Shown here: in pieces, positions 1-64,000 of the stretch
Position numbering within the stretch: position 1 is the first letter of the stretch
How the letters are laid out: every line of letters starts with the position of its first letter
Origin: Bacteroidota bacterium
Lineage (GTDB): Bacteria > Bacteroidota > Ignavibacteria > Tepidaquicellales > Tepidaquicellaceae
Reading direction: 5' to 3'
Assembly (NCBI GenBank): GCA_018266845.1
Contig: JAFDZO010000009.1
Location: forward strand, 62,253-126,252
DNA: 64,000 nt
Made by a program: the position numbers and the translations under genes
The notes under the pieces: generated by a model
What the model was told of the DNA's origin: nothing
Database searches by the model: none
The model's input: only the letters and a program-made list of their open reading frames with translations

Positions 1-2
1 GA

Positions 3-128
3 GAAAATTTAAAACCCGGAATTTATAATTTGGAATTTAATGGAGAATCTTTATCGAGTGGTATTTATTATTATCGAATGTATTCAAATAGTTTTTCAGA
101 TACTAAAAAAATGGTCATTTTTAAATAA
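3..128 (+). CDS. C-terminal end of a T9SS-sorted secreted protein (5' partial)
   Basis: This is the last 41 codons of a gene that begins before the window. The visible residues contain the end of a type A T9SS C-terminal sorting domain: a PGIYNLEFNG strand, then LSSGIYYYRM and the terminal DTKKMVIFK followed by a stop. This tail is very similar to those of the other cargo proteins in the window (for example the one ending at 23037). The domain is known to direct export through the outer membrane by the type IX system and is then removed. The cargo part is not visible, so nothing can be said about its activity. Confidence 0.8.
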   Translation, partial: ENLKPGIYNLEFNGESLSSGIYYYRMYSNSFSDTKKMVIFK

Positions 129-145
129 TTAAAAATATTCTTAAA

Positions 146-177
146 GATTAGAGGACAATTTCTTATGTCCTCTAATC
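146..177. terminator. Strong hairpin behind the T9SS gene, probable terminator
   Basis: A perfect 12-bp inverted repeat (GATTAGAGGACA and its complement) encloses an 8-nt loop, 18 nt after the stop codon at 128. There is no clean T-run on the plus strand, only AATAAACCTATTTT, so it is a weak intrinsic terminator or a protein-binding palindrome. It also lies about 120 nt before a tyrosine recombinase gene, so a recombination site cannot be excluded. Confidence 0.5.
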
Positions 178-296
178 AATAAACCTATTTTGACTTTTAA
201 AATTTCCAGAAACTTTTTTCTTAACTTTAATTTACATCCGAAATATGTCATAATATATTTGACAGGTTCCAATGTTCCTATCTTTTTTTCTTCTTC

Positions 297-1295
297 ATGC
301 AGGAAGTAATTCCAAAACATCAAAACAAAAATTCATTTCTTAAAGCTACCACAAGAGAAGAACAATCTCTACGAAGTCTCCATGAACTTTTTATAAAATT
401 CAAGATATATGGCTCTCTTAAATCCAACGCTACCATAAGAAATTATACTTATAATTTTTATCTACTTTTGTGCTTTAAACCACAACTTACTCTTACAGAT
501 TTAACAGAGGAAACAATTATAAATTTTTTTGCTTTTCTAAATAATCGGGAGCGGAAGGTTGGTAAAAAACTAGTTGTTCGTACCTATAAGAAATCAAGCA
601 TTGCAATAGTCAGGTGTTCGCTAAATTGTTTTTTTGAATGGCTTTTGGAACGTAAATACATATCCTCTAATCCTTTTAAAAACATTCCATTCCCTTCAAT
701 ATCTTACTCTGACCCAAGAGCATTTTCATCCAAAGAATTTGAAAAAATTTGTTTTGCAGTTAATACTAAATTAGAATGGTCGAGTCTTTTTGTTAAAAAG
801 AGAAATATTGCTATTATCATGTTTTTAATGTTTACCGGGGTACGTAAAGAAGAGCTATTAAATGTAAAAATTTCAGACATAGATATAAGCAGAAAGATTA
901 TTTGTATTAATGGCGAAACCTCAAAATCTAAAAGGACTAGGTTAATTCCTATGTCCTTTAAATTAATTCCTTATCTTCAAGATTATCTTAATTATAGATC
1001 AAAGTTTGCATGTCAGTATTTATGGGTATCTAGTACTCTTGACCGACCTTTTACGGAATACGGTGTTAAATACTTAATCAATCTGTTAAGTTGCACAACA
1101 AGGATTAATTGTCACTTACATAGATTCAGACACACATTTGCAACTAACTATTATATGCAATCGCATGACATTATTGGTTTGAAGAAACTAATGGGACATA
1201 AAAACTTGCGAATGACTATGAGTTATTTACGTTCTATACCTGATACGCATATAGCAGAACAAATGAATAAACTAACAATGAATGAGTTCATTTAA
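297..1295 (+). CDS. Tyrosine recombinase/integrase (first of three)
   Basis: A 332-residue phage-integrase family DNA recombinase that would cut and rejoin DNA through a 3'-phosphotyrosine intermediate. Residues about 30-120 form the SAM-like core-binding domain; the catalytic domain follows with R183 (in TGVRKEE), H275-x-x-R278 (HRFRHTF), H301 (GHK) and the nucleophile Y310. The basic stretch TSKSKRTR at 208-215 holds the likely catalytic lysine. Length is about 30 residues more than XerC/D because of an N-terminal extension. A 600-nt stretch without genes separates it from a second recombinase. It lies in an AT-rich block with two further recombinases, so it is probably a mobile-element or invertase enzyme rather than the housekeeping XerC/D. 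Confidence 0.88.
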   Translation: MQEVIPKHQNKNSFLKATTREEQSLRSLHELFIKFKIYGSLKSNATIRNYTYNFYLLLCFKPQLTLTDLTEETIINFFAFLNNRERKVGKKLVVRTYKKSSIAIVRCSLNCFFEWLLERKYISSNPFKNIPFPSISYSDPRAFSSKEFEKICFAVNTKLEWSSLFVKKRNIAIIMFLMFTGVRKEELLNVKISDIDISRKIICINGETSKSKRTRLIPMSFKLIPYLQDYLNYRSKFACQYLWVSSTLDRPFTEYGVKYLINLLSCTTRINCHLHRFRHTFATNYYMQSHDIIGLKKLMGHKNLRMTMSYLRSIPDTHIAEQMNKLTMNEFI

Positions 1296-1895
1296 TTTTA
1301 ATTCTAGCATGATTTATTCTTGACTGAAGGGTATATTTGGGGTAAAATGTCATGTAGCAGCTTAATAAATTAATAGGTTGCAGAGTAAATTCTTTCTACT
1401 ATTTTTTTATTTCATAGTGCGAATGTGCAATTAGTAGACTTACCTTAACCATTGAGGATTTTTATAAAAATGTTCATTTTCTTCAATGAAATAGGGGCTT
1501 TTATGCTAAATTGCGTGAGTCTGTTTATATGGAATAAGTAGACCTCTGTTTATTTATTTGAATTTGCGTAATCTTAGATAGTACTAAGCATTTTTGTACT
1601 TTTAAGAGGACACTATTGAAATAAAGAGGCCTACTCCTGCTGTGGAAAACTAAGATTCTTAATTGACCTTTTTTGATAAATAACAGGTCTAATATAAGAA
1701 AAAAGATTAGGTATTAAATTATATAAGTTTTTTGCTAAGATATATTCTTTGCTGCTAGCGGTATATCAAATGATTAAAAAAATAAAACAAATATAAAATT
1801 AGGATAAAGAAATAAGAACTATCAAACTAAATTAAATAAATAAAAAATAATTTGGATTGAATTAGTACACTGCAACCTATGTAAGTGTATTTTTT
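1296..1895. other. 600-nt gene-free spacer between two recombinases, with an 11-bp inverted repeat
   Basis: I see no convincing gene here; the longest plausible reading frame is about 22 codons from 1470. An 11-bp sequence ATAGGTTGCAG at 1373-1383 recurs inverted at 1870-1880, just after the first recombinase gene and 15 nt before the start of the second. An imperfect pair (AGTAGACCTCT near 1557 and AGAGGCCTACT near 1625) is also present. These could be recombinase binding sites; in DNA this AT-rich, chance is not excluded. Confidence 0.4.
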
Positions 1896-2780
1896 ATGTC
1901 TATTCAAATTTTATCGCAAAAGTTTTGTGAACATGCCCTCTATATTAAGGGTTTAACTCCCAAGACTGTCCGTTCATATAAATATGCCATTCGGCATTTC
2001 GCTAATTCTGAAAATATAACAAATGTTGAAGAAATTACGCAGGAGAACTCCAGGCACTTTTTCTTTACTGGAAGAACAGAATTGAAATGGTGCGCAAATA
2101 CATATATATGCTACCGAAGAGCTTTATCTATCTTCTTTCAATGGTGTATAAAGGAAAGTCAGATGTCATTGAATCCTATGGATGATGTCGAAATTCCAAA
2201 ACAAGAAAAGCGACTTCCAAAAGCACTTACAAAACAGAACGCTGAGCGGATATTAGAAACTGTTGATAACTATCCCTATGAACATCAGTTCCTTCGGTAT
2301 AGAAATTTAGCAATTTTTGCATTTATGATTTTCGCTGGATTAAGAAAAAACGAAGTATTAACGCTTAGGTTCACAGATGTAGATATTGAAAATTTATCAA
2401 TCTTTGTAAGAGGAAAAGGCAATAAAGACCGTGTAATTCCTATGAATTATCGGTTAGCAGAAATCTTGCAAAAGTATCTTGAAGCAAGAAAAAAGGCTTG
2501 GAAAACGTGCCCCGAATTTATCACATCTTTTACCTACGATATGGGTTTTACTGAGAGTGGAATAAAACGGCTAGTTAAGAAAATTAGACAAGCTTCCGGA
2601 GTAGAATTTACAAGCCATCCACTAAGACATACATTTGCAACTCTAATGCTTGAAGGAGGCTGTGATATATATTCAGTCTCCAAGTTTTTAGGACACTCCG
2701 ATATTAAAACAACCACAATTTATTTGAATGCCAGTGTTCAGCATCTAAGAGAACAAATTCTGAAACATCCATTAAATTAA
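1896..2780 (+). CDS. XerC/XerD-type tyrosine recombinase (second of three)
   Basis: A 294-residue tyrosine recombinase of XerD length. All six catalytic residues are present with XerD-like spacing: R150 (AGLRKNE), K174 (GKGNKDR beta-hairpin), H241 and R244 (HPLRHTF), H267 (GHSD) and Y276. Residues 1-90 are the core-binding domain. The family resolves or integrates circular DNA. The position inside a recombinase-rich AT-rich block, with an unrelated membrane protein convergent 26 nt downstream, favours a mobile-element enzyme over the chromosomal dimer resolvase, but XerC/D function cannot be ruled out from sequence alone. Confidence 0.9.
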   Translation: MSIQILSQKFCEHALYIKGLTPKTVRSYKYAIRHFANSENITNVEEITQENSRHFFFTGRTELKWCANTYICYRRALSIFFQWCIKESQMSLNPMDDVEIPKQEKRLPKALTKQNAERILETVDNYPYEHQFLRYRNLAIFAFMIFAGLRKNEVLTLRFTDVDIENLSIFVRGKGNKDRVIPMNYRLAEILQKYLEARKKAWKTCPEFITSFTYDMGFTESGIKRLVKKIRQASGVEFTSHPLRHTFATLMLEGGCDIYSVSKFLGHSDIKTTTIYLNASVQHLREQILKHPLN

Positions 2781-2806
2781 AACCAGTTTATATTATAATG
2801 TTTTAT

Positions 2807-4126
2807 TTACTTTGTTAAACTTTCGATTGTTTTAATTGAATTATAATCACCATAGTAGACCTCTCCCAAACTATCTTTCTTTAATATGTATTTGTATTCC
2901 GATTGATTAAAGTATTTATCTTTTGAAGGAATAAAATTACTATTTATGTTCGCCAAAAGTATATAATGTTGAGTAATATCTCTAAAAGACGGTGAGGAAT
3001 TATCTTCTATAGTTTTAACAATTTTATATTTCTTCAATAAAGAATTATTATCTGTTAATAATTCAACGGATAAACCCGAATTTTCGGATAATTTATTGTA
3101 GATGCTCTTACCTTGTTCTTTTAAAAAGTAGCTATCACTAAATAAATCCTTTTCTGTAATTGGGGATAATACACTTAAAAAAATAAATTTTGGATTTGAC
3201 TTCATTAAAATATTTTCGAATTCAGTAGACCACCTAGGAATAATATAATTATTTTCATAAATAGTAATTTTGGGTTTAGCTAGATCAATTTCTAAATCCA
3301 TTTCGGTAACTAATTCTTGAACTTTAGTACGGCTTACTATCGATTGATTATCATAAAATTTTTCTTTCCTAAGTTTATCTATTAAACCCTGTTCATCTAA
3401 GGCTTCGGATTTATATTTGATTGCTAAATACTCTATTGCACTTTTTATTCTCAAGTTAAAATCATCATCTTTTGTACTATGAAAAAAAAGTTCAACCAAA
3501 ATCGACAACATTAAAGATAAGGTTAGATAGAATCCATAGATTGTAAATAATATGACACCATACATTAAAAAATCACCTTGTGCATAATACAGCGAAAGAA
3601 TTAAAATCAAATACGAAATACAAAAGTTTACTATTGGATTTAGAGAAATATTAAGTTTTGTTTTTAACCATTTCTTAGAAAATTGAAAGTTACTGAGATT
3701 AATTGAAATTGTGATGGAAAAGAAAAACCAAAGATAAAGCGTTACATCTTTAGTTTCTGTTGCATTCGTTTGTAGAAATGAAAAAAGTCCAATAAAGGTT
3801 GCGAATAGAAAAGTTATAGCTATTAAATAAAATTGTCGCCAGAAATTTGATGTAAAATTAAAATCTTTTAGAAATAAAGGAATTGCCAAAGTTAACCCAC
3901 TCAGCCCGGCAGTGATCTGACAAATACTCTGAATATCCGTTTCTGAGACAGAGTATTTTACTTTTAATACTAAAAGTATAAACAAAAAAAATGTCACACT
4001 AACAGATGAAATCCTAACTGCCCGTTTGAAAGATTTATCAGAAACCTTAAAACCGGGTTGTTCACTCCGAAATGGTGTCTGCGAATTTCCTTCCTTGTTA
4101 TTATTCCTTCCTTTATTAAATGCCAT
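2807..4126 (-). CDS. Polytopic membrane protein with a cytoplasmic C-terminal domain, unknown function
   Basis: A 439-residue protein I do not recognise. The first 40 residues are polar (NKGRNNNKEGN), followed by roughly six hydrophobic segments between about 40 and 215, then a soluble, charged domain of about 220 residues without motifs I can name. There is no signal peptide. It lies between two recombinases, convergent with the one ending at 2780, and is therefore likely element cargo. The layout (membrane helices plus a C-terminal soluble domain on an island) resembles effector proteins of phage-defence genes, but this is only a similarity of layout. Confidence 0.6.
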   Translation of the reverse strand: MAFNKGRNNNKEGNSQTPFRSEQPGFKVSDKSFKRAVRISSVSVTFFLFILLVLKVKYSVSETDIQSICQITAGLSGLTLAIPLFLKDFNFTSNFWRQFYLIAITFLFATFIGLFSFLQTNATETKDVTLYLWFFFSITISINLSNFQFSKKWLKTKLNISLNPIVNFCISYLILILSLYYAQGDFLMYGVILFTIYGFYLTLSLMLSILVELFFHSTKDDDFNLRIKSAIEYLAIKYKSEALDEQGLIDKLRKEKFYDNQSIVSRTKVQELVTEMDLEIDLAKPKITIYENNYIIPRWSTEFENILMKSNPKFIFLSVLSPITEKDLFSDSYFLKEQGKSIYNKLSENSGLSVELLTDNNSLLKKYKIVKTIEDNSSPSFRDITQHYILLANINSNFIPSKDKYFNQSEYKYILKKDSLGEVYYGDYNSIKTIESLTK

Positions 4127-4391
4127 GAAAATTTATTGTTGCTATTTATCTAAAAATTGAAAATCAAATTATTAAACCAAATGAAAAAATTTCGCACTTT
4201 GTAAATTACTATGTTGTAAAATGGAATATGTAAAAAGTGAAATGTTGTAAGAATTCCAATTTGAGTGACCTTCAGTTCATTTTTTTAGATGATGAGGAAA
4301 ATATTCTAAAACTTCCTTTTCATTTCCATTCTTTTCTGTTCGTAGTAACAGCACATTCAAAACTCACCTATTAAATTAAAATAAATAAATA

Positions 4392-4420
4392 AGCCCGCCC
4401 CAAAATTGAAGGGCAGGGCT
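4392..4420 (-). terminator. Probable terminator of the HTH gene
   Basis: AGCCCGCCC and GGGCAGGGCT pair around a 10-nt loop with one mismatch, 5 nt beyond the stop codon of the minus-strand gene at 4425. On the minus strand the stem is followed by a T/A-rich tract (TTATTTATTTATTTT), a weak U-tract. Confidence 0.6.
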
Positions 4421-4424
4421 CGAA

Positions 4425-4667
4425 TTATTTCAAAAGTCCATGCTTATCGTTAGCAAAAGACTTTGAAAAGCGCGAAACTGTTTTTTTAGATTGTGTCGCC
4501 AAAGATTTTAATCCGTTTCTAAATTCTTCCTCGTCAATGAAGTGCATACTGCCAAGTTTAAAATGTCCGGGTATTTCTCCGGCATAAATGAACTTATATA
4601 CAGTCTTTATATCAATCTTTAGGATTGAGCCAACTTCCTTGACGGAAAGATAACGGGTAGGTGTCAT
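4425..4667 (-). CDS. Excisionase-like HTH DNA-binding protein
   Basis: An 80-residue protein whose residues 5-52 match the excisionase/MerR-like winged helix (HTH_17): YLSVKEVGSILKID is helix-turn-helix 1, TVYKFIYAGEIPGHFKLGS is the recognition helix and wing, and the following FIDEEEF ends the domain. A basic tail follows. Such proteins act as directionality factors or regulators for integrases. It is divergent from the integrase at 4816, with a 148-nt shared upstream region, the usual arrangement for an integrase control pair. It has a clear Shine-Dalgarno (AAAGGAG, 8 nt before ATG), unlike most genes in this window. Confidence 0.8.
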   Translation of the reverse strand: MTPTRYLSVKEVGSILKIDIKTVYKFIYAGEIPGHFKLGSMHFIDEEEFRNGLKSLATQSKKTVSRFSKSFANDKHGLLK

Positions 4668-4800
4668 AGTGAATTACTCCTTTTGACCCTACTCACCTAA
4701 TTTATTTCGTCTTAAAATCCCAACAACCACTATAAAACAGACGCACCAGTTTTTACCATATCCAATTTTAGTTCTTTAAAATTAAAAATTCAATAACAGA

Positions 4801-4807
4801 AAGGAGG
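4801..4807 (+). promoter_or_regulatory. Canonical Shine-Dalgarno that sets a GTG start
   Basis: AAGGAGG lies 8 nt upstream of GTG at 4816 and fixes that codon as the integrase start. Most genes in the window have no such motif, so this site marks the integrase as differently adapted. Confidence 0.75.
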
Positions 4808-4815
4808 CTTAATAA

Positions 4816-5778
4816 GTGGCACAGTACCAACGAAAATTAAAGTTAGGAATTAAATGGTGGTATAAATTTGACTACAATGGTAAGACATATAGTTCAGAAT
4901 GTATTTATTTGTCAAAAAATGAGGCTAGGATAGCCGAAGCAGATAAATTAAAGGAATTATGCCAACCTCAGATAGAGATCGTTGAGAAGCCAATTTTAAC
5001 GCTTTTAGAAGCAATTAATGAAAGACTTGATTATGTGCAAAACAAACGCTCAGCATCTTATTACGATATCAATAAACATTATTATTCAGAATTACTTGAA
5101 AAATTTGGAGATGTCCCGATTACAACTATTAAAAGAAAAATGATCAATGATTTCTTATTTGAAATGGTCAAAAAAGCAAAAGAAGCTAAGCAGGATAATT
5201 ATGCTGTCAATTATAGGCTTAACACGTTTAACGCACTATTCAATTACGCTATTGAAGAGCATGAACTAGACATAAGAAATCCTTGTTCTAGTATCTCTTT
5301 ATTTTCAGTAAGGAAAAAATTAAAGTATATTCCGACAGATGATGAAATAGCAGAAGTTAAAAGTATATGCGATATTGAGCAGAATCTTTTAATAGATTTT
5401 GTTGATGGAACAGCCGCAAGAATAGGCGAACCGTTAAAAGTTATCGGAAACGAAATATTTGAAGAACGTGTTATCCTGCATACAAGAAAAAGTAAAGATT
5501 CCAACATCGTACCTCGTAGTGTTCCAAAGCCGGATTGCATTAAACACATTTCTATTTCATCTAATGAAAGATTGTTTCCTCTATGGAACAGCACACCTAA
5601 ATTTCTTGAAAGAAAAATTAAAATTCTAAAACACAAAAATAAATGGGGATGGCATAGTTTACGTCATCGCCGGGCTAGCATATGGAATAAGGAAGGAAAG
5701 TCGATATTGGAAATCATGTTACTATTAGGTCATTCAAATTTGTCAACGACACAAAAATATTTACAAATGTTACCTTGA
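4816..5778 (+). CDS. Phage-type tyrosine integrase next to tRNA-Ala (third recombinase)
   Basis: A 320-residue integrase. Residues 1-50 (QYQRKLKLGIKWWYKFDYNGK and on) look like the small arm-binding/AP2-like N-terminal domain of phage integrases, 60-165 is the core-binding domain, and the catalytic domain has R207 (GTAARIGEPL), H282-S-L-R285, H306 (LLGHSN) and Y315 near the C terminus. GTG start with a strong Shine-Dalgarno. The gene ends 115 nt from the 3' end of a tRNA-Ala gene, the classic position of an island integrase that uses the tRNA as attachment site. The divergent small HTH gene at 4667 is the likely excisionase. No second copy of the tRNA 3' end is visible to the left in this window. 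Confidence 0.9.
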   Translation: MAQYQRKLKLGIKWWYKFDYNGKTYSSECIYLSKNEARIAEADKLKELCQPQIEIVEKPILTLLEAINERLDYVQNKRSASYYDINKHYYSELLEKFGDVPITTIKRKMINDFLFEMVKKAKEAKQDNYAVNYRLNTFNALFNYAIEEHELDIRNPCSSISLFSVRKKLKYIPTDDEIAEVKSICDIEQNLLIDFVDGTAARIGEPLKVIGNEIFEERVILHTRKSKDSNIVPRSVPKPDCIKHISISSNERLFPLWNSTPKFLERKIKILKHKNKWGWHSLRHRRASIWNKEGKSILEIMLLLGHSNLSTTQKYLQMLP

Positions 5779-5798
5779 GATTTAAAGCCAATCTTTAA

Positions 5799-5819
5799 AA
5801 ATCGTAGCCAAATCGTAGC
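5799..5819. repeat. Short direct repeat between integrase and tRNA-Ala
   Basis: AAATCGTAGC occurs at 5799-5808 and again at 5810-5819, an 11-bp period (one helical turn). Between an integrase and its presumed tRNA target such repeats are often integrase or excisionase binding sites; here that is inference. Confidence 0.4.
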
Positions 5820-5841
5820 GAGAAGTTCTTTCATTAAAAGC

Positions 5842-5877
5842 AAAAGGGTTAGCAAAACTGCCAACCCTTTTCATTTT
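5842..5877. terminator. Intrinsic terminator between integrase and tRNA-Ala
   Basis: AAAAGGGTT at 5842-5850 pairs perfectly with AACCCTTTT at 5863-5871, and the right arm runs into TTTTCATTTT. It can end transcription of the integrase; the left arm AAAA run also lets it work for the tRNA on the opposite strand. Confidence 0.8.
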
Positions 5878-5893
5878 ATGGGATTTATATTCG

Positions 5894-5966
5894 TGGAGCA
5901 TAGCGGGGTCGAACCGCTGACCTTTTGAATGCCATTCAAACGCTCTACCAACTGAGCTAATGCCCC
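5894..5966 (-). tRNA. tRNA-Ala(GGC)
   Basis: A 73-nt cloverleaf on the minus strand: acceptor GGGGCAT/ATGCTCC with discriminator A, D arm GCTC...GAGC, anticodon stem TTTGA/TCAAA with loop ATGGCAT giving anticodon GGC, and T arm with GGTTCGACCCC. CCA is not encoded (CGA follows). Its 3' end faces the integrase, making it the candidate attB/attR site of the element on the left. Confidence 0.95.
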
Positions 5967-6032
5967 GGATTCCAAAAATAAAAATTAACGGAGCGAAATA
6001 CAATTCATTAAGATTTTATTTACACTTTTTTA

Positions 6033-7088
6033 TTATTTGTTACACGAAAATTTCTCCGGGTACTCTGAACGTTTTCTCAAAACAGCATCAGAAGTGCCTT
6101 TTAAAAAATCTACATTCTCAAAAGCAAATTTTATGAACTCGTAGTTTTCCCCATTCGTGTAATCTTCCATCGCGAAGCTAACATCTCCTGCTTTATCATA
6201 ATCCACATCTAAAATTTTTACCGGAGAAGCACAGTCGAAATTCAAATTATTGTAAGAAACATTTTTTATTACAGGAGATGTCAATGTTCTGAAATAAATT
6301 TTCAAGTTCTGCAAATCATACACAATGCTCCATTGAGTTGCGCCGGACTGTGAAACGCTTTTTAACACACCGAAGGAATAATCTACCGCATCCTCTTTGC
6401 CGTTGTACTCTTTTATCAACTTGCAGGTTTTTGCAAATCTGTCCAACGAACCCGGCGTATTGTTTAACTCAATACTTCCGCCGAATTCTTTAAACTTTGA
6501 AAGATATTCAACGGATGAAGAATAAAAATCATTCGTCAAAACTTTAAACGGCATATCTTCAGTTGCCCTATACTTCATTTTTCCCTCTGAAAATTCTATC
6601 ACTGCAGTATTTCCGCTTTTATCTGCAATGAGATAATGCAGCGGCACATTATTTTTCCCGATTCTAATTTTTCCATCTGACGCAATCACTTCCTGCACTG
6701 TTTCTGCATTATCAAGCTGGTACTGTATCCACTGAAGATTCCCTATTGCAGGGCGCGAATCATCATCGGGATATTCGCTGCCGTCCAGCCACATAAGCTC
6801 TACAACAAGTCCTGCCTCATTCATTCCTCCTGTGGGAAATTCTCTTCCATATTGATTGAACGTAACACTGCCGTATTTCGAAGTCCACTTTATTGAATTA
6901 CCGTTTTTATCTTTGTAAGATTCCTTCGTAACATTTTTTTTGTTTATAATCACAAGTCCTTTGCCGATTTGAAAATCATAATTACGTCCGAAAACTTTTG
7001 CGTTATTACTGCTTATAAAAAAAGTAGTGCATGCAAAAATATATGAGGGGAGGAGTAAAAATAAAATCGCAAAAAATATTTTTTTCAT
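6033..7088 (-). CDS. Secreted Ntn-type amidohydrolase, choloylglycine hydrolase family
   Basis: A 351-residue linear-amide C-N hydrolase. A 19-residue signal peptide (hydrophobic FFAILFLLLPSYIFA) ends directly before C20, which would become the N-terminal nucleophile after cleavage. R35 and D38 in GRNYDF correspond in spacing to the conserved Arg and Asp of bile-salt hydrolases and penicillin V acylases. GGMNEAGLVVELMWLDG is the conserved family segment. The substrate cannot be told; conjugated bile acids, N-acyl homoserine lactones and penicillin V are known substrates of relatives. It is the last gene of a minus-strand cluster, 8 nt after the BNR-repeat gene stop, so probably co-transcribed. 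Confidence 0.85.
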   Translation of the reverse strand: MKKIFFAILFLLLPSYIFACTTFFISSNNAKVFGRNYDFQIGKGLVIINKKNVTKESYKDKNGNSIKWTSKYGSVTFNQYGREFPTGGMNEAGLVVELMWLDGSEYPDDDSRPAIGNLQWIQYQLDNAETVQEVIASDGKIRIGKNNVPLHYLIADKSGNTAVIEFSEGKMKYRATEDMPFKVLTNDFYSSSVEYLSKFKEFGGSIELNNTPGSLDRFAKTCKLIKEYNGKEDAVDYSFGVLKSVSQSGATQWSIVYDLQNLKIYFRTLTSPVIKNVSYNNLNFDCASPVKILDVDYDKAGDVSFAMEDYTNGENYEFIKFAFENVDFLKGTSDAVLRKRSEYPEKFSCNK

Positions 7089-7096
7089 AGGTAAAA

Positions 7097-8335
7097 TTAT
7101 TTAAGAAGAATTATTTTGCGGCTATCGGAAAAACCTTCCGCCTGCATTTTTACAAAATATATTCCGCTCGAAATATTGTAATCGGAGGAATTGAAATCAA
7201 CTGCATAAGTTCCCGCTGACTGTCTTTGATTTACAAGTTCAGCTACTTTTTTCCCATGTAAATCAAATAGATTTAGGGAAACATAACCGGCAGCCGGCAG
7301 CAGGTAACTGATAACAGTAGCGGGGTTAAAAGGATTGGGATAGTTTTGTAACAAAGCATACCGCTCAGGAATTTTAGTGGAGGTCTGCCTTACCCCAACT
7401 CCGCCTCTGTCAGTTCTAAATATTGCCCCCTGCTCTCCTGCAGCAGCTCCCGTATTTTCATTAATGAAGTGAATGCTAAAAAACGCTCCTGAAAAATTTA
7501 CGGATTGAGTCTGCCAGGTAATTCCGCCGTTTGTAGTTCTGGCAATAATGCCGTTTCCTGCTGCCGTTCCTGTAGAGCTGTTTACAAAATGCAAATCATA
7601 AAAATCATTTACCTCACTGAAAGGAATAAGGTTCCAGTTTGTTCCGCCGTCCGTAGTTCTTAAAATTTTTCCTCCGATTCCGACAGCAACACCTGTACTC
7701 ATATTCAAAAAGGAAATTGCTCTTAGGTGAGTTGTTAAATTTGAATTTTGCGGAAACCAGTTAGCGCCGTTGTTTGTAGTTTTTAAAATTGTCCCTGAAA
7801 AGCCTGCAATATAACCTGTATTAATGCTTGTAAAAAATACACTCGATAGCTCAACAGTTGTTCCGCCGGATTGTATGCTCCAGTTTGTTCCGGCATTTGT
7901 TGTTAGAGCAATCAAACCATTTTTTCCGACTCCGACATAGTTTACAGAATTTATTAAAAAAATATTTTCAAAATCATTTGAGGAAGCAATTGAACGGTCA
8001 ACCCAGTTGGTCCCGCCGTTTGAAGTAGTAAGAATTAAACCTAAAGGTCCAGAAGCTATTCCTGTGCTGCCGTTGATAAATTTTATAGTTCTGACAGGCT
8101 TTGTTACACCGCCCAAAGTATTAATCCAATTGATTCCCGCATTAGTGGTTTTTAAAATTATGCCGTTTACGCCGCATGCAAAACCCGTATTTGCGTCGGT
8201 CAAATATATTCCAAGCAGCATCTGGTTTCCTATTCCGCTTGACTGCTGTATCCACCCTGACTGCGGGAATAATGGATTGTAAATAAAGAATGAAAGGATA
8301 AAGAGGGAAGTAAGAAAATAATAAAATCGCTGCAT
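7097..8335 (-). CDS. Secreted BNR/Ycf48-like beta-propeller protein with T9SS sorting domain
   Basis: A 412-residue protein with a signal peptide (to about residue 24) followed by about seven repeats of roughly 42 residues, each with the pattern ILKTTNxGxNW, the BNR/Asp-box repeat of Ycf48-like propellers. The C-terminal 85 residues are a type A T9SS domain starting at NYPNPFNPATVISY and ending ISSGIYFVKMQ and SRKIILLK. It should be exported to the cell surface. It is a tandem paralogue of the gene immediately upstream (8373-9590), 37 nt away, and probably arose by duplication. Function unknown; adhesion or binding is a guess. Confidence 0.85.
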   Translation of the reverse strand: MQRFYYFLTSLFILSFFIYNPLFPQSGWIQQSSGIGNQMLLGIYLTDANTGFACGVNGIILKTTNAGINWINTLGGVTKPVRTIKFINGSTGIASGPLGLILTTSNGGTNWVDRSIASSNDFENIFLINSVNYVGVGKNGLIALTTNAGTNWSIQSGGTTVELSSVFFTSINTGYIAGFSGTILKTTNNGANWFPQNSNLTTHLRAISFLNMSTGVAVGIGGKILRTTDGGTNWNLIPFSEVNDFYDLHFVNSSTGTAAGNGIIARTTNGGITWQTQSVNFSGAFFSIHFINENTGAAAGEQGAIFRTDRGGVGVRQTSTKIPERYALLQNYPNPFNPATVISYLLPAAGYVSLNLFDLHGKKVAELVNQRQSAGTYAVDFNSSDYNISSGIYFVKMQAEGFSDSRKIILLK

Positions 8336-8372
8336 AGTTGATTTAATTGTTTTGAAAATTTTACATTAGAAA

Positions 8373-9590
8373 TTATTTGAGTAAAATCATTTTTCTTGTT
8401 TCGCTAAAATTTTTAGTTATCAGTTTATAAAAATAAATTCCGGTTGGAAAATTTTCGCCGTTCCATACTAATTTATATTCTCCTTGCGAAAGATTTCCGT
8501 CATACAGTTTTTCAAGTTCTTTCCCCGTTACGTTATGCACGGAGAGAGTAACGTTTGAGTATTCAGCTAACCTAAACGAAATTGTTGTTTCGGGATTGAA
8601 AGGGTTAGGATAATTCTGATTCAATGCAAATTCTTCGGAAATAAAATTTGGAGTTTGTCTTATACCTACTCCGCCTCTTATAGTTTTAAAAATTGCGCCG
8701 AGCTGCCCGCATGTATATCCTGTAGTTTCATTTACAAAGCAGATGCTATATAAGTCATTCGCAAAATTAATTGACTGATTTTCCCATGTTACCCCTGCAT
8801 CTGTTGTGCGTAAAATTTTCCCGGTTCCCGCAGCAGTCCCTATATTTTGATTTGCAAAATAAATTGTGAAAAGGTTATTTGTAGTTGGAGTTAATACCTG
8901 ACTCCAATTTAAACCTGCATCGGTTGTCTTCAAAATTGTTCCGTTGTAACCGCATACATATCCCGTATTTTCATTGGTAAAATACACAGCCCTCAAGTCG
9001 GAAGTTGTACCCGAAGTTAAAGCATTCCAGTTAGCTCCCCCGTTAGTGGTTTTCAGAATCGTTCCTGAAAATCCCGTACAATAACCGGTTATAACGTTTA
9101 CGAAAAATACTCCTGTAATCTCAACAGAAGTATTGCTTGCTTGCGCGTTCCAGTTTGTTCCGCCGTTTGTTGTCCCGTATATAATACCGTTTTGCCCTGT
9201 GGCAGTGCCGGTTTCCGAGTCAACAAAATTAATATTTACAAATGCGCTTGAAATACTGAGCGACTGATTGAGCCAGTTAGCTCCTCCGTTTGTAGTTTTT
9301 AAAATAAGTCCCGCTTCTCCCGCCGCATAGCCTGTCTGCGAGTTTACAAATTTTATTGTACGGATAAATTTTGTTGTGCCTGTAGTGAGCGGATTCCAAT
9401 TACTTCCTCCGTTGGAAGTTTTCAGTATTAATCCGTTAATGCCGCATACGTATCCCGTATTTGCGTCGGCAAAAGATGCTCCGAGAAGCGTCTGGCTTCC
9501 TGCGCCGCTTGACTGCTGAACCCAGCCTGACTGGGAAAAAATTTTGTTTGTGAAAAGTGAAATTAAAATAAAAAGAAAAATTTTTTGCAT
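8373..9590 (-). CDS. Secreted BNR/Ycf48-like beta-propeller protein with T9SS sorting domain (paralogue)
   Basis: A 405-residue paralogue of the downstream gene with the same order: signal peptide, near-identical SGWVQQSSGAGSQTLLG opening, about seven ILKTTNGGANW-type Asp-box repeats, and a T9SS domain beginning NYPNPFNPETTISF and ending FPTGIYFYKLI and TRKMILLK. The propeller halves are more alike than the sorting domains, suggesting tandem duplication followed by divergence or replacement of the tail. It starts the secreted part of a minus-strand cluster downstream of an AraC regulator (52 nt away). Confidence 0.85.
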   Translation of the reverse strand: MQKIFLFILISLFTNKIFSQSGWVQQSSGAGSQTLLGASFADANTGYVCGINGLILKTSNGGSNWNPLTTGTTKFIRTIKFVNSQTGYAAGEAGLILKTTNGGANWLNQSLSISSAFVNINFVDSETGTATGQNGIIYGTTNGGTNWNAQASNTSVEITGVFFVNVITGYCTGFSGTILKTTNGGANWNALTSGTTSDLRAVYFTNENTGYVCGYNGTILKTTDAGLNWSQVLTPTTNNLFTIYFANQNIGTAAGTGKILRTTDAGVTWENQSINFANDLYSICFVNETTGYTCGQLGAIFKTIRGGVGIRQTPNFISEEFALNQNYPNPFNPETTISFRLAEYSNVTLSVHNVTGKELEKLYDGNLSQGEYKLVWNGENFPTGIYFYKLITKNFSETRKMILLK

Positions 9591-9642
9591 AAAATATTTT
9601 TAGTATTATTATACAAAAGTATTAAATTTTTTATGAGGGGAT

Positions 9643-10581
9643 TTACTTAAAATTGACTTTTTTAGAGTGAAGATTTCTGAATTTCAGAGGAGAAATTTTG
9701 TATTTTTGTATGAAGAGCTGGGTAAAAGAGCTTTGATGAACAAAGCTTAACGAAGTTGAAATTTCAGAGATGTTTTTGTCCGAATGAATAAGCATATCTT
9801 TCGCTGCTTCAAGCCGGACATTTGTAAGATATTGATAGGGAGTTGCTTTGAAATATTTTTTGAATTCTCTTAGCATGTAATGCTCGCACATGCAGGAAAT
9901 TTTTGCAAGGTCATTCAAGCTGATTTTTTCATTGCAGCACGATTCAATGTAATCTTTTATCAGATGAAGTTTTTTGTAAAGCTCAAGCTTAGTTGATTTT
10001 TTTGCTGCCGAAATTTTTTCAATCTCCCTGTGAATATTTTCCTGAGTAAAAAATATGCGGGAAATCAAACTGCTTAATTTTTCTTCAATCTCAAATTTGT
10101 TTTCGTTGAAATTTTCCGAGAGATTTTTTATTTCAGATAAAGCTCTTTTAATAAAAAAATCTTTTGTGTAAAGCTTCTGGATGAAACGCGGAGAGCAGGT
10201 ATTACCTTTTTCAGATGTTACTAATTTCTCCTCTGATATAGTCAGAGATGAATAAGCTTCCTTTACAAATTCGGGGTTGAAGAAAACAGAAAACGAATGG
10301 ACTTTGCTTTCGGATTCTATTCTGCTTTCGTATTCCTGCCCGGCATTCAGAATTAAATAATTATCAGGTTTGACTTTGTATTTGCATTCTTTGGTCGAGT
10401 AATATTCTTCACCGCTGAAAACAGATTTAATCGTAAGAGTGGATTTATGCGGAGCGTAATATGTATCGGAGGAAGCTGCATCAATTATTACGTTGGAAGT
10501 TACATAAGTGTTGATGTACTCGTTCATGCTAAAGTTATCAGCAGAGTAATCAGGAAATGATGAAAAATAAGCAAGCTTCAT
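9643..10581 (-). CDS. AraC-family transcriptional regulator
   Basis: A 312-residue regulator. The N-terminal half (to about 200) resembles a cupin-like sensor (YLILNAGQEYESRIESESKVHSFSVFF). The C-terminal 100 residues are the double helix-turn-helix AraC domain: ISLNDLAKISCMCEHYMLREFKKYFKATPYQYL is the first motif and ISEISTSLSFVHQSSFTQLFIQKYKISP the second. It lies just upstream of the two BNR-repeat genes and the amidohydrolase in the same direction, so these are candidates for autoregulated targets. The ligand is unknown. Confidence 0.88.
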   Translation of the reverse strand: MKLAYFSSFPDYSADNFSMNEYINTYVTSNVIIDAASSDTYYAPHKSTLTIKSVFSGEEYYSTKECKYKVKPDNYLILNAGQEYESRIESESKVHSFSVFFNPEFVKEAYSSLTISEEKLVTSEKGNTCSPRFIQKLYTKDFFIKRALSEIKNLSENFNENKFEIEEKLSSLISRIFFTQENIHREIEKISAAKKSTKLELYKKLHLIKDYIESCCNEKISLNDLAKISCMCEHYMLREFKKYFKATPYQYLTNVRLEAAKDMLIHSDKNISEISTSLSFVHQSSFTQLFIQKYKISPLKFRNLHSKKVNFK

Positions 10582-10645
10582 AGGAGAATTTTACGAATTT
10601 AATTCCGTAAAGTTATACAAAAGGTAACAGCTAAAAGTTTGTTCT

Positions 10646-10754
10646 CCTTACCAAACTCTGTTTGGTAAGGTATATAGTGCGAAACTTCGTTTCGCATTTA
10701 AAAGCGGAACAGAGTTCCGCCCAATATTTCCGTCCCAAACAGAGTTTGGGACGG
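10646..10754. repeat. Cluster of four short hairpins with trinucleotide loops
   Basis: Four perfect stem-loops follow each other: 10646-10670 (11-bp stem, loop TCT), 10678-10696 (8 bp, loop TTC), 10704-10720 (7 bp, loop AGA) and 10730-10754 (11 bp, loop AGA). Each stem ends at its loop as (A/G)AAC...GTT(T/C), so the cores read AAC-TCT-GTT or AAC-AGA-GTT with different outer arms. They lie in the 287-nt gap between the opp operon end and the AraC gene. They are not terminators (no T-runs) and look like clustered copies of a dispersed palindrome. Confidence 0.85.
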
Positions 10755-10816
10755 AGTATTTTCTATCTTAAAATTCAATTTACTTAAACAATCTATCAAT
10801 AATTTTCAAAGTTATA

Positions 10817-10845
10817 CAAAAAAGCCCCTGTGAAAGGGGCTTTAG
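10817..10845 (-). terminator. Intrinsic terminator of the opp operon
   Basis: AAAGCCCC at 10821-10828 pairs with GGGGCTTT at 10836-10843 around a 7-nt loop. On the minus strand the stem is followed by TTTTTTG, and it lies 24 nt beyond the oppF stop codon. Confidence 0.85.
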
Positions 10846-10868
10846 TTAACTTAAATATTTAAAAAATT

Positions 10869-11912
10869 TTACGCCTTATTTTCTATGCTTTCCGTAATGA
10901 TGGTATCGTAAGAAACATAAGGACATGCTGCAAAATGATTTTCCTTTTTCAGCTCAAGCGGAGGAATGCTTGCTGCGCATTCTGCTTTTGCAATCGGGCA
11001 TCTTGTCCTGAATGCGCATCCGCTCGGTTTGTTTATCGGGCTTGGGACATCGCCTTTCAAAATAATTCTTTCTTTCTTCACCTTGTTGGGGTTCGGAAGC
11101 GGCACTGCCGAAAGTAATGCTTTTGAATAGGGGTGAATCGGATTATGATAAATATCTATTCCGTTTCCAATCTCAACAAGATTTCCGAGATACATTACCG
11201 CAATTCGCGAGCTGATATGCTCGACCACGGATAAATCATGAGCTACGAAAAGAAGGCTTAAATCAAACTCTTCCTGCAGCTCTTGAAGAAGATTAATTAC
11301 CTGAGCTTGAATGGAAACGTCCAGCGCAGAAACCGGTTCATCTGCCACAATGATTTTCGGGTCAGTAGCAAGCGAACGCGCAATGCCGATACGCTGCCTT
11401 TGACCGCCGGAAAACTCGTGCGGGTATCTTTTTGACTGCTCTGCCTGAAGTCCTACTTTTTCCATAAGCCAGGCAACTTTTTCCATTCTTTCAGCTTTGG
11501 ATTTATTCGTGTGATAAAGCATCGGCTCTTCGATTATCTGACCGACTGACATTCTTGAGTTAAGCGAGGAATAAGGGTCCTGAAAAATCATCTGAATCAT
11601 TCCTCGGTACTCGCGCATCTGTCCTCTATCAAGCTTCAGTAAGTCAACTTCGCCTTTATCCGTTCTTAACCATACTTCTCCTTCAATTTCCACATCGGGA
11701 GAAGAGAATTTCAGAATGTTTATAATGGCTTTTCCTATGGTAGATTTTCCGCACCCGGACTCTCCTACAAGTCCCAATGTTTCACCGCGTTTTAATTCCA
11801 ATGACACACCGTCAACAGCTTTTACTTCGGCAACTTTTTTAAGAAAAAGTCCTCCGTGTATAGGGAATTTAACTCTTAAATTTTTTACTTCTAAAATGTT
11901 TTCAGCTTTCAT
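10869..11912 (-). CDS. oppF: Oligopeptide/dipeptide ABC transporter ATP-binding protein
   Basis: A 347-residue ATPase of the peptide importer. Walker A GESGCGKST is near 53-61, the Q-loop is in MIQMIFQDPYSSLNSRMSV, the signature is FSGGQRQRIGIARSL, Walker B IIVADEPVSALD, and the switch His is in LLFVAHDLSVV. The C-terminal oligopeptide extension contains the Cys-rich segment GCAFRTRCPIA...C...CPY, as in OppF/DppF (some relatives bind an Fe-S cluster there). It is the last gene of the five-gene opp operon, 25 nt after oppD. Confidence 0.93.
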   Translation of the reverse strand: MKAENILEVKNLRVKFPIHGGLFLKKVAEVKAVDGVSLELKRGETLGLVGESGCGKSTIGKAIINILKFSSPDVEIEGEVWLRTDKGEVDLLKLDRGQMREYRGMIQMIFQDPYSSLNSRMSVGQIIEEPMLYHTNKSKAERMEKVAWLMEKVGLQAEQSKRYPHEFSGGQRQRIGIARSLATDPKIIVADEPVSALDVSIQAQVINLLQELQEEFDLSLLFVAHDLSVVEHISSRIAVMYLGNLVEIGNGIDIYHNPIHPYSKALLSAVPLPNPNKVKKERIILKGDVPSPINKPSGCAFRTRCPIAKAECAASIPPLELKKENHFAACPYVSYDTIITESIENKA

Positions 11913-11937
11913 TATATAAGATAAATTGAAAGTTTGT

Positions 11938-12996
11938 TTATTTGTAGAGATGGCATCTTACTTTTTGTCCCGGCTTTATTTCTTTCAGGTCGGGTTCTGT
12001 TTCCCAGCAGATATCCATTACTTCAGTGCATCTTGTGCAGAATTTACATCCCTTAGGAAGCTCTAAAATATGCGGGATAATTCCCGGTATTGCCTGCAAA
12101 TGCTCTTTCGGATTATCAGGGTCAGGTAAAGATGAAAGCAGACCTTTTGTATATGGATGCGCAGGATTTTCAAACAGGTGGTGAACTTCTGCCTCTTCCT
12201 GTATTTTTCCGCCGTACATTACAATTACGCGGTTGCAGGTTTCTGCAACAACTCCGAGATTGTGAGTGATAAGGAGAATAGCGGCTTCTTTTCTTTCGTT
12301 TTTTAATCTTAGCATTAAATCTAAAATCTGTGCCTGAATTGTAACGTCAAGAGCAGTCGTCGGTTCATCTGCAATAAGTAATGCAGGATTGCATGCAAGC
12401 GCCATTGCAATCATAACGCGCTGCCTCATACCTCCGCTGAACTGATGCGGATAATCTTTCATTCTTTTTTCGGCAGCAGGAATACCGACAAGCTCAAGCA
12501 TTTCAGTGCCTTTTTTAAATGCTTCCTCCTTTGTCATATTTTCATGCTGGAGAATTATTTCCATTATCTGGTCGCCGATTTTCATTACGGGATTGAGCGA
12601 TGTCATAGGTTCCTGAAATATCATAGCGATTTCTTTGCCGCGGTATTTTTTCATCGCTTCATAAGAGATATTTAAAAGGTTTGTGCCTTTAAAATTAATC
12701 TCTCCGCCTACAATTTTCCCCGGAGGGTCCGGGATTAATCTGGAGATAGAATATGCCGTAACGGATTTGCCGGAGCCTGACTCTCCTACAATTCCCAATA
12801 CTTCGCCTTCATAAACATCAAACGAAACTCCGTCAACTGCTTTTGCAGGGACTTTGTTTTTCAGTTTTCTGTCCTTTGCATAAAGATTGTTCAGGTCAGC
12901 ATCATGGGCAAAATTGCCCTCGTTGATTGCCTTATCCGTTGCTTCAACAAAGAAGTACGTTCTGAGGTTTTTTACTTCTACAAGTTTATTTGCCAT
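11938..12996 (-). CDS. oppD: Oligopeptide/dipeptide ABC transporter ATP-binding protein
   Basis: A 352-residue ATPase paired with the OppF-like protein. Walker A GESGSGKS, Q-loop IAMIFQEPMTSLNPVM, signature FSGGMRQRVMIAMAL, Walker B LLIADEPTTALD and switch ITHNLGVV are all present. An insertion of about 30 charged residues (DKAINEGNFAHDADLNNLYAK, shown in part) sits between the first strand and the ATP-binding core, unlike the Escherichia coli protein. The C-terminal cysteines GCKFCTRC...C are conserved. Located between the oppC and oppF genes. Confidence 0.93.
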   Translation of the reverse strand: MANKLVEVKNLRTYFFVEATDKAINEGNFAHDADLNNLYAKDRKLKNKVPAKAVDGVSFDVYEGEVLGIVGESGSGKSVTAYSISRLIPDPPGKIVGGEINFKGTNLLNISYEAMKKYRGKEIAMIFQEPMTSLNPVMKIGDQIMEIILQHENMTKEEAFKKGTEMLELVGIPAAEKRMKDYPHQFSGGMRQRVMIAMALACNPALLIADEPTTALDVTIQAQILDLMLRLKNERKEAAILLITHNLGVVAETCNRVIVMYGGKIQEEAEVHHLFENPAHPYTKGLLSSLPDPDNPKEHLQAIPGIIPHILELPKGCKFCTRCTEVMDICWETEPDLKEIKPGQKVRCHLYK

Positions 12997-13021
12997 TATT
13001 AAGCTAAACTTTTATTGAAAA

Positions 13022-14116
13022 TTATTTTAATCTTGAATATACTTTCGGGTCAAATGCCTCTCTGATTGCTTCTCCTATAAATGTAATGCTCAAAAGAGTG
13101 CCGAACATTGCAAGAAGCGGAGTAACTATCAGCCACCAGTTATCAATACCTTCAAGCCCTTGTCCCATAAGCTCGCCCCAGCTTGGTGTGGGAGGCGGAA
13201 GACCGAAGCCTAAGAAATCAAGCGATACAAGAGAAAATATATTAGCTACAATTGTAAATGGCGCATAAGAAATCAAAGGTGTTAATGAGTTAGGCAGTAT
13301 ATGTCTGAACATAATTTTTCGGTTGCTTGCGCCCATAGAAACTGCGGCTGAAACATAGTCTCTTGCTTTTTCACGCAGGAACTCACCCCTGATGTAATAG
13401 GTCATTCCTATCCAACCGAACATTGTAAGAATTATGATAAGTAAAAAGAAGTTCGGCTGCAAAATGGAACTGACAATAATAATAACGTAAAGGAACGGCA
13501 GAGTGGACCATATCTCAATAAATCGTTGTATAATAATATCAACTTTCCCGCCGAAGTAGCCGCAAATAGCGCCTATGATAATTGCTATCAAATAACTGAA
13601 CGCAGTTACCACAAGAGAGAACGAAAGCCCTATTCGGAATCCATATAAGAGCCTTACAAAGACATCACGTCCTCTGTTATCTGTTCCCGCCCAATGAGTG
13701 AAATCGGGCTTTGTGGGCGGATTGTTGCCTTCGCCCAGCTCATCCAATAAGTTTTCGTTAGGACCGTAAGGGTAAAAGGGCATAAGAACCCAGTTTCCTT
13801 TATCTTCCTGCTTGTATTGTTGTTTCAGAAGCCTGTAGTTAGCTTCTCCCTGTATATTTTGCCCTAACTCTGATGCGAGACGGAATTTAAAAATGGGGAA
13901 ATAATAGTTATCGTTATACTTTACCATAAGCGCATCTCTTCCGAAAAAAAGAGGAATTATGAAAGAGAAGATATATAAAAAAACTATTGCCAAAAAAGAA
14001 ATATATCCCCGTTTGAGGGTTTTAAACTTTTTCCACCTTTTTTTGAATATGGAAGTAGAAACTTTTTTGGATTTTTCTTCTTCGATTTGAACTGTTTCTG
14101 TAGTATTTTCAGCCAT
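13022..14116 (-). CDS. oppC: Oligopeptide ABC transporter permease, OppC type
   Basis: A 364-residue inner-membrane permease. A cytoplasmic N terminus of about 40 residues precedes the first membrane helix (YISFLAIVFLYIFSFIIPLFF), followed by a long periplasmic loop and five further helices. The EAA loop that docks the ATPase is REKARDYVSAAVSMGASNRKIMFRHILPN. The motif HWAGTDNRGRDVFVRLLYG is typical of OppC/DppC. The gene lies 20 nt behind oppB. Confidence 0.93.
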   Translation of the reverse strand: MAENTTETVQIEEEKSKKVSTSIFKKRWKKFKTLKRGYISFLAIVFLYIFSFIIPLFFGRDALMVKYNDNYYFPIFKFRLASELGQNIQGEANYRLLKQQYKQEDKGNWVLMPFYPYGPNENLLDELGEGNNPPTKPDFTHWAGTDNRGRDVFVRLLYGFRIGLSFSLVVTAFSYLIAIIIGAICGYFGGKVDIIIQRFIEIWSTLPFLYVIIIVSSILQPNFFLLIIILTMFGWIGMTYYIRGEFLREKARDYVSAAVSMGASNRKIMFRHILPNSLTPLISYAPFTIVANIFSLVSLDFLGFGLPPPTPSWGELMGQGLEGIDNWWLIVTPLLAMFGTLLSITFIGEAIREAFDPKVYSRLK

Positions 14117-14136
14117 AAAAATGAAACTCTTTTAGA

Positions 14137-15165
14137 TTAATTAAATCTTATTCTCGGATCTACGATTGCGTAAATCATATCGGAAAGAATGTTGCCGATT
14201 AGTAAAAGCAAAGTAGATATCACAAGTATTCCCATTACTACGGGGTAGTCTCTCTGAACAATTGACGTGTATCCGAGAAGCCCCATGCCATTAATGTTAA
14301 ATACTTTCTCAATAAGGAAACTTCCGGCAAGGACGAGCGAGAGAAAATGTCCGAGTCCTGTAGCAATCGGAATCATAGAATTTCTTAGCGCATGACCGAA
14401 AATAACTTTCTTTTCGGATATACCTTTTGAAAATGCAGTTCTAATGTAATCTTGTCCGAGATTATCTATTACTGTATTTTTTGTCAGGATTGTCAAAGTG
14501 GCAAAACTTCCTATCATATAGGATAAAACAGGAAGAAATGTGTGTTTTGCCTGATCCCAGATTTTAGCGCCGAATGAAAAATCATCCCAGCCGTCGGAAC
14601 GGAAGCCTCCAAGCGGAAATACGTTCCAAAAGCTTCCTCCGCCAAAAAGCACGAGCATTAAAGCTCCGAATGCAAAACCCGGAATTGAGTATCCGATAAA
14701 TACAAGGGAAGACGATATGAAGTCAAATACAGAACCGTTTTTAACGGCTTTATATACCCCTAAGGGTACGCAAACCATATAGGTGAGGATAAAGCCGATT
14801 AACCCAAAATAAATCGAAACAGGAAAGCGGGATTTAATTACATCCCAAACCGGTTCTGAATAAACGTAAGACCTTCCTAAGTCGAATTTAAGAAGATTGC
14901 CCACCCAGATTAGGTATCTTTCATGAATTGGTTTATCGAAACCATAAAACTTTTTTAACTCGTCAATTGCCGACTGAGGAATGTTCTGGGTTGAACCTGA
15001 TGTTGAACCTGATTCTCCTCCTTTTTGTCCTCCCATACGGATTTTCATAATTTCCATTTCAAGCGGACCGCCGGGTACAATCTGAAGGATTAAGAAGGTG
15101 ATTAATGTTATACCTAAAAAGGTAGGGATGATGAGTAAAAATCTTCGGATAAAATAAAAGGTCAT
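14137..15165 (-). CDS. oppB: Oligopeptide ABC transporter permease, OppB type
   Basis: A 342-residue permease with six membrane helices. The N terminus (MTFYFIRRFLLIIPTFLGITLITFLILQIVPGGP) is the typical OppB opening and the EAA motif is GQDYIRTAFSKGISEKKVIFGHALRNSM. It has a short Ser/Gly-rich insertion (GGQKGGESGSTSGS) in the first periplasmic loop. It forms the translocation pore together with the OppC partner. A stable hairpin separates it from oppA. Confidence 0.93.
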   Translation of the reverse strand: MTFYFIRRFLLIIPTFLGITLITFLILQIVPGGPLEMEIMKIRMGGQKGGESGSTSGSTQNIPQSAIDELKKFYGFDKPIHERYLIWVGNLLKFDLGRSYVYSEPVWDVIKSRFPVSIYFGLIGFILTYMVCVPLGVYKAVKNGSVFDFISSSLVFIGYSIPGFAFGALMLVLFGGGSFWNVFPLGGFRSDGWDDFSFGAKIWDQAKHTFLPVLSYMIGSFATLTILTKNTVIDNLGQDYIRTAFSKGISEKKVIFGHALRNSMIPIATGLGHFLSLVLAGSFLIEKVFNINGMGLLGYTSIVQRDYPVVMGILVISTLLLLIGNILSDMIYAIVDPRIRFN

Positions 15166-15183
15166 ATTGAAAACATAGATTTA

Positions 15184-15206
15184 TCCCTGCCGGAAACCGG
15201 CAGGGA
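15184..15206 (-). promoter_or_regulatory. Intercistronic hairpin between oppA and oppB
   Basis: A perfect 10-bp stem TCCCTGCCGG with loop AAA in the 60-nt oppA-oppB gap. No T-run follows. In binding-protein-dependent transport operons such stem-loops commonly stabilise the upstream mRNA so that the binding protein is made in excess; I infer the same here. Confidence 0.6.
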
Positions 15207-15225
15207 AAGAGAAAATAATTATTAT

Positions 15226-17217
15226 TTATTTTTGGTAAAAGTCGGAGAGTTTTAAAGTTTCATTTTTACCGTTTGTCATCCAGAATTTGTTTTCAACTTC
15301 TTCTGTCGGAATTTTCTTAGTGTTGTCTTTTCTTGCTTCGTCATATGCAGCAGCTTTTACAGGGTCGTACCACCAAATTTGGAAGATAGGTGTGTCTGTT
15401 CCACCATAATAGTCATCACCTTTTGAAAGTATCCATGCTGGTACTCCGAATTTGTTTTGCCATTCGATTCTAATGAAGTCTAAGTTCCAGAAGTATCCGT
15501 ATGGGTACATGTTATAAAGAATTCTATCAATTTCCTGAACCATCGGAATTCTTTCTTTTTTGTTAAAAGTAACTGTGTATTGCTTTACAATTTCATCAAC
15601 TCTTGTGCTCTTATATCCGGGCCAGTTGGTGCTGTTCGGCTCATCTGCTGTTTTACTCACAACGTTAAAATCAAGTGATGGAGGATTTTGTCCGCCCCAG
15701 TTTGCAATTATCATGGTGAAATTTCTTTCATTACCAATCTTGAAGTTAGTTGTTCCGTCAACTTCTTTTAGGTCAAGCTTAATACCTGCTTTTTTGAAAT
15801 CTTCCTGTAGGATTGTTAAATATCTTTCCTGTGACTTATTTGAGTAGGGAAGTTCCAATTGCAATACTTTGCCGCCTTTTGTTCTATAGCCCTCAGCATT
15901 TTTTTCCGTATATCCAGATTCTTCGAGTAATTTTATGGCTCCATCTAAATCATATTTGAATTCCTTATTTGCAGGATCTTCATACGGAGTGCCTCCGAAG
16001 AACGACTTCATTCTTTTGTATTGTTTAAAGAATAATTTTTCATTCCACTTATCGAAATCAATGAGTTTGTTAACCGCTTCACGCATTTTGATGTCGTTGA
16101 AAGGCTCTTTTCTCATGTTGAGAGCGATACCGGATGTACCGAGAGGTTTCTGGTTATAGATTGCTTTTTTAACAACTAAGCCTCTTTTTACATCATCAAA
16201 GTCGCTCTTTTCAGCCCACCACTGCGCTCTGCTGAATTGGTAAACATCAATTTCACCCTTTTTGAATTTCTCAAATTCAAGGTTATCGTCCTGTATAACA
16301 TCAGTTTTGAATACGTCAAAGTTGTTCATGCCAACAGCCCAGTTTTCCTTTTCTGCCCAATAGTCTGAACGTCTTCTCATTGTGATACTTCTTCCTTTTT
16401 CAACGTCTTCTTTTCTGATATAGTATGGTCCGCTTCCGGGAATCGGGTCGTAGTTATATTTATCAAGGAAATCTCTTCCTTTCATCATATTGCCTTTATC
16501 ATCTTGCAGATAGTGCGCAGGAAGTATTTTGATTCCTCCGGCTACATCAAAGTAAAACCATCCTAATTTTTTTGCTTTAACGGATACTATGTACTTTGAT
16601 TCTGCAACCGGCATTTCAAAGTTCTCTTTATAAAATTCATCATTTCCTGTTAAAAGTTCCGGGTCAAGCATCATCTTCCATGTTGCAAGGTAGTCATCTG
16701 TTGTTACAGGCTTACCGTCTGCCCATCTGGCATTAGGGTTAATTCTGAAAGTGAATGTTAGTTTATCTTCAGAAATCTTCCAGTGGGTCGCAAGCAAAGG
16801 CGCAAATTCTCCTGTAACAGGATCTTCCTGAAGAAGTCTTTCATATAGCATATTCTGAGCCATTCTTGTGTAATAGGAATTTTCGTCTTTTCCAATAGGT
16901 CTAAGAGTTGCCGGAAAATCCGGGATTGACCAGGAAATGCTTCCGCCTTTAACAGCTTTAGGATCTCCGTATCCTACAAGCTTTGTATTTGTAGTCCATC
17001 CTTCACCCGTAAACCCGTTACCGCCTTTATCAGCCGGTACTGAAGGGTCTGCCCCGGGAGGAGTGTCAAATTTTTTAATTGAGATAGGTTTGGTGTCAAC
17101 AGTTTTCGTCTTCGGCTTGTCGTTTCCGCAAGAATAAAATACAACTGTGCTGAATGTCAAAATAATTAAAGATAATAAAACGAGAGAGAATTTCGTTTTG
17201 TAACGTTTTCCTGCCAT
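15226..17217 (-). CDS. oppA: Oligopeptide-binding lipoprotein of the ABC importer
   Basis: A 663-residue periplasmic binding protein of SBP family 5. Residues 1-29 form a lipoprotein signal with the acylated cysteine at C30 (FYSC). The signature region is PLLATHWKISEDKLTFTFRINPNARWADGKPVTTDDYLATWKMM (shown here only as the family hallmark of SBP_bac_5, around 140-185). It captures peptides and delivers them to OppBC. First gene of the operon, transcribed leftward. It is larger than typical OppA (about 540) owing to insertions in the middle and a long C-terminal segment. Confidence 0.9.
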   Translation of the reverse strand: MAGKRYKTKFSLVLLSLIILTFSTVVFYSCGNDKPKTKTVDTKPISIKKFDTPPGADPSVPADKGGNGFTGEGWTTNTKLVGYGDPKAVKGGSISWSIPDFPATLRPIGKDENSYYTRMAQNMLYERLLQEDPVTGEFAPLLATHWKISEDKLTFTFRINPNARWADGKPVTTDDYLATWKMMLDPELLTGNDEFYKENFEMPVAESKYIVSVKAKKLGWFYFDVAGGIKILPAHYLQDDKGNMMKGRDFLDKYNYDPIPGSGPYYIRKEDVEKGRSITMRRRSDYWAEKENWAVGMNNFDVFKTDVIQDDNLEFEKFKKGEIDVYQFSRAQWWAEKSDFDDVKRGLVVKKAIYNQKPLGTSGIALNMRKEPFNDIKMREAVNKLIDFDKWNEKLFFKQYKRMKSFFGGTPYEDPANKEFKYDLDGAIKLLEESGYTEKNAEGYRTKGGKVLQLELPYSNKSQERYLTILQEDFKKAGIKLDLKEVDGTTNFKIGNERNFTMIIANWGGQNPPSLDFNVVSKTADEPNSTNWPGYKSTRVDEIVKQYTVTFNKKERIPMVQEIDRILYNMYPYGYFWNLDFIRIEWQNKFGVPAWILSKGDDYYGGTDTPIFQIWWYDPVKAAAYDEARKDNTKKIPTEEVENKFWMTNGKNETLKLSDFYQK

Positions 17218-17311
17218 AGAAAATATATTTAGGTTTTAGATTTGAGATGAAGTTAAAATAATATATTAAACCTTTTTTAAAATATATAGTAGAAATTATT
17301 GCCTTAATATA

Positions 17312-18727
17312 TCAGTTCAGATTTTGAACTTTTTCGAGCATCCATGCTTTATGCGGAAAATCTTCTTCTTTTGATATTAAAAATTGAATTTCATCTTTTT
17401 GAGAGCTGCCGGCTGATGTTTTTAATTTAAGCAGTTTGTTGTACAGCTTAATAAATGCTGTGAAGAATGCTTTATCGGAGGCTTTTAATAATGGAGATTT
17501 TAATGTATGCTTGTATGTATTAATCAGCGCAAATGCGTTTTCGTAGTAAGAAAGCTCGTAAAAAATTGTTAAAAGCATTCCTTTTATTGCAAGTTCGTAA
17601 AAAATATCTATTGGTTTCGTTTTTATCAGAATTTCCATTGCGCCTGAAAAGTTCTTTCTTATCAGATAGTTTCTTGCAAGGGCATATTCGTAAAAACTTT
17701 CACGATTTAGGGGCGATAGCAGGTCTTTATATTTATGGATAAGCTCTTCAGCATATTCATATTTTTTCAAGCGGGTTGCCATTGAAACGAGGTTTGTATA
17801 AATCGTGTAGGAGAGATATTTTTCTCCGAAAACCCGGTTATCTATTTGATGGAGCAAGACTTCAAGGTATTCCTTTATGTATTCCTCACTTCTGTTTTCG
17901 AGGTATTTTCTAAATATAAAGTTTGTAAGATATACGTATATGTTGAATTTTTCGTTTTCATCCATTTCATTTCCTTTCTCGAAAAAAAGCTTTTTTGCTT
18001 CGTGATAATAATTTATTTCAGAGTTCAAAAACATTTTTAACATGTGGAGATAAATCATAATGGCAGGGTACTCGGAAAAGTCGAACATATTGGCAAACTC
18101 AATAACAATTTTTATTGAGTTCATGTTGTATTCGACTTCAACAGCGGATTGCTCATTTAAAATTAATACGTAATTTCTAAGGAGTTTTGAAAAGTAAAAA
18201 TTTGTAAGATTTTGGTTTGCAGTTTCAACCGAGCCTATGTATTGATATTGGTCACAGGTTTTCCGCTGCTGCGTTTTCGTATTTTCAAGTGTAAACTTAT
18301 CATAAAAATAACTCTCATCTAAAAATTGTCTTTCCGATAATATCCTCTCGCAGTTTTTTAAATATCTCTCTTCAAATTTCCCGAGGCTTCTTTTGTAAGA
18401 CTCACGCGCGAGCGATAAAGAGCTTTCAAATTCATTGTTCCTGTAGTTTTTGTATGAAAGAAATTTTTCCGCGAGTTTAAGAAGCTCGGATAAGTTAACC
18501 CGCACATTCGTGTCGTTATATTTTTTACCGGGGTAAATTTTATTAAAAAGATTTTCCTTGCTGAAGTCATCTCTCTCAAAATCGGGGTAGAATTTTTTAA
18601 AGAACTCAAAGCATTGTATAACTGGCTTGTGAGTATTAAAAAATTCAGATTTCACAAAGCTTTCAAACTCCTCAACTTCTTCTTTAGAAAAAGTTTTTAT
18701 TAAATCTACTACGTTTGAATTAATCAT
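17312..18727 (-). CDS. Helical-repeat protein of a Bacteroidota family, unknown function
   Basis: A 471-residue, almost entirely alpha-helical soluble protein. The opening motif FSKEEVEEFESFVKSEFFN followed by FFKKFYPDF recurs in hypothetical proteins of Bacteroidota/Chlorobiota genomes (from memory). The rest resembles degenerate TPR-like helix pairs (YAEELIHKYKDLL, YALARNYLIRKNFSGAMEIL). There is no signal peptide. It is a single gene with no close partner: oppA upstream on the same strand is 94 nt away. A scaffold or regulatory role is possible but not shown. Confidence 0.75.
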   Translation of the reverse strand: MINSNVVDLIKTFSKEEVEEFESFVKSEFFNTHKPVIQCFEFFKKFYPDFERDDFSKENLFNKIYPGKKYNDTNVRVNLSELLKLAEKFLSYKNYRNNEFESSLSLARESYKRSLGKFEERYLKNCERILSERQFLDESYFYDKFTLENTKTQQRKTCDQYQYIGSVETANQNLTNFYFSKLLRNYVLILNEQSAVEVEYNMNSIKIVIEFANMFDFSEYPAIMIYLHMLKMFLNSEINYYHEAKKLFFEKGNEMDENEKFNIYVYLTNFIFRKYLENRSEEYIKEYLEVLLHQIDNRVFGEKYLSYTIYTNLVSMATRLKKYEYAEELIHKYKDLLSPLNRESFYEYALARNYLIRKNFSGAMEILIKTKPIDIFYELAIKGMLLTIFYELSYYENAFALINTYKHTLKSPLLKASDKAFFTAFIKLYNKLLKLKTSAGSSQKDEIQFLISKEEDFPHKAWMLEKVQNLN

Positions 18728-18885
18728 TTTCGGGTTATGTATAACAATTTTCAGAATAAAACATTTAAAATCAACTCATTTTTAAAGTTTTTTGAATTTA
18801 TCTCTTAAAAGCATATAACAATAAGGCAAATTTTTTTTTGTTCGGGCAGGTTTTTAAACGTAATTTTGTTTAAAACTAATTTTCA

Positions 18886-19068
18886 ATGACACATTTAACA
18901 ATTGTAACGCAAAACGAAGTTTCTATAATATGCGAAAACCCTTTATTTATTAACGATTCGCCCGAAGGAGAGAAACTAAGGAAAGAAATAATCATAAAAG
19001 AATTTGATAGTAAAAATATAAAGACTAAAAACCGCTCAGTGAATATAGTCCGTTCAGCTGAGATTTAA
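18886..19068 (+). CDS. Small protein of unknown function
   Basis: A 60-residue charged reading frame starting MTHLTIVTQNEVSIICENP, with no recognisable domain, membrane segment or signal. It is supported by its position: it starts 158 nt from the divergent helical-repeat gene, is followed within 4 nt by a 9-bp hairpin, and a second small gene follows in the same direction. No Shine-Dalgarno. Could be spurious. Confidence 0.45.
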   Translation: MTHLTIVTQNEVSIICENPLFINDSPEGEKLRKEIIIKEFDSKNIKTKNRSVNIVRSAEI

Positions 19069-19071
19069 GCC

Positions 19072-19099
19072 TCCTGCCGTTACCCCCTATACGGCAGGA
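19072..19099 (+). terminator. Hairpin after the first small gene
   Basis: TCCTGCCGT and its complement ACGGCAGGA (19091-19099) enclose a 10-nt loop. It lies 4 nt behind the stop at 19068, but has no following T-run (ATATATTAAAT), so it may be an attenuating or processing hairpin. Confidence 0.45.
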
Positions 19100-19119
19100 A
19101 TATATTAAATTAAAATAAA

Positions 19120-19416
19120 ATGAAAAATTTTAATTACTCAATCTCGCTTGATGAGCACGGAAATATAAGAAAGAAAATAAGGCTGATAAGGTATAACTCG
19201 AAAATTCTTGCTTTCCATATCAATGATCCGCATCAGCAGGCATTTTATGATTCAGTTGAAGATTTTCTTGTAAGTATTCAAGGATGCAATCCGGGAATAT
19301 TTGAAGACCTGACCGGAGAGAATATTTTTCACTACGGAAAAAATATCAAAAATAAAGTTTTTGCCAATGCATTAACATTAAAAATCATCCCGGAAAAAGA
19401 GCCAACTCCGTTTTGA
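19120..19416 (+). CDS. Small protein of unknown function
   Basis: A 98-residue basic/acidic mixed protein (MKNFNYSISLDEHGNIRKKIRLIRYNSKI at the start, not a signal peptide). I recognise no family. A clear coding pattern and position between two hairpins support it. It forms a likely two-gene unit with the 60-codon gene upstream. Confidence 0.55.
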   Translation: MKNFNYSISLDEHGNIRKKIRLIRYNSKILAFHINDPHQQAFYDSVEDFLVSIQGCNPGIFEDLTGENIFHYGKNIKNKVFANALTLKIIPEKEPTPF

Positions 19417-19434
19417 TTTTAAAATGCTGTTATC

Positions 19435-19458
19435 TCCCGCCTTTTTTTGCAGGCGGGA
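19435..19458 (+). terminator. Hairpin after the second small gene
   Basis: TCCCGCCT pairs with AGGCGGGA around an 8-nt T-rich loop, 18 nt behind the stop at 19416. The following sequence AGATATTAAAG lacks a T-run. Confidence 0.45.
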
Positions 19459-19555
19459 AGATATTAAAGCATTGCCGGAAAAATTGTTCCATATATAAGA
19501 AGTAATATGTGGAATCTTCCTCTGCAAATCTTCTACATAAACTCCACATCCACTT

Positions 19556-19596
19556 ACTGCCCGCGTTTTTGCATTTCGCCAAGTGCTGCGGGCAGT
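19556..19596 (+). terminator. Third GC-rich hairpin in the 19417-19657 gap
   Basis: ACTGCCCGC and GCGGGCAGT pair over a 23-nt loop and are followed by TTCTTA. Together with the hairpins at 19072 and 19435 it gives three GC-rich stems in 530 nt; they may be terminators or dispersed palindromes. Confidence 0.4.
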
Positions 19597-19657
19597 TTCT
19601 TAAAAAAATGATAAAGTATATTAGATGTTATTTTAAAACTTAACTATATTAACCCCC

Positions 19658-20998
19658 ATGAAAAAAATTAAGCTTTTGACTATTATTTTGCTTTTATCTG
19701 CAAAATTAGTTTTTTGCCAACCTGGTTTAGGAACAGGTCCTTCAAATTTGCCTCCATGTCTGACTAATGAAAATAACTGGATAGCGTTATCTACAGGTAC
19801 TGGACTTTTTACTTCAAGCGCAACAGATGGTGTTACTGTTAGAGGGTTCTTAAACTATGGAGATAAAATTATCGTTTTTGGCAGGTTTGAAACTGCAAGA
19901 AATAATGGTTTAGATGTTGCTAATACAAGGCACATTGCAGTTTGGGATGGTACAAAATTTGAAGCTTTGATTCCTGTGCAGCTTAACTGGCATTTAGGAG
20001 CATGTATATTTACAGCTTGTTTTTTTAACGGCAGGCTTTATATTGGTGGTTCACATGAAAATTTAGCCAGAGTTGAAGGCACACAATGGAAGTATTTAAG
20101 TGGTTGGAACGCATCGGGTTATGCCCAAATTAATAATGGACTTCATGGAAGGTGCAATTCTGGAAGTGAGGACGGAGAAGTTTGCGCCTTAGAGTCTTAT
20201 AAAGGATTTCTATATATTGGCGGCACTTTCACTTATCTAGGAAACAATTCCATCGCATCAAGTTTAACTCTAGTGAATGGTTTGATTAGACTAAAACCTT
20301 CAGATATACTCGAACCTTTTACATCGGGCGCAAAGGGTAATTTTGGGAGTGCCGGGGATTGTCCAGGTGTTTTTGCTCTAAAAGCTTTCGGCAACGAATT
20401 ATATGTTGGTGGAAAATTTGAAAAATTTAATGGAATAAATTCAAATTTGTTAATTAAATATGACGGCAATGTTTTATGGACTCCCTCGTATTTTACCAAT
20501 GTCAGTGGAAATTCGCCTTCAGTAACTGATTTTATGATTAAAGGTGGCATTTTATATATGGCAGGTGATTTCAAAACTTTATATAGTGGTACGGGTTCTC
20601 TAACTAATGATGTAAACCATATTGCTTATCTTGGAACAGGAAATATGTGGTATGCCGTTAAAAGTAATACAACATCATTAACTTATGGTGTAACACCTCT
20701 GGGAATGATAAATAAAATGACAGACTATAACGGAGATATAGTTGTGGTGGGTCCTGTATATACAATAGGAACAGTTACTGGCTATAAAGGGATTGCCAGA
20801 CTATCTACTTGCGATTGCAATTCTCTCCCAACTTGGTACAAACTAAACTCGGTAGGGATTCCTAATAATGCTTCTTCTAATGCTTCTGTTGGAAACGCGC
20901 TTATTTCTTTTCAGGGAAATCTGTACGTTGGGGGTTCCTTTTCGGTTTCAAATGGTGCATCCGGCAATCAATTGATGTACTGGCGAAAATGTAATTAA
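19658..20998 (+). CDS. Secreted beta-propeller-like protein, no sorting domain
   Basis: A 446-residue protein with a signal peptide (MKKIKLLTIILLLSAKLVFC, cleavage near 20). The body repeats a pattern of about 50-70 residues with FNGRLYIGGSHEN, YKGFLYIGGTFTYLGN, FGNELYVGGKFEKFNG, and FQGNLYVGGSFSVSNG, the signature of secreted repeat (delta-60/Rax2-like) propellers. Unlike neighbouring secreted proteins it lacks the T9SS tail and ends YWRKCN, so it would remain periplasmic or leave by another route. It is followed by a strong terminator, so it is a single-gene unit. Confidence 0.75.
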   Translation: MKKIKLLTIILLLSAKLVFCQPGLGTGPSNLPPCLTNENNWIALSTGTGLFTSSATDGVTVRGFLNYGDKIIVFGRFETARNNGLDVANTRHIAVWDGTKFEALIPVQLNWHLGACIFTACFFNGRLYIGGSHENLARVEGTQWKYLSGWNASGYAQINNGLHGRCNSGSEDGEVCALESYKGFLYIGGTFTYLGNNSIASSLTLVNGLIRLKPSDILEPFTSGAKGNFGSAGDCPGVFALKAFGNELYVGGKFEKFNGINSNLLIKYDGNVLWTPSYFTNVSGNSPSVTDFMIKGGILYMAGDFKTLYSGTGSLTNDVNHIAYLGTGNMWYAVKSNTTSLTYGVTPLGMINKMTDYNGDIVVVGPVYTIGTVTGYKGIARLSTCDCNSLPTWYKLNSVGIPNNASSNASVGNALISFQGNLYVGGSFSVSNGASGNQLMYWRKCN

Positions 20999-21020
20999 AA
21001 TCATTTAGTATTTGTAATCA

Positions 21021-21068
21021 TATAAAAAAAGCTTCTTCAATTAATTAATTGAAGAAGCTTTTTTTATA
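21021..21068. terminator. Strong bidirectional intrinsic terminator
   Basis: AAAAAAAGCTTCTTCAATT and its complement make a 19-bp perfect stem with A-run and T-run on either side, 22 nt behind the stop at 20998. Confidence 0.93.
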
Positions 21069-21213
21069 TGATAATAGTCTATTAACTATCTTCTGCGAAT
21101 TAATTATAACTATTGATTTTTATTATTAATATAAGTAGGTTTCTTGAAATTCTCTCAAAACCGGCAGGTTTTGAATTCGGCGATTCACTTAAATTTTAAT
21201 TTAACTATTCTTT

Positions 21214-23037
21214 ATGAAAAAATTAATTACGCTATTTGCAGTGATTACGCTTTTTTGGGTCAATAATGCGTTTTCACAGGGTTGGACAACTCAAACCACA
21301 GGTCTTGCTGGTTCGGTAAATTTGAGCAGCGTGCATTTTATCTCTGCCACAACGGGACTTGCTGTTGGTTCAGGTGGTTCTATTATCAAAACGACTAACG
21401 GCGGAACTAACTGGGTTACGAAAACCAGTTTAACCGCAAACGCTTTAACATCAGTAAAGTTCATTGATGCTAACAACGCAATTGCCGTTGGTCAGTTTGG
21501 GATAATTTTATATTCGACAAACGCAGGTGAAACCTGGAACAACCAAACTACCGGAACAAATCTTACAGGAGTATTTTTCCCGAGCGCAACTGTAGGCTAT
21601 GCCTGCGGTTCGACAGGAACAGTTTTAAAATCTACAAATGCAGGTGTTAACTGGTCTGCGCTTACCACAGGTTCTACAGTGAACTTTACAGGTATAAATT
21701 TTACAAGTGTAACAGAAGGTTATGTTGTCGGCGCTAACGGAACAGTTTTAAAAACCACAAACGGCGGAACTAACTGGATAACTTTAACATCAGGAACTAC
21801 AAATGCTTTAACATCAGCAAACTTTGTTTCAACTAACGGATGGATTTGCGGAGCTAATGCTACTATGCGAAAGACTACTAACAGCGGAACTAACTGGGCA
21901 GCCCAAACCTTACCGGGCGGCGGCGGCGGAACAAATGTTACATGTGTTTTCTTTTTAGATGCGAATACGGGTTATGCAGTAGGTCAAGGCGCCAGAATAA
22001 ACTATACTGTAAATGGCGGCACTGCATGGGGAACTCAAACAGCAGGCGGCGGCGGATTTAATAATTACAACGGTATTTTCATGGTAAATGGAACAACCGG
22101 ATGGATTGTCGGAGACGGCGCAACTGTCTTAAAAACTACTACCGGCGGCTTAACAGTTCCTTCTGCACCAACCTTGCAGTCTCCGGCAAACGGAGCATCT
22201 AATGTTGTTGTAACACCTACGTTTCAATGGAGCGCAGTAACAGGAGCTACTTCGTATAAAATTCAGGTATCTACAGTTTCTAACTTTGCGGTGATAGTTG
22301 ACTCTGCAATTGTTGCAACAAACTCATATACAATCGCAGCAGGCATACTTCAGCCGGCAACAGGATATTTCTGGAGAGTAAATGCGTCAAATGCTATCGG
22401 CACAAGCGCATATTCTACCACATTTAATTTTTCTACGGTATTGAATTTACCGCCTACTCCGACGCTTGTTTCTCCGCCTAACGGTCAATCAGGAGTATCA
22501 TTAACACCAAGTTTAATTTGGAATTCTCTATCGGGTGTAACTTCATTCCAAGTTCAGGTTTCAACCCAAACCAATTTCTCAACTATAACTGATTCAGCTA
22601 CTGTTGCCGGTAACTTAAATATTTATAATGTGCCTGCCGGAAGATTAGGATTAGCGACAAACTATAACTGGAGAGTAAGGGCTATCAACGCGAGCGGTAC
22701 GGGCGCATGGTCAACATCATTCAGTTTCTTTACATTAGCTGTTGGTGTAAACTTAATCAGTTCGGAAGTTCCAAAAGAATTTAAGTTGTTTAATAATTAT
22801 CCGAATCCTTTCAATCCTTCGACAAAGATTAAGTTCAGTGTTCCGAAATCTGAATATGTTACATTAAGAATTTTTGATAACAGCGGAAAAGTTGTCAGCC
22901 AGCTTGTAAACGGCAACTTATCGGCTGGAACTTATGAAACAGAATTAAACGCATCTTCGTTATCAAGCGGTGTTTATTACTATAAATTTGAATCTGCTTC
23001 ATATAGCGATACAAAAAGAATGATGCTAATTAAATAA
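21214..23037 (+). CDS. Secreted BNR-repeat protein with two fibronectin III-like domains and T9SS tail
   Basis: A 607-residue protein: signal peptide (to about 22), about seven Asp-box/Ycf48-like repeats to about 310 (ILKTTNGGTNW patterns), two fibronectin type III-like domains at about 315-415 and 417-515 (each with SPxNG, FxW and YxWRVxA-type strands), and a T9SS domain starting NNYPNPFNPSTKIKF and ending KRMMLIK. Related to the propeller proteins at 7097-9590 but with added linker domains. Probably surface displayed; binding partner unknown. A terminator follows at 23066. Confidence 0.88.
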   Translation: MKKLITLFAVITLFWVNNAFSQGWTTQTTGLAGSVNLSSVHFISATTGLAVGSGGSIIKTTNGGTNWVTKTSLTANALTSVKFIDANNAIAVGQFGIILYSTNAGETWNNQTTGTNLTGVFFPSATVGYACGSTGTVLKSTNAGVNWSALTTGSTVNFTGINFTSVTEGYVVGANGTVLKTTNGGTNWITLTSGTTNALTSANFVSTNGWICGANATMRKTTNSGTNWAAQTLPGGGGGTNVTCVFFLDANTGYAVGQGARINYTVNGGTAWGTQTAGGGGFNNYNGIFMVNGTTGWIVGDGATVLKTTTGGLTVPSAPTLQSPANGASNVVVTPTFQWSAVTGATSYKIQVSTVSNFAVIVDSAIVATNSYTIAAGILQPATGYFWRVNASNAIGTSAYSTTFNFSTVLNLPPTPTLVSPPNGQSGVSLTPSLIWNSLSGVTSFQVQVSTQTNFSTITDSATVAGNLNIYNVPAGRLGLATNYNWRVRAINASGTGAWSTSFSFFTLAVGVNLISSEVPKEFKLFNNYPNPFNPSTKIKFSVPKSEYVTLRIFDNSGKVVSQLVNGNLSAGTYETELNASSLSSGVYYYKFESASYSDTKRMMLIK

Positions 23038-23065
23038 TAAGCCATAATATAGGTGTAAAAGTCAG

Positions 23066-23100
23066 AAGCCCGTTTTCAGTTGATGAAACGGGCTTTTTGT
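23066..23100 (+). terminator. Intrinsic terminator
   Basis: AAGCCCGTTT at 23066-23075 pairs with AAACGGGCTT at 23086-23095, followed by TTTTTG. It lies 28 nt behind the stop at 23037. Confidence 0.9.
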
Positions 23101-23331
23101 TTACAGTTGTTTTATAACAAGAATGCCACCGGTTTGAAAAAATTAGTTTAGTATTATTCCTCACGATTTCAAATAAAAATAGTGCTTCATTTTGCATAAG
23201 TTCATTTATAAAATGCCAAAAACAAGTTATATTTGCAATTTGATTCACTAAACTTCAATCATCTCTAGAACTATTTCGAATACCTGCCATCTTGAGTAAT
23301 ATTCATCAGATGTATTGAGTAATCCTTATTT

Positions 23332-25935
23332 ATGAAAAATTATAAATATGTTTTTGCGCTAACTGTTCTATTAGTATCTGCTTTCTTTATCTATAAATTT
23401 ATGCCTTCGGGTAATGAAGTAACTAAGAGCAGTCCAAGAATTTCAGGAGATTCTTTAATAAATCCTAATACAGAATATCTGAAAGAAGTCAGATTTTCTC
23501 ATGACGGAAGTATGGCATTTGAAGTTCCTATTTCCGAAATAATGGGCAGGGAACAAAAATATGGTCCATTAAAATCATTAAGAATTCCTAAGAAGGGAGA
23601 AGAAAGAGAAGGTCCTGATAGAACTAACCTAAAGCAAAACCCGGATGCGCCTCTTACTTCACAATATCCGCCGTCGGATTCAAAAGTGAATAATAACGGA
23701 AATCCTTCTGATGCACCGCAAACCGCCGGAATAAAGTTTAATGGTTCATCTGGCACCAGCGCAGGAGGACCTTTTCCTCCCGATGTTATGGGAGAAGTAG
23801 GACCGACTCAATATATTGTGCACGTTAACGGTCAGTTAATTTCTTACAATAAAACGACAGGTATTGCAGATGGAGTATTAAATACAACTCCCGACAATTT
23901 TTTTGCCAGCGTAATGTCATCCAATAGCGGCACATATACATCAGACCCTCGAATTAAATATGATAGGTTATCAAAAAAATGGTATTTCTTAATAATAGAT
24001 GTTCCGGCTGGCACAGGAGCAATTGCTAACAGAGTATTAGTCGGCGTAAGCCCTGACAGCGTTATTACAGGTTCGACAATAATGAAGTTCTTTTTCTATC
24101 AACACACAACTACATTTTGGGATTATCCAACTTTAGGCGTTGATGCAAATGCATTATATATAGGCGGAAATTTGTTTACTCTTGCAGGCGGATCGTATTC
24201 AAATACAACTGCTATTGTAATAAGGAAATCCTCTATACAGGCAAGCGGTCCGATGGTAACAACAAGTATGGGAAATTTTTTAGCAACTTCTACCAGTTCT
24301 GGAATTTACACTCCGCAGGGAGTAGATAACCCTGACCCTGCTGCCACGGAAGGATATTTAGTAGGAGTTGATAATGCAGTTTTCAGCAGGATAGTTATTA
24401 AAAGAATTTCAACTCCCGGAGGAACTCCTACTATTTCAGGAGATTTAAACGTTACAGTCTCAACTACGACTTCTCCAGTTTTAGTGAACCATTTAGGCAA
24501 TTCCGGCGGTACTAATGGACGCCTTGATGTATTAGACGATAGACTTTATATGGCTCAAATGAGAAACGGAACATTATGGACTGCCCATAACGTAGGGGTA
24601 AATAATACCGGTGTTTCAAGTTCTGCTACTCGAACAGGAACAAGATGGTATCAGTTTAGTAATTTAACTACTACACCAATTTTAACACAATCAGGAACTG
24701 TATTTGACGCTACGGCTAATGTTGATAACTATTGGATTCCTACAATAGCTACGTCAGGACAAAATCATACTGCAATTTCGTATAGCTTTGCAGGAGCTAA
24801 CAGCAGAATTAATACTGGTACTGTAGGAAGACTTTCTTCTGACGCATTAGGCACCATGCAAACACCTTTAGCGCTTTCAAATAATTCAACTTTTGCATAT
24901 AACCCAACGGGAGACCCCGGTGGACCATCACGAAGATGGGGTGATTACTCTTCCATAAGAGTTGACCCGAATGACGACATGACTTTTTGGGCTATAAATG
25001 AATATTGCAGCGCAAACAATGTTTACGGCTGCTATGTGGCTCAGCTAAAAGCTCCGCCTCCGGCAACTCCTTCTTCAATAAGTCCTTCAAGCGTTCCGAT
25101 TGGTTCTAACATATCTGTTACGCTAACCGGAACATCGGTAAGCGGGTCGGGATTTTTTGACCCGGGTTCGGGCTTTGCTAATCATTTAAGCGTTGCTATT
25201 GACGGCGGAGTTGTGGTAAACTCGGCTACTTATGTGAATGCAACTACAATCAATTTGAATGTTACAACTACCGGAGCTACGCAAAATACAACCAGACTTG
25301 TAACAGTAACAAACCCTGACGGGCAGACATCATCTGCAACGATATTTGCAGTATTACCTGTGGAGCTTGCATCTTTTACTTCAGCGGTAAATAAGAATGA
25401 TGTTAGATTAAACTGGTCAACTGTTTCAGAAGAAAATAATTCAGGATTTGATATTGAAAGGAAATTGACTGCAGGAAATGACTGGAAGAAAATCAGCTTT
25501 GTTCAAGGCAGCGGAAATTCAAACACTACAAAAAATTACGAATTTGTTGACAGAAAAATTGAATCAGGAAAATATAATTACAGACTGAAGCAGATAGACT
25601 ACAACGGAAACTATAAGTACTATGATTTAGGAACTGAGGTTCAGGTTGGCGTTCCGTCAAAATTTGCTTTGTATCAGAATTATCCGAATCCTTTCAATCC
25701 TTCTACAAAGATTGATTTCGATATGCCTGAAAACGGAAATGTTACGCTAAAAATTTATGATTTGACAGGCAAAGAAGTGAAAACTTTGCTGAACGGAAAT
25801 AAAACAGCAGGATATTACTCCCATAGCTTTAATGCTTCAGCGCTTTCAAGCGGAATATATTTTTATTCAATTGTAATTACAGGTGAAAGCGGCAGCAGGT
25901 ATAGCTCTGTAAAGAAAATGATGTTAGTAAAATAG
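23332..25935 (+). CDS. Large secreted protein with IPT/TIG-like and T9SS domains
   Basis: An 867-residue protein. The first 22 residues form a signal or membrane anchor (YVFALTVLLVSAFFIYKF). Residues about 140-590 form one large domain of unknown type with GGPFPPDVMGEVGPTQYIVHVNG and RRWGDYSSIRVDPNDDMTFWAINEY, a pattern I have seen in secreted proteins annotated only as hypothetical. An IPT/TIG-like beta domain (PSSISPSSVPIGSNISVTLTG) follows near 595-680, then the segment VLPVELASFTSAVNKNDVRLNWSTVSEENNSGF and the T9SS tail (NYPNPFNPSTKIDF ... KKMMLVK). Shares the last two segments with the protein at 27402. Cargo function unknown. Confidence 0.85.
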   Translation: MKNYKYVFALTVLLVSAFFIYKFMPSGNEVTKSSPRISGDSLINPNTEYLKEVRFSHDGSMAFEVPISEIMGREQKYGPLKSLRIPKKGEEREGPDRTNLKQNPDAPLTSQYPPSDSKVNNNGNPSDAPQTAGIKFNGSSGTSAGGPFPPDVMGEVGPTQYIVHVNGQLISYNKTTGIADGVLNTTPDNFFASVMSSNSGTYTSDPRIKYDRLSKKWYFLIIDVPAGTGAIANRVLVGVSPDSVITGSTIMKFFFYQHTTTFWDYPTLGVDANALYIGGNLFTLAGGSYSNTTAIVIRKSSIQASGPMVTTSMGNFLATSTSSGIYTPQGVDNPDPAATEGYLVGVDNAVFSRIVIKRISTPGGTPTISGDLNVTVSTTTSPVLVNHLGNSGGTNGRLDVLDDRLYMAQMRNGTLWTAHNVGVNNTGVSSSATRTGTRWYQFSNLTTTPILTQSGTVFDATANVDNYWIPTIATSGQNHTAISYSFAGANSRINTGTVGRLSSDALGTMQTPLALSNNSTFAYNPTGDPGGPSRRWGDYSSIRVDPNDDMTFWAINEYCSANNVYGCYVAQLKAPPPATPSSISPSSVPIGSNISVTLTGTSVSGSGFFDPGSGFANHLSVAIDGGVVVNSATYVNATTINLNVTTTGATQNTTRLVTVTNPDGQTSSATIFAVLPVELASFTSAVNKNDVRLNWSTVSEENNSGFDIERKLTAGNDWKKISFVQGSGNSNTTKNYEFVDRKIESGKYNYRLKQIDYNGNYKYYDLGTEVQVGVPSKFALYQNYPNPFNPSTKIDFDMPENGNVTLKIYDLTGKEVKTLLNGNKTAGYYSHSFNASALSSGIYFYSIVITGESGSRYSSVKKMMLVK

Positions 25936-25946
25936 TTTTTTAAAAA

Positions 25947-26074
25947 TTTCCCTTCCGAACATTATCCGCATTAACGGATGTTAATCTCGGAATGAGATTA
26001 AGCTTTTGAAACAAAAGCGGTTATCCCGTAACGGGATATGAGCTTCGGAATGAAGCAATAATTCGGAAGGGAAA
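25947..26074. repeat. Five tandem hairpins enclosed by a 13-bp outer stem
   Basis: TTTCCCTTCCGAA at 25947-25959 is the exact complement of 26062-26074. Between the arms are five hairpins in a row: 25964-25979 (5-bp stem, loop CATTAA), 25981-26001 (8 bp, loop GGAAT), 26002-26018 (7 bp, loop AAA), 26022-26038 (7 bp, loop TAA) and 26042-26056 (5 bp, loop GGAAT). A run of T follows the right arm. The whole folds as a closed multibranch structure just after the stop at 25935. It may terminate transcription, but its architecture goes far beyond a terminator. Confidence 0.85.
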
Positions 26075-26168
26075 ATTTTTTATCCCCCCTTAATTCGCAG
26101 AAATTTTACAATTCCTTTAATTGACTGCGCAATTCATTCTTCGTAATTTTATTGTTCAATCCAAATCA

Positions 26169-26393
26169 ATGCTGCCCGAAAATTTAATAAATCCGTTTTC
26201 TTATACTATTTCAGATATTGTATATGATGAGAAGGAAGAGCTTTTGGTTGTAATGTTTAGCAACGGTAAGATAGAGGAGTTTTACGGAGTGATAAAAGAA
26301 ATGTATGAGGAATTGATGCACTCCTATTTCAGGGATAAATATTTCCACACCTACATAAAAAACGTTTACGATTTTTATTTTGTAAAAAGCTAA
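26169..26393 (+). CDS. KTSC-like small protein
   Basis: A 74-residue protein counted from ATG at 26169; an in-frame TTG at 26121 would add 16 residues but is less likely. The segment ISDIVYDEKEELLVVMFSNGKIEEFYGV followed by MYEELMHSYFRDKYFHTYIKNVYDFY matches the KTSC domain pattern (beta-strands with YD, LxVxFxxG, then the helix and IKxxYxxY). The canonical K-T-S-C-type residues of the helix are not obvious. Such domains are thought to be nucleic-acid related, but no role is shown. It stands alone between the hairpin element and the desaturase gene. Confidence 0.65.
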   Translation: MLPENLINPFSYTISDIVYDEKEELLVVMFSNGKIEEFYGVIKEMYEELMHSYFRDKYFHTYIKNVYDFYFVKS

Positions 26394-26561
26394 AGCCGGA
26401 AGTTGTGCATTTCCTTTGCATTTTTCGCTCCCGAAAAAATTAGTAAATTGAGTTTTACCCTTTTTAGCCTCATATCTTTTATATTTACTGTTTCTAATAA
26501 AGTTTTTACTGTTTAGAGATTTTGAATTTATATGATGGTAAAAACTATTATAAACTCATAA

Positions 26562-27308
26562 ATGATATTTCATTTTTTACCCGAATCCATTTGGGTTCCG
26601 ATTGCCTTTATACTTATCACGGGGCATTTTACAAGTATTTCGGCATCACTTTATTTACACCGTTCTATTACTCACAAGGGCGTTGAGTTTGCAGCACCGG
26701 TTAGCTTTTTAATGAGAATGTGGCTTTGGCTTGCTACAGGAATGAGCACTAAAGAATGGGTTGCCTGCCATAGGAAGCATCATGCTTTTCCTGATGAGCC
26801 GGAAGACCCGCATTCACCTGTCCAAAAAGGGCTTTGGTCAGTATTAATTGCGGGAGTTTTTCATTACAGAAAAGCCGTTTCAGATAAGGAAATGGTTGAG
26901 AAGTTCGGCAAGGGCTGCCCGAATGACTGGCTTGAAAGAAACTTCTTTACTAAGTACAGACAGTATGGCATTTATCTTCTGCTGGCAATTAATCTTTTGT
27001 TATTTGGTTTTCTTTGGGGTCCGTTCGTCTGGCTGGGACAGGTTTTGTGGATGATTTTCATAGGGCATGTTGTTAACGGCATAGGTCATGCAATTGGTTA
27101 CAGAAATACTGAAGTTGATGACCACTCGACAAACATTATTCCTATTGGTGTAATTATTTCGGGTGAGGAGCTTCATAATAACCATCATTCTAATCCGGCA
27201 TCTCCGAAATTTTCAAGAAAGTGGTTTGAATTCGATATTGGCTGGATGTATATTTCAATCCTAAAATTTTTAGGATTGGCAAAAGTCAGATACTCTACAA
27301 CGAAGTAA
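26562..27308 (+). CDS. Acyl-CoA/acyl-lipid delta-9-type fatty acid desaturase
   Basis: A 248-residue membrane di-iron desaturase. The three histidine boxes are H33-RSIT-H38, H70-RK-H73-H74 and H205-NN-H208-H209, the spacing of acyl-CoA or acyl-lipid desaturases. Hydrophobic stretches at about 10-32, 45-60, 136-158 and 160-180 form the membrane helices. It would introduce a cis double bond in membrane fatty acids using oxygen, so the organism meets oxygen at least part of the time. It is shorter than yeast/animal enzymes, as usual for bacterial members. Single-gene unit with its own terminator. Confidence 0.9.
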   Translation: MIFHFLPESIWVPIAFILITGHFTSISASLYLHRSITHKGVEFAAPVSFLMRMWLWLATGMSTKEWVACHRKHHAFPDEPEDPHSPVQKGLWSVLIAGVFHYRKAVSDKEMVEKFGKGCPNDWLERNFFTKYRQYGIYLLLAINLLLFGFLWGPFVWLGQVLWMIFIGHVVNGIGHAIGYRNTEVDDHSTNIIPIGVIISGEELHNNHHSNPASPKFSRKWFEFDIGWMYISILKFLGLAKVRYSTTK

Positions 27309-27331
27309 ATTCAATATTTATTTTTATTTAA

Positions 27332-27368
27332 AATGCCCTTTGAGAAAAATTCTCTCAGGGCTTTTTGT
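27332..27368 (+). terminator. Intrinsic terminator behind the desaturase gene
   Basis: GCCCTTTGAGA pairs with TCTCTCAGGGC (one mismatch) around AAAAT and is followed by TTTTTGTTT, 27 nt beyond the stop. Confidence 0.85.
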
Positions 27369-27401
27369 TTAGGGGGATAATAAATATTGGTATCAGTTAG
27401 T

Positions 27402-28772
27402 TTACTTTATTAACATCATTTTCTTTATTGCTGTAAATTTATCGGTAGATAACCTATAGAAGTAAGCTCCTGTTGAGAGATTAAAGCCGTTAAGATTAAA
27501 CGTATAGTATCCCGCGCTGAATGTCTGATTTTTAAATACAGTCATAACTTCTCTTCCTGTTAAATCATAAATTGTTAAATCTGCTTTTACATCACCTGCA
27601 AATTCAACATCAATTTTAGAAGAAGGATTGAAAGGATTAGGGTAATTTTGCGACACGCTAAATTTATCCGGCAATCCTACTTCTACTTCATTTTTTAAAT
27701 CGTAGTAACTGTAATTGCCATTGAAGTCAATTTGTTTCAGTCTGTAATTGTATTTTCCCGTGCTCAATTTGTTATCAATCAATGAGTATTCATTTTCATT
27801 TGTTGAACTGCCATTGCCTGTTACAAATCCTATTTTATTCCATTCTGCATCATTTGTTCTTTTACGCTCAATATCAAAGCCTGAATTATTTTGTTCAGAA
27901 ACGGTTTTCCACTTCAGAGTTACAATATTTTTTTGAACGGAAGATACAAAAGAAGCCAGCTCAACAGGAAGGACATCTTGGTTTGCAATTCCAAAAGGAG
28001 AAAAAGATGTAAACCCGCTTTGAGATACTGTGTACGGATTTGCGCCGGAAACAGTAAGGGGTGAGCCGTCCAGCCATGCGCTTCCGTTCCATCTTCCTAT
28101 ATAAACGTTGTTTGTTCTAATAAAGGAAGCATCCTCGTCTGCTGCATTCCATTGCAGGGTAATTGTAACACTGCTGCCTCCGGCATTTTGCTCATTAATA
28201 GTCCATTGCTTGTTTACTTTTGCATTTCCGTTAATCGGGTTATCAAAAGTATTTTGCACGCGGACGGAGAAAACATCAGTAACTCCTGCATTGCTAAGTG
28301 TTACGGGATTATATGTCCCGTTTCCTATGGGATAGGTAACACTGCTGCCCCCTACGGTTCGCTGCAAAGTACCTGTGCCTGTTGTAGAAACGTATTTTGT
28401 GGAGCTTGCATTTGTAATGCTTCCGCCTGAACCGATAGTAAGATTATTACTCCCCAGAACTATTTTCCCTCCCTGAAAATCTAAAGTGCCGTTAACGGTT
28501 ATACTGCTTGAAAGAGTCAGGTCGCCCGTTCCCGATTTTGTAAAATTCTGGAAAGATGATTGCCCTGATAAGGTCTGCGGCGCGCTTCCGCTGAATAGAA
28601 CATTTGCTGAGCCGGCTGCGTTTACTGTTCCGTTGTTTACAAAATTTCCGGTAAGGTTTACAGAAGTTGATGATTTCAAATTTACTGATGTCCCGCCTTT
28701 TACATTCATTTGAGAAAATGATGAAGCAAAGGGGAGTGCAATAAATGCTATTAATAAAATTTTTATTTTCAT
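27402..28772 (-). CDS. Secreted protein with beta-strand repeats and T9SS domain
   Basis: A 456-residue protein with a signal peptide (to about 20). Residues 25-130 are rich in short Gly/Ser/Thr/Asn strands (GTVNAAGSANVLFSGSAPQTLSG, LTLSSSITVNGTLDFQGGKI shown in part), like a beta-helix. A middle domain follows, then the segment VLPVELASFVSSVQKNIVTLKWKTVSEQNNSGFDIERK, which is shared with the 23332 protein. The T9SS tail begins NYPNPFNPSSKIDV and ends KKMMLIK. It is followed in the same direction (upstream) by the gene at 28792-29556, 20 nt away, so the two form an operon read leftward. Confidence 0.85.
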   Translation of the reverse strand: MKIKILLIAFIALPFASSFSQMNVKGGTSVNLKSSTSVNLTGNFVNNGTVNAAGSANVLFSGSAPQTLSGQSSFQNFTKSGTGDLTLSSSITVNGTLDFQGGKIVLGSNNLTIGSGGSITNASSTKYVSTTGTGTLQRTVGGSSVTYPIGNGTYNPVTLSNAGVTDVFSVRVQNTFDNPINGNAKVNKQWTINEQNAGGSSVTITLQWNAADEDASFIRTNNVYIGRWNGSAWLDGSPLTVSGANPYTVSQSGFTSFSPFGIANQDVLPVELASFVSSVQKNIVTLKWKTVSEQNNSGFDIERKRTNDAEWNKIGFVTGNGSSTNENEYSLIDNKLSTGKYNYRLKQIDFNGNYSYYDLKNEVEVGLPDKFSVSQNYPNPFNPSSKIDVEFAGDVKADLTIYDLTGREVMTVFKNQTFSAGYYTFNLNGFNLSTGAYFYRLSTDKFTAIKKMMLIK

Positions 28773-28791
28773 TTAATTTTTACTTAAAATT

Positions 28792-29556
28792 TTATTGAAC
28801 CCTATACCATGTATTTACTCCATCGCTCATTACTGCAAAAAATGAAAGCGAGCTTCCTGTAACATAAGCGCTATTGATGCTCACTTTGTTTGCGCCAAAT
28901 GAGCTGAAGAAACTATTAGCCGATTGAATCGTGGTGGGAATAATACCGGTAACATGCTCGGCAACAGCAAAACGTAGTATTGTTCCGGCAGAGTATGAAG
29001 ATGCCGACGGGAAAACAAAAGTAAATGCACTTACTAAACTTCCGTTTCTTCCGTTACAGGCAGCGATAATAGTCCTTACCGATAGATCAGTCAGAGTTAA
29101 TGTAGTAGCTGAAGACATATCAAATTTTTGCATCGGCGAAGCGCCTGCGGAAATATTTGTAAGTTGTGAGCCGTCAATTGCGGGCAGTTTTCCCGAACCA
29201 TCGGTTTTTACCAGTTGGTTTGTTCCATTAAATGTATTTCCCTGAGTGGTTACATTTGATGTAGTTCCGTTTAGAAGAATAACCCAGCTTGGAGCTGCCG
29301 GAGTCCCGGAATTGTAATAAAATCCGGCTGTGCCGTCAGTTTGATAAACGATTAAGCCTGTTGCAGGTAAAGAAATTGCCGTGCGCTGCGCAGATGTCAT
29401 TCTGGGAACGAGCATTCCTTTGGTAGTTGAACTTACATCAAGCATTGCAGATGTATCCGCAGCAGCTGAAGAAGAGTTTACACCGACACCTTGCCCGAAG
29501 TTTACGTTTGAGCAGGCAAAAATAAAGAATAGCAAAAACAAAAATGAAGTTTTCAT
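28792..29556 (-). CDS. Secreted tail-fibre-like protein of a Bacteroidota type
   Basis: A 254-residue protein with a signal peptide ending near FGQG at 22. The block [33 protein letters not shown], then [18 protein letters not shown], is a widespread secreted module in Bacteroidota that resembles phage tail-fibre stalks. The C-terminal half has no hallmark. It lacks a T9SS tail; the gene behind it in the same operon (27402-28772) has one. A cell-surface or extracellular filament component is a reasonable guess. Confidence 0.75.
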
Positions 29557-29860
29557 GATGTTTGAATTTGTTTGATGAAAGAGTTATAAAAATCTCAAAG
29601 AAATTTCTAACGGGTAATTTTTAAATTATTATGAATATATAATGACTCGCAGCAATAAATATTATTTCAGCAAGTCTTTTATTGCAAAAGGAAAAATTTA
29701 GAAATTTTTTGTGATTATCTTAGAGGTTAGTATGAAACAAATTTATATTTTTTTTTCGTTAGTAACAAGTGATGAGACTTTGCAAAGAAATTTTTCCTTT
29801 AGTAATGGACTTTAATCTATAATTCGATTTGCTTTAATTTCTTCACACCTAAAACCGCTG
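29557..29860. other. 304-nt divergent gap with a 13-bp inverted repeat
   Basis: No gene is visible. AAAGGAAAAATTT at 29687-29699 recurs as its exact complement at 29788-29800, so the 114 bp from 29687 to 29800 has matching inverted ends. The gap separates divergent transcription units, so promoters for both are expected in it but I cannot place them. Confidence 0.5.
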
Positions 29861-31162
29861 ATGGATATAATTTTAATAATATTAGTTGTTCTTGTAATTG
29901 CTTTTCAGATTATTTTGCTGCTGAAATCTTCAAAAGGAAATTCGGGTATAGATGCTGATATAAAAAACTCTCTCAGTTTTACTAATGAATATATTACCCG
30001 TGTGGAAAACTCAGTTAAAGATGAGATAAGCAGGAACAGGGAAGAGTTTAACAAACTTTCAAAAGATAATAGAACCGAGCTGAACAATTCGTTCAGCGAA
30101 TTTAATATAACTATAAAAGAGAAATTCGATGAACTGACGGGCAAACAAAAAGAGCTTTCTGATGTAACCGAAAAGCGTTTGGAAAAAATGCGCGAGACGG
30201 TTGAATCAAAATTAAAATCCATTCAGGAAGATAATACAACTCAGCTTGAGAAAATGAGAGCCACTGTTGACGAAAAACTTCAATCAACTCTGGAAAAGAG
30301 ACTCGGTGATTCGTTTAAAATTGTAAGTGAGCGCCTTGAGAAAGTTCATCAGGGACTCGGTGAAATGCAAAATCTTGCTTCAGGAGTAGGGGATTTAAAG
30401 AAAGTTCTTTCAAATGTAAAAACGCGCGGTGTATTCGGCGAGTATCAGCTTGAAAACATTCTTGAGCAGCTTTTAACTCCTGAACAATATGCAAAAAATG
30501 TGAAAACAAAAGCGGGCAGCAATGACAGCGTAGAGTTTGCAATCAAGATGCCCGGCAAAGATGATACTAATGGTGTGCTATGGCTTCCCATTGATGCCAA
30601 GTTTCCGACAGAAGTTTATCAGGCATTAAGCGCAGCTTATGATAGCGGAGATACAGCTATTTTAGAAGCTGCAAAGAAAGAGCTGACTAATAACATTAAA
30701 AGGAACGCAAAATATATAGCAGATAAATACATTGACCCGCCCAATACAACTGACTTCGGTATTATGTTTCTTCCGTTTGAAAGTTTATATGCTGAAGTAC
30801 TTCGCATACCGGGATTATTTGAGCAGGTACAGCGTGAGTATAAAATTACAATTACAGGTCCCACAACTATTTCTGCATTGCTGAATAGTTTGCAGATGGG
30901 ATTCAAAACTCTCGCCATTGGAAAACGCTCAAGCGAAGTATGGCAGCTGCTTGGCGCTGTGAAAACAGAATTCAGCAATTACGGAACTCTTGTAGAAAAA
31001 TCCAGAAAGAAAATTTCCGAAGCAGCAACTGTTCTTGATAATATCGGAACCCGTTCCCGCGCTATCGAAAGAAAATTAAGGGATGTGCAGGAGCTTCCTT
31101 CATCCGATGCAGTTAACCTATTAGGCAACGGATTGGATTTTGACACTGAAGATAATAATTGA
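29861..31162 (+). CDS. rmuC: DNA recombination protein RmuC
   Basis: A 433-residue protein. An N-terminal membrane anchor (MDIILIILVVLVIAFQIILLL) is followed by a long coiled coil (about 30-165) and the RmuC domain with FGEYQLENILEQLLTPEQYAKNV, LPIDAKFPTEVYQALS, and MFLPFESLYAEVLR. The family, related to PD-(D/E)XK nucleases, limits DNA inversions between short inverted repeats in Escherichia coli. That activity is notable in this genome with so many inverted repeats, but the link is speculative. Single-gene unit. Confidence 0.92.
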   Translation: MDIILIILVVLVIAFQIILLLKSSKGNSGIDADIKNSLSFTNEYITRVENSVKDEISRNREEFNKLSKDNRTELNNSFSEFNITIKEKFDELTGKQKELSDVTEKRLEKMRETVESKLKSIQEDNTTQLEKMRATVDEKLQSTLEKRLGDSFKIVSERLEKVHQGLGEMQNLASGVGDLKKVLSNVKTRGVFGEYQLENILEQLLTPEQYAKNVKTKAGSNDSVEFAIKMPGKDDTNGVLWLPIDAKFPTEVYQALSAAYDSGDTAILEAAKKELTNNIKRNAKYIADKYIDPPNTTDFGIMFLPFESLYAEVLRIPGLFEQVQREYKITITGPTTISALLNSLQMGFKTLAIGKRSSEVWQLLGAVKTEFSNYGTLVEKSRKKISEAATVLDNIGTRSRAIERKLRDVQELPSSDAVNLLGNGLDFDTEDNN

Positions 31163-31164
31163 TT

Positions 31165-31266
31165 GTTATTGGTTGTCGGTTGCCGGTTTTCAGGAGTATA
31201 TTTTTTGAGATAGAAGTAAAGATTTCCTATCTGAAAACTAAAAAATATTGACTGACAACTAATAAC
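31165..31266. repeat. 102-bp inverted-repeat element between rmuC and tnaA
   Basis: The ends GTTATTGGTTGTCGGT (31165-31180) and ACTGACAACTAATAAC (31251-31266) pair 14 of 16. Two further nested stems follow inward: GTTTTCAG/CTGAAAAC (31186-31193 with 31231-31238) and AGATAG/CTATCT (31208-31213 with 31227-31232). The element thus folds into one long interrupted hairpin with MITE-like ends. No coding content. Confidence 0.7.
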
Positions 31267-31321
31267 TAACTACCGGCAGTTAATTATGACCTAAATCATA
31301 TTTCACCTCTGAATATTTCAT

Positions 31322-31329
31322 TATTTTTG
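31322..31329 (+). promoter_or_regulatory. Possible Bacteroidota-type -7 promoter element upstream of tnaA
   Basis: TATTTTTG fits the TAnnTTTG -7 consensus of Bacteroidota; TTTC at 31301-31304, 17 nt upstream, is a near match to the TTTG -33 box. The start codon is 23 nt downstream. In an AT-rich genome such matches are frequent. Confidence 0.35.
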
Positions 31330-31352
31330 AATATCAAAAAAATAAAAAAGTA

Positions 31353-32732
31353 ATGAAAACCATAATAGAACCGTTCAAAATAAAATCAGTCGAAAAGATA
31401 AATTTCACAACAAAAGAGCAGCGTGAAGTAATTTTAAGGGAAGCGTTCTTTAATCCCTTTCTTATAAAAGCCGATGATGTAATTATTGACCTTCTTACCG
31501 ATAGCGGAACATCTGCAATGAGTTCACTGCAATGGGCAGGAATAATGGACGGCGATGAGTCGTATGCAGGCTCAAAAAGCTATTACAGATTTAAAGATAC
31601 TGTAAAAAATATTTTCGGATTTGATTATGTGATTCCCGTTCACCAAGGCAGGGCAGCCGAGAGAATTTTATTTTCCATTCTGCTTGAAGACCATACAAAG
31701 AAAAAATGTATTATTAATAATAATCACTTTGATACTACTCGCGCGAACATCGAATTTAATTCCGGCGATGCGCTTGATTTGAACATCGAGGAAGGCAAAC
31801 ACCCGTCGCTAATTCATCCTTTTAAAGGCAATATTGATTTACAAAAGCTCGAAAGCAAAATTAATGAAATAGGCGCTGAAAATATTCCGCTTGTAATGCT
31901 TACTATTACGGATAATACAAATGGCGGGCAGCCTGTTTCAATGGAAAATATCCGTGAGACAAAAAAAATCTGCGTGAAGTATCATCTGCCGTTCTTTCTT
32001 GATGCTTGCCGTTTCGCGGAAAACGCTTACTTCATTCAGCAGAGAGAAGCGGGATATAAAGATAAAACGATACCTGAAATTGTTGCTGAAATGTTCTCTT
32101 ATGCCGATGGCTGCACAATGAGCGCGAAGAAAGACGCATTTGCGAACATAGGCGGTTTTCTTGCGATGAATGATAAAGCTCTCTATGAAAAATGCAAAAA
32201 TCTTTTAATTATTACTGAAGGATTTGAAACATACGGAGGACTTGCCGGAAGAGATTTAGAGGCAATTGCTCAGGGATTGAAGGAAATAATGGATGAGGAT
32301 TATCTGCATTACAGAATCCGCTCAGTTGAATACATAGGAGAGAAGCTGGATAAAAATAATATCCCTTTCATAAAGCCGACGGGAGGTCATGCGCTATATC
32401 TTGATGCTAAAGAATTTCTCCCTCACATTTCTCCCGAACAATATCCGGGTCAAGCATTAGTATGCGCTTTATATAGAGAAGGCGGAATCCGCGCTGTAGA
32501 AATTGGAAGCGTGATGTTCGGCAAGTACGATGCAAACGGAAAATTAATTCCAGCCGATATGGAGCTTGTGAGAATGGCATTCCCGCGAAGAGTTTATACA
32601 CAAAGCCATTTTGATTATGTTGCGGAAGTGTTGATTGAAATCAGCAAGGATAAAAATTCGTTAAAAGGATTGAAGATAATAGAAGAACCGGAATTTTTGA
32701 GGCACTTTACTGCAAAATTTGAAGAAAATTAA
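31353..32732 (+). CDS. tnaA: Tryptophanase
   Basis: A 459-residue PLP-dependent beta-eliminating lyase that splits L-tryptophan to indole, pyruvate and ammonia. The PLP lysine is K260 in MSAKKD. Substrate-determining residues follow tryptophanase, not tyrosine phenol-lyase: D127 in HFDTTR (Thr in the phenol-lyase), AVEIGS at 381-386 (MERG in the phenol-lyase), and H451 in LRHFTAKF (Phe in the phenol-lyase). Some segments (SYADGCTMSAKKDAFANIGGFL) still look phenol-lyase-like, so it is a deep-branching member. No TnaC-like leader peptide is seen upstream. Confidence 0.9.
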   Translation: MKTIIEPFKIKSVEKINFTTKEQREVILREAFFNPFLIKADDVIIDLLTDSGTSAMSSLQWAGIMDGDESYAGSKSYYRFKDTVKNIFGFDYVIPVHQGRAAERILFSILLEDHTKKKCIINNNHFDTTRANIEFNSGDALDLNIEEGKHPSLIHPFKGNIDLQKLESKINEIGAENIPLVMLTITDNTNGGQPVSMENIRETKKICVKYHLPFFLDACRFAENAYFIQQREAGYKDKTIPEIVAEMFSYADGCTMSAKKDAFANIGGFLAMNDKALYEKCKNLLIITEGFETYGGLAGRDLEAIAQGLKEIMDEDYLHYRIRSVEYIGEKLDKNNIPFIKPTGGHALYLDAKEFLPHISPEQYPGQALVCALYREGGIRAVEIGSVMFGKYDANGKLIPADMELVRMAFPRRVYTQSHFDYVAEVLIEISKDKNSLKGLKIIEEPEFLRHFTAKFEEN

Positions 32733-32836
32733 GTTTTTTGCGATAATAGTGAAATTAATTAGTCTAATTTTTCAAATACAATTTAGGCACAAGTTTGATT
32801 TAAAATAGTACTCACTTAGAAATTATATCCTATTTT

Positions 32837-32865
32837 TTTGAATTAAAAAATAGAAGTATATTTTG
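32837..32865 (+). promoter_or_regulatory. Possible Bacteroidota-type promoter upstream of the esterase gene
   Basis: TTTG at 32837-32840 (-33) is followed after 16 nt by TATATTTTG at 32857-32865 (-7, one nt longer than consensus). The ATG at 32908 is 42 nt downstream. Confidence 0.4.
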
Positions 32866-32907
32866 TATATTTATAAATTACCAAACCTTTTATAAATTCC
32901 TTTCATA

Positions 32908-33639
32908 ATGAGAAGAGAAATTCACAAATGGTTCAGTCCGAACCTTAACAAAGAAATGGACTTAGTTGTATATGGCGATTTTGGCGATGCGCTTTTGATG
33001 TTTCCTACAGCCGCAGCAGATTTTTTAGAATACGAAAGATTTCATCTTATCGAATCTATCACTCCTCTCATAGAAAGCGGAAAGATAAAGGTTTTTTCTA
33101 TCAATAGTATCAATAACGAAAGCTGGCTGAACGATGAGATGGCTCCTCAGCACAAAGCATCGAGACATCAGCAGTACAATGAATATGTTTACAATGAAGT
33201 AGTTCCTTTCATAAATAATGACTGTAACAGTGAAGCCCCAATTTATACAACGGGAGCATCGCTCGGCGCGCTCCATGCAGCAAATATTTTCTTTAAGCGA
33301 CCTGATTTAATTGCAGGAACTATTGCAATGAGCGGCGCATATTCATTGAGAACATACAGCAAAGGTTACTTTGATGATAACTGTTATTTCAATTCACCTG
33401 TAGATTACCTATCAAACTTAACTGACGAAAATATCCTCGACCAGATGAGAGATAATAAAAAAATTATTATCACAACAGGTCAGGGAAACTATGAGGACCC
33501 CGATGCTTCAAAAAAACTTTCTTCAATTTTAGATGCCAAACAGGTACCTCATCTGCTGGATTTATGGGGATATGATATGCCTCACGACTGGCCCACTTGG
33601 AGAAAAATGCTTCCTTACTTTATCGAAGCAAAGCTTTAA
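32908..33639 (+). CDS. Putative esterase, alpha/beta-hydrolase fold
   Basis: A 243-residue protein of the esterase D/PF00756 type without a signal peptide. The nucleophile elbow is TGASLGA near 115-121 (Ser nucleophile). MPHDWP near the C terminus carries the likely catalytic His. Related proteins with the same length and the opening RREIHKWFSPNLNKEMDL are found next to carbohydrate genes. It is followed by glgA in the same direction, 38 nt away, so a role in carbohydrate or acyl-ester turnover is possible. Substrate unknown. Confidence 0.75.
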   Translation: MRREIHKWFSPNLNKEMDLVVYGDFGDALLMFPTAAADFLEYERFHLIESITPLIESGKIKVFSINSINNESWLNDEMAPQHKASRHQQYNEYVYNEVVPFINNDCNSEAPIYTTGASLGALHAANIFFKRPDLIAGTIAMSGAYSLRTYSKGYFDDNCYFNSPVDYLSNLTDENILDQMRDNKKIIITTGQGNYEDPDASKKLSSILDAKQVPHLLDLWGYDMPHDWPTWRKMLPYFIEAKL

Positions 33640-33677
33640 TAAAGACGGGTAGTTTTCTAATCTCAAAATTTTACTGG

Positions 33678-35123
33678 ATGAATGTAGCTTTTTTAACTAC
33701 AGAGTGTTTTCCTTATGTGAAAACAGGGGGACTTGCTGACGTTTCAGGTTCGCTGCCAAAAGCTTTGCAAAAGCTTGGCTGCGATATGAAGGTTTTTCTT
33801 CCTCTTTACGATACAATCAAAACTATTGATAATGGTTTATATGTAAATGAGGAGTTTAAAGATATTCCCGTCCAGGTTGGTGATAACACATTTACATTCA
33901 ATTTCTGGGAAGGAACTCTTCCAGATTCCGATGTAACAGTTTATTTTATAGACTGCCCGCATTATTTTCATAGGGGAAAACCCTATACCGATGATAAGGA
34001 TGAAGATGAAAGATTTATTTTCTTTCAAATTGCCTGCCTTGAAACAATGCAGCGGCTTAAATGGTCTCCGGCGATAATCAATTGCAATGACTGGCAGACA
34101 GGGCTTATTCCCTCCTATATAAAATTCAATTACAATTGGGATGAGCTTTTTAAAAATACAAGGACAATTCTTTCGATTCATAATATTGGTTATCAGGGAA
34201 GATTTGCTCCTTCCACTTTGCAGAAAGCAGGGCTTAACTATGATAATTTTTATCCCGAAGGACCTTATGAGCTTGATAGCGCATTCAGTTTTTTAAAAGC
34301 CGGAATCTGGTTTGCTGATTTGCTGACTACAGTAAGCCCTAACTATGCAAAAGAAATTCAAACTGAAGAATACGGCGCAGGACTTGAAGGCGTGCTTCAG
34401 ATGAGAAGTAAAGACCTTTATGGAATTTTGAACGGAATAGATGTTGATATATGGAATCCCGAAAAAGATATTTACATCCCTTATAATTACTCCGCAGATA
34501 AAGTTGATGCAAAGTATAAAATAAAAAAGCATCTCATAAAAGAAGCGGGCTTTAAGTATGATGAGAATATTCCTGTAATAGGTTTGATTACAAGATTAAC
34601 AGGGCAAAAGGGATTGGATTTAATTATGCCGGTATTTCATGAACTAATGCAGCTTCCTATTTATATGATGGTGCTTGGCAGCGGTGAAAAAAAATATGAG
34701 GAGTTTATTGAAAGAGCTGCAGATGCTTATACTGATAAATTTATTGAATACGTCGGTTATAATAATGAGCTTTCACATTTAATTACAGCGGCAGCAGATA
34801 TGTTTCTAATGCCTTCGCTATATGAGCCTTGCGGACTGAATCAGATGTACAGCTTGCGATACGGTACCGTTCCGATTGTAAGAAAGACAGGCGGGCTTGC
34901 AGATACTGTGCATGATTATCACGAGCATAACAATGAAGGCAACGGATTTTCTTTTGAAGATGCGCAGCCGTATGTATTATTGGAAACAGTCAAGCGCGCT
35001 TTGCACGTTTATCAGGATAAGAAGGAATGGAAAAAAATTATGCTCCGCGGAATGAAAGCAGATTTCTCATGGGATAAATCCGCGAAAGAGTATTATGATA
35101 TCTACGAGAATTTAGTGAAGTAA
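33678..35123 (+). CDS. glgA: Glycogen synthase (ADP-glucose)
   Basis: A 481-residue GT5 glycosyltransferase that extends alpha-1,4-glucan from ADP-glucose. The start is ATG at 33678, chosen because the N-terminal strand MNVAFLTTECFPYVKTGGLADV contains the ADP-glucose binding motif KTGGLAD at its normal distance; longer starts would overlap the esterase gene. LTTVSPNYAKEI, LLNGIDVDIWNP-like (ILNGIDVDIWNP), and the C-terminal PSLYEPCGLNQMYSLRYGTVPIVRKTGGLADTV complete the family signature, including the catalytic E in EPCG. Probably co-transcribed with the upstream esterase gene. Confidence 0.92.
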   Translation: MNVAFLTTECFPYVKTGGLADVSGSLPKALQKLGCDMKVFLPLYDTIKTIDNGLYVNEEFKDIPVQVGDNTFTFNFWEGTLPDSDVTVYFIDCPHYFHRGKPYTDDKDEDERFIFFQIACLETMQRLKWSPAIINCNDWQTGLIPSYIKFNYNWDELFKNTRTILSIHNIGYQGRFAPSTLQKAGLNYDNFYPEGPYELDSAFSFLKAGIWFADLLTTVSPNYAKEIQTEEYGAGLEGVLQMRSKDLYGILNGIDVDIWNPEKDIYIPYNYSADKVDAKYKIKKHLIKEAGFKYDENIPVIGLITRLTGQKGLDLIMPVFHELMQLPIYMMVLGSGEKKYEEFIERAADAYTDKFIEYVGYNNELSHLITAAADMFLMPSLYEPCGLNQMYSLRYGTVPIVRKTGGLADTVHDYHEHNNEGNGFSFEDAQPYVLLETVKRALHVYQDKKEWKKIMLRGMKADFSWDKSAKEYYDIYENLVK

Positions 35124-35132
35124 ATATATTAC

Positions 35133-35753
35133 TTAAAGTGATGAAGTGTCAATTGACCATGAAATCATTTCTTGCATTTTTAATTCTCCACCAACTAAGT
35201 TTAAAATCATATCGAAGGTCATGGGAAGATATATCCTGTCATATAAGCCTTCATCTTCTTTTTCTTGGGAATAGAATAAGTAAATCCCAAGGGAAGTTGA
35301 CCCAGTAACTTTAATTTCATTATTTTCGATAATTAGTGATTCCAATTCTATATCTGCAACTTCATCAATAGTGTAATGGTGGCACAATGAACTTATAGCA
35401 GAAATGTCTTCTATATCAATTAAAAATACATCAAGCACGTTCTCTAATCCATATACTTCAAGTAACTTTTCTTTTGGGGGTTTAGCAATTATAACTTTAA
35501 ATTTACAATTTTTTATCTTTTTTACTTCTTCACTAAGCTTATAAAATTTTTCCTTTTGTAGATCATTCATCTTAGTTGTGTTTACTTCAAATACAATCAT
35601 CTCGTCTATATTTTGAACAACAATGTCAGCTGTATAATTACCAAATTTCATATCTGTTGAAACCATATAGCCTTTTTTTGTATAAGTTTCTTTAAGCTGT
35701 TCGATTGCTATTTCGTGTAAGTATTTTTGAATTAAATCTTTTCTAATTTCCAT
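35133..35753 (-). CDS. Possible PD-(D/E)XK-like nuclease-fold protein, unknown function
   Basis: A 206-residue protein. Residues 40-90 look like the core of a PD-(D/E)XK nuclease fold: TADIVVQNIDEMIVFEVN gives D43 then E56-V-N58 with an alternation of beta-strands, followed by a helix and another strand (KFKVIIAKP). The canonical Lys is replaced by Asn, with K61 nearby, so catalysis is uncertain. The C-terminal half has no motif. It overlaps by 11 nt the gene upstream (RusA-like) and thus is translationally linked to it. The two form a self-contained cassette between glgA and the beta-CASP gene. Confidence 0.5.
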   Translation of the reverse strand: MEIRKDLIQKYLHEIAIEQLKETYTKKGYMVSTDMKFGNYTADIVVQNIDEMIVFEVNTTKMNDLQKEKFYKLSEEVKKIKNCKFKVIIAKPPKEKLLEVYGLENVLDVFLIDIEDISAISSLCHHYTIDEVADIELESLIIENNEIKVTGSTSLGIYLFYSQEKEDEGLYDRIYLPMTFDMILNLVGGELKMQEMISWSIDTSSL

Positions 35754-36207
35754 TGCTTACCTCAAGACAAAATTTATAAAAATCTTTTTTTAACAAACCA
35801 AACTCTACATAAACAACATGCAAATTATCTCTATCCTCACTTGCAATCGCATTTATTAAATCAAAACTTACTTCTTTAGGAATATTGGTTATATCTAATT
35901 CTTGAAAACTATCATCTTTAATTGCGAAACATCCAGCAATCCTCATTTTAATAATTCTATCATCTTTGTAAGTATAACCAGTTAAGCAATCCCATATTGG
36001 TTTACTTATATTGTCAGCATCTGTACCTGTTTTCCTTTTATGGAAATAATATATTATCCCGTATAACTCTTCAGTTTGCCGTATTAATTCGGGATTATAC
36101 TTTGTATAAGAGGTTCTAATTAAATCTATGTAATTTATTCCTTCTTGAGATGTTTTTTTCCAACCATTATATGATAATGGTTGTGAAATGAAAGTAAAAC
36201 AATTCAT
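35743..36207 (-). CDS. RusA-like Holliday-junction resolvase
   Basis: A 154-residue protein matching the RusA motif: D63-A-D65-N-x-x-K69-x-x-x-D73-x-L near GTDADNISKPIWDCL, then KDDRI with D82-D83. In RusA of Escherichia coli the catalytic acids are D70, D72 and D91 with the same DxDN...DD order. Family enzymes cut Holliday junctions and are mostly found in prophages. It is about 30 residues longer than RusA and C-terminally divergent. It begins 45 nt after the beta-CASP gene and overlaps the nuclease-like gene, so it is the first gene of a two-gene cassette. Confidence 0.75.
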   Translation of the reverse strand: MNCFTFISQPLSYNGWKKTSQEGINYIDLIRTSYTKYNPELIRQTEELYGIIYYFHKRKTGTDADNISKPIWDCLTGYTYKDDRIIKMRIAGCFAIKDDSFQELDITNIPKEVSFDLINAIASEDRDNLHVVYVEFGLLKKDFYKFCLEVSNGN

Positions 36208-36252
36208 ATAAACTAAATTTTATTTATAGATTAAGAAATTAATAGATTAATT

Positions 36253-37668
36253 CTAAATTTGAACCCCCATTCCTTTACTAGGAATAATCACATTCTTAAT
36301 ATTCAATTCACCTAAACCTTGTTTCAATGCTTCCTGCTGGTCAAGCTCTCCGTGGACTAAATAAACCTGTTGCAGTTCGTTCCTGTCAAATTTGTTAAAG
36401 TAATCCAATAACTCCCTTCTATCTGCGTGAGCGGAGAAAGAATTAAGCACAATAATTTTTGCATTCGCTTTGTACGGCTCGCCGAAGATATTTACTTCAG
36501 TTCCCGGAGCATCTTTTGCTTCAACTAATCTTCTGCCCAGAGTATGTTCTGCCATAAATCCCACAATAAGAACCGTCGCTTTTTCATCTTCAATATTATT
36601 TGCAAGGTGATGTAGCACTCTGCCTGACTCCGCCATACCAGATGCCGAAATAATCATAGCGCATTCTTTCATGGAGTTCAATTTTTTTGAATCCTCAACT
36701 TTTGTAATATACTTTATCATAGGAAGCTCAAAAATATTTGTACCGTTCGAAATTAATTCAGCCGTTTCAGAATCGTAGCATTCGGGATGAAGCTTAAAAA
36801 TATTTGTAGCGGAAGATGAAAGCGGGCTATCTATATATACAGGAAATGATGGAATTTCTTTTCTGCTCCAAAGTTGTGAAAGAGCATAAATAAGCTCCTG
36901 CGTTCTACCGACACTGAAAGCGGGAACAATAATTTTTCCCCCGCGGGAAATAGCCTCGGTAATTACGCGCGCAAGCTGCGATTCCATTTCCGTCGGGTTA
37001 TCGTGAAACTTTCCTCCATAGGTGGATTCTGAAATGAGGAAGTTCACATTTCCCATAAACTCAGGGTCGCGAAGAATGGGAAGGTGCGGTCTGCCTAAAT
37101 CTCCCGTAAAAGCAAATTTATATTCTTTGCCTTTCTCTTTTATTGTAAGAATAACTTCGGCAGAACCGAGAATATGCCCTGCGTCTATAAATCTAACCTG
37201 CATTGCATCGCCTAAACCGTCAATATAAAAATCCTGATGATAACCGGTGGTCTTGAATTTTGAAAGTGTGTTAATAACATCTTTCTCGTCATAAAGCGGT
37301 TTAAACGGATAGAGGTTTTTTTGCTTTCTTTTTTTGTTTGCAAACTCCGTATCTTTTACCTGAATGTGGGCGGAGTCCTGCAGCATTATAGCGCACAAGT
37401 CGCGCGTTGCCGGAGTAGAATAAATGCTTCCGCTGAATCCTTGCTTTACAAGCTGAGGCAGGTTTCCTGAGTGGTCAATATGTGCGTGCGAAAGAACAAC
37501 GGCGTGCACGTCCTGCGGGTCGAATAAAAAATTTTTATTTACCTCATAGGCTTCTTCCCGTCTTCCTTGATAGAGTCCGCAATCGAGAAGGATTTTCTTT
37601 CCGTTGATTTGAAGCAGGTGCTGCGAGCCGGTAACGGTGCGGGCTGCTCCGCAAAATTTTATTTTCAT
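36253..37668 (-). CDS. Metallo-beta-lactamase/beta-CASP RNA exonuclease-type hydrolase
   Basis: A 471-residue protein of the CPSF73/RNase J-like superfamily. HAHIDHSGNLP is the metal-binding HxHxDH motif, with the further ligands in GHILGSA and TGDLG. SESTYGG is a conserved beta-CASP motif, and FSAHADRRELLDYF near the end is the RMMBL domain. Known members process RNA or DNA with two zinc ions. It lacks the KH or long N-terminal parts of archaeal forms. No signal peptide. Sits upstream of the RusA cassette in the same direction. Confidence 0.88.
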   Translation of the reverse strand: MKIKFCGAARTVTGSQHLLQINGKKILLDCGLYQGRREEAYEVNKNFLFDPQDVHAVVLSHAHIDHSGNLPQLVKQGFSGSIYSTPATRDLCAIMLQDSAHIQVKDTEFANKKRKQKNLYPFKPLYDEKDVINTLSKFKTTGYHQDFYIDGLGDAMQVRFIDAGHILGSAEVILTIKEKGKEYKFAFTGDLGRPHLPILRDPEFMGNVNFLISESTYGGKFHDNPTEMESQLARVITEAISRGGKIIVPAFSVGRTQELIYALSQLWSRKEIPSFPVYIDSPLSSSATNIFKLHPECYDSETAELISNGTNIFELPMIKYITKVEDSKKLNSMKECAMIISASGMAESGRVLHHLANNIEDEKATVLIVGFMAEHTLGRRLVEAKDAPGTEVNIFGEPYKANAKIIVLNSFSAHADRRELLDYFNKFDRNELQQVYLVHGELDQQEALKQGLGELNIKNVIIPSKGMGVQI

Positions 37669-37679
37669 AGTTTTGGAAT

Positions 37680-37780
37680 TTTACCACAAAAGCACGAATG
37701 ACACAAAACTTCACTAAATTTTTATATATTCTATTTTTTCTTTTGTGTGTTTTAGAGCTTTTTGTGCTATAGTGGTAAAA
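37680..37780. repeat. 100-bp inverted-repeat element with ACCAC ends
   Basis: The left end TTTTACCACAAAAGCAC and the right end GTGCTATAGTGGTAAAA are complementary over 9 outer bases and again over AGCAC/GTGCT. The interior is A/C-rich on one side and T/G-rich on the other. It has the form of a small non-autonomous palindromic element, filling the gap between the beta-CASP gene and the glycosylase gene. Confidence 0.6.
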
Positions 37781-37785
37781 AATTT

Positions 37786-38382
37786 TTAGTTATTAAATTT
37801 ATGCTTCGTTACAAATATATTTCCTTTTATAAAAAATCTGTGTTCGATTTCTTTGCTTACAGATAAACCTATTCGTTTTGAAATTCCGATTTCAAAATCA
37901 CCCGGATTTTCATCATAAGCAATAAATAAATCTTCCCCGTCAGTTCTTGCGCCATAGAATGTCTTGTCTATATTCAACGCCATGCACAGTTTTCCGGGTC
38001 CGTTAGTTAAATCATGTTCGTTCTTAATATTCCTTCTATTTTTAATCATTTCCCCAATTCCTGAAACAGGCTCAACTGCTCTCACAAGTACTGCTTCACC
38101 ATGTCCTTTTACATTGGTAACTACGTTCACGCAGAAATAATTTCCATAGATAAAATAAACATAAAATTGTCCGCCTGCATCGTACATTGCTTTGTTGCGT
38201 TCTGTGATTCTTCCGAACGAATGCGAAGCAGGGTCGTCGTTAAGGTATGCTTCGGTTTCAACAATTCTCGTTACTAAAAAATTATTATTTATTCTGCGAA
38301 CAAGCAGTTTTCCCAGAAGAAACGGAGCAACATCGAGCGCGCTTCGTTGGAAATATTTTATAGGGATTTTTTTAAACTTCAT
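37786..38382 (-). CDS. DNA-3-methyladenine glycosylase, AAG/MPG type
   Basis: A 198-residue base-excision repair enzyme that removes alkylated purines. RIVETEAYLNDDPASHSFG contains the catalytic Glu and the family opening, NKAMYDAGGQFYVYFIYGNYFCVNVVT is the hallmark of the AAG fold, and GEAVLVRAVEP and LTNGPGKLCMALNI complete it. It lies 3 nt before the end of the FKBP reading frame on the same strand, so the two are likely one transcription unit. EC 3.2.2.21 family. Confidence 0.93.
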   Translation of the reverse strand: MKFKKIPIKYFQRSALDVAPFLLGKLLVRRINNNFLVTRIVETEAYLNDDPASHSFGRITERNKAMYDAGGQFYVYFIYGNYFCVNVVTNVKGHGEAVLVRAVEPVSGIGEMIKNRRNIKNEHDLTNGPGKLCMALNIDKTFYGARTDGEDLFIAYDENPGDFEIGISKRIGLSVSKEIEHRFFIKGNIFVTKHKFNN

Positions 38383-38385
38383 TTA

Positions 38386-38840
38386 TTATTTAACATCAAG
38401 CATTTCAACATCAAAAATTAGTGTTGCATTCGGGGGAATTACTCCCCCGCGCCGTCAGTTCCATAAGCAAGCTGTGGCGGAATTGTGATTTTTCTTCTTC
38501 CACCGGGCTTCATTCCGGTAACTCCCTCTTCCAGTCCGGCTACTACTTCTCCATTGCCGATTGTGAATTTGAGCGGGCGCTCTTTAAGCGAGCTGTCAAA
38601 AACTTTTCCGTCTTGCAGTGTCCCGATATATTTAAGGGAAACAGAGCTTCCTTTAGCTGCGGGTTTTCCTTCACCCTCTTTTACATCAGTGTACTTTAGT
38701 CCTGAAGATGTTGTTAGTTCAGTGTTTTCTTTTTTACAGCCCTGAATTGTGACGAATGTGATGAGTAGTGATATTAACAAATTTGTTTTATTCAAGTTAC
38801 AATTATGTTTTCGTAAAAATCGGAAAAATATTAGAAGCAA
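38386..38840 (-). pseudogene. FKBP-type peptidyl-prolyl isomerase lipoprotein with a frame break near the end
   Basis: The intact part (133 codons, stop at 38439) has a lipoprotein signal (LLISLLITFVTIQGC, acylated Cys) and an FKBP domain with VSLKYIGTLQDGKVFDSS and GMKPGGRRKITIPPQLAYG. The domain stops at TDGAGE, but the missing last strand VIPPNATLIFDVEMLDVK is encoded next to it in another frame and ends with a stop at 38386. One extra G in the G5 run (CGCGGGGGAG on the minus strand) would restore the frame. This is either a sequencing/assembly error, a real inactivating deletion, or slippage at the homopolymer. Confidence 0.8.
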
Positions 38841-38889
38841 AATAGGCTTTCTTAAAAGGATATTTTTGAAAAAGAGTGTGTCTTTATTG

Positions 38890-38918
38890 TTGACACATTA
38901 GCAAAATTTTGTTAGTTT
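38890..38918 (+). promoter_or_regulatory. Possible sigma70-like promoter before the CSD-ATPase gene
   Basis: TTGACA at 38890-38895 is followed by a 17-nt spacer and TAGTTT at 38913-38918; the ATG is 44 nt further. It resembles the E. coli consensus more than the Bacteroidota one. Low certainty. Confidence 0.3.
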
Positions 38919-38962
38919 TATATAAATAATTTCAATATATTGTGTAAATTAAAAACATTGTA

Positions 38963-40606
38963 ATGGACGATATTTCAAATAAGAAAGGAACTGTAAAAGT
39001 TTATAGAGAGGATAAAGGGTTTGGATTTATCAGAGGGGATGATGGAGATGACAGGTATTTTAACATTAAAAATGTAAAAAATAAAATTGTTTTAAAAAGA
39101 AAGGACAGAGTAACATTTTTAGATTTACCTAGTGCTAATATGAAAAAGGAAGCAGTTAACGTATGTATATTAAAAGATGAATTTGGAGTTGATAATACAA
39201 AGCTATTAGAGAGAATTAAAAATGAATGGAAACTTGAAGCACAACTTGAAAATGAAATTTATTTTTACAATGTAGAAGAGATATATGAAATAATTCATAA
39301 TAATAAGTGTTTTGTAATTGGAAGAAAAGGGGCCGGAAAAACTGCCATTGCAAAACACTTATTAAATATGAATCGATTTGATACTTACACTGAAAATATA
39401 GATTTTAAAAATTTCCCTTTTAATGACATTTATCAATATTATGATAGTAGTTTTACTTATTTCAATCAATACATTACAATATGGAAATTTATTATATATG
39501 GAAGCATATTGAGAATGATGTCTTTAAACGAAAGACTAGATGGAAGACTGTTAAAAAGCCTACGGGAAGCTTTCCCTATAGATTCAATAGATGCATTTGA
39601 TAGAAAATTTCACAATTTAACTAAAACTAGGTTTAAAATAAAATTTGAACCATTTAGTTTGGATGTCGACAATCAAGACATTAAGGAAGAAGGGTTTGCT
39701 AAAACTGTTTCAGAGCAGTGCAGGATTTTTGAAGATATTATTTTTCACCATATAGACAATTCAAAGTATTTTATTATTATGGATGCTTTAGACGATGATT
39801 TTAATGCTTATCCCTCACGAGAGCATTATATTTCTCTGTTGACAAGTTTATTTAAAGCGGTTCAGGAGATAAAAGGGAAATTTTTGAACAAAAGATTTCA
39901 AATTTTACCTGTAATTTTTTTAAGAGATGATATTTATCATCAGATTAATTATTCCGAAAAAACTAAATGGCAGGATTTATCTGTAAATCTGAGCTGGAGT
40001 GAAATTAAAATAAAAAAAATGTTGGCTTATAGGGTGATGAAAAGTATAAATCCTGATTTGAAAGCTTTGGATTTTGACGGCGCATGGAAAAAAGTATTTA
40101 AGACAGAGTATTTTAATATTTATAACTCTCAAAAAAATATTTTTGACTATATAACTGAAAAAACTACGAGGAGACCAAGAGATTATGTTCAATACTTAAT
40201 TACTTGTGCGCAGCTTACTTTGTCTTCCGGCAAAGTTAATATAGACTCAGGAATAATTTTTGAAGCTGGCAAGTATTTTTCAAAGTATTTAAGACAAGAT
40301 TATGAAATGCAGTTGGCAGCTGTATTGCCAGAGATAAAGATAATTTTTAACGCTATTCAACAAATTGGAAAGCCGATTTTTAAGTTTACTGAGTTTTTTG
40401 AAAAAATTGAACAATTTGTTTCTCAGGGTAAACTTGCGGCATCTCATGAGGAAGCATTTCTAACAACTCTTTTTGAGTATAGTATAATAGGAAATCAGAA
40501 AAAAAATAATCATATTATATTTAAGCATAGCAGTTACAGTAGTGAACTAGACATCAATGAGAATATTGTCGTCCATGAAGGATTAAGAAGTGCTTTATAT
40601 TTATGA
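38963..40606 (+). CDS. Cold-shock domain fused to a P-loop ATPase
   Basis: A 547-residue protein. Residues 7-70 are a cold-shock/OB domain with the RNP1-like motif KGFGFI (18-23) and RYFNIKNV as the RNP2-equivalent. From about 105 a P-loop ATPase follows: Walker A G120-RKGAG-K126-T127, Walker B FIIMDALDD near 270-278, and FLRDD near 319-323 as possible sensor. The ATPase part resembles the Sll1717-type P-loop ATPases known mostly as hypothetical or defence-related proteins (from memory). I know of no characterised protein with this fusion. It is a single gene, AT-rich, ended by its own terminator. Confidence 0.8.
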   Translation: MDDISNKKGTVKVYREDKGFGFIRGDDGDDRYFNIKNVKNKIVLKRKDRVTFLDLPSANMKKEAVNVCILKDEFGVDNTKLLERIKNEWKLEAQLENEIYFYNVEEIYEIIHNNKCFVIGRKGAGKTAIAKHLLNMNRFDTYTENIDFKNFPFNDIYQYYDSSFTYFNQYITIWKFIIYGSILRMMSLNERLDGRLLKSLREAFPIDSIDAFDRKFHNLTKTRFKIKFEPFSLDVDNQDIKEEGFAKTVSEQCRIFEDIIFHHIDNSKYFIIMDALDDDFNAYPSREHYISLLTSLFKAVQEIKGKFLNKRFQILPVIFLRDDIYHQINYSEKTKWQDLSVNLSWSEIKIKKMLAYRVMKSINPDLKALDFDGAWKKVFKTEYFNIYNSQKNIFDYITEKTTRRPRDYVQYLITCAQLTLSSGKVNIDSGIIFEAGKYFSKYLRQDYEMQLAAVLPEIKIIFNAIQQIGKPIFKFTEFFEKIEQFVSQGKLAASHEEAFLTTLFEYSIIGNQKKNNHIIFKHSSYSSELDINENIVVHEGLRSALYL

Positions 40607-40678
40607 TAATAATATCCATTGAAATTAATATATAGTTTTACTAACTTTAGGAATCCAAGTTTAGATGATTATTTTATG

Positions 40679-40705
40679 AGTGGGTCACAAACCCACTTTT
40701 TTTTT
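40679..40705 (+). terminator. Intrinsic terminator between the CSD-ATPase gene and rimP
   Basis: AGTGGGT at 40679-40685 pairs with ACCCACT at 40691-40697 around CACAA and is followed by TTTTTTTT. It lies 72 nt beyond the ATPase gene stop and 17 nt before rimP, so it could also act as a leader attenuator of the rimP-nusA operon. Confidence 0.85.
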
Positions 40706-40721
40706 ATACAGCTTTTATTTT

Positions 40722-41177
40722 ATGATTAATACTATTATTGAGAATTTTTTCAGAGATTCTGACTTTGAGATAATTGAGATTCTCAAAAAAGGCGACAAGA
40801 GCAATAAAATTATTGAAATTTATATAGACAGAGAGCAGAGTTTTTCGATTGACGAAATTGCAGAGGTCAATAGAGGTTTAAACAATGCTTTCGATGAACA
40901 CTACACGGAAAATGATATTGCAAAGATTTCTGTTTCTTCACCCGGAGCCGATAGACCTTATAAATTCTTTTGGCAGCTTGAAAAGCACAAAGGAAGAACA
41001 ATGGAGGCAGCGCTTGCTGACGGGACGACTGAAACGGGAAAACTGATTAGCTGTAACTCCGAAGATGAATCTTTCGAGCTTGAGATTCGAGATGCTCATA
41101 AAAAAAGCTTAACACAAACTAAAATATTTTCTTTTAAAGATATTTCAGAAATTAAAGCAAAATTACTTTTTAAATAA
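40722..41177 (+). CDS. rimP: Ribosome maturation factor RimP
   Basis: A 151-residue protein needed for 30S maturation. Start taken at ATG 40722; an upstream in-frame ATG at 40680 would lie inside the terminator hairpin. The N-terminal domain contains IDREQSFSIDEIAEVNRGLNNAF and VSSPGADRPYKF, the RimP signature SSPG(x)DRP. It is followed by the SH3-like C-terminal domain. First gene of the rimP-nusA-infB-rbfA-truB cluster, 9 nt before nusA. Confidence 0.93.
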   Translation: MINTIIENFFRDSDFEIIEILKKGDKSNKIIEIYIDREQSFSIDEIAEVNRGLNNAFDEHYTENDIAKISVSSPGADRPYKFFWQLEKHKGRTMEAALADGTTETGKLISCNSEDESFELEIRDAHKKSLTQTKIFSFKDISEIKAKLLFK

Positions 41178-41186
41178 TTAACAAAA

Positions 41187-42341
41187 ATGAGAAGTCTGAT
41201 AGTTGATGCCTTTTCTCAAATGGCAAAAGAAAAAAATATCGATAGGGATATTCTTGCTTCAGTTATAAAAGATTCTTTCATAAAAATGATGGAAAAGAAA
41301 TACGGACTGGATGCAAATTTTGAGGTTATTGTAAATATGGAAAAAGGCGATATAGAAATTTTTCTTTATAAAACGGTTGTCGAAGAAATTATTGACCCGG
41401 CAAAAGAAATTGATGTGGAATCGGCAAAGGCAAAATCAGGCGAAGATTTTGAAATCGGAGATGATTTCGTTGAGGAAATCCCGATTGAGGATTTCGGCAG
41501 AAGAAATGTTATTAACTTAAAGCAAAATCTTAATCAGAAGATAAGAGAAATAGAAAAAGAAATTACTTTCAATTACTATAAAGATTTAGTCGGTGAAATA
41601 GTTGTCGGTGAAATTTATCAGTTAAAACCAAAATCAATTTTGTTAATCCACAACGGCAATGAGGTTATTTTTCCGAAGAACGAACAGATTGCAAAAGAGC
41701 GTTATAAAAAAGGGGATACGATAAGAGCTATTATCAAAAGTGTTGAGAAAAGACAATCAGGTCCTCCCGTTGTGATTGCATCAAGAGCGGATGAGCAGTT
41801 TCTTTACAAACTATTTGAACTTGAAATCCCGGAAATATACGATGGAATAATTGAAGTAAAAGGAATTGCAAGATTTGCCGGCGAGAGAGCAAAAATTGCC
41901 GTTACATCAAATGATGACAGAATTGATGCAGTAGGCGCATGTGTAGGCATGAAGGGTATCAGAATCCACTCAATTGTGAGAGAGCTTAATAATGAAAATA
42001 TTGATGTAATAAATTTTTTTGAAGACCCGGCAACATTTATTTCTAAAGCGCTTGCCCCGGCAAAGCTTCTCGATATTGATATAGATAATGAAAACAAAGT
42101 TGCGAAAATTTATGCAGAAGAAGATCAGATAAGACTGATAATAGGTAAAGACGGACAAAATATTAAACTTGCCTCCAAGCTGACCGGATTCCAAATTGAT
42201 GTTGACCGGTTAAATAACGAAGAGGAAGATTCAGAAGAAGATGATATAGAAGATTCGGAAGAACTCACAAATGAAGATTCGTCTGAAGTAGCAGCAGAGG
42301 ACGATAAAGTAGAAGAAGTAAACGAATCAGAAGAAAAATAA
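41187..42341 (+). CDS. nusA: Transcription termination/antitermination factor NusA
   Basis: A 384-residue RNA polymerase-binding factor. N-terminal domain to about 125, S1 domain about 130-200 (VGEIVVGEIYQL...), KH1 with FAGERAKIAVTSNDDRIDAVGACVGMKG, and KH2 with IRLIIGKDGQNIKLASKLTG. It ends with an acidic tail of about 45 residues rich in Glu, Asp and Ser, in place of the AR repeats of E. coli. Its gene lies between rimP and infB as in most bacteria. Confidence 0.96.
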   Translation: MRSLIVDAFSQMAKEKNIDRDILASVIKDSFIKMMEKKYGLDANFEVIVNMEKGDIEIFLYKTVVEEIIDPAKEIDVESAKAKSGEDFEIGDDFVEEIPIEDFGRRNVINLKQNLNQKIREIEKEITFNYYKDLVGEIVVGEIYQLKPKSILLIHNGNEVIFPKNEQIAKERYKKGDTIRAIIKSVEKRQSGPPVVIASRADEQFLYKLFELEIPEIYDGIIEVKGIARFAGERAKIAVTSNDDRIDAVGACVGMKGIRIHSIVRELNNENIDVINFFEDPATFISKALAPAKLLDIDIDNENKVAKIYAEEDQIRLIIGKDGQNIKLASKLTGFQIDVDRLNNEEEDSEEDDIEDSEELTNEDSSEVAAEDDKVEEVNESEEK

Positions 42342-42372
42342 TTCAAACAGAATTTATTAATAATCTTAATTA

Positions 42373-45324
42373 ATGCCCGAAGCAAAAGCAAAAAAAGAAA
42401 AAGTTATTTCGTTAGTCAAGAAGATTAACATCTCAAAAGAAGATTTAATCGGATTCCTTGGCACCATCGGTATTGAAGCATCTATTAATACATCGCTGGA
42501 GCCGGATGTTGTGGCAAAGGTATATGCGAAATTCAGAAAAGAAGTTGAAAAGGAAGAGCAGAGAGTAAACAAGACTGTTTCTTTTGAAGAAAAATTTCAC
42601 GTAGGCATTTCCGAGGCGAAGGAAAAAATAGAAAAGGATGAAGAAGATAAGAGGCTGAAAGAGGAAGAGGAGAGAATCAGAAAAAATATTGAGGAAGAGC
42701 TGAAAGCCAAAGAAGCCGAAAGGAAAAAGCAGGAGCTGAAGGCGCACCTTGAAAGAGAAAAAGCGCTTGAAGAAGCTAAAGAAAGAAAGAAGCGCGAAAA
42801 GGAAGAGAAAAAATCAAAAGCGGTCGCAGCTGAGCAAGGCGTTCAGGAGCAAAAAACTGCGACTGAAAAGGTTGAAGGTGAAAAGCTGGAAAAGCCATCT
42901 GAAGAAACGGAAGTCAAGGTTTCATCGTTGTTGAAAGATAAGTTCAAGCTTAATAAGCCTATAACTGAAATTCTTAAAACCGATAAACGTACGCCGGAAA
43001 AAAATAAGCCGCAGACTCATGAAAAGAAGCCGTTTGATAAACAGCGCGGACACTCTGAAAAGAAACCCTTTGAAAGAAAGCCGTTTGATAGAAACAAACA
43101 GGGATTTGATAAGCCAAGACATGGTGATGACAGAAGAAGGGACGGAAAAGATAATAAATTCCAAAAAGTTTCCATTAGCGATTTAAAAGATAAAAGAAAA
43201 ACTTTTTCTAAACCTTCTGATACTGCTCCGCCTGCAAAGGGCGACGGCTCTTTAACAAGGAAGGTTTTTACTCCGCGGACAGATGCTTCTAAGCCAAAAT
43301 TTGAGGACGATAAACGCAGAAGAGATAAAGAAAGAGATAAGAAGAAATTTGAGGCTGAACAGGAAAGAAAAAGAAAAATAAGATTAGAAAAGGGACATCG
43401 CGCAAAAGATATAAGCCAGAAGGAAATAGATGAAGCAATCAGGGATACATTTGCCAAAATAGGTGAAGATGGAGGTCCGTCTTCAAGAAGTCTTGCAAGA
43501 AAGAGAAAGAAGAAAGAAAGAGAAATTGAAGAAAAGAAAATTCAGGAAAGAGCCGAAGCTTCAAAGAATGTAATCAAGGTAACTGAATTTTTATCAACAG
43601 CCGAGCTTGCCAATCTAATGGGAATGGAAGTGAATGAGCTTATTAAAGCAACATTCAAGCTTGGAATGATGGTATCAATTAACCAGCGTCTCGAAAAAGA
43701 TTTGATAATTCTCCTTGCTGAAGAATTTGGCTTTAAGATAGAATTCCAATCTGAATATGAAGAGGAAGCTCTTGAGGAAGCAGAAGATGCGCCGGAAACA
43801 CTGAAACACCGTTCACCGGTTGTTACAATCATGGGACACGTTGACCATGGAAAAACGTCTTTGCTTGATTACATCAGAAAAGCAAATGTTGTTGCAGGTG
43901 AAGCTGGCGGAATAACGCAGCACATCGGCGCTTACAAAGTTACGCTTGAATCAGGAAAAGAAATTGCATTCCTTGATACTCCGGGGCACGAAGCATTTAC
44001 TGCTATGAGAGCTAGAGGCGGTCAGGCAGCCGATATGGTTGTGCTCGTTGTCGCTGCTGATGACAGTGTTATGCCGCAAACTGTTGAAGCTATAAATCAC
44101 GCGCTTGCAGCTAACGTTCCGATTATAATTGCAATAAATAAAGTTGATAAGCCGGAAGCAAACCCTGACAGAATCAAGCAGCAGCTTGCCGATAAAAATA
44201 TTCTTGTTGAAGAATGGGGCGGTAAATATCAGTCAGTGGAAATTTCCGCAAAGCATGGAAAGAATGTTGACCAGCTTTTAGAAAAAATTCTCCTTGAGGC
44301 AGAACTGCTTGACCTGAAGGCAAATCCTGACAGAAATGCACGCGGAGTCGTGCTTGAAGCAAAGCTTGATAAAGGAAAAGGTTCTGTTGCAACTGTTCTC
44401 GTTCAAAAAGGCACATTAAAAGTCGGAGATATATTTATTGCCGGAGTTTTCAGCGGTAAAGTAAAAGCGATGTTTGATGAAAGAGAGCACAAGCTTGAGC
44501 AGGTTGGTCCATCATCACCCGCGCAGATATTAGGATTTGACGGAGTGCCTCAGGCAGGTGATACATTTATTGTAATGGATTCCGAAAGACATGCAAAGGA
44601 AATTTCTATTAAGAGGCAGCAGCTTAAACGCGAACAGGATTTTAGACAGGTTAAGTTTATTACTCTCGACGATATTTCGAAACAAATTCAGGAAGGAAAG
44701 CAGGTCGAGCTTAAGATTATTCTCAAGGCTGACTTTGACGGTTCTGCCGAAGCTATTGCAGACTCATTGCAAAAGCTTACAACAGCCGAAGCAAAAGTTA
44801 CTGTTATTCATAAGGCGATAGGTCAGATTTCCGAATCAGACGTATTGCTTGCAGAAGCATCGAATGCTATTATAATCGGCTTCAATGTCAGACCAAACCT
44901 CAATGCAAGAAAATTAGCAGAGAAGAATAATGTTGATATTAGATTATACAACATCATTTATCAGGCAATAGAAGAAGTGAAATCTGCTCTTGAGGGATTG
45001 CTTGAGCCGGAGAAATCGGAAGAAGTTACTTGTACTGTTGAAGTCAGAGATGTATTTAAGGTGCCGAAAATCGGAAACATTGCAGGATGCTATGTTCAGG
45101 ACGGTAAAGTTACAAGAAATACAAAGGTTCGCTTGTTGAGGGAAGGTCTTGTTATTTTTGACGGTAATATTGCGTCATTAAAGAGAATTAAAGATGATGT
45201 AAGAGAAGTAGAAGCAGGATACGAGTGCGGTATCGGACTTGAGAACTTCAACGATGTTAAGGTCGGAGATGTTATTGAAGGCTACAGAATTGTTGAAACA
45301 AAGCGAAAGCTTACAACAGCATAA
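42373..45324 (+). CDS. infB: Translation initiation factor IF-2
   Basis: A 983-residue GTPase that places initiator tRNA on the ribosome. The N-terminal 400 residues are a highly charged Lys/Glu/Arg-rich region with long helices (residues 70-160) and Pro/Lys-rich linkers. The IF2 N-domain appears at 395-470, then the G domain with G1 GHVDHGKTS at 488, DTPGHEAF as G3, and NKVDKPEAN as G4. Domains II-IV follow to residue 983. Well above 850-890 residues as in many Bacteroidota. No internal start is evident. Confidence 0.97.
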   Translation: MPEAKAKKEKVISLVKKINISKEDLIGFLGTIGIEASINTSLEPDVVAKVYAKFRKEVEKEEQRVNKTVSFEEKFHVGISEAKEKIEKDEEDKRLKEEEERIRKNIEEELKAKEAERKKQELKAHLEREKALEEAKERKKREKEEKKSKAVAAEQGVQEQKTATEKVEGEKLEKPSEETEVKVSSLLKDKFKLNKPITEILKTDKRTPEKNKPQTHEKKPFDKQRGHSEKKPFERKPFDRNKQGFDKPRHGDDRRRDGKDNKFQKVSISDLKDKRKTFSKPSDTAPPAKGDGSLTRKVFTPRTDASKPKFEDDKRRRDKERDKKKFEAEQERKRKIRLEKGHRAKDISQKEIDEAIRDTFAKIGEDGGPSSRSLARKRKKKEREIEEKKIQERAEASKNVIKVTEFLSTAELANLMGMEVNELIKATFKLGMMVSINQRLEKDLIILLAEEFGFKIEFQSEYEEEALEEAEDAPETLKHRSPVVTIMGHVDHGKTSLLDYIRKANVVAGEAGGITQHIGAYKVTLESGKEIAFLDTPGHEAFTAMRARGGQAADMVVLVVAADDSVMPQTVEAINHALAANVPIIIAINKVDKPEANPDRIKQQLADKNILVEEWGGKYQSVEISAKHGKNVDQLLEKILLEAELLDLKANPDRNARGVVLEAKLDKGKGSVATVLVQKGTLKVGDIFIAGVFSGKVKAMFDEREHKLEQVGPSSPAQILGFDGVPQAGDTFIVMDSERHAKEISIKRQQLKREQDFRQVKFITLDDISKQIQEGKQVELKIILKADFDGSAEAIADSLQKLTTAEAKVTVIHKAIGQISESDVLLAEASNAIIIGFNVRPNLNARKLAEKNNVDIRLYNIIYQAIEEVKSALEGLLEPEKSEEVTCTVEVRDVFKVPKIGNIAGCYVQDGKVTRNTKVRLLREGLVIFDGNIASLKRIKDDVREVEAGYECGIGLENFNDVKVGDVIEGYRIVETKRKLTTA

Positions 45325-45348
45325 TATTAGAAAAGTGAGAGGGATTTT

Positions 45349-45705
45349 ATGTCAATACGAACAGAAAAAGTCGCTGAAGAAATAAAACATAAATTGAATA
45401 CAGCAATGTCCCGGGATTTGCAGGAACTAAATCTCGGGCTTGTAACCATATCAAAAGTTATAGTCTCGCCCGATTTAAAAATAGCCAAAGTATATTTAAG
45501 CTTTTTGGGTAACAGAGAGCCTATAGAAACCTGCCTGAAAAAAATTTCAGACAGGAAAGGGCATATAAGATTTCTGCTTGGCAAGCAAATTACTTTCAGA
45601 TATACGCCCGATTTGCTTTTTTTTCATGACGATACAATTGAGTATGCGGATAAAATCGAAAAGCTTTTGAAGGAAATAAAGGACAAGGATACCCGCCCGG
45701 AATAA
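45349..45705 (+). CDS. rbfA: Ribosome-binding factor A
   Basis: A 118-residue 30S maturation factor. The start MSIRTEKVAEEIKHKLNTAM is the typical N-terminal helix, followed by the KH fold: LGLVTISKVIVSPDLKIAKVYLSFLG, and FRYTPDLLFFHDDTIEYADKIEKLL near the end. It stands between infB (24 nt) and truB (21 nt), in the usual order. Confidence 0.95.
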   Translation: MSIRTEKVAEEIKHKLNTAMSRDLQELNLGLVTISKVIVSPDLKIAKVYLSFLGNREPIETCLKKISDRKGHIRFLLGKQITFRYTPDLLFFHDDTIEYADKIEKLLKEIKDKDTRPE

Positions 45706-45726
45706 ATTCCCATTTTAAATTCTCTA

Positions 45727-46392
45727 ATGATTCATCAAGATAGCATTTTTCTCGCAGACAAACCTCTGGATAAGACCAGTTTTGATATTGTTGCTTTATT
45801 CAAACGGGAATTTCAGTTAAAGAAAATCGGACATTCGGGAACACTCGACCCTAAGGCAACGGGGCTTTTGATTTTGTGCTCGGGGAAAAAAACTAAGCTG
45901 ATAAATGAGTTCATTGATTACGATAAGGAGTATAACGGCATAATAAGAATTGGGGCAACAACCCCCACTTTTGATACCGAGTCTGAAGAAGAAAATTTAA
46001 CGGAAACAGAAAGCGTTACGGATGAAATGATAGAAAAGATAAAGGAAAAATTCACTGGGGATATTGAGCAAATTCCGCCGATGCACTCCGCCGTAAAGCA
46101 TAAAGGAAAACCGCTGTATAAAATGGCGCGTAAGGGTGAGACAATTGAAAGAAAGCCAAGGCAGATTACTATAAGCGAGTTATATCTAAAGAGAATATCC
46201 GATACTGAAATATTTTTCAATGTAAGCTGTTCAAAGGGAACATACATAAGAACTCTTGCCAATGATATAGGCGCTGAACTCGGTGTTGGGGGCTACCTAA
46301 AGACGCTGCAAAGGACAAGAATAGGGAAATATAAGCTGGAAGAATTTGCCGATGAAACAAAAGGCGTAAAATATAAAATTTTAAAAGATTAG
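45727..46392 (+). CDS. truB: tRNA pseudouridine(55) synthase TruB
   Basis: A 221-residue enzyme that isomerises U55 in the T loop of tRNAs. The catalytic Asp is in GHSGTLDPKATGLL. PPMHSAVKHKGKPLYKMARKG and CSKGTYIRTLANDIG are family signatures. It lacks the C-terminal PUA-like domain, so it is the short form (E. coli TruB has 314 residues). Last gene of the translation cluster, followed by tRNA-Ser. Confidence 0.95.
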   Translation: MIHQDSIFLADKPLDKTSFDIVALFKREFQLKKIGHSGTLDPKATGLLILCSGKKTKLINEFIDYDKEYNGIIRIGATTPTFDTESEEENLTETESVTDEMIEKIKEKFTGDIEQIPPMHSAVKHKGKPLYKMARKGETIERKPRQITISELYLKRISDTEIFFNVSCSKGTYIRTLANDIGAELGVGGYLKTLQRTRIGKYKLEEFADETKGVKYKILKD

Positions 46393-46430
46393 TACCGAAA
46401 TTTTACATAAAATTTATCAGTAAAATTTTG

Positions 46431-46438
46431 TAATTTTG
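46431..46438 (+). promoter_or_regulatory. Possible Bacteroidota -7 element for tRNA-Ser
   Basis: TAATTTTG matches TAnnTTTG and lies 10 nt before the tRNA. No good -33 TTTG box is seen at the expected distance, so support is limited. Confidence 0.35.
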
Positions 46439-46448
46439 TAGTTCGTTT

Positions 46449-46534
46449 AGAGAGATGGCTGAGTGGTTGAAAGCGGCGGTCTTGAAAACCGTTGATGCCT
46501 CTGGTATCCGGGGGTTCGAATCCCTCTCTCTCTG
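46449..46534 (+). tRNA. tRNA-Ser(UGA)
   Basis: An 86-nt class II tRNA: acceptor AGAGAGA/TCTCTCT with discriminator G, D arm, anticodon stem GCGGT/ACCGT with loop CTTGAAA (anticodon TGA), long variable arm (GATGCCTCTGGTATC region) and T arm GGGGG/CCCTC. CCA is not encoded. It is followed immediately by a terminator. Confidence 0.95.
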
Positions 46535-46540
46535 CTTCCA

Positions 46541-46568
46541 AACCCGTTTGAACAAAACGGGTTTTTTT
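46541..46568 (+). terminator. Intrinsic terminator of tRNA-Ser
   Basis: AACCCGTTT at 46541-46549 pairs with AAACGGGTT at 46555-46563 around a short loop and is followed by a seven-T run. Confidence 0.92.
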
Positions 46569-46961
46569 ATGCCCTTAAATTGCTGAAAAAACCTATACCA
46601 AAACTTACGCCCCCTCGTAAGTTTTGCGATAAATTATTGTTAAAACAAGTTTAAGAGTTGGTGCGAAACACTGAATAATTTGTAAAAACAAAAATTTAAG
46701 TGCTTCTTGCTCTTTTAATCTCCACTAAAAATACAATTCTACCTCAAATCTTGGGCATTCCTTTTTTGTTCGCTTTAATGTCCAATTCTGATTTATGTTT
46801 GTTTCTAAAGCACCTTTTTGAAGAACAAACGTTACGAAGCACCTGATAAATCGGGATAAATTCCGCTAGTAACGAGTTCGGCTTCAAATTAGGACTCCAT
46901 GCGTATTCTTTGCTATTAAATTTCGAGTTGATACCACCATAATAGTTTCCTATTTTATTAA
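46569..46961. other. 393-nt intergenic stretch with one isolated hairpin
   Basis: No gene is visible. A perfect 10-bp hairpin AAAACTTACG with loop CCCCCT occupies 46600-46625. The words AAAGCACC and GAAGCACC recur around 46815 and 46839, and CGTTACG/CTAGTAACG near 46830-46875 is a loose inverted repeat. These may be decayed mobile or palindromic elements. Confidence 0.5.
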
Positions 46962-47783
46962 GTGAATATCGCCGGAAAAATCCCTCCCGAAATAAATAAC
47001 TCTCTCAATTTATTTTTTTCAAATATTGTTAAGTTATTCCCTGAAGTTTTTTTAAACGCATACATTACAGGTTCGCTTGTCAGCGGCGATTTTTACCCCA
47101 ACAAAAGCGATATTGATTTAATTATTATTGCTAAGGAAAACTTTGATAAAAAGCAGCTCTCTCAGCTTGCCTCTTTTCACAAACAATTTGCCCGGAAATT
47201 TGGAAGACCTTACATTAACGGTTTTTATTTTACTCCCGAAAATTTAAAACGCACCTTCAGAACAGCGCCGGCTTATTTTGACGGGAAATCTTTTGTTGAA
47301 AGTTTCCCTCTTAATCTTTTGGAAACAAATCTGTTTGAATTAAAGCATAATTCAATTCCACTTTTTGAAAATGAAAAAATTGATTTTGAAATCAGCTTCG
47401 AAGATGTTCATAAAAATAATTTTGAAAATATAAATTCATACTGGAAAAACTGGCTTCACTCACATGAAAAAAATTTCTTGAAGTCATCAACCCTGATGTG
47501 TATTCCGCGGTTAACCGAATGGGGGATTTTAGGCGCTGGAAGAATGCTGTGTACTTTGAATGAAAACAGAATTGTTTCAAAGCGGTATGCCGGTGAGTAT
47601 ATACTGAAAATTCTACCGGAAAGGTTCAGTGAAATAATTTCGGAAGCAATCATAATTCGAAAAAACAACAGGACTGAATTTAAACTGTCTCTAAAAAGGA
47701 AAAAAGAAACTATAAGATGCGTGAAATTTTTGATAGAGGAGTATTCAAAGATATACGCCAAAAAATACGGAGGCGCTAACTAA
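46962..47783 (+). CDS. Nucleotidyltransferase, aminoglycoside adenylyltransferase-like (DUF4111-type)
   Basis: A 273-residue protein starting at GTG 46962. The nucleotidyltransferase motif is GSLVSGDFYPNKSDIDLII with G37-S38, D50 and D52 as metal ligands, spaced as in ANT(3'')/ANT(9) enzymes. The C-terminal half has PRLTEWGILGAGRMLCTLNENRIVSKRYAGEYIL, the DUF4111 helical domain that orients aminoglycoside in AadA. It is thus a chromosomal AadA-like enzyme, but its sequence is divergent and antibiotic modification is not shown; other small-molecule adenylation is possible. Its end overlaps the convergent GH5-like gene by 8 nt. Confidence 0.75.
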   Translation: MNIAGKIPPEINNSLNLFFSNIVKLFPEVFLNAYITGSLVSGDFYPNKSDIDLIIIAKENFDKKQLSQLASFHKQFARKFGRPYINGFYFTPENLKRTFRTAPAYFDGKSFVESFPLNLLETNLFELKHNSIPLFENEKIDFEISFEDVHKNNFENINSYWKNWLHSHEKNFLKSSTLMCIPRLTEWGILGAGRMLCTLNENRIVSKRYAGEYILKILPERFSEIISEAIIIRKNNRTEFKLSLKRKKETIRCVKFLIEEYSKIYAKKYGGAN

Positions 47784-48753
47784 GAAAATTTTCTGTAAAT
47801 CCGTAGCCGTGCCCGTCTTTTGATTTTCCCTGCGCCTCGAACGACCACAACATGTATCCGCTTACGCCTGCTTTACTGTATCTTTTTCTATCGTATTCAA
47901 TTAAGTCTTTTCTGAATTTTCCGCTGCCCGCTTTATACCCGATTTCTCCTATGTAAACCGGCTTACCGAGCTTTTTTGCCGATGCAATATTTTTTCTTAT
48001 GTAGTATCTCCAAAGCCATCTCACACTTACGGGATTTGAAAAAATTTTTCCGAAAGTTTTTATGCAAAACCTATCCCACAAATTTCTGATAGCTGTAACA
48101 GGTGAATTTAATGCTTTGAAAAATTTTGCCTGCTTTTCTTTTCCCGAAAAATAATAATGAATTTCAATTCTATCCATTAGTGTTGCATCGTAACTGTAAT
48201 CATGAATCGAAATTGCGTCAAGCTCATCAATCGAATAAAGCTTTTCAAACAGGGAAGAATTAAATCTTGAAAAATGACTTCCGAATTTATCTCCTATGCC
48301 TCCGATTGTCCCGAGCGAAATTGCATGCCTGCAATTTACTACTTTTATTTTCTTTGCCGTATCTTTTACAAAGTTATAAATATATTCAAATTTTTCTGAA
48401 GCCGGTTCATTGATTAATTCCCACAATAAAATTTCTTCATAGTTTTTAAATTTTCCTGTGAGATTCAGAACAAACGGAAGGTATTCCTTTTTGTAATTTT
48501 CTTTATACCACTCAGAATCAATTATAAAACTTTGATTGTATCCCCACCTGTCGGCAAGTACGGGAATCAGTTTCAGATTATATTTTTTAGCCGAGCTTAT
48601 AATAAATTGAAGCTTTGTATCACTCACTCCGTAAAAGCACCAGAATCTTACAGTTTCAAATCCTGCCTTCGCGGCATCGCGCAGCATCAGCTCCGATGTT
48701 TCATCATCAACAAATGCCAGCTCGTACATATTGCATCCAAAAAAATTTTGCAT
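47776..48753 (-). CDS. Glycoside hydrolase, GH5-like (mannanase/cellulase superfamily)
   Basis: A 325-residue TIM-barrel hydrolase without signal peptide. E116 in WELINEPA is the expected acid/base catalyst, and E270 in YIGEIGY the nucleophile, at the usual end of strands 4 and 7. Other GH-A clan landmarks are RFWCFYG near 36-42 and MLWSFEAQG near 301-309. Because it is cytoplasmic by sequence, its substrate may be an internal oligosaccharide. Closest well-known relatives are endo-mannanases. Overlaps the convergent nucleotidyltransferase gene. Confidence 0.8.
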   Translation of the reverse strand: MQNFFGCNMYELAFVDDETSELMLRDAAKAGFETVRFWCFYGVSDTKLQFIISSAKKYNLKLIPVLADRWGYNQSFIIDSEWYKENYKKEYLPFVLNLTGKFKNYEEILLWELINEPASEKFEYIYNFVKDTAKKIKVVNCRHAISLGTIGGIGDKFGSHFSRFNSSLFEKLYSIDELDAISIHDYSYDATLMDRIEIHYYFSGKEKQAKFFKALNSPVTAIRNLWDRFCIKTFGKIFSNPVSVRWLWRYYIRKNIASAKKLGKPVYIGEIGYKAGSGKFRKDLIEYDRKRYSKAGVSGYMLWSFEAQGKSKDGHGYGFTENFLS

Positions 48754-48845
48754 AGTGTATTTTCTATTTTACCTTAGATAGTACAAAATGTTGCATAGTG
48801 TCTTTATCTTGGAGATAAGCTTGCTATTGTGTTCAATGTGTTTAT

Positions 48846-49545
48846 AGAGACGCAATGTAACTTTATTTCGGTTACGACTCTCCTACGTTGTAACCAATCG
48901 AAATTTCAGCAAGAATCTTGCCGCCGTGTGCAATGTATTTATAGAGACGCAATGTATTGCGTCTCTACGTAATACCAGAGCATTGCACTGGGAAAACTAT
49001 TTATTCTGCATATAACGCTGCTGCGTTGCAGCCAATCGAAATTTCAGCAAGAATCTTGCCGCCGTGTGTAATGTATTTATAGAGACGCAATGTATTGCGT
49101 CTCTACCTAGTGCCGGAGCATTGCAGTGGGAAAACTATTTATTCTGCATATAACGCTGCTGCGTTGCAGCCAATCGAAATTTCAGCAAGAATCTTGTCAA
49201 CGTGCGCAATGTATTTATAGAGACGCAATGTATTGCGTCTCTACGTAATACCGGAGCATTGCAGCGGGAAAACTATTTATTCTGGTTACGACGCTCCTGC
49301 GTTGTAACTAATCGAATTTCAGCAAGAATCTTGCCGCCGTGTGCAATGTATTTATAGAGACGCAATGTATTGCGTCTCTACTTAGTGCCGAGTATTGCAG
49401 CGAGAAAAACCTTCTTATTCCGATTACAACGCTCCTGCGTTGTAACCAATCGAAATATCAGCAAGAATCTTACCAACGTGCGCAATGTATTTATAGAGAC
49501 GCAATGTATTGCGTTTCTACGTAGTGCCGGAGCATTGCAGCGGGG
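48846..49545. repeat. 138-bp tandem repeat array with two hairpins per unit
   Basis: The word AGAGACGCAATGTA starts at 48846, 48943, 49081, 49219, 49357 and 49495. The last five are exactly 138 bp apart, while the first step is 97 bp, a shortened edge unit. Each unit has hairpin A, AGAGACGCAA-TGTA-TTGCGTCTCT, and hairpin B with core ACGC-TCCT-GCGT or ACGC-TGCT-GCGT flanked by variable arms (for example GTTACG/CGTTGTAAC-like near 49284-49307). Spacer words AATCGAAATTTCAGCAAGAA and CCGGAGCATTGCAG are conserved. Copy 1 is most diverged. It occupies the 909-nt gap between divergent genes. Confidence 0.93.
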
Positions 49546-49662
49546 AATAAGTCTTGCGCTTCTTTATTCAGAGTTCTTCCACACCGAAGGATAAACTAAA
49601 TGATTTTAAAATACATATAATATTTTTTATTTATGATTTAATTTATTTCTTCATTCAAATAT

Positions 49663-50280
49663 ATGTACATTCCAAATCATACACTTGAAACCGACAGAAA
49701 TAAAATTTTAAATTTTATTAAACGCTTTAATTTCGGAACGATTGTTACTGCAAAAGATAATTTTCCCTCAGCAAGTCATCTGCCTTTTTTGATTGAAGAA
49801 AGGGGCGAGAAAATTTTTCTTATCTCTCATTTTGCGAAAGCAAACAAGCAGTGGCAGGATATTGCCGAAAACGTTCTTGTAATTTTCAGCGAGCCGCATG
49901 CTTACATTACACCGAAGTTTTACGAAAAACTGCAAAACGTTCCCACATGGAATTACATTTCCGTTCACTGTTACGGAAAAGGAAAAATTTTACACAACTT
50001 CGATGATGCGCTAAATGTATTGGAAAAGAGTATAGATTTTTTTGATGCTTCTTATAAAAATCAGTGGGAAAGTCTTGATAAAAAATACCGCGACGGATTA
50101 ATCGGTGGGATAACGGCTTTTGAAATTGAGGTAAGCGAAATTCAGGCGAAGAAAAAACTCAGCCAGAATAAAACTGAAAACGAAAGAAACAATATTATTA
50201 ACGCTTTTGAAAAAAGTGAAGACATGAACGAAAAATTAATCGCCGAATATATGAAGAAGGAGAGAGAAGGAAATGAGTAA
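49663..50280 (+). CDS. PaiB-type FMN-binding flavin protein
   Basis: A 205-residue protein of the PaiB/FMN-binding negative transcriptional regulator family (pyridoxamine-oxidase-like split barrel). The start MYIPNHTLETDRNKILNFIKRFNFGTIVT and HLPFLIEE, SHFAKANKQW and VPTWNYISVHCYGK are its hallmarks. Despite the name, few members have been shown to regulate transcription. Its last 8 nt (ATGAGTAA) overlap the start of the TrpF-like gene, so the two are translationally coupled. Confidence 0.88.
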   Translation: MYIPNHTLETDRNKILNFIKRFNFGTIVTAKDNFPSASHLPFLIEERGEKIFLISHFAKANKQWQDIAENVLVIFSEPHAYITPKFYEKLQNVPTWNYISVHCYGKGKILHNFDDALNVLEKSIDFFDASYKNQWESLDKKYRDGLIGGITAFEIEVSEIQAKKKLSQNKTENERNNIINAFEKSEDMNEKLIAEYMKKEREGNE

Positions 50281-50926
50281 GACACGGGTAAAAATATGCT
50301 GCATAAAAAATATCGAAGAGGCGAAATCTGCGATTAACTTCGGCGCATCTGCAATAGGATTAGTGGGGAGGATGCCAAGCGGACCGGGTCCTATAACGGA
50401 TGAAGAAATAAAAATAATTACATCATACACGCCGCCGCCGATTGCGACTTTTCTACTAACAAGTGAAACGAAAGTAGATGAAATTGTTAATCATCATAGG
50501 AGAGTTAATACAAATACGATTCAGCTTGTAGATGGGCTCGAAAATGAAAGTTATAAAGAACTGAAGGAAAAACTTCCCGGAGTAAAAATCGTTCAGGTGA
50601 TTCATGTGATTGATGAAAGCTCTGTAGAGGAAGCTGAAAGAATTTTTGCTATGGCTGACGGCTTGCTTTTGGATAGCGGAAATCCCAACAAAGCTGTTAA
50701 AGAGCTTGGCGGAACGGGAAGAGTTCACGACTGGAAACTAAGCAGAAAAATTGTTGAGCGCTCGCACGTGCCTGTATTTCTCGCAGGAGGATTAAATTCT
50801 TCTAACATAAGAAAGGCGATAGAAGAAGTGCAGCCCTTTGCAGTAGATTTATGCAGCGGAGTGAGGACTAACGGCAATCTCGATTTAAAAAAGCTGGAAG
50901 AGTTTTTTAGATTTGTTGAGTATTGA
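50273..50926 (+). CDS. trpF: Phosphoribosylanthranilate isomerase (TrpF-like)
   Basis: A 217-residue TIM-barrel enzyme. The first strand is RVKICCIKNIEEA; C9 aligns with the catalytic Cys of TrpF, but the usual next residue Gly is Cys. The second catalytic residue is the Asp in GLLLDSG, followed by the typical GGTGRVHDW, then FLAGGLN and DLCSGVR for phosphate binding. It would catalyse the third step of tryptophan synthesis, but it stands away from other trp genes, coupled to a PaiB-like flavoprotein, and the N-terminal part is divergent. A special role is possible. Confidence 0.8.
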   Translation: MSKTRVKICCIKNIEEAKSAINFGASAIGLVGRMPSGPGPITDEEIKIITSYTPPPIATFLLTSETKVDEIVNHHRRVNTNTIQLVDGLENESYKELKEKLPGVKIVQVIHVIDESSVEEAERIFAMADGLLLDSGNPNKAVKELGGTGRVHDWKLSRKIVERSHVPVFLAGGLNSSNIRKAIEEVQPFAVDLCSGVRTNGNLDLKKLEEFFRFVEY

Positions 50927-50928
50927 GT

Positions 50929-51044
50929 TTTCCCTCGTTTCTACGCTTCTGCGTGGGAATGGATGTGGTTACTACGCTAGAGCGTAGTAACCGGTAAAAG
51001 AGTTCTTTCCCTCGTTCCTATGCTCCTGCGTAGGAACAGATGTG
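50929..51044. repeat. Repeated palindromes sharing the ACGC...GCGT core
   Basis: Three hairpins: CTACGC-TTCT-GCGTGG at 50941-50956, GGTTACTACGCT-AG-AGCGTAGTAACC at 50967-50992, and GTTCCTATGC-TCCT-GCGTAGGAAC at 51014-51037. The first and third sit in repeated contexts (TTTCCCTCGTT before and GATGTG after), so they are two copies of a 40-bp element of about 80 percent identity. The TCCT loop and ACGC/GCGT core are the same as in hairpin B of the 138-bp array 1.4 kb away. Confidence 0.8.
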
Positions 51045-51131
51045 AAAATTCTATGTAATCTGTGGTTAGGTTTTGTAATAACATTTTCGATTCTGATACG
51101 TTAACAGAAATATATTCCAATAAAAAATAAC

Positions 51132-51938
51132 ATGAAAATAAAATTTTATTTAGTTGATTCATTTACAGATGAGGCATTCAAAGGCAATCCGGCGGGAGTC
51201 TGTATCCTTCACGAAAAAATAAGCGAAGAGCTTATGCAGAATATCGCAATGGAAGTAAATGCTGCGGAGACGGCTTTTGTAGAAAAAACAGGGGAAGGAA
51301 AGTACTCCATCAGATATTTTTCTCCTATGGTAGAGATTGCTTTCTGCGGACATGCAACAGTTGCATCTGCTAAAGTTCTTTTTGAAAAATTTAATTGTGA
51401 AGAAACGGAGTTTGAAACATATTCAGGACTGAAACTATCTGCTTATAAGCACGGAGAAAAAATAAAAGTTATTTTTCCGTTGTTCGGTACTGTGCCTTAT
51501 TCATCTCAAGGCTTACTAGATGCTCTGAATATTTCTTCCTGTGAAGATTTAAGATATTGCGATGAAAAACTTGGTGTGATTTTAAGAGTGAAGGATAAAG
51601 AAACTTTGCTTTCTATAAAGCCGGATTTTGAAAAATTGAAATCCGCAGCAAGTGAATACAGGGGAGTGAGTGTTACTGCAAAATCAGATGACGCTGAGTA
51701 CGATTTTTATTCCCGCTACTTTGCGCCTGCTGTGGGAATAAACGAAGACCCTGTTACTGGTTCGGCGCACTCTATGCTTGCAAGATACTGGGGAGATATT
51801 CTCGGCAAAAAAGAAATGAAGGCATATCAGCTTTCAAAAAGAGGCGGCTACCTTAATCTGAAAATCACGGGAGAGAATTCTATTGAGGTGATTTGCAATG
51901 CGAAGATTACAATTGAAGGAGAGCTTAGTTTTCAATAA
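51132..51938 (+). CDS. PhzF-family isomerase
   Basis: A 268-residue protein of the diaminopimelate epimerase-like fold. YLVDSFTDEAFKGNPAGVCIL is the family opening, E46 in NAAETAFV is the catalytic Glu of PhzF, and FCGHATVASAKVL and GINEDPVTGSAHSMLARYW are conserved. PhzF makes phenazines, but most homologues occur without phenazine genes, and none are seen here, so the reaction is unknown. Overlaps the convergent 51925-52296 gene by 14 nt. Confidence 0.88.
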   Translation: MKIKFYLVDSFTDEAFKGNPAGVCILHEKISEELMQNIAMEVNAAETAFVEKTGEGKYSIRYFSPMVEIAFCGHATVASAKVLFEKFNCEETEFETYSGLKLSAYKHGEKIKVIFPLFGTVPYSSQGLLDALNISSCEDLRYCDEKLGVILRVKDKETLLSIKPDFEKLKSAASEYRGVSVTAKSDDAEYDFYSRYFAPAVGINEDPVTGSAHSMLARYWGDILGKKEMKAYQLSKRGGYLNLKITGENSIEVICNAKITIEGELSFQ

Positions 51939-52296
51939 TAATAACCTGCCAGAAGCCCGGCGCTTTTACATCTAAATAATACTTTCCAGAATTTTTTATC
52001 TCGGTGATTTTTTCACCGGGATAATCTTCAAACCAATTATTCACGGCAAGCTCGCATCGCTTGCCGGAGTTATCCGTGAGGTCTAAATCCATTTCAGTTC
52101 CTTCATAGGAAATACAAAATTTTTTATCGCCTTTTTCCAAATCAACCTCGACGGTTTTGTCTTTCACTCCATAGAGGTTTGTTTTTTTTGGCTCTGCCGG
52201 TTTTAATGAGGGCTTGTATTGAAAAAATATCAGACAAAAAAGAGAGGAACATAGAAGGAAAATTATAAATCTGATATTATATTTTCTTGTAAGCAT
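51925..52296 (-). CDS. Small membrane-anchored or secreted protein, unknown function
   Basis: A 123-residue protein with one hydrophobic N-terminal segment (IRFIIFLLCSSLFCLIFF, about 8-25), then a Lys/Pro-rich linker and a C-terminal domain of about 75 residues predicted mostly beta (KKFCISYEGTEMDLDLTD, GKYYLDVKAPGFWQVIII). No recognised family. The end overlaps phzF-like gene, and the divergent DUF1800 gene lies 96 nt upstream. Confidence 0.6.
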   Translation of the reverse strand: MLTRKYNIRFIIFLLCSSLFCLIFFQYKPSLKPAEPKKTNLYGVKDKTVEVDLEKGDKKFCISYEGTEMDLDLTDNSGKRCELAVNNWFEDYPGEKITEIKNSGKYYLDVKAPGFWQVIIIEN

Positions 52297-52392
52297 ATTT
52301 AAAGTTAAGAAAATTCTTTTAAAAGAAACACAAATTTTTTCTTCATTAAACCAAATTGAGCCGGAGATGTCTTATGAATAGTTAAAAGAAAT

Positions 52393-53877
52393 ATGAACTC
52401 AAATAATAGAAGAAAGATACAGCATTTATTTTTACGGGCAGGATTTGGAATAAGCATCTCGGACTTAAATAATATTGAAAATAAATCCCTCAATGATATT
52501 GTAAGCGGAATTTTTTCGGCATCAAAAAATTACAATGATTTAAAGATAGATTTCGGCGAATACTCCGGCAGCTATAAGCTGAAGAAAGAGGCGAGGGAAA
52601 AACTTACCAAAGAAGAAAAGCAAAAAATTCAGAAGAGTTTTCGTGATGACATAGTAAAGCTGAATGTAAAATGGATAAACAAGCTCGCTAACGAGAACGC
52701 GCAGCTAAGGGAAAAGATGACATTATTCTGGCACGGGCATTTCGCATGCAAAAGTCCCGTGCCTGCTTTTAATATGAATCAAAATAATACCCTGCGAAAA
52801 TATGCGCTGGGTAAATTCAGCGATTTGCTTATGGCAGTTTCAAAAGACCCGGCAATGCTTCAGTTCCTTAACAATCAGCAGAACAGAAAAAAAAGCCCCA
52901 ATGAAAATTTTGCAAGGGAATTGATGGAGCTTTTTACGCTGGGCAGAGGGAATTATACGGAGGATGATATAAAAAATTCCGCGCGCGCATTCACGGGGTG
53001 GGGATTCGATGAAACTGGCGAATTTGTTTTCCGCGAGAGGCAGCACGATGACGGCGAGAAAATTTTCTTCGGGAAGAAGGGGAATTTCACCGGTGAAGAT
53101 ATTATAAAAATGATTCTTGAAAATAAGAAGACGGCGGAATTTATTACGAATAAAATTTATAAATTTTTTGTAAATGAAACCAACATTGGTAAATCTGTAG
53201 CGAAGGAGCTTGCAGATGATTTTTATAATTCAGATTACGATATAGAAAAACTGATGCGGAAGATATTTACATCGGATTGGTTTTACGATGAGAAAAATAT
53301 AGGAGCGAAAATAAAATCACCTGCTGAGTTGATTTCGGGGATGATGAGGGTTTACAATATTAAATTTGAAAATGATTTACCGATATTATATATAGAGAAA
53401 TCTTTGGGGCAGATGCTGCTAAATCCGCCGAATGTTGCCGGATGGTCAGGAGGCAAAAGCTGGATTGATACTTCGTCGCTGATGTTTAGAATGAAGCTGC
53501 CGGAGGTTTTGTTTAAATCATCGGAGCTTGAGTTCAGTGTGAAAGATATGCCTGATGAAGAGAACGAAGCTATGAAAATGGAAAACGAAAAAATGACAGA
53601 TAAACCGAATAAGAAAAATAAAGACGGCTCATCCAAAGAAAAGAAATTTTTTAAGCAGATAAGAACGGATATAAATTTAAGCGAGTACCACAAAGCCTTC
53701 GGAATGTATGATAAAGAAGAGCTTGCAAATAATCTTTCGGATTTTGTGCTGCAAAAAAATATTGATTCTAAAACCAAAAAACTTGCGATGACTTACTCAG
53801 ATATTTCATCAAAAGAAAATTATATAGAGAGCATGATAATGAGGCTGATGTCTCTGCCCGAATACCAGCTTTGCTAA
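52393..53877 (+). CDS. DUF1800 family protein
   Basis: A 494-residue protein. FWHGHFACK, KSPNENFARELMELFTLGRGNYTEDDIKNSARAFTGW, and LGQMLLNPPNVAGWSGGKSWID are the DUF1800 (PF08811) signatures. There is no classic signal peptide. A Lys/Glu-rich insertion of about 40 residues interrupts the C-terminal part near 385-425. These proteins are regularly paired with DUF1501 proteins, as here (16 nt away). Molecular role is unknown; a link to surface polysaccharide or outer-membrane processes has been suggested only by context. Confidence 0.88.
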   Translation: MNSNNRRKIQHLFLRAGFGISISDLNNIENKSLNDIVSGIFSASKNYNDLKIDFGEYSGSYKLKKEAREKLTKEEKQKIQKSFRDDIVKLNVKWINKLANENAQLREKMTLFWHGHFACKSPVPAFNMNQNNTLRKYALGKFSDLLMAVSKDPAMLQFLNNQQNRKKSPNENFARELMELFTLGRGNYTEDDIKNSARAFTGWGFDETGEFVFRERQHDDGEKIFFGKKGNFTGEDIIKMILENKKTAEFITNKIYKFFVNETNIGKSVAKELADDFYNSDYDIEKLMRKIFTSDWFYDEKNIGAKIKSPAELISGMMRVYNIKFENDLPILYIEKSLGQMLLNPPNVAGWSGGKSWIDTSSLMFRMKLPEVLFKSSELEFSVKDMPDEENEAMKMENEKMTDKPNKKNKDGSSKEKKFFKQIRTDINLSEYHKAFGMYDKEELANNLSDFVLQKNIDSKTKKLAMTYSDISSKENYIESMIMRLMSLPEYQLC

Positions 53878-53893
53878 AATTAAACCACACAAT

Positions 53894-55108
53894 ATGACTA
53901 AAGTAACACGAAGAGATTTTTTTAAACTTTCGGCGCTTGCCTCGGCTTCTATGATGATTCCAAATTTCGTCCGCCCGCTGCAGGCGAAAGAAATCACGGA
54001 AAAATTTCTTGCAAGCGGAGCGAAGAAGCTCGTCATAGTTCAGCTATCCGGCGGCAATGACGGACTTAACACTGTCATTCCCTATAAAAATGATATATAT
54101 TACAGCTCGCGAAATTCCATTGCCATAGCCGAGAAAGATGTTTTAAAAATTACTGATGAGCTTGGCTTTAATCCTGCAATGCCGAAATTCAAATCGCTTT
54201 ATGAAAGCGGATATTTATCTATAATAAATAATGTCGGTTATCCCAATCCCGACCGCTCGCATTTTCGCTCGATGGATATTTGGCAGAGCGCATCTGCATC
54301 CGATAAATATGTAACAAGCGGATGGATAGGTCGCTATCTTGATTCGGAATGCCCTGACTGTAAAAATCCATACAACGCAATTGAGGTGAGCGATACATTG
54401 AGCCTTGCATTGAAAGGGGATAAGTACAACGGTATAGCTGTGGAAAATCCTGAAAAATTTTTTATGAGCGCATCTGAACAATATTTTACTGATATTGCGA
54501 ACGCAAATAAAGATAAACACAACGATGAAAACGTAAGCTATTTATACAAAACAATTGTAGAGGCTACAAGCTCTGCTGAATATGTTTACAAGACTTCAAA
54601 AATTTACAAATCAAAAACTGAGTATCCTAAGGGACAATTTTCGTCGAACTTAAAAACAATTGCCGAGCTTATTGTTTCGGGTATAGATACACAGGTATTT
54701 TATGTTTCGCTTGGCGGATTTGATACGCATATAAATCAAAACGGCAAGCAGGATTCTTTGCTAAAGGAATTATCGGAAGGGCTATTTTCATTTACGGAAG
54801 ATTTGAAAACCAATGACAAGCTCGGCGATGTTTTTGTCTTAACGTTTTCGGAGTTCGGCAGGCGCGTGAAACAAAATGCCAGCGGCGGCACTGACCACGG
54901 TACGGCGAACAATATTTTTGTGATTAACGGCAATCTGAAGAAACCCGGATTTTATAATAGCGCACCGGATTTGACGAGCTTGGATAACGGCGATTTAAAG
55001 TATGAGATTGACTTCAGAAATATTTATGCAGAAATTTTAAGCAAGTGGCTGAATGTGAACGATAAGAAAATTCTCGGCGGGAATTTCAATCAACTGAATT
55101 TAGTATAA
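53894..55108 (+). CDS. DUF1501 family protein with twin-arginine signal
   Basis: A 404-residue protein of the alkaline-phosphatase-like superfamily. The N terminus MTKVTRRDFFKLSALASASMM is a Tat signal (R6-R7). Core motifs are VIVQLSGGNDGLNTVIPY, SHFRSMDIWQSAS, and FVLTFSEFGRRVKQNASGGTDHGTANN, which hold the metal-binding Asp/His residues of the fold. It would be exported folded, probably with a metal. Partner of the DUF1800 protein encoded upstream. Confidence 0.9.
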   Translation: MTKVTRRDFFKLSALASASMMIPNFVRPLQAKEITEKFLASGAKKLVIVQLSGGNDGLNTVIPYKNDIYYSSRNSIAIAEKDVLKITDELGFNPAMPKFKSLYESGYLSIINNVGYPNPDRSHFRSMDIWQSASASDKYVTSGWIGRYLDSECPDCKNPYNAIEVSDTLSLALKGDKYNGIAVENPEKFFMSASEQYFTDIANANKDKHNDENVSYLYKTIVEATSSAEYVYKTSKIYKSKTEYPKGQFSSNLKTIAELIVSGIDTQVFYVSLGGFDTHINQNGKQDSLLKELSEGLFSFTEDLKTNDKLGDVFVLTFSEFGRRVKQNASGGTDHGTANNIFVINGNLKKPGFYNSAPDLTSLDNGDLKYEIDFRNIYAEILSKWLNVNDKKILGGNFNQLNLV

Positions 55109-55565
55109 TCTGTTTTTCCTCTTCCTGAATACGCGTTAAGGAAGGGGAAGATTACCATTTTTAATTATGAATTATGAGTTATGAGTTATGAATTATGAGT
55201 TATGAATTATGATGTGTTGTAATAGTATGTGTGCTTATTTACTTCCAAAATATTTATATAGAGCTTTATCATTTCGGCAAAGCGTTTCTTCTCAACTCTT
55301 TTTATAAATTCCTCATTATCCTTCGTATAATTCTTCCCGACTACATTTACTAAAATGTGGCGGGGAGAATTATTTAAAATCCTCTGATTCTGCAATCCTA
55401 CGTTCAAAGTGAAAGCTAGAAGAAATATTATTATGAATTTTTTATCAGCATTTATGTAAAATAATGAAAATTAAAACACTATTGAAGTAATAATTTATTA
55501 TGATTATGTTTGAGAAATTATCATTGCGAGATAATATATGTATTTTAATAATTAATATTTTGATT
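55109..55565. other. 457-nt gap with heptamer repeat and a doubtful reading frame
   Basis: Contains a hairpin-like CTTCCT...AAGGAAG stretch at 55122-55146, the heptamer repeat at 55164-55212, and on the minus strand a 66-codon frame (55407-55207). Extended upstream that frame reads KKFIIIFLLAFTLNVG, like a signal peptide, but it has no ATG, GTG or TTG before it except TTG at 55407. It may be the remnant of a small secreted protein gene. Otherwise nothing is seen. Confidence 0.4.
55164..55212. repeat. Seven tandem heptamers RTTATGA
   Basis: Seven head-to-tail copies of (A/G)TTATGA, in the order A, A, G, G, A, G, A for the first base. Such repeats expand and contract by slippage. Confidence 0.92.
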
Positions 55566-56702
55566 ATGAAAGCTAAAGATAACGAAAATTTACCTTTACA
55601 CAGCCAATTAAAATTGGCATTGTATGAAGATTATCTCAATATATTTTTACCAGTTTTACTTCTCTCTAAAAAATTTAAAAGAATAAATGTCTATGATTTG
55701 TGTTGCGGAAAAGGTTTTTACGATAAAAATCAAAAAGATGGAAGTCCTGTACTAGCATTAAAATCTATTATTCATAATTATGAAGAATATGCAGTAAAAA
55801 AGAATTTTAATTGTGAAATTAATTTCATTTATAATGATGAAAATAAAGAAGCATATAGTTCAACCAAAGAGCACCTTGAAAAAATAACTGTACCTGTAGG
55901 AGTAAAACTCCATGCGTTTAATGAAGATTTCACTAAATTAATTAATGAAAAAATTATTACCGCTTTAAAAGCACACAACGATTCAGTACGAAATTTGTTC
56001 TTTATAGATCCATATGGTTATAAAAGTATAACAGAAGAAATATTAAAGGGTTTATTGGAAAATAAAAAATCGGAAATTATTTTGTTTCTTCCAATTTCAC
56101 ATATGCACAGATTTAAAGAAGTTGCAATCGAAGATGATTATGAAAGCCCACAATATATTGCCTTAAGAAATTTTCTTTATGAGTTTGTTCCTGAAAATGA
56201 TTCTTTTTTTAAAGATAGAGATGTATCAGTTTTAGAGTTTTGTGAAAAAATTAAAGAAGGTTTTTCTTTTTTTGATACATATTTTACAGCTTTCCAACTG
56301 ATAGAAAGAAATAAGCAAAATTATAATGCTTTATTCTTTATATCCCATGAACATTATGGACTGCAAAAGTTTTTGGAAGTTAAATGGAATATTGATAAGG
56401 TTACTGGAATAAAATCAAAATTAGATAATTTACAACTGAGTCTTTTTCAAGAAAAATCAGCAAAAATTTACAAGGATAGAATTATTGAAAATTTAAAAAT
56501 AAAGCGGACAATGTCTAATATAGAGATGTATTTTTTTGCGCTAAAGATTGGAATTATTCCTAGAATTTGTAATGAAATTTTGAAAGAATTGCTAAATGAA
56601 AAGCAGATTGAAGTAATAAAAATCGAAAATAAAGAAACATCTAAATATTTCTATATTAATCCTGACGAGAAAAAAGTTTATATTAACTATCTCCAATTAT
56701 AA
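55566..56702 (+). CDS. tcmP: Three-Cys-motif partner protein (TcmP-like)
   Basis: A 378-residue protein, start taken at ATG 55566 (MKAKDNENLPLHSQLKL); ATG at 55500 would add a 22-residue hydrophobic leader not seen in relatives. The fold looks like a Rossmann methyltransferase: NVYDLCCGKGFYD at 41-53 as motif I, DGSPVLAL near 58-65 as TcmP hallmark, and LFFIDPYGYK near 144-153 as motif IV-like. TcmP proteins (named by Haft and colleagues) are found beside a Gp37/Gp68 three-Cys protein, exactly as here, 11 nt away. Function unknown. Markedly AT-rich. Confidence 0.8.
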   Translation: MKAKDNENLPLHSQLKLALYEDYLNIFLPVLLLSKKFKRINVYDLCCGKGFYDKNQKDGSPVLALKSIIHNYEEYAVKKNFNCEINFIYNDENKEAYSSTKEHLEKITVPVGVKLHAFNEDFTKLINEKIITALKAHNDSVRNLFFIDPYGYKSITEEILKGLLENKKSEIILFLPISHMHRFKEVAIEDDYESPQYIALRNFLYEFVPENDSFFKDRDVSVLEFCEKIKEGFSFFDTYFTAFQLIERNKQNYNALFFISHEHYGLQKFLEVKWNIDKVTGIKSKLDNLQLSLFQEKSAKIYKDRIIENLKIKRTMSNIEMYFFALKIGIIPRICNEILKELLNEKQIEVIKIENKETSKYFYINPDEKKVYINYLQL

Positions 56703-56713
56703 AAAAATCTATT

Positions 56714-57454
56714 ATGTCTTTCTCAACAATTGAATGGACTGAAATGACTTGGAATCCAACAACGGGTTGCAATAAAATTTCTCAAGGTTGTAAATTTTGT
56801 TATGCTGAAGTTATGACAAAAAGACTTACAGCAATGGGGATAGAAAAATATAAAAAGGGTTTTAAGATAGCGATACATCCGGAAACTTTAGATATTCCTA
56901 GAAAATGGAAAAAACCTCGATTGATTTTTGTGAATTCAATGAGTGATTTATTCCATCCTGGCGTTCCACTTAGCTTTATAAAAAAAGTTTTTAAAACGAT
57001 GAATGAATGTCCACAACATACATTTCAAGTTTTGACAAAAAGAGCAGATAGATTACATAAATTATCAAATAAATTAACTTGGACAAATAATATTTGGATG
57101 GGTGTTTCTGTTGAAGATGAAAAGGTTATTGATAGAATTGACTACTTGAGAGAAACAGGTGCATTTGTAAAATTTCTTTCTTTAGAACCGCTTATTGGAC
57201 CATTATCAAATCTCGATTTAACAAATATAAACTGGGCGATTGTCGGAGGTGAATCAGGTCCTAAATCAAGACAAATGTTAAAAGAATGGGTCATTGAAAT
57301 TAAAGATCAATGCGAAGAACAAAATGTAGGTTTCTTCTTTAAACAGTGGGGCGGAAGAAATAAAAAACAAGCAGGAAGAATTCTTGAAGGAAATCTATAT
57401 AGTGAAAGTCCCAACAATGTGGAGTTCAATTTGTACTATCAAAAACAAGCCTAA
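56714..57454 (+). CDS. Phage Gp37/Gp68-type three-Cys protein (DUF5131)
   Basis: A 246-residue protein beginning MSFSTIEWTEMTWNPTTGC. The three cysteines C19, C26 and C29 in GCNKISQGCKFCYAE fit a radical-SAM-like iron-sulphur site (Cx6Cx2C). KPRLIFVNSMSDLFH, HTFQVLTKRADRL, IWMGVSVED, and WAIVGGESGPKSR are signatures of the Gp37/Gp68 family. The combination with TcmP upstream is a known but uncharacterised two-gene system. The sequence ends with a short family-typical tail (FFKQWGG). Substrate unknown. Confidence 0.88.
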   Translation: MSFSTIEWTEMTWNPTTGCNKISQGCKFCYAEVMTKRLTAMGIEKYKKGFKIAIHPETLDIPRKWKKPRLIFVNSMSDLFHPGVPLSFIKKVFKTMNECPQHTFQVLTKRADRLHKLSNKLTWTNNIWMGVSVEDEKVIDRIDYLRETGAFVKFLSLEPLIGPLSNLDLTNINWAIVGGESGPKSRQMLKEWVIEIKDQCEEQNVGFFFKQWGGRNKKQAGRILEGNLYSESPNNVEFNLYYQKQA

Positions 57455-57490
57455 CCTAACTAGTAAGTTTTTACTTTAAACCACCCCCTA

Positions 57491-57513
57491 CCCCCTCCTT
57501 AGTAAGGAGGGGG
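57491..57513. repeat. CCCCCTCCTT palindrome
   Basis: A 10-bp perfect stem CCCCCTCCTT with loop AGT, preceded by CCACCCCCTAC, lies in the gap behind the three-Cys gene. No T-run. Similar C-rich palindromes are dispersed in several bacterial genomes (from memory). Confidence 0.7.
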
Positions 57514-57622
57514 AAATAAATTTCAATTTAAAATATTCCGGTAATTTTATCTTAAACTGACTTCATTGAATATCTTAGCTTCATTTGGTAACTTGAAAAT
57601 CTGAAAACAAAATTCTCTCTTA

Positions 57623-58417
57623 TTGATTTTAAGTTTAATTGCCGGATTCGTTACGGGTTTTATAATATCGGTTCCGCCTTTAGGTCCAACCTATTTTGCC
57701 ATTCTTGCAAGGGGACTTAAAAAAGATGTTAAGGGCGCAGTTACTATAGGGGCAGGCGCGGGATTTATGGATATGTTTTACATCTTAATCGCTTATGGCG
57801 GAGTAACTATAATTACAAGTTTTCTTCCGGCAGCAATTGAAAATTTTTTCGTTACGAATCAGAAAGTTTTTAGTGTCGCTCTCACGCTTTTAGGCTGCGC
57901 AGTCGTTATAATTTACGGAGTAAAAATTATGAAGACGAAGAGCGTTGATATTGCAGGAGCTATGGAATCAGGCTCATCAAAAGAAATTGAAGAGCGAAGC
58001 CGTATGGCTGAAGAGCGTATGCACAAAACGGAGCATGAGCTTAGTAAAATTCTTCACTCGAAAAAAATTGAAGAGGAAAGAAAAGGATTATTCGCAGATT
58101 TTCTTGCAGGTGTGCTGCTGTGCCTTTCATCGGTTACGCTGCCTGCGTCATGGTTTGCAATCGTCAGTTATTTGAAAGGTTTCGGGATTATTGATGATTC
58201 GTTTATCAGCGGGTTTCTGCTTGCAATTGGTGTGCTTGTCGGAACGACATTCTGGTTTTACCTTCTCGGAAAATTTGTTTCGTCTAATTCTCATAAAATA
58301 AAACCCTCTACCTTAAATAAGCTGAATCTTTTCACCGGGATTTTTTTAATCATCCTTGGTGTTTTATTATTGTATAAGGCAATAGATTTTATGTTCTTCC
58401 ATAAAATCAACATCTAA
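57623..58417 (+). CDS. LysE-like membrane exporter
   Basis: A 264-residue polytopic protein with a TTG start at 57623; no ATG is available before the in-frame stop at 57602. The N-terminal GFVTGFIISVPPLGPTYFAILARG resembles the LysE/RhtB signature PxGPxxxxxxxxG. Six hydrophobic segments are divided 3+3 by a charged helical loop (about 112-155, rich in Glu, Lys and Arg, probably cytoplasmic coiled coil) that is longer than in LysE. It would export amino acids or related small molecules. The next gene starts 22 nt later. Confidence 0.75.
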   Translation: MILSLIAGFVTGFIISVPPLGPTYFAILARGLKKDVKGAVTIGAGAGFMDMFYILIAYGGVTIITSFLPAAIENFFVTNQKVFSVALTLLGCAVVIIYGVKIMKTKSVDIAGAMESGSSKEIEERSRMAEERMHKTEHELSKILHSKKIEEERKGLFADFLAGVLLCLSSVTLPASWFAIVSYLKGFGIIDDSFISGFLLAIGVLVGTTFWFYLLGKFVSSNSHKIKPSTLNKLNLFTGIFLIILGVLLLYKAIDFMFFHKINI

Positions 58418-58439
58418 AAATTTTCTCTGAATAATTTTA

Positions 58440-59906
58440 TTGCAAAAAGAAGTTTGCTCATATTGTCAAACTCCTGTAAAAAATGAGGATGAATTATTCT
58501 TCTGCCCTTCGTGCAATTCTCCTTATCACAAAGAGTGCTGGTTTGAAAACGGCGGCTGCGCAGTTTACGGGTGTAACCAAAAATCAGTCAACTCCTATGA
58601 GATTAATCTGCGTGATACGCTTGTAAATGCAGAGTATCTTATTAATCAAAATAAATACACTGAAGCATTAGCTCTTGCGAGAAAGTATCTCCGCACGGAT
58701 GATAACAGCACAGAGCTGAAAGTGCTTTATAACAAAGCTGTAACTCTAATAAACAATAAGCACAAACTTCTTGAGGGAGGGGATAACGCCTATCTTGAAA
58801 AAGATTTCAGCTCAGCGGAGGTTTTTTATAAAAACGCTTTGCAGTACTGCGATGAAGATGAGAAGAACATTGTAAACACTAAGCTGGAAATATTAGGGAG
58901 AAAAATTCCTGAACAAAAGAGGAGCGCTTTAGTAAGAAAATCGGTTATAACTTTTTTAGTTTTTTTGATTATAGGAGTCTGCGGATTTGCATTCTATTAT
59001 TTTTACTATCTTGAAGAGGATAGAGAATTTGCCGAAATAGAGAAAAGCGAATCGTATAATGATATTCGTTCGATGGAGCTAAGTATAGAGAGGTATGAAA
59101 AATTTGCGAACAGATTTAAAGAGGGTCATTTGAATGAGAAAGCGTTAGATAAAATAAATCTTATCTCATACTCGCTTGCTAACAAGATTTTAGATACAGA
59201 CTGGCGGAATGCTTTGAAGTATTACAATAAAATTAATCATGTAAAAGATTCCAAGTCTCTGGATGACTTGTATAAAGCGATTTATGAAAATGCAGAGAGC
59301 GAGCTGGGCGGGATGATAGTGATTTCGAAGAAAATGAACTCTCTGGGAAAGTTTACCGAAGCAAAAGATGAACTTGAAAATGCCCTAAAGCTAATTGATT
59401 ATTTCCCAGGAGAGACTTTTATGAAGGAGTTTAATCTTGTGAAAGATAATATCGGAATATTAAACAAGAAAATCTCGCTTCAGATAAAAGTAAAAAATAT
59501 AGATAAAGAAATTGACGAGACTATTGACAAGCTGAAGTATTCAGGCAGCGCTCTGAATAATAAAAACCAAACCGATATATTCGGTATTATTAACGAGATG
59601 ATAAAACCCGATGTATATTCCTTAAAAACAATAAATCCTGAGAAGATAGTTGCAGTTAAAATTACCGACGGGAAAAAATACAGGCAGGGAGAATTGGTGA
59701 ATTTCACATGCACCGATAAGGGGTATATAAACTCTCAGGACGACGGCGACGGGTTTTCGGTGCCGTATTACGAGCAGGCAGCGAAGGAGCCGGGAAGTGA
59801 TTCTTCATTCCCTTCGGATAAAGAAACTATGCTTCAACGGCTGAAATATTTGAAATCGCAAAAAGAAAAAGCCGATAGTGTGCTTAATTTGAAGCTAAGA
59901 TTGTAG
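58440..59906 (+). CDS. RING-finger-like, TPR-containing single-pass membrane protein
   Basis: A 488-residue protein with TTG start. The N terminus is a zinc finger of the prokaryotic RING type: C6-x2-C9, C22-x2-C25, H30-x2-C33, C40 and C45, with CPSCNSPYHKECWFENGGC. Residues about 55-155 are TPR-like helices (YLINQNKYTEALALARKYL, YLEKDFSSAEVFYKNAL). One membrane segment is at 168-190 and a helical extracytoplasmic domain follows. The zinc finger may bind a partner, as in other prokaryotic RING proteins often tied to ubiquitin-like or defence/signalling systems, but no such partner gene is near. Confidence 0.75.
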   Translation: MQKEVCSYCQTPVKNEDELFFCPSCNSPYHKECWFENGGCAVYGCNQKSVNSYEINLRDTLVNAEYLINQNKYTEALALARKYLRTDDNSTELKVLYNKAVTLINNKHKLLEGGDNAYLEKDFSSAEVFYKNALQYCDEDEKNIVNTKLEILGRKIPEQKRSALVRKSVITFLVFLIIGVCGFAFYYFYYLEEDREFAEIEKSESYNDIRSMELSIERYEKFANRFKEGHLNEKALDKINLISYSLANKILDTDWRNALKYYNKINHVKDSKSLDDLYKAIYENAESELGGMIVISKKMNSLGKFTEAKDELENALKLIDYFPGETFMKEFNLVKDNIGILNKKISLQIKVKNIDKEIDETIDKLKYSGSALNNKNQTDIFGIINEMIKPDVYSLKTINPEKIVAVKITDGKKYRQGELVNFTCTDKGYINSQDDGDGFSVPYYEQAAKEPGSDSSFPSDKETMLQRLKYLKSQKEKADSVLNLKLRL

Positions 59907-60066
59907 AAAGCGTGAGATGGGCTGCCGGTAAATTATTGTAATGTAAGAGTTTATAAAGACGGAGCAAGATTTTAAAAATATACTAAACTCCTTAAAGAAT
60001 TGTATTGATTAATTTTCATATTCTTATTATTTTAAAGTTTTGTCTAAAATTCGCACAAAAAGTTTC

Positions 60067-60149
60067 GGGTAGGTAGCGAAGCGGTCAAACGCAACAGACT
60101 GTAAATCTGTCGACTTAGGTCTTCGGAGGTTCGAATCCTTCCCTACCCA
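60067..60149 (+). tRNA. tRNA-Tyr(GUA)
   Basis: An 83-nt class II tRNA: acceptor GGGTAGG/CCTACCC, discriminator A, anticodon stem CAGA/TCTG with loop CTGTAAA (anticodon GTA), long variable arm and T arm GGAGGTTCGAATCCTT. CCA not encoded. Confidence 0.96.
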
Positions 60150-60217
60150 CTTCATACAGTTAGGAATTACGAGTTACAAATTAGTTTGTAAAGTTCTTTA
60201 AGAAAAATTTTTTTTAC

Positions 60218-60290
<73 letters not shown>

Positions 60291-60313
60291 CTAAGTTACT
60301 GTAGGTTTTTACT

Positions 60314-60386
60314 GCGGGAGTAACTCAGTTGGTAGAGTCACAGCCTTCCAAGCTGTTGGTCGCGGGTTCGAGTCCCGTCTCCCGCT
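60314..60386 (+). tRNA. tRNA-Gly(UCC)
   Basis: A 73-nt cloverleaf: acceptor GCGGGAG/CTCCCGC, discriminator T, anticodon stem ACAGC/GCTGT with loop CTTCCAA (anticodon TCC), T arm GCGGGTTCGAGTCCCGT. CCA not encoded. Confidence 0.96.
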
Positions 60387-60480
60387 CTAAAGTTACAAGT
60401 TTTACAAGTTTTTTAAGTACTACTCCCTCCAAATTCACTCTGAGAGGTTTAGAAAAAATAGATAATAAATAATTTTCATC

Positions 60481-60654
60481 ATGGCAAAAGAAGGTGCAAG
60501 AATAAAAATAAAGTTGGTGAGCGCTGAAGGTCCTCATAAAGGCAAATCAGTTTACGTTACAACTAAGAACAGAAATAACACAAAAGACAGACTTGAAAGA
60601 AAGAAGTATTGCAGGTGGACTAAGAAGCATATACTTCACAAGGAGACTAAATAA
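60481..60654 (+). CDS. rpmG: Ribosomal protein L33
   Basis: A 57-residue 50S protein: MAKEGARIKIKLVSAEG opening, then YVTTKNRNNTKDRLERKKYCRWTKKH and LHKETK. It is the zinc-free form: only one Cys and no CxxC pairs. It stands between tRNA-Gly and tRNA-Trp, where many bacteria of this group have tuf. Start ATG at 60481 without a Shine-Dalgarno. Confidence 0.95.
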   Translation: MAKEGARIKIKLVSAEGPHKGKSVYVTTKNRNNTKDRLERKKYCRWTKKHILHKETK

Positions 60655-60658
60655 TTCT

Positions 60659-60731
60659 ACGGGTGTAGCTCAATTGGTAGAGTAGCGGTCTCCAAAACCG
60701 TTGGTTGGGGGTTCGAGTCCCTCCTCCCGTG
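60659..60731 (+). tRNA. tRNA-Trp(CCA)
   Basis: A 73-nt cloverleaf: acceptor ACGGGTG/CTCCCGT with one T-T mismatch, anticodon stem GCGGT/ACCGT with loop CTCCAAA (anticodon CCA), T arm GGGGGTTCGAGTCCCTC, discriminator G. It lies 4 nt behind the rpmG stop and 27 nt before secE. Confidence 0.95.
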
Positions 60732-60758
60732 CCCGTTTCATTTTAAACGAATACAACA

Positions 60759-60974
60759 ATGAAAGAAAAAATTGTAGGTTTTTTCGATGACATGCTAAAG
60801 GAAATGAAAAAAGTTTCCTGGCCCAAAAAAACTGAGTTGAGAGGCTCCACAATAATTACTCTTGTTACAATGGTTATTTCGGCTGCTTTTGTCTATGGTA
60901 TAGATAAACTGATTAGCTGGGTATTAATGTTAATTTTTGGCGGTTCGTCAACAACAACGCCTCCGCAGCAATAA
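60759..60974 (+). CDS. secE: Preprotein translocase subunit SecE
   Basis: A 71-residue single-pass membrane protein. KKVSWPKKTELRGSTIITLV is the conserved SecE region, followed by the membrane helix (TMVISAAFVYGIDKLISWVLMLIFG). Together with SecY and SecG it forms the general export channel. Its stop TAA at 60972-60974 shares the A with the nusG ATG. Confidence 0.95.
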   Translation: MKEKIVGFFDDMLKEMKKVSWPKKTELRGSTIITLVTMVISAAFVYGIDKLISWVLMLIFGGSSTTTPPQQ

Positions 60975-61615
60975 TGACAGAAGAAAACTTAAATATAGAA
61001 GAACAGAATACGGAAGAAACTATTTCGGCTGAAGAAGTAAAAAGCGCAGTTGAAATCGAAGACGATGCCAATAGTCCTTACAAGTGGTATGCAGTCAGAA
61101 TTGTTTCAGGTCATGAAAATAAGGTAAAGCTTTATCTTGAAAATGAAATTAAAGCTGAAGGGCTTGAAGAAAGAATAAAGCTCGTTGTTATTCCTTACGA
61201 AAAAGTTTACGAAGTAAAAAACGGAAAGAAAAGAGTAAAACTGAAAAATTTTCTTCCCGGATATATTCTAATAAATGCGATTTTAAACGACAGTATCAGA
61301 GACTTCATTGCTAAAACCCCTTCCATTATTAATATGGTAGGTGTGAAAAAAGGCAAGAAGCTTGACCCGATTCCTCTCAGCGCAAATGAAGTAAAGAGAA
61401 TTAAAGCGCTTCTTTCGGAAGAGAACGAAACGGAAAAAATTGACATTAACTTTAATGTCGGCGATGCTGTAAAGGTTACAAGCGGTCCTTTCAATAACTT
61501 CAACGGAAATATTCTTGAAATAAATCCTGAGAAGATGAAAGTAAAAGTGATGGTAAGTATTTTCGGAAGAAAGACTCCTATCGAGCTTGAGCTAACGCAA
61601 ATAGAAAGAGAATAA
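60974..61615 (+). CDS. nusG: Transcription elongation/antitermination factor NusG
   Basis: A 213-residue protein with an acidic N-terminal extension of about 30 residues (EENLNIEEQNTEETIS), the NGN domain (KWYAVRIVSGHENKVKLYLENEI, FLPGYILINA, VGVKKGKKLDPIPLS) and the KOW motif VGDAVKVTSGPFNNFNGNI at about 160-180. It binds RNA polymerase and couples it to ribosomes. Overlaps secE by one base. Confidence 0.96.
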   Translation: MTEENLNIEEQNTEETISAEEVKSAVEIEDDANSPYKWYAVRIVSGHENKVKLYLENEIKAEGLEERIKLVVIPYEKVYEVKNGKKRVKLKNFLPGYILINAILNDSIRDFIAKTPSIINMVGVKKGKKLDPIPLSANEVKRIKALLSEENETEKIDINFNVGDAVKVTSGPFNNFNGNILEINPEKMKVKVMVSIFGRKTPIELELTQIERE

Positions 61616-61637
61616 AAGAGTTTAATTATATAATACT

Positions 61638-62063
61638 ATGGCAAAAAAAATAACAGGATACGTTAAACTTCAGATTCCGGCAGGCGGCGCAACAATGGCT
61701 CCTCCCGTAGGGCCCGCTCTCGGTCAAAGAGGTGTGAACGGTATGGAATTCTGCAAACAGTTTAATGCAAGAACTCAGGATAAAAAAGGATTAATCATTC
61801 CCGTTGTTATTACTGTTTTTTCGGACAAGTCTTTTACGTTTATTACAAAGACTCCTCCGGCTGCAACATTACTTATTAAGGCAGCAGGAATTGAAAAAGG
61901 TTCAGGTGTTCCTAATAAGAATAAAGTGGGCAAAGTTACTTTAAAACAGGTAACGGAAATTGCCACAACAAAAATGCCAGATCTCAATGCTACCACAATT
62001 GAGTCGGCTATAAATTTAATCAAAGGTACTGCCCGCAGTATGGGTATTACAGTGGAAGGTTAA
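61638..62063 (+). CDS. rplK: Ribosomal protein L11
   Basis: A 141-residue 50S protein. [37 protein letters not shown] is the N-terminal hallmark; the C-terminal RNA-binding domain has [22 protein letters not shown]. Methylated by PrmA in many bacteria. Gene order nusG-rplK-rplA is standard. Confidence 0.97.
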
Positions 62064-62083
62064 TTTAAAAAACCGAAAGCAAA

Positions 62084-62788
62084 ATGAAACTTACAAAAAG
62101 ACAAAAAGAAAATTCAAAGATAGACGTATCCAAAGAATATGGTATCGCCGAAGCTGTTGAATTATTAAAAAAGGCAAAAACTGCAAAGTTTGACGAGTCT
62201 GTTGATATTGCGGTTCGCCTCGGAGTTGACCCGAAGCACGCTGACCAGGTTGTCAGAGGTACGGTTTCTCTTCCGAATGGAACGGGAAAAAGCGTGAAGG
62301 TGTTAGTTATTGCTAAGAATCCCGATAAACAGGAAGAAGCAAAGGCTGCGGGCGCAGACCATGCAGGTTTTGATGACTATCTAAAGCAAATCGCTGAGGG
62401 ATGGACAGATATTGATGTAATTATTGCTACACCTGACTCTATGATGGAGCTTGGTAAGATTGCAAAAATTTTAGGACCAAGAGGTTTGATGCCGAATCCG
62501 AAAAGCGGTACCGTTACAATGGATGTAGGCACGGCAGTTAAAGAAGTAAAAGCAGGTAAGATTGATTTCAGAGTAGATAAAACAGGTATTGTGCACTCAA
62601 TAATAGGGAAGATTTCGTTCGATAACGGCAAATTAAAGGAAAACATCGTAACTTTCTTAAATACTATCATCAGATTAAAACCCGCTGCTGCAAAAGGAAC
62701 TTACATTAAGAGCATTACTCTTTCCAGCACTATGGGTCCCGGAATCAAAATTGACAGGGCTTTGAATGATATGAAAGCTGCGGCTTAA
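62084..62788 (+). CDS. rplA: Ribosomal protein L1
   Basis: A 234-residue 50S protein of the L1 stalk. [35 protein letters not shown] and [17 protein letters not shown] are family signatures. It would repress its own operon by binding the mRNA in E. coli; such a site is not identified here. 20 nt after rplK. Confidence 0.97.
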
Positions 62789-62838
62789 TTTTATAGGTTA
62801 GAAAATTTCCATTAAAATTAACAATACCAAGAATTTAA

Positions 62839-62990
62839 ACACCCGGTAAATAGCGTTTATTTATCGGGCTGTCTTATTTATATAAAAAAGTTTTACGCAC
62901 TCGATTAATCTCATTGTGAGGGGATTAGTCAGCCTTTTTAAATGCTTCTACATTTAAAAAAAATCTTAAACAACATTTACTTAAGAGAGA
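62839..62990 (+). ncRNA. Ribosomal protein L10 leader-like regulatory region
   Basis: The 202-nt gap before rplJ has a stem CCCG-GTAAATA paired with TATTTAT-CGGG (62842-62868, with a G-T pair) and a second stem GATTAATC/GATTAGTC (62903-62930) around CTCATTGTGAGGG. This position and layout correspond to the L10(L7/L12)4 binding leader that autoregulates rplJL; the kink-turn was not verified. Confidence 0.6.
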
Positions 62991-63524
62991 ATGAACAGAG
63001 ATCAAAAAGCTGAGTTACAGGGTGAAATTCTTGAGATGCTGGATAGCTCTTCTGCGATTTATTTAACCGATTTTGCCGGAATAACGGTAGAGCAGGTTAA
63101 TAATCTCCGCAAAGATTTCAAAAAGTCCGGTATCAGATACAAAGTTGTAAAGAATACACTTGTTAACAGGGCTCTTTCCGATTCGCAAAAGTATTCCTCT
63201 CATAAAGAATCAATTTCACCAGCTTTAAAAGGCACTACCGGAATAGTATTTGCCGGAGCCGACCCTGTAGAGCCGGCGAAGATTCTTAAAAAGCATTTTG
63301 ATAAAATTGAAAAACCGAAGCTCAAACTTGCAGTAATCGAGAATGAGATTTACGGAGATAAATCATTGAATCAAATTGCAGCGCTGCAAAGCAAACCTGA
63401 AATTATTGCCTCAATACTTGGCAGCTTAGATGCTCCTGTATCCGGCATAGTAGGTTCTATCAATGCAGTAATGAGAGACTTAGCAAGCGTTATTGAAGAA
63501 GCCGCGAAGAAAAAAGCAGCTTAA
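62991..63524 (+). CDS. rplJ: Ribosomal protein L10
   Basis: A 177-residue protein forming the base of the L7/L12 stalk. The N-terminal RNA-binding domain has SSSAIYLTDFAGITVEQVNNLRKDFKKSGIRYKVVKNTLVNRAL and the C-terminal helix binds L12 dimers. It is expected to autoregulate via the leader upstream. AGAGAG before ATG may act as weak Shine-Dalgarno. Confidence 0.96.
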   Translation: MNRDQKAELQGEILEMLDSSSAIYLTDFAGITVEQVNNLRKDFKKSGIRYKVVKNTLVNRALSDSQKYSSHKESISPALKGTTGIVFAGADPVEPAKILKKHFDKIEKPKLKLAVIENEIYGDKSLNQIAALQSKPEIIASILGSLDAPVSGIVGSINAVMRDLASVIEEAAKKKAA

Positions 63525-63587
63525 TTTATCCGGCGCTTTCAAGGCGTCGCTAACCAATTTTAAAAATTAAAAATAATAATAAATACA

Positions 63588-63965
63588 ATGTCTAAAGTAG
63601 CAGAATTAGTAGAAAAGATTGAAGCTCTTACACTTTTAGAAGCTTCTGAACTTAAAAAAGCATTAGAAGAAAAATTTGGAGTAACCGCTGCAGCACCAAT
63701 GATGATGGCAGCAGGTCCGGGCGCAGGCGCACCGGCAGCTCCTGCTGAAGAGCAGACTGAATTCACAGTTATGTTAGTAGAAGCAGGCGCACAAAAAATC
63801 AACGTAATTAAAGCAGTTAAAAATGCTACCGGTTTAGGTTTAACCGAAGCAAAAGCTTTAGTTGAAGGCGCACCGAAACCAGTAAAAGAAAACATCTCAA
63901 AAGCAGATGCTGATAAATTAAAAGCTGAATTAGAAGCAGCAGGCGCTAAAGTAGAAGTAAAATAA
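63588..63965 (+). CDS. rplL: Ribosomal protein L7/L12
   Basis: A 125-residue acidic stalk protein. N-terminal dimerisation helices ([30 protein letters not shown]), Ala/Gly/Pro-rich hinge near 35-55, and C-terminal domain with [45 protein letters not shown]. Present as multiple dimers on the ribosome, recruiting translation factors. rpoB would be expected just beyond the window. Confidence 0.97.
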
Positions 63966-64000
63966 TTTGGCGTTACTTAGTTTTATCAGTTCATTCATAT

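Follow-up and report, generated by a model that had tools for sequence, protein, structure and literature searches.

The five hairpins enclosed in one long outer stem at positions 25947-26074 of the window (the whole stretch of 64,000 nucleotides analysed here) are probably best explained as a conserved structured RNA of about 128 nucleotides. This RNA would be transcribed rightwards and would form a six-way junction with GNAA(N) loops; its role, as set out below, is one that we infer. That we are dealing with a genuine, lineage-restricted structured RNA which is absent from Rfam is well supported by its structure, its strand and its conservation, as far as comparison of sequences can tell. 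As a kind the element is ordinary, since many orphan bacterial RNA motifs are known; as a family it is new, and its design is rather regular. The comparison covers the window and two relatives, one from the same genus (G015) and one from another genus of the family (G016, an Ignavibacteria MAG, contig JAGPCH010000075.1). The features of the element and its surroundings are as follows.

23332..25935, + strand: T9SS-sorted secreted protein (Por_Secre_tail), the upstream neighbour; orthologue of gene A, not of gene B, of the relatives
25947..25959, + strand: outer stem, 5' strand, TTTCCCTTCCGAA; from the fold, with two compensatory pairs in the orthologues
25963..25980, + strand: hairpin 1, TATCCG-CATTAA-CGGATG; from the fold, with one compensatory pair
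25981..26001, + strand: hairpin 2, TTAATCTC-GGAAT-GAGATTAA; five-pair core conserved, loop GCAAA in G015 and GTAAT in G016
26002..26018, + strand: hairpin 3, GCTTTTG-AAA-CAAAAGC; loop position GAAAC, with GGAAA in G015 and GGAA in G016
26022..26038, + strand: hairpin 4, TATCCCG-TAA-CGGGATA; loop position GTAAC, with GGAAT in G015 and GGAAA in G016; two compensatory pairs
26042..26056, + strand: hairpin 5, GCTTC-GGAAT-GAAGC; from the fold, loop GGAAT in G015 and GGAAC in G016; two compensatory pairs
26062..26074, + strand: outer stem, 3' strand, TTCGGAAGGGAAA; followed by a T6 run (about 26076-26081) in the window only
26121..26149, + strand: block TTGAC[A/T]-N17-TAATTT, kept in three species; candidate promoter of the KTSC gene
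26169..26393, + strand: KTSC-domain gene, 74 aa (PF13619, E 9e-12), the constant downstream neighbour

The first-pass annotation, made from the letters of the window, had described a perfect 13-bp outer stem around five hairpins with recurring loops. Folding bears this out: positions 25947-25959 pair with 26062-26074, and the loops in the window are GGAAT (twice), TAA, AAA and CATTAA. The TAA and AAA loops are triloops, and if the closing G-C pair is counted as loop they become GTAAC and GAAAC. The minimum free energy of positions 25927-26094 is -57.1 kcal/mol, compared with -32.6 +/- 4.2 kcal/mol for shuffles (z -5.9), and 0 of 200 dinucleotide shuffles were as stable as the window fold. We also scanned 304 kb of DNA from the same genome for chains of hairpins, requiring stems of 5 bp or more and allowing gaps of up to 8 nt. 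The scan yielded a single chain of five, which is the element itself, and two chains of four, both in a different, repeated element. Order-1 shuffles of the same 304 kb (12 replicates) gave zero chains of five and 0.25 chains of four per replicate.

The element was not found by sequence search alone when blastn was run across the family. Its syntenic place in G015 and G016 was located by means of the fatty acid desaturase gene that lies two genes downstream of it, since both relatives carry close homologues of the window's desaturase. The gene order in each is a T9SS-sorted protein, the element, the KTSC gene and the desaturase, and the element in both relatives aligns at about 75% identity with the same fold. 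Folded separately, the two sequences form the same five hairpins within the outer stem (z -5.2 for G016 and -2.9 for G015), and RNAalifold recovers this fold from the three-sequence alignment without being given the structure.

How well has the pairing been kept as the sequences diverged? With the alignment corrected by a shift of one base in hairpin 1 of G015, standard pairs occupy 116 of the 120 pair cells in the three species (96.7%). Seven pairs have changed on both sides and are still paired, two each in the outer stem, hairpin 4 and hairpin 5, and one in hairpin 1; in hairpins 2 and 3 almost nothing has changed, so that neither contributes covariation. Counted by species comparison, 6, 6 and 2 double changes keep the pair and 0 break it. 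When the 3' partners are slid by one to three columns, pairing falls from 94% to at most 56%. In a further control, as many substitutions were scattered randomly over the stems, 20,000 times per species pair; pairing was kept to the observed extent in 0, 6 and 116 of these trials for the three pairs. The covariation score was equalled in 1 of 500 column shuffles, a control that leaves relatedness in and draws on three sequences only; three are too few for a phylogeny-aware covariation test of the R-scape type. Candidate structured RNAs are recognized by compensatory changes that support one structure in independent genomes, and such changes are seen here in the three sequences. The first-pass annotation had staked its structured-RNA reading on the finding of covariation or of copies in related genomes. 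Both are there: the orthologous loci of the two relatives show the compensatory changes, and selection appears to act on the folded RNA itself.

The same pairs also carry information about the strand. The + strand has eight G-U cells and zero A-C cells, which marks it as the functional one. For G015 the folding energy is -41.8 kcal/mol on the + strand but only -28.4 kcal/mol on the - strand, where its G-U pairs turn into A-C and the layout is lost. This asymmetry fits an RNA that is read on the + strand, not a DNA cruciform or an RNA of the - strand; with the covariation, it supports the structured RNA suggested at first pass. Taken together, the 8:0 asymmetry and the strand-specific folding lend indirect support to transcription of the candidate RNA. 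No conserved terminator or promoter could be shown for the element as an independent transcript.

The most regular part of the design is the set of loops. The sequence GNAA is present in 12 of the 12 loops of hairpins 2-5 in the three species, and 11 of these have one extra base, which is never G. These loops could be GNRA-like, or they could be NAA triloops with G-C, G-U or G-A as the closing pair. Several bases in the junction linkers are likewise invariant across the three species. The regularity of the loops suggests repeated binding sites. Sponges of the CsrB/RsmZ type, in which CsrA is bound by an array of hairpins with GGA loops, come to mind here. The element resembles them as an array of short hairpins with similar loops, several of which are GGAA. 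It differs from them in that the constant part is GNAA and not GGA, the latter occurring in 2 of the 5 window loops, and in the outer stem that encloses the array. A CsrA gene was found in 0 of the 29 family genomes, including that of the window, and the positive controls were detected. The absence of CsrA from these 29 genomes, together with the constancy of GNAA, rules out a CsrB-like CsrA sponge as the family to which the element belongs, although it may work in a sponge-like manner with a protein other than CsrA.

A covariance model built from the three sequences finds only these three loci in the 29 family genomes, with one convincing match per genome. Searches of 44 genomes of the order and of samples of 341 genomes of the class and 396 of the phylum returned no further loci, under stricter filters that could miss diverged members. 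Weak matches to the model (E 0.07-1) were read and judged to be due to chance; most are evidently coding and lack the fold. A degenerate pattern for hairpin 5, run over the genome contigs, returned only the G016 record and chance matches without structure, and the phage and viral collections held no match to the element. Nothing in Rfam 15 (4227 families) scored above the gathering threshold for the window, G015 or G016 sequences, the scores being at chance level. The candidate structured RNA motifs that have come from comparative genomics (PMC2864571, PMC6429828), and that are collected in Rfam, are similar in that they are intergenic and covarying, with a multi-stem junction and conserved loops and linkers. 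In contrast to these, the present element matches no Rfam family and is known from three genomes only.

In the reading that we favour, the RNA would be transcribed rightwards, in the same direction as its neighbours, and a closing stem of 12-13 bp and five short hairpins would form the six-way junction, with four of the hairpins ending in GNAA(N). The similarly oriented loops may serve as docking sites for several copies of one RNA-binding protein, or they may make tertiary contacts. The molecule would then be either a small RNA or a structured untranslated RNA that is kept beside the KTSC gene.

One alternative is that the element belongs to the gene in front of it, as a structured 3' UTR or an elaborate terminator that protects or ends the mRNA of the T9SS gene. 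We regard this as possible but doubtful. In the window the two are co-directional, the element begins 11 nt past the T9SS stop codon, and AAAATTTTTT follows the outer stem; this T9SS gene has no other terminator there, and nearby T9SS genes end in ordinary hairpin-T terminators. However, the association is with a position and not with a gene. In G015 (L035:5891-10963) and G016 a tandem pair of T9SS-protein paralogues, A and B, lies upstream (gene A of G016 runs off the contig end), and it is B that precedes the element. The single upstream T9SS gene of the window has 77% identity to A and 57% to B. Gene B is absent from the window, the break point lies just before the outer stem and the element is intact. 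Since B is common to the genus-mate and to another genus, the simplest account would be a loss in the window lineage that removed both B and the terminator of A, which in G015 is of the ordinary hairpin-T kind, in a break that ended just before the outer stem. The element would then have been kept intact with a new upstream neighbour, which speaks for a unit of its own and not just the 3' end or UTR of B. Its position behind a T9SS gene, which was pointed out at first pass, is thus true of the window but probably incidental, as the upstream T9SS gene differs between species while the KTSC gene is constant.

The remark made at the same time that this is not a usual terminator fares better. An intrinsic terminator has a stem followed directly by a conserved T run, whereas the T6 run is found after the stem in the window only and no T run follows it in G015 or G016; a terminator scan reported none at the element. 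The likeness to intrinsic terminators lies in a stem behind a gene and in the T6 run of the window. The difference lies in the five hairpins within the stem, which, with their conserved loops and linkers, a terminator does not need. In the window the T6 run behind the outer stem may additionally end the transcript of A, whose own terminator would have been lost with B.

The gene behind the element offers a second alternative: the element may serve the KTSC gene as a leader or in autoregulation, the small protein binding to the hairpins and thereby controlling the messenger from which it is made. We consider this unlikely. The Pfam text on KTSC suggests RNA binding, and the KTSC gene is the constant downstream neighbour in all three genomes. 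Elsewhere KTSC is called a DNA-binding domain (PMC9503650), so that binding of nucleic acid, of one kind or the other, has been proposed for these proteins. Close relatives of the window KTSC protein within the family are found in exactly the three genomes with the element. Against a leader, the fatty acid desaturase co-occurs with the element too, and an RNA of this kind is missing beside the other KTSC genes found in the class: the covariance model finds nothing next to them, the second KTSC gene of G015 included. Partnership between the KTSC protein and the RNA is thus only a possibility, and the link may be mere linkage.

Furthermore, about 95 nt separate the element from the KTSC start codon, and the conserved promoter-like block lies inside this interval, so the messenger may exclude the RNA. 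A promoter consensus scan did not score the block, and neither the Bacteroidota-type consensus (TAnnTTTG) nor the sigma-70 consensus is enriched upstream of 144 genes of the same genome. We only infer a promoter of the KTSC gene here, because no consensus has been established for this genome.

A more ambitious proposal, to which we also give little credence, is that the element represents a new class of small RNA, in which the six-way junction and the same-facing GNAA loops assemble copies of a dedicated protein, possibly KTSC, into an RNP that is peculiar to this lineage of the Ignavibacteria.

Beyond the well-studied phyla, few structured RNAs have been catalogued. The present one, compact and with clear covariation from few sequences, carries a regular array of GNAA loops in a lineage where CsrA was not found. 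It offers a tractable start for the study of RNA-binding partners in Ignavibacteria.

The first-pass annotation had also raised a nested stack of palindromic insertions. Such a stack, or a mobile palindrome of the MITE or REP-like type that acts at the level of DNA, is very improbable. Dispersed hairpin arrays of other sequence do occur in the genome (window 10646-10756, with many copies), and template switching can keep the arms of a palindrome alike, but the element is single-copy in its own genome and in both relatives, the whole unit is orthologous in one place in three species, its G-U pairs come without A-C mismatches, its loops and linkers are conserved, and its long outer stem is kept over 100 nt. 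MITE and REP-like elements occur as multiple dispersed copies, and a genome-wide blastn search found only the element itself above noise. As this case illustrates, counts of G-U against A-C cells, together with synteny, can tell a visual cluster of hairpins from mobile palindromes. The dispersed arrays also differ in their loops (CTCTG/CAGAG) and in their inverted layout, and kinship of the five-hairpin RNA to these four-hairpin arrays was rejected on loops, layout and copy number.

The dispersed arrays deserve a description of their own. They are elements of about 115 bp with four hairpins and the loops CTCTG/CTCCG and CAGAG, found at window 10646-10756, at L086:12950-13061 and at loci L092-L111. 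There are 44 blastn matches in the window's genome (both strands, fragments and lone hairpins included), about a dozen of which are near-full-length, and 15 in G015. Hairpins 3-4 repeat hairpins 1-2 as their reverse complement, which makes the unit an inverted repeat of palindromes (REPIN-like), and differences in the stems between copies occur in a paired way. Matches to the Y1-transposase (PF01797) are found in the window's genome and in G016, and none in G015, although G015 carries the repeats.

Two further palindromic features were seen in the window. At 48942-49519 there is a tandem array of about five units of about 138 bp, each with the palindrome TAGAGACGCAATGTATTGCGTCTCTA. At 21017-21072, between two genes, lies a perfect palindrome of 28+28 bp without a spacer (ATCATATAAAAAAAGCTTCTTCAATTAA and its complement), which is possibly a bidirectional terminator.
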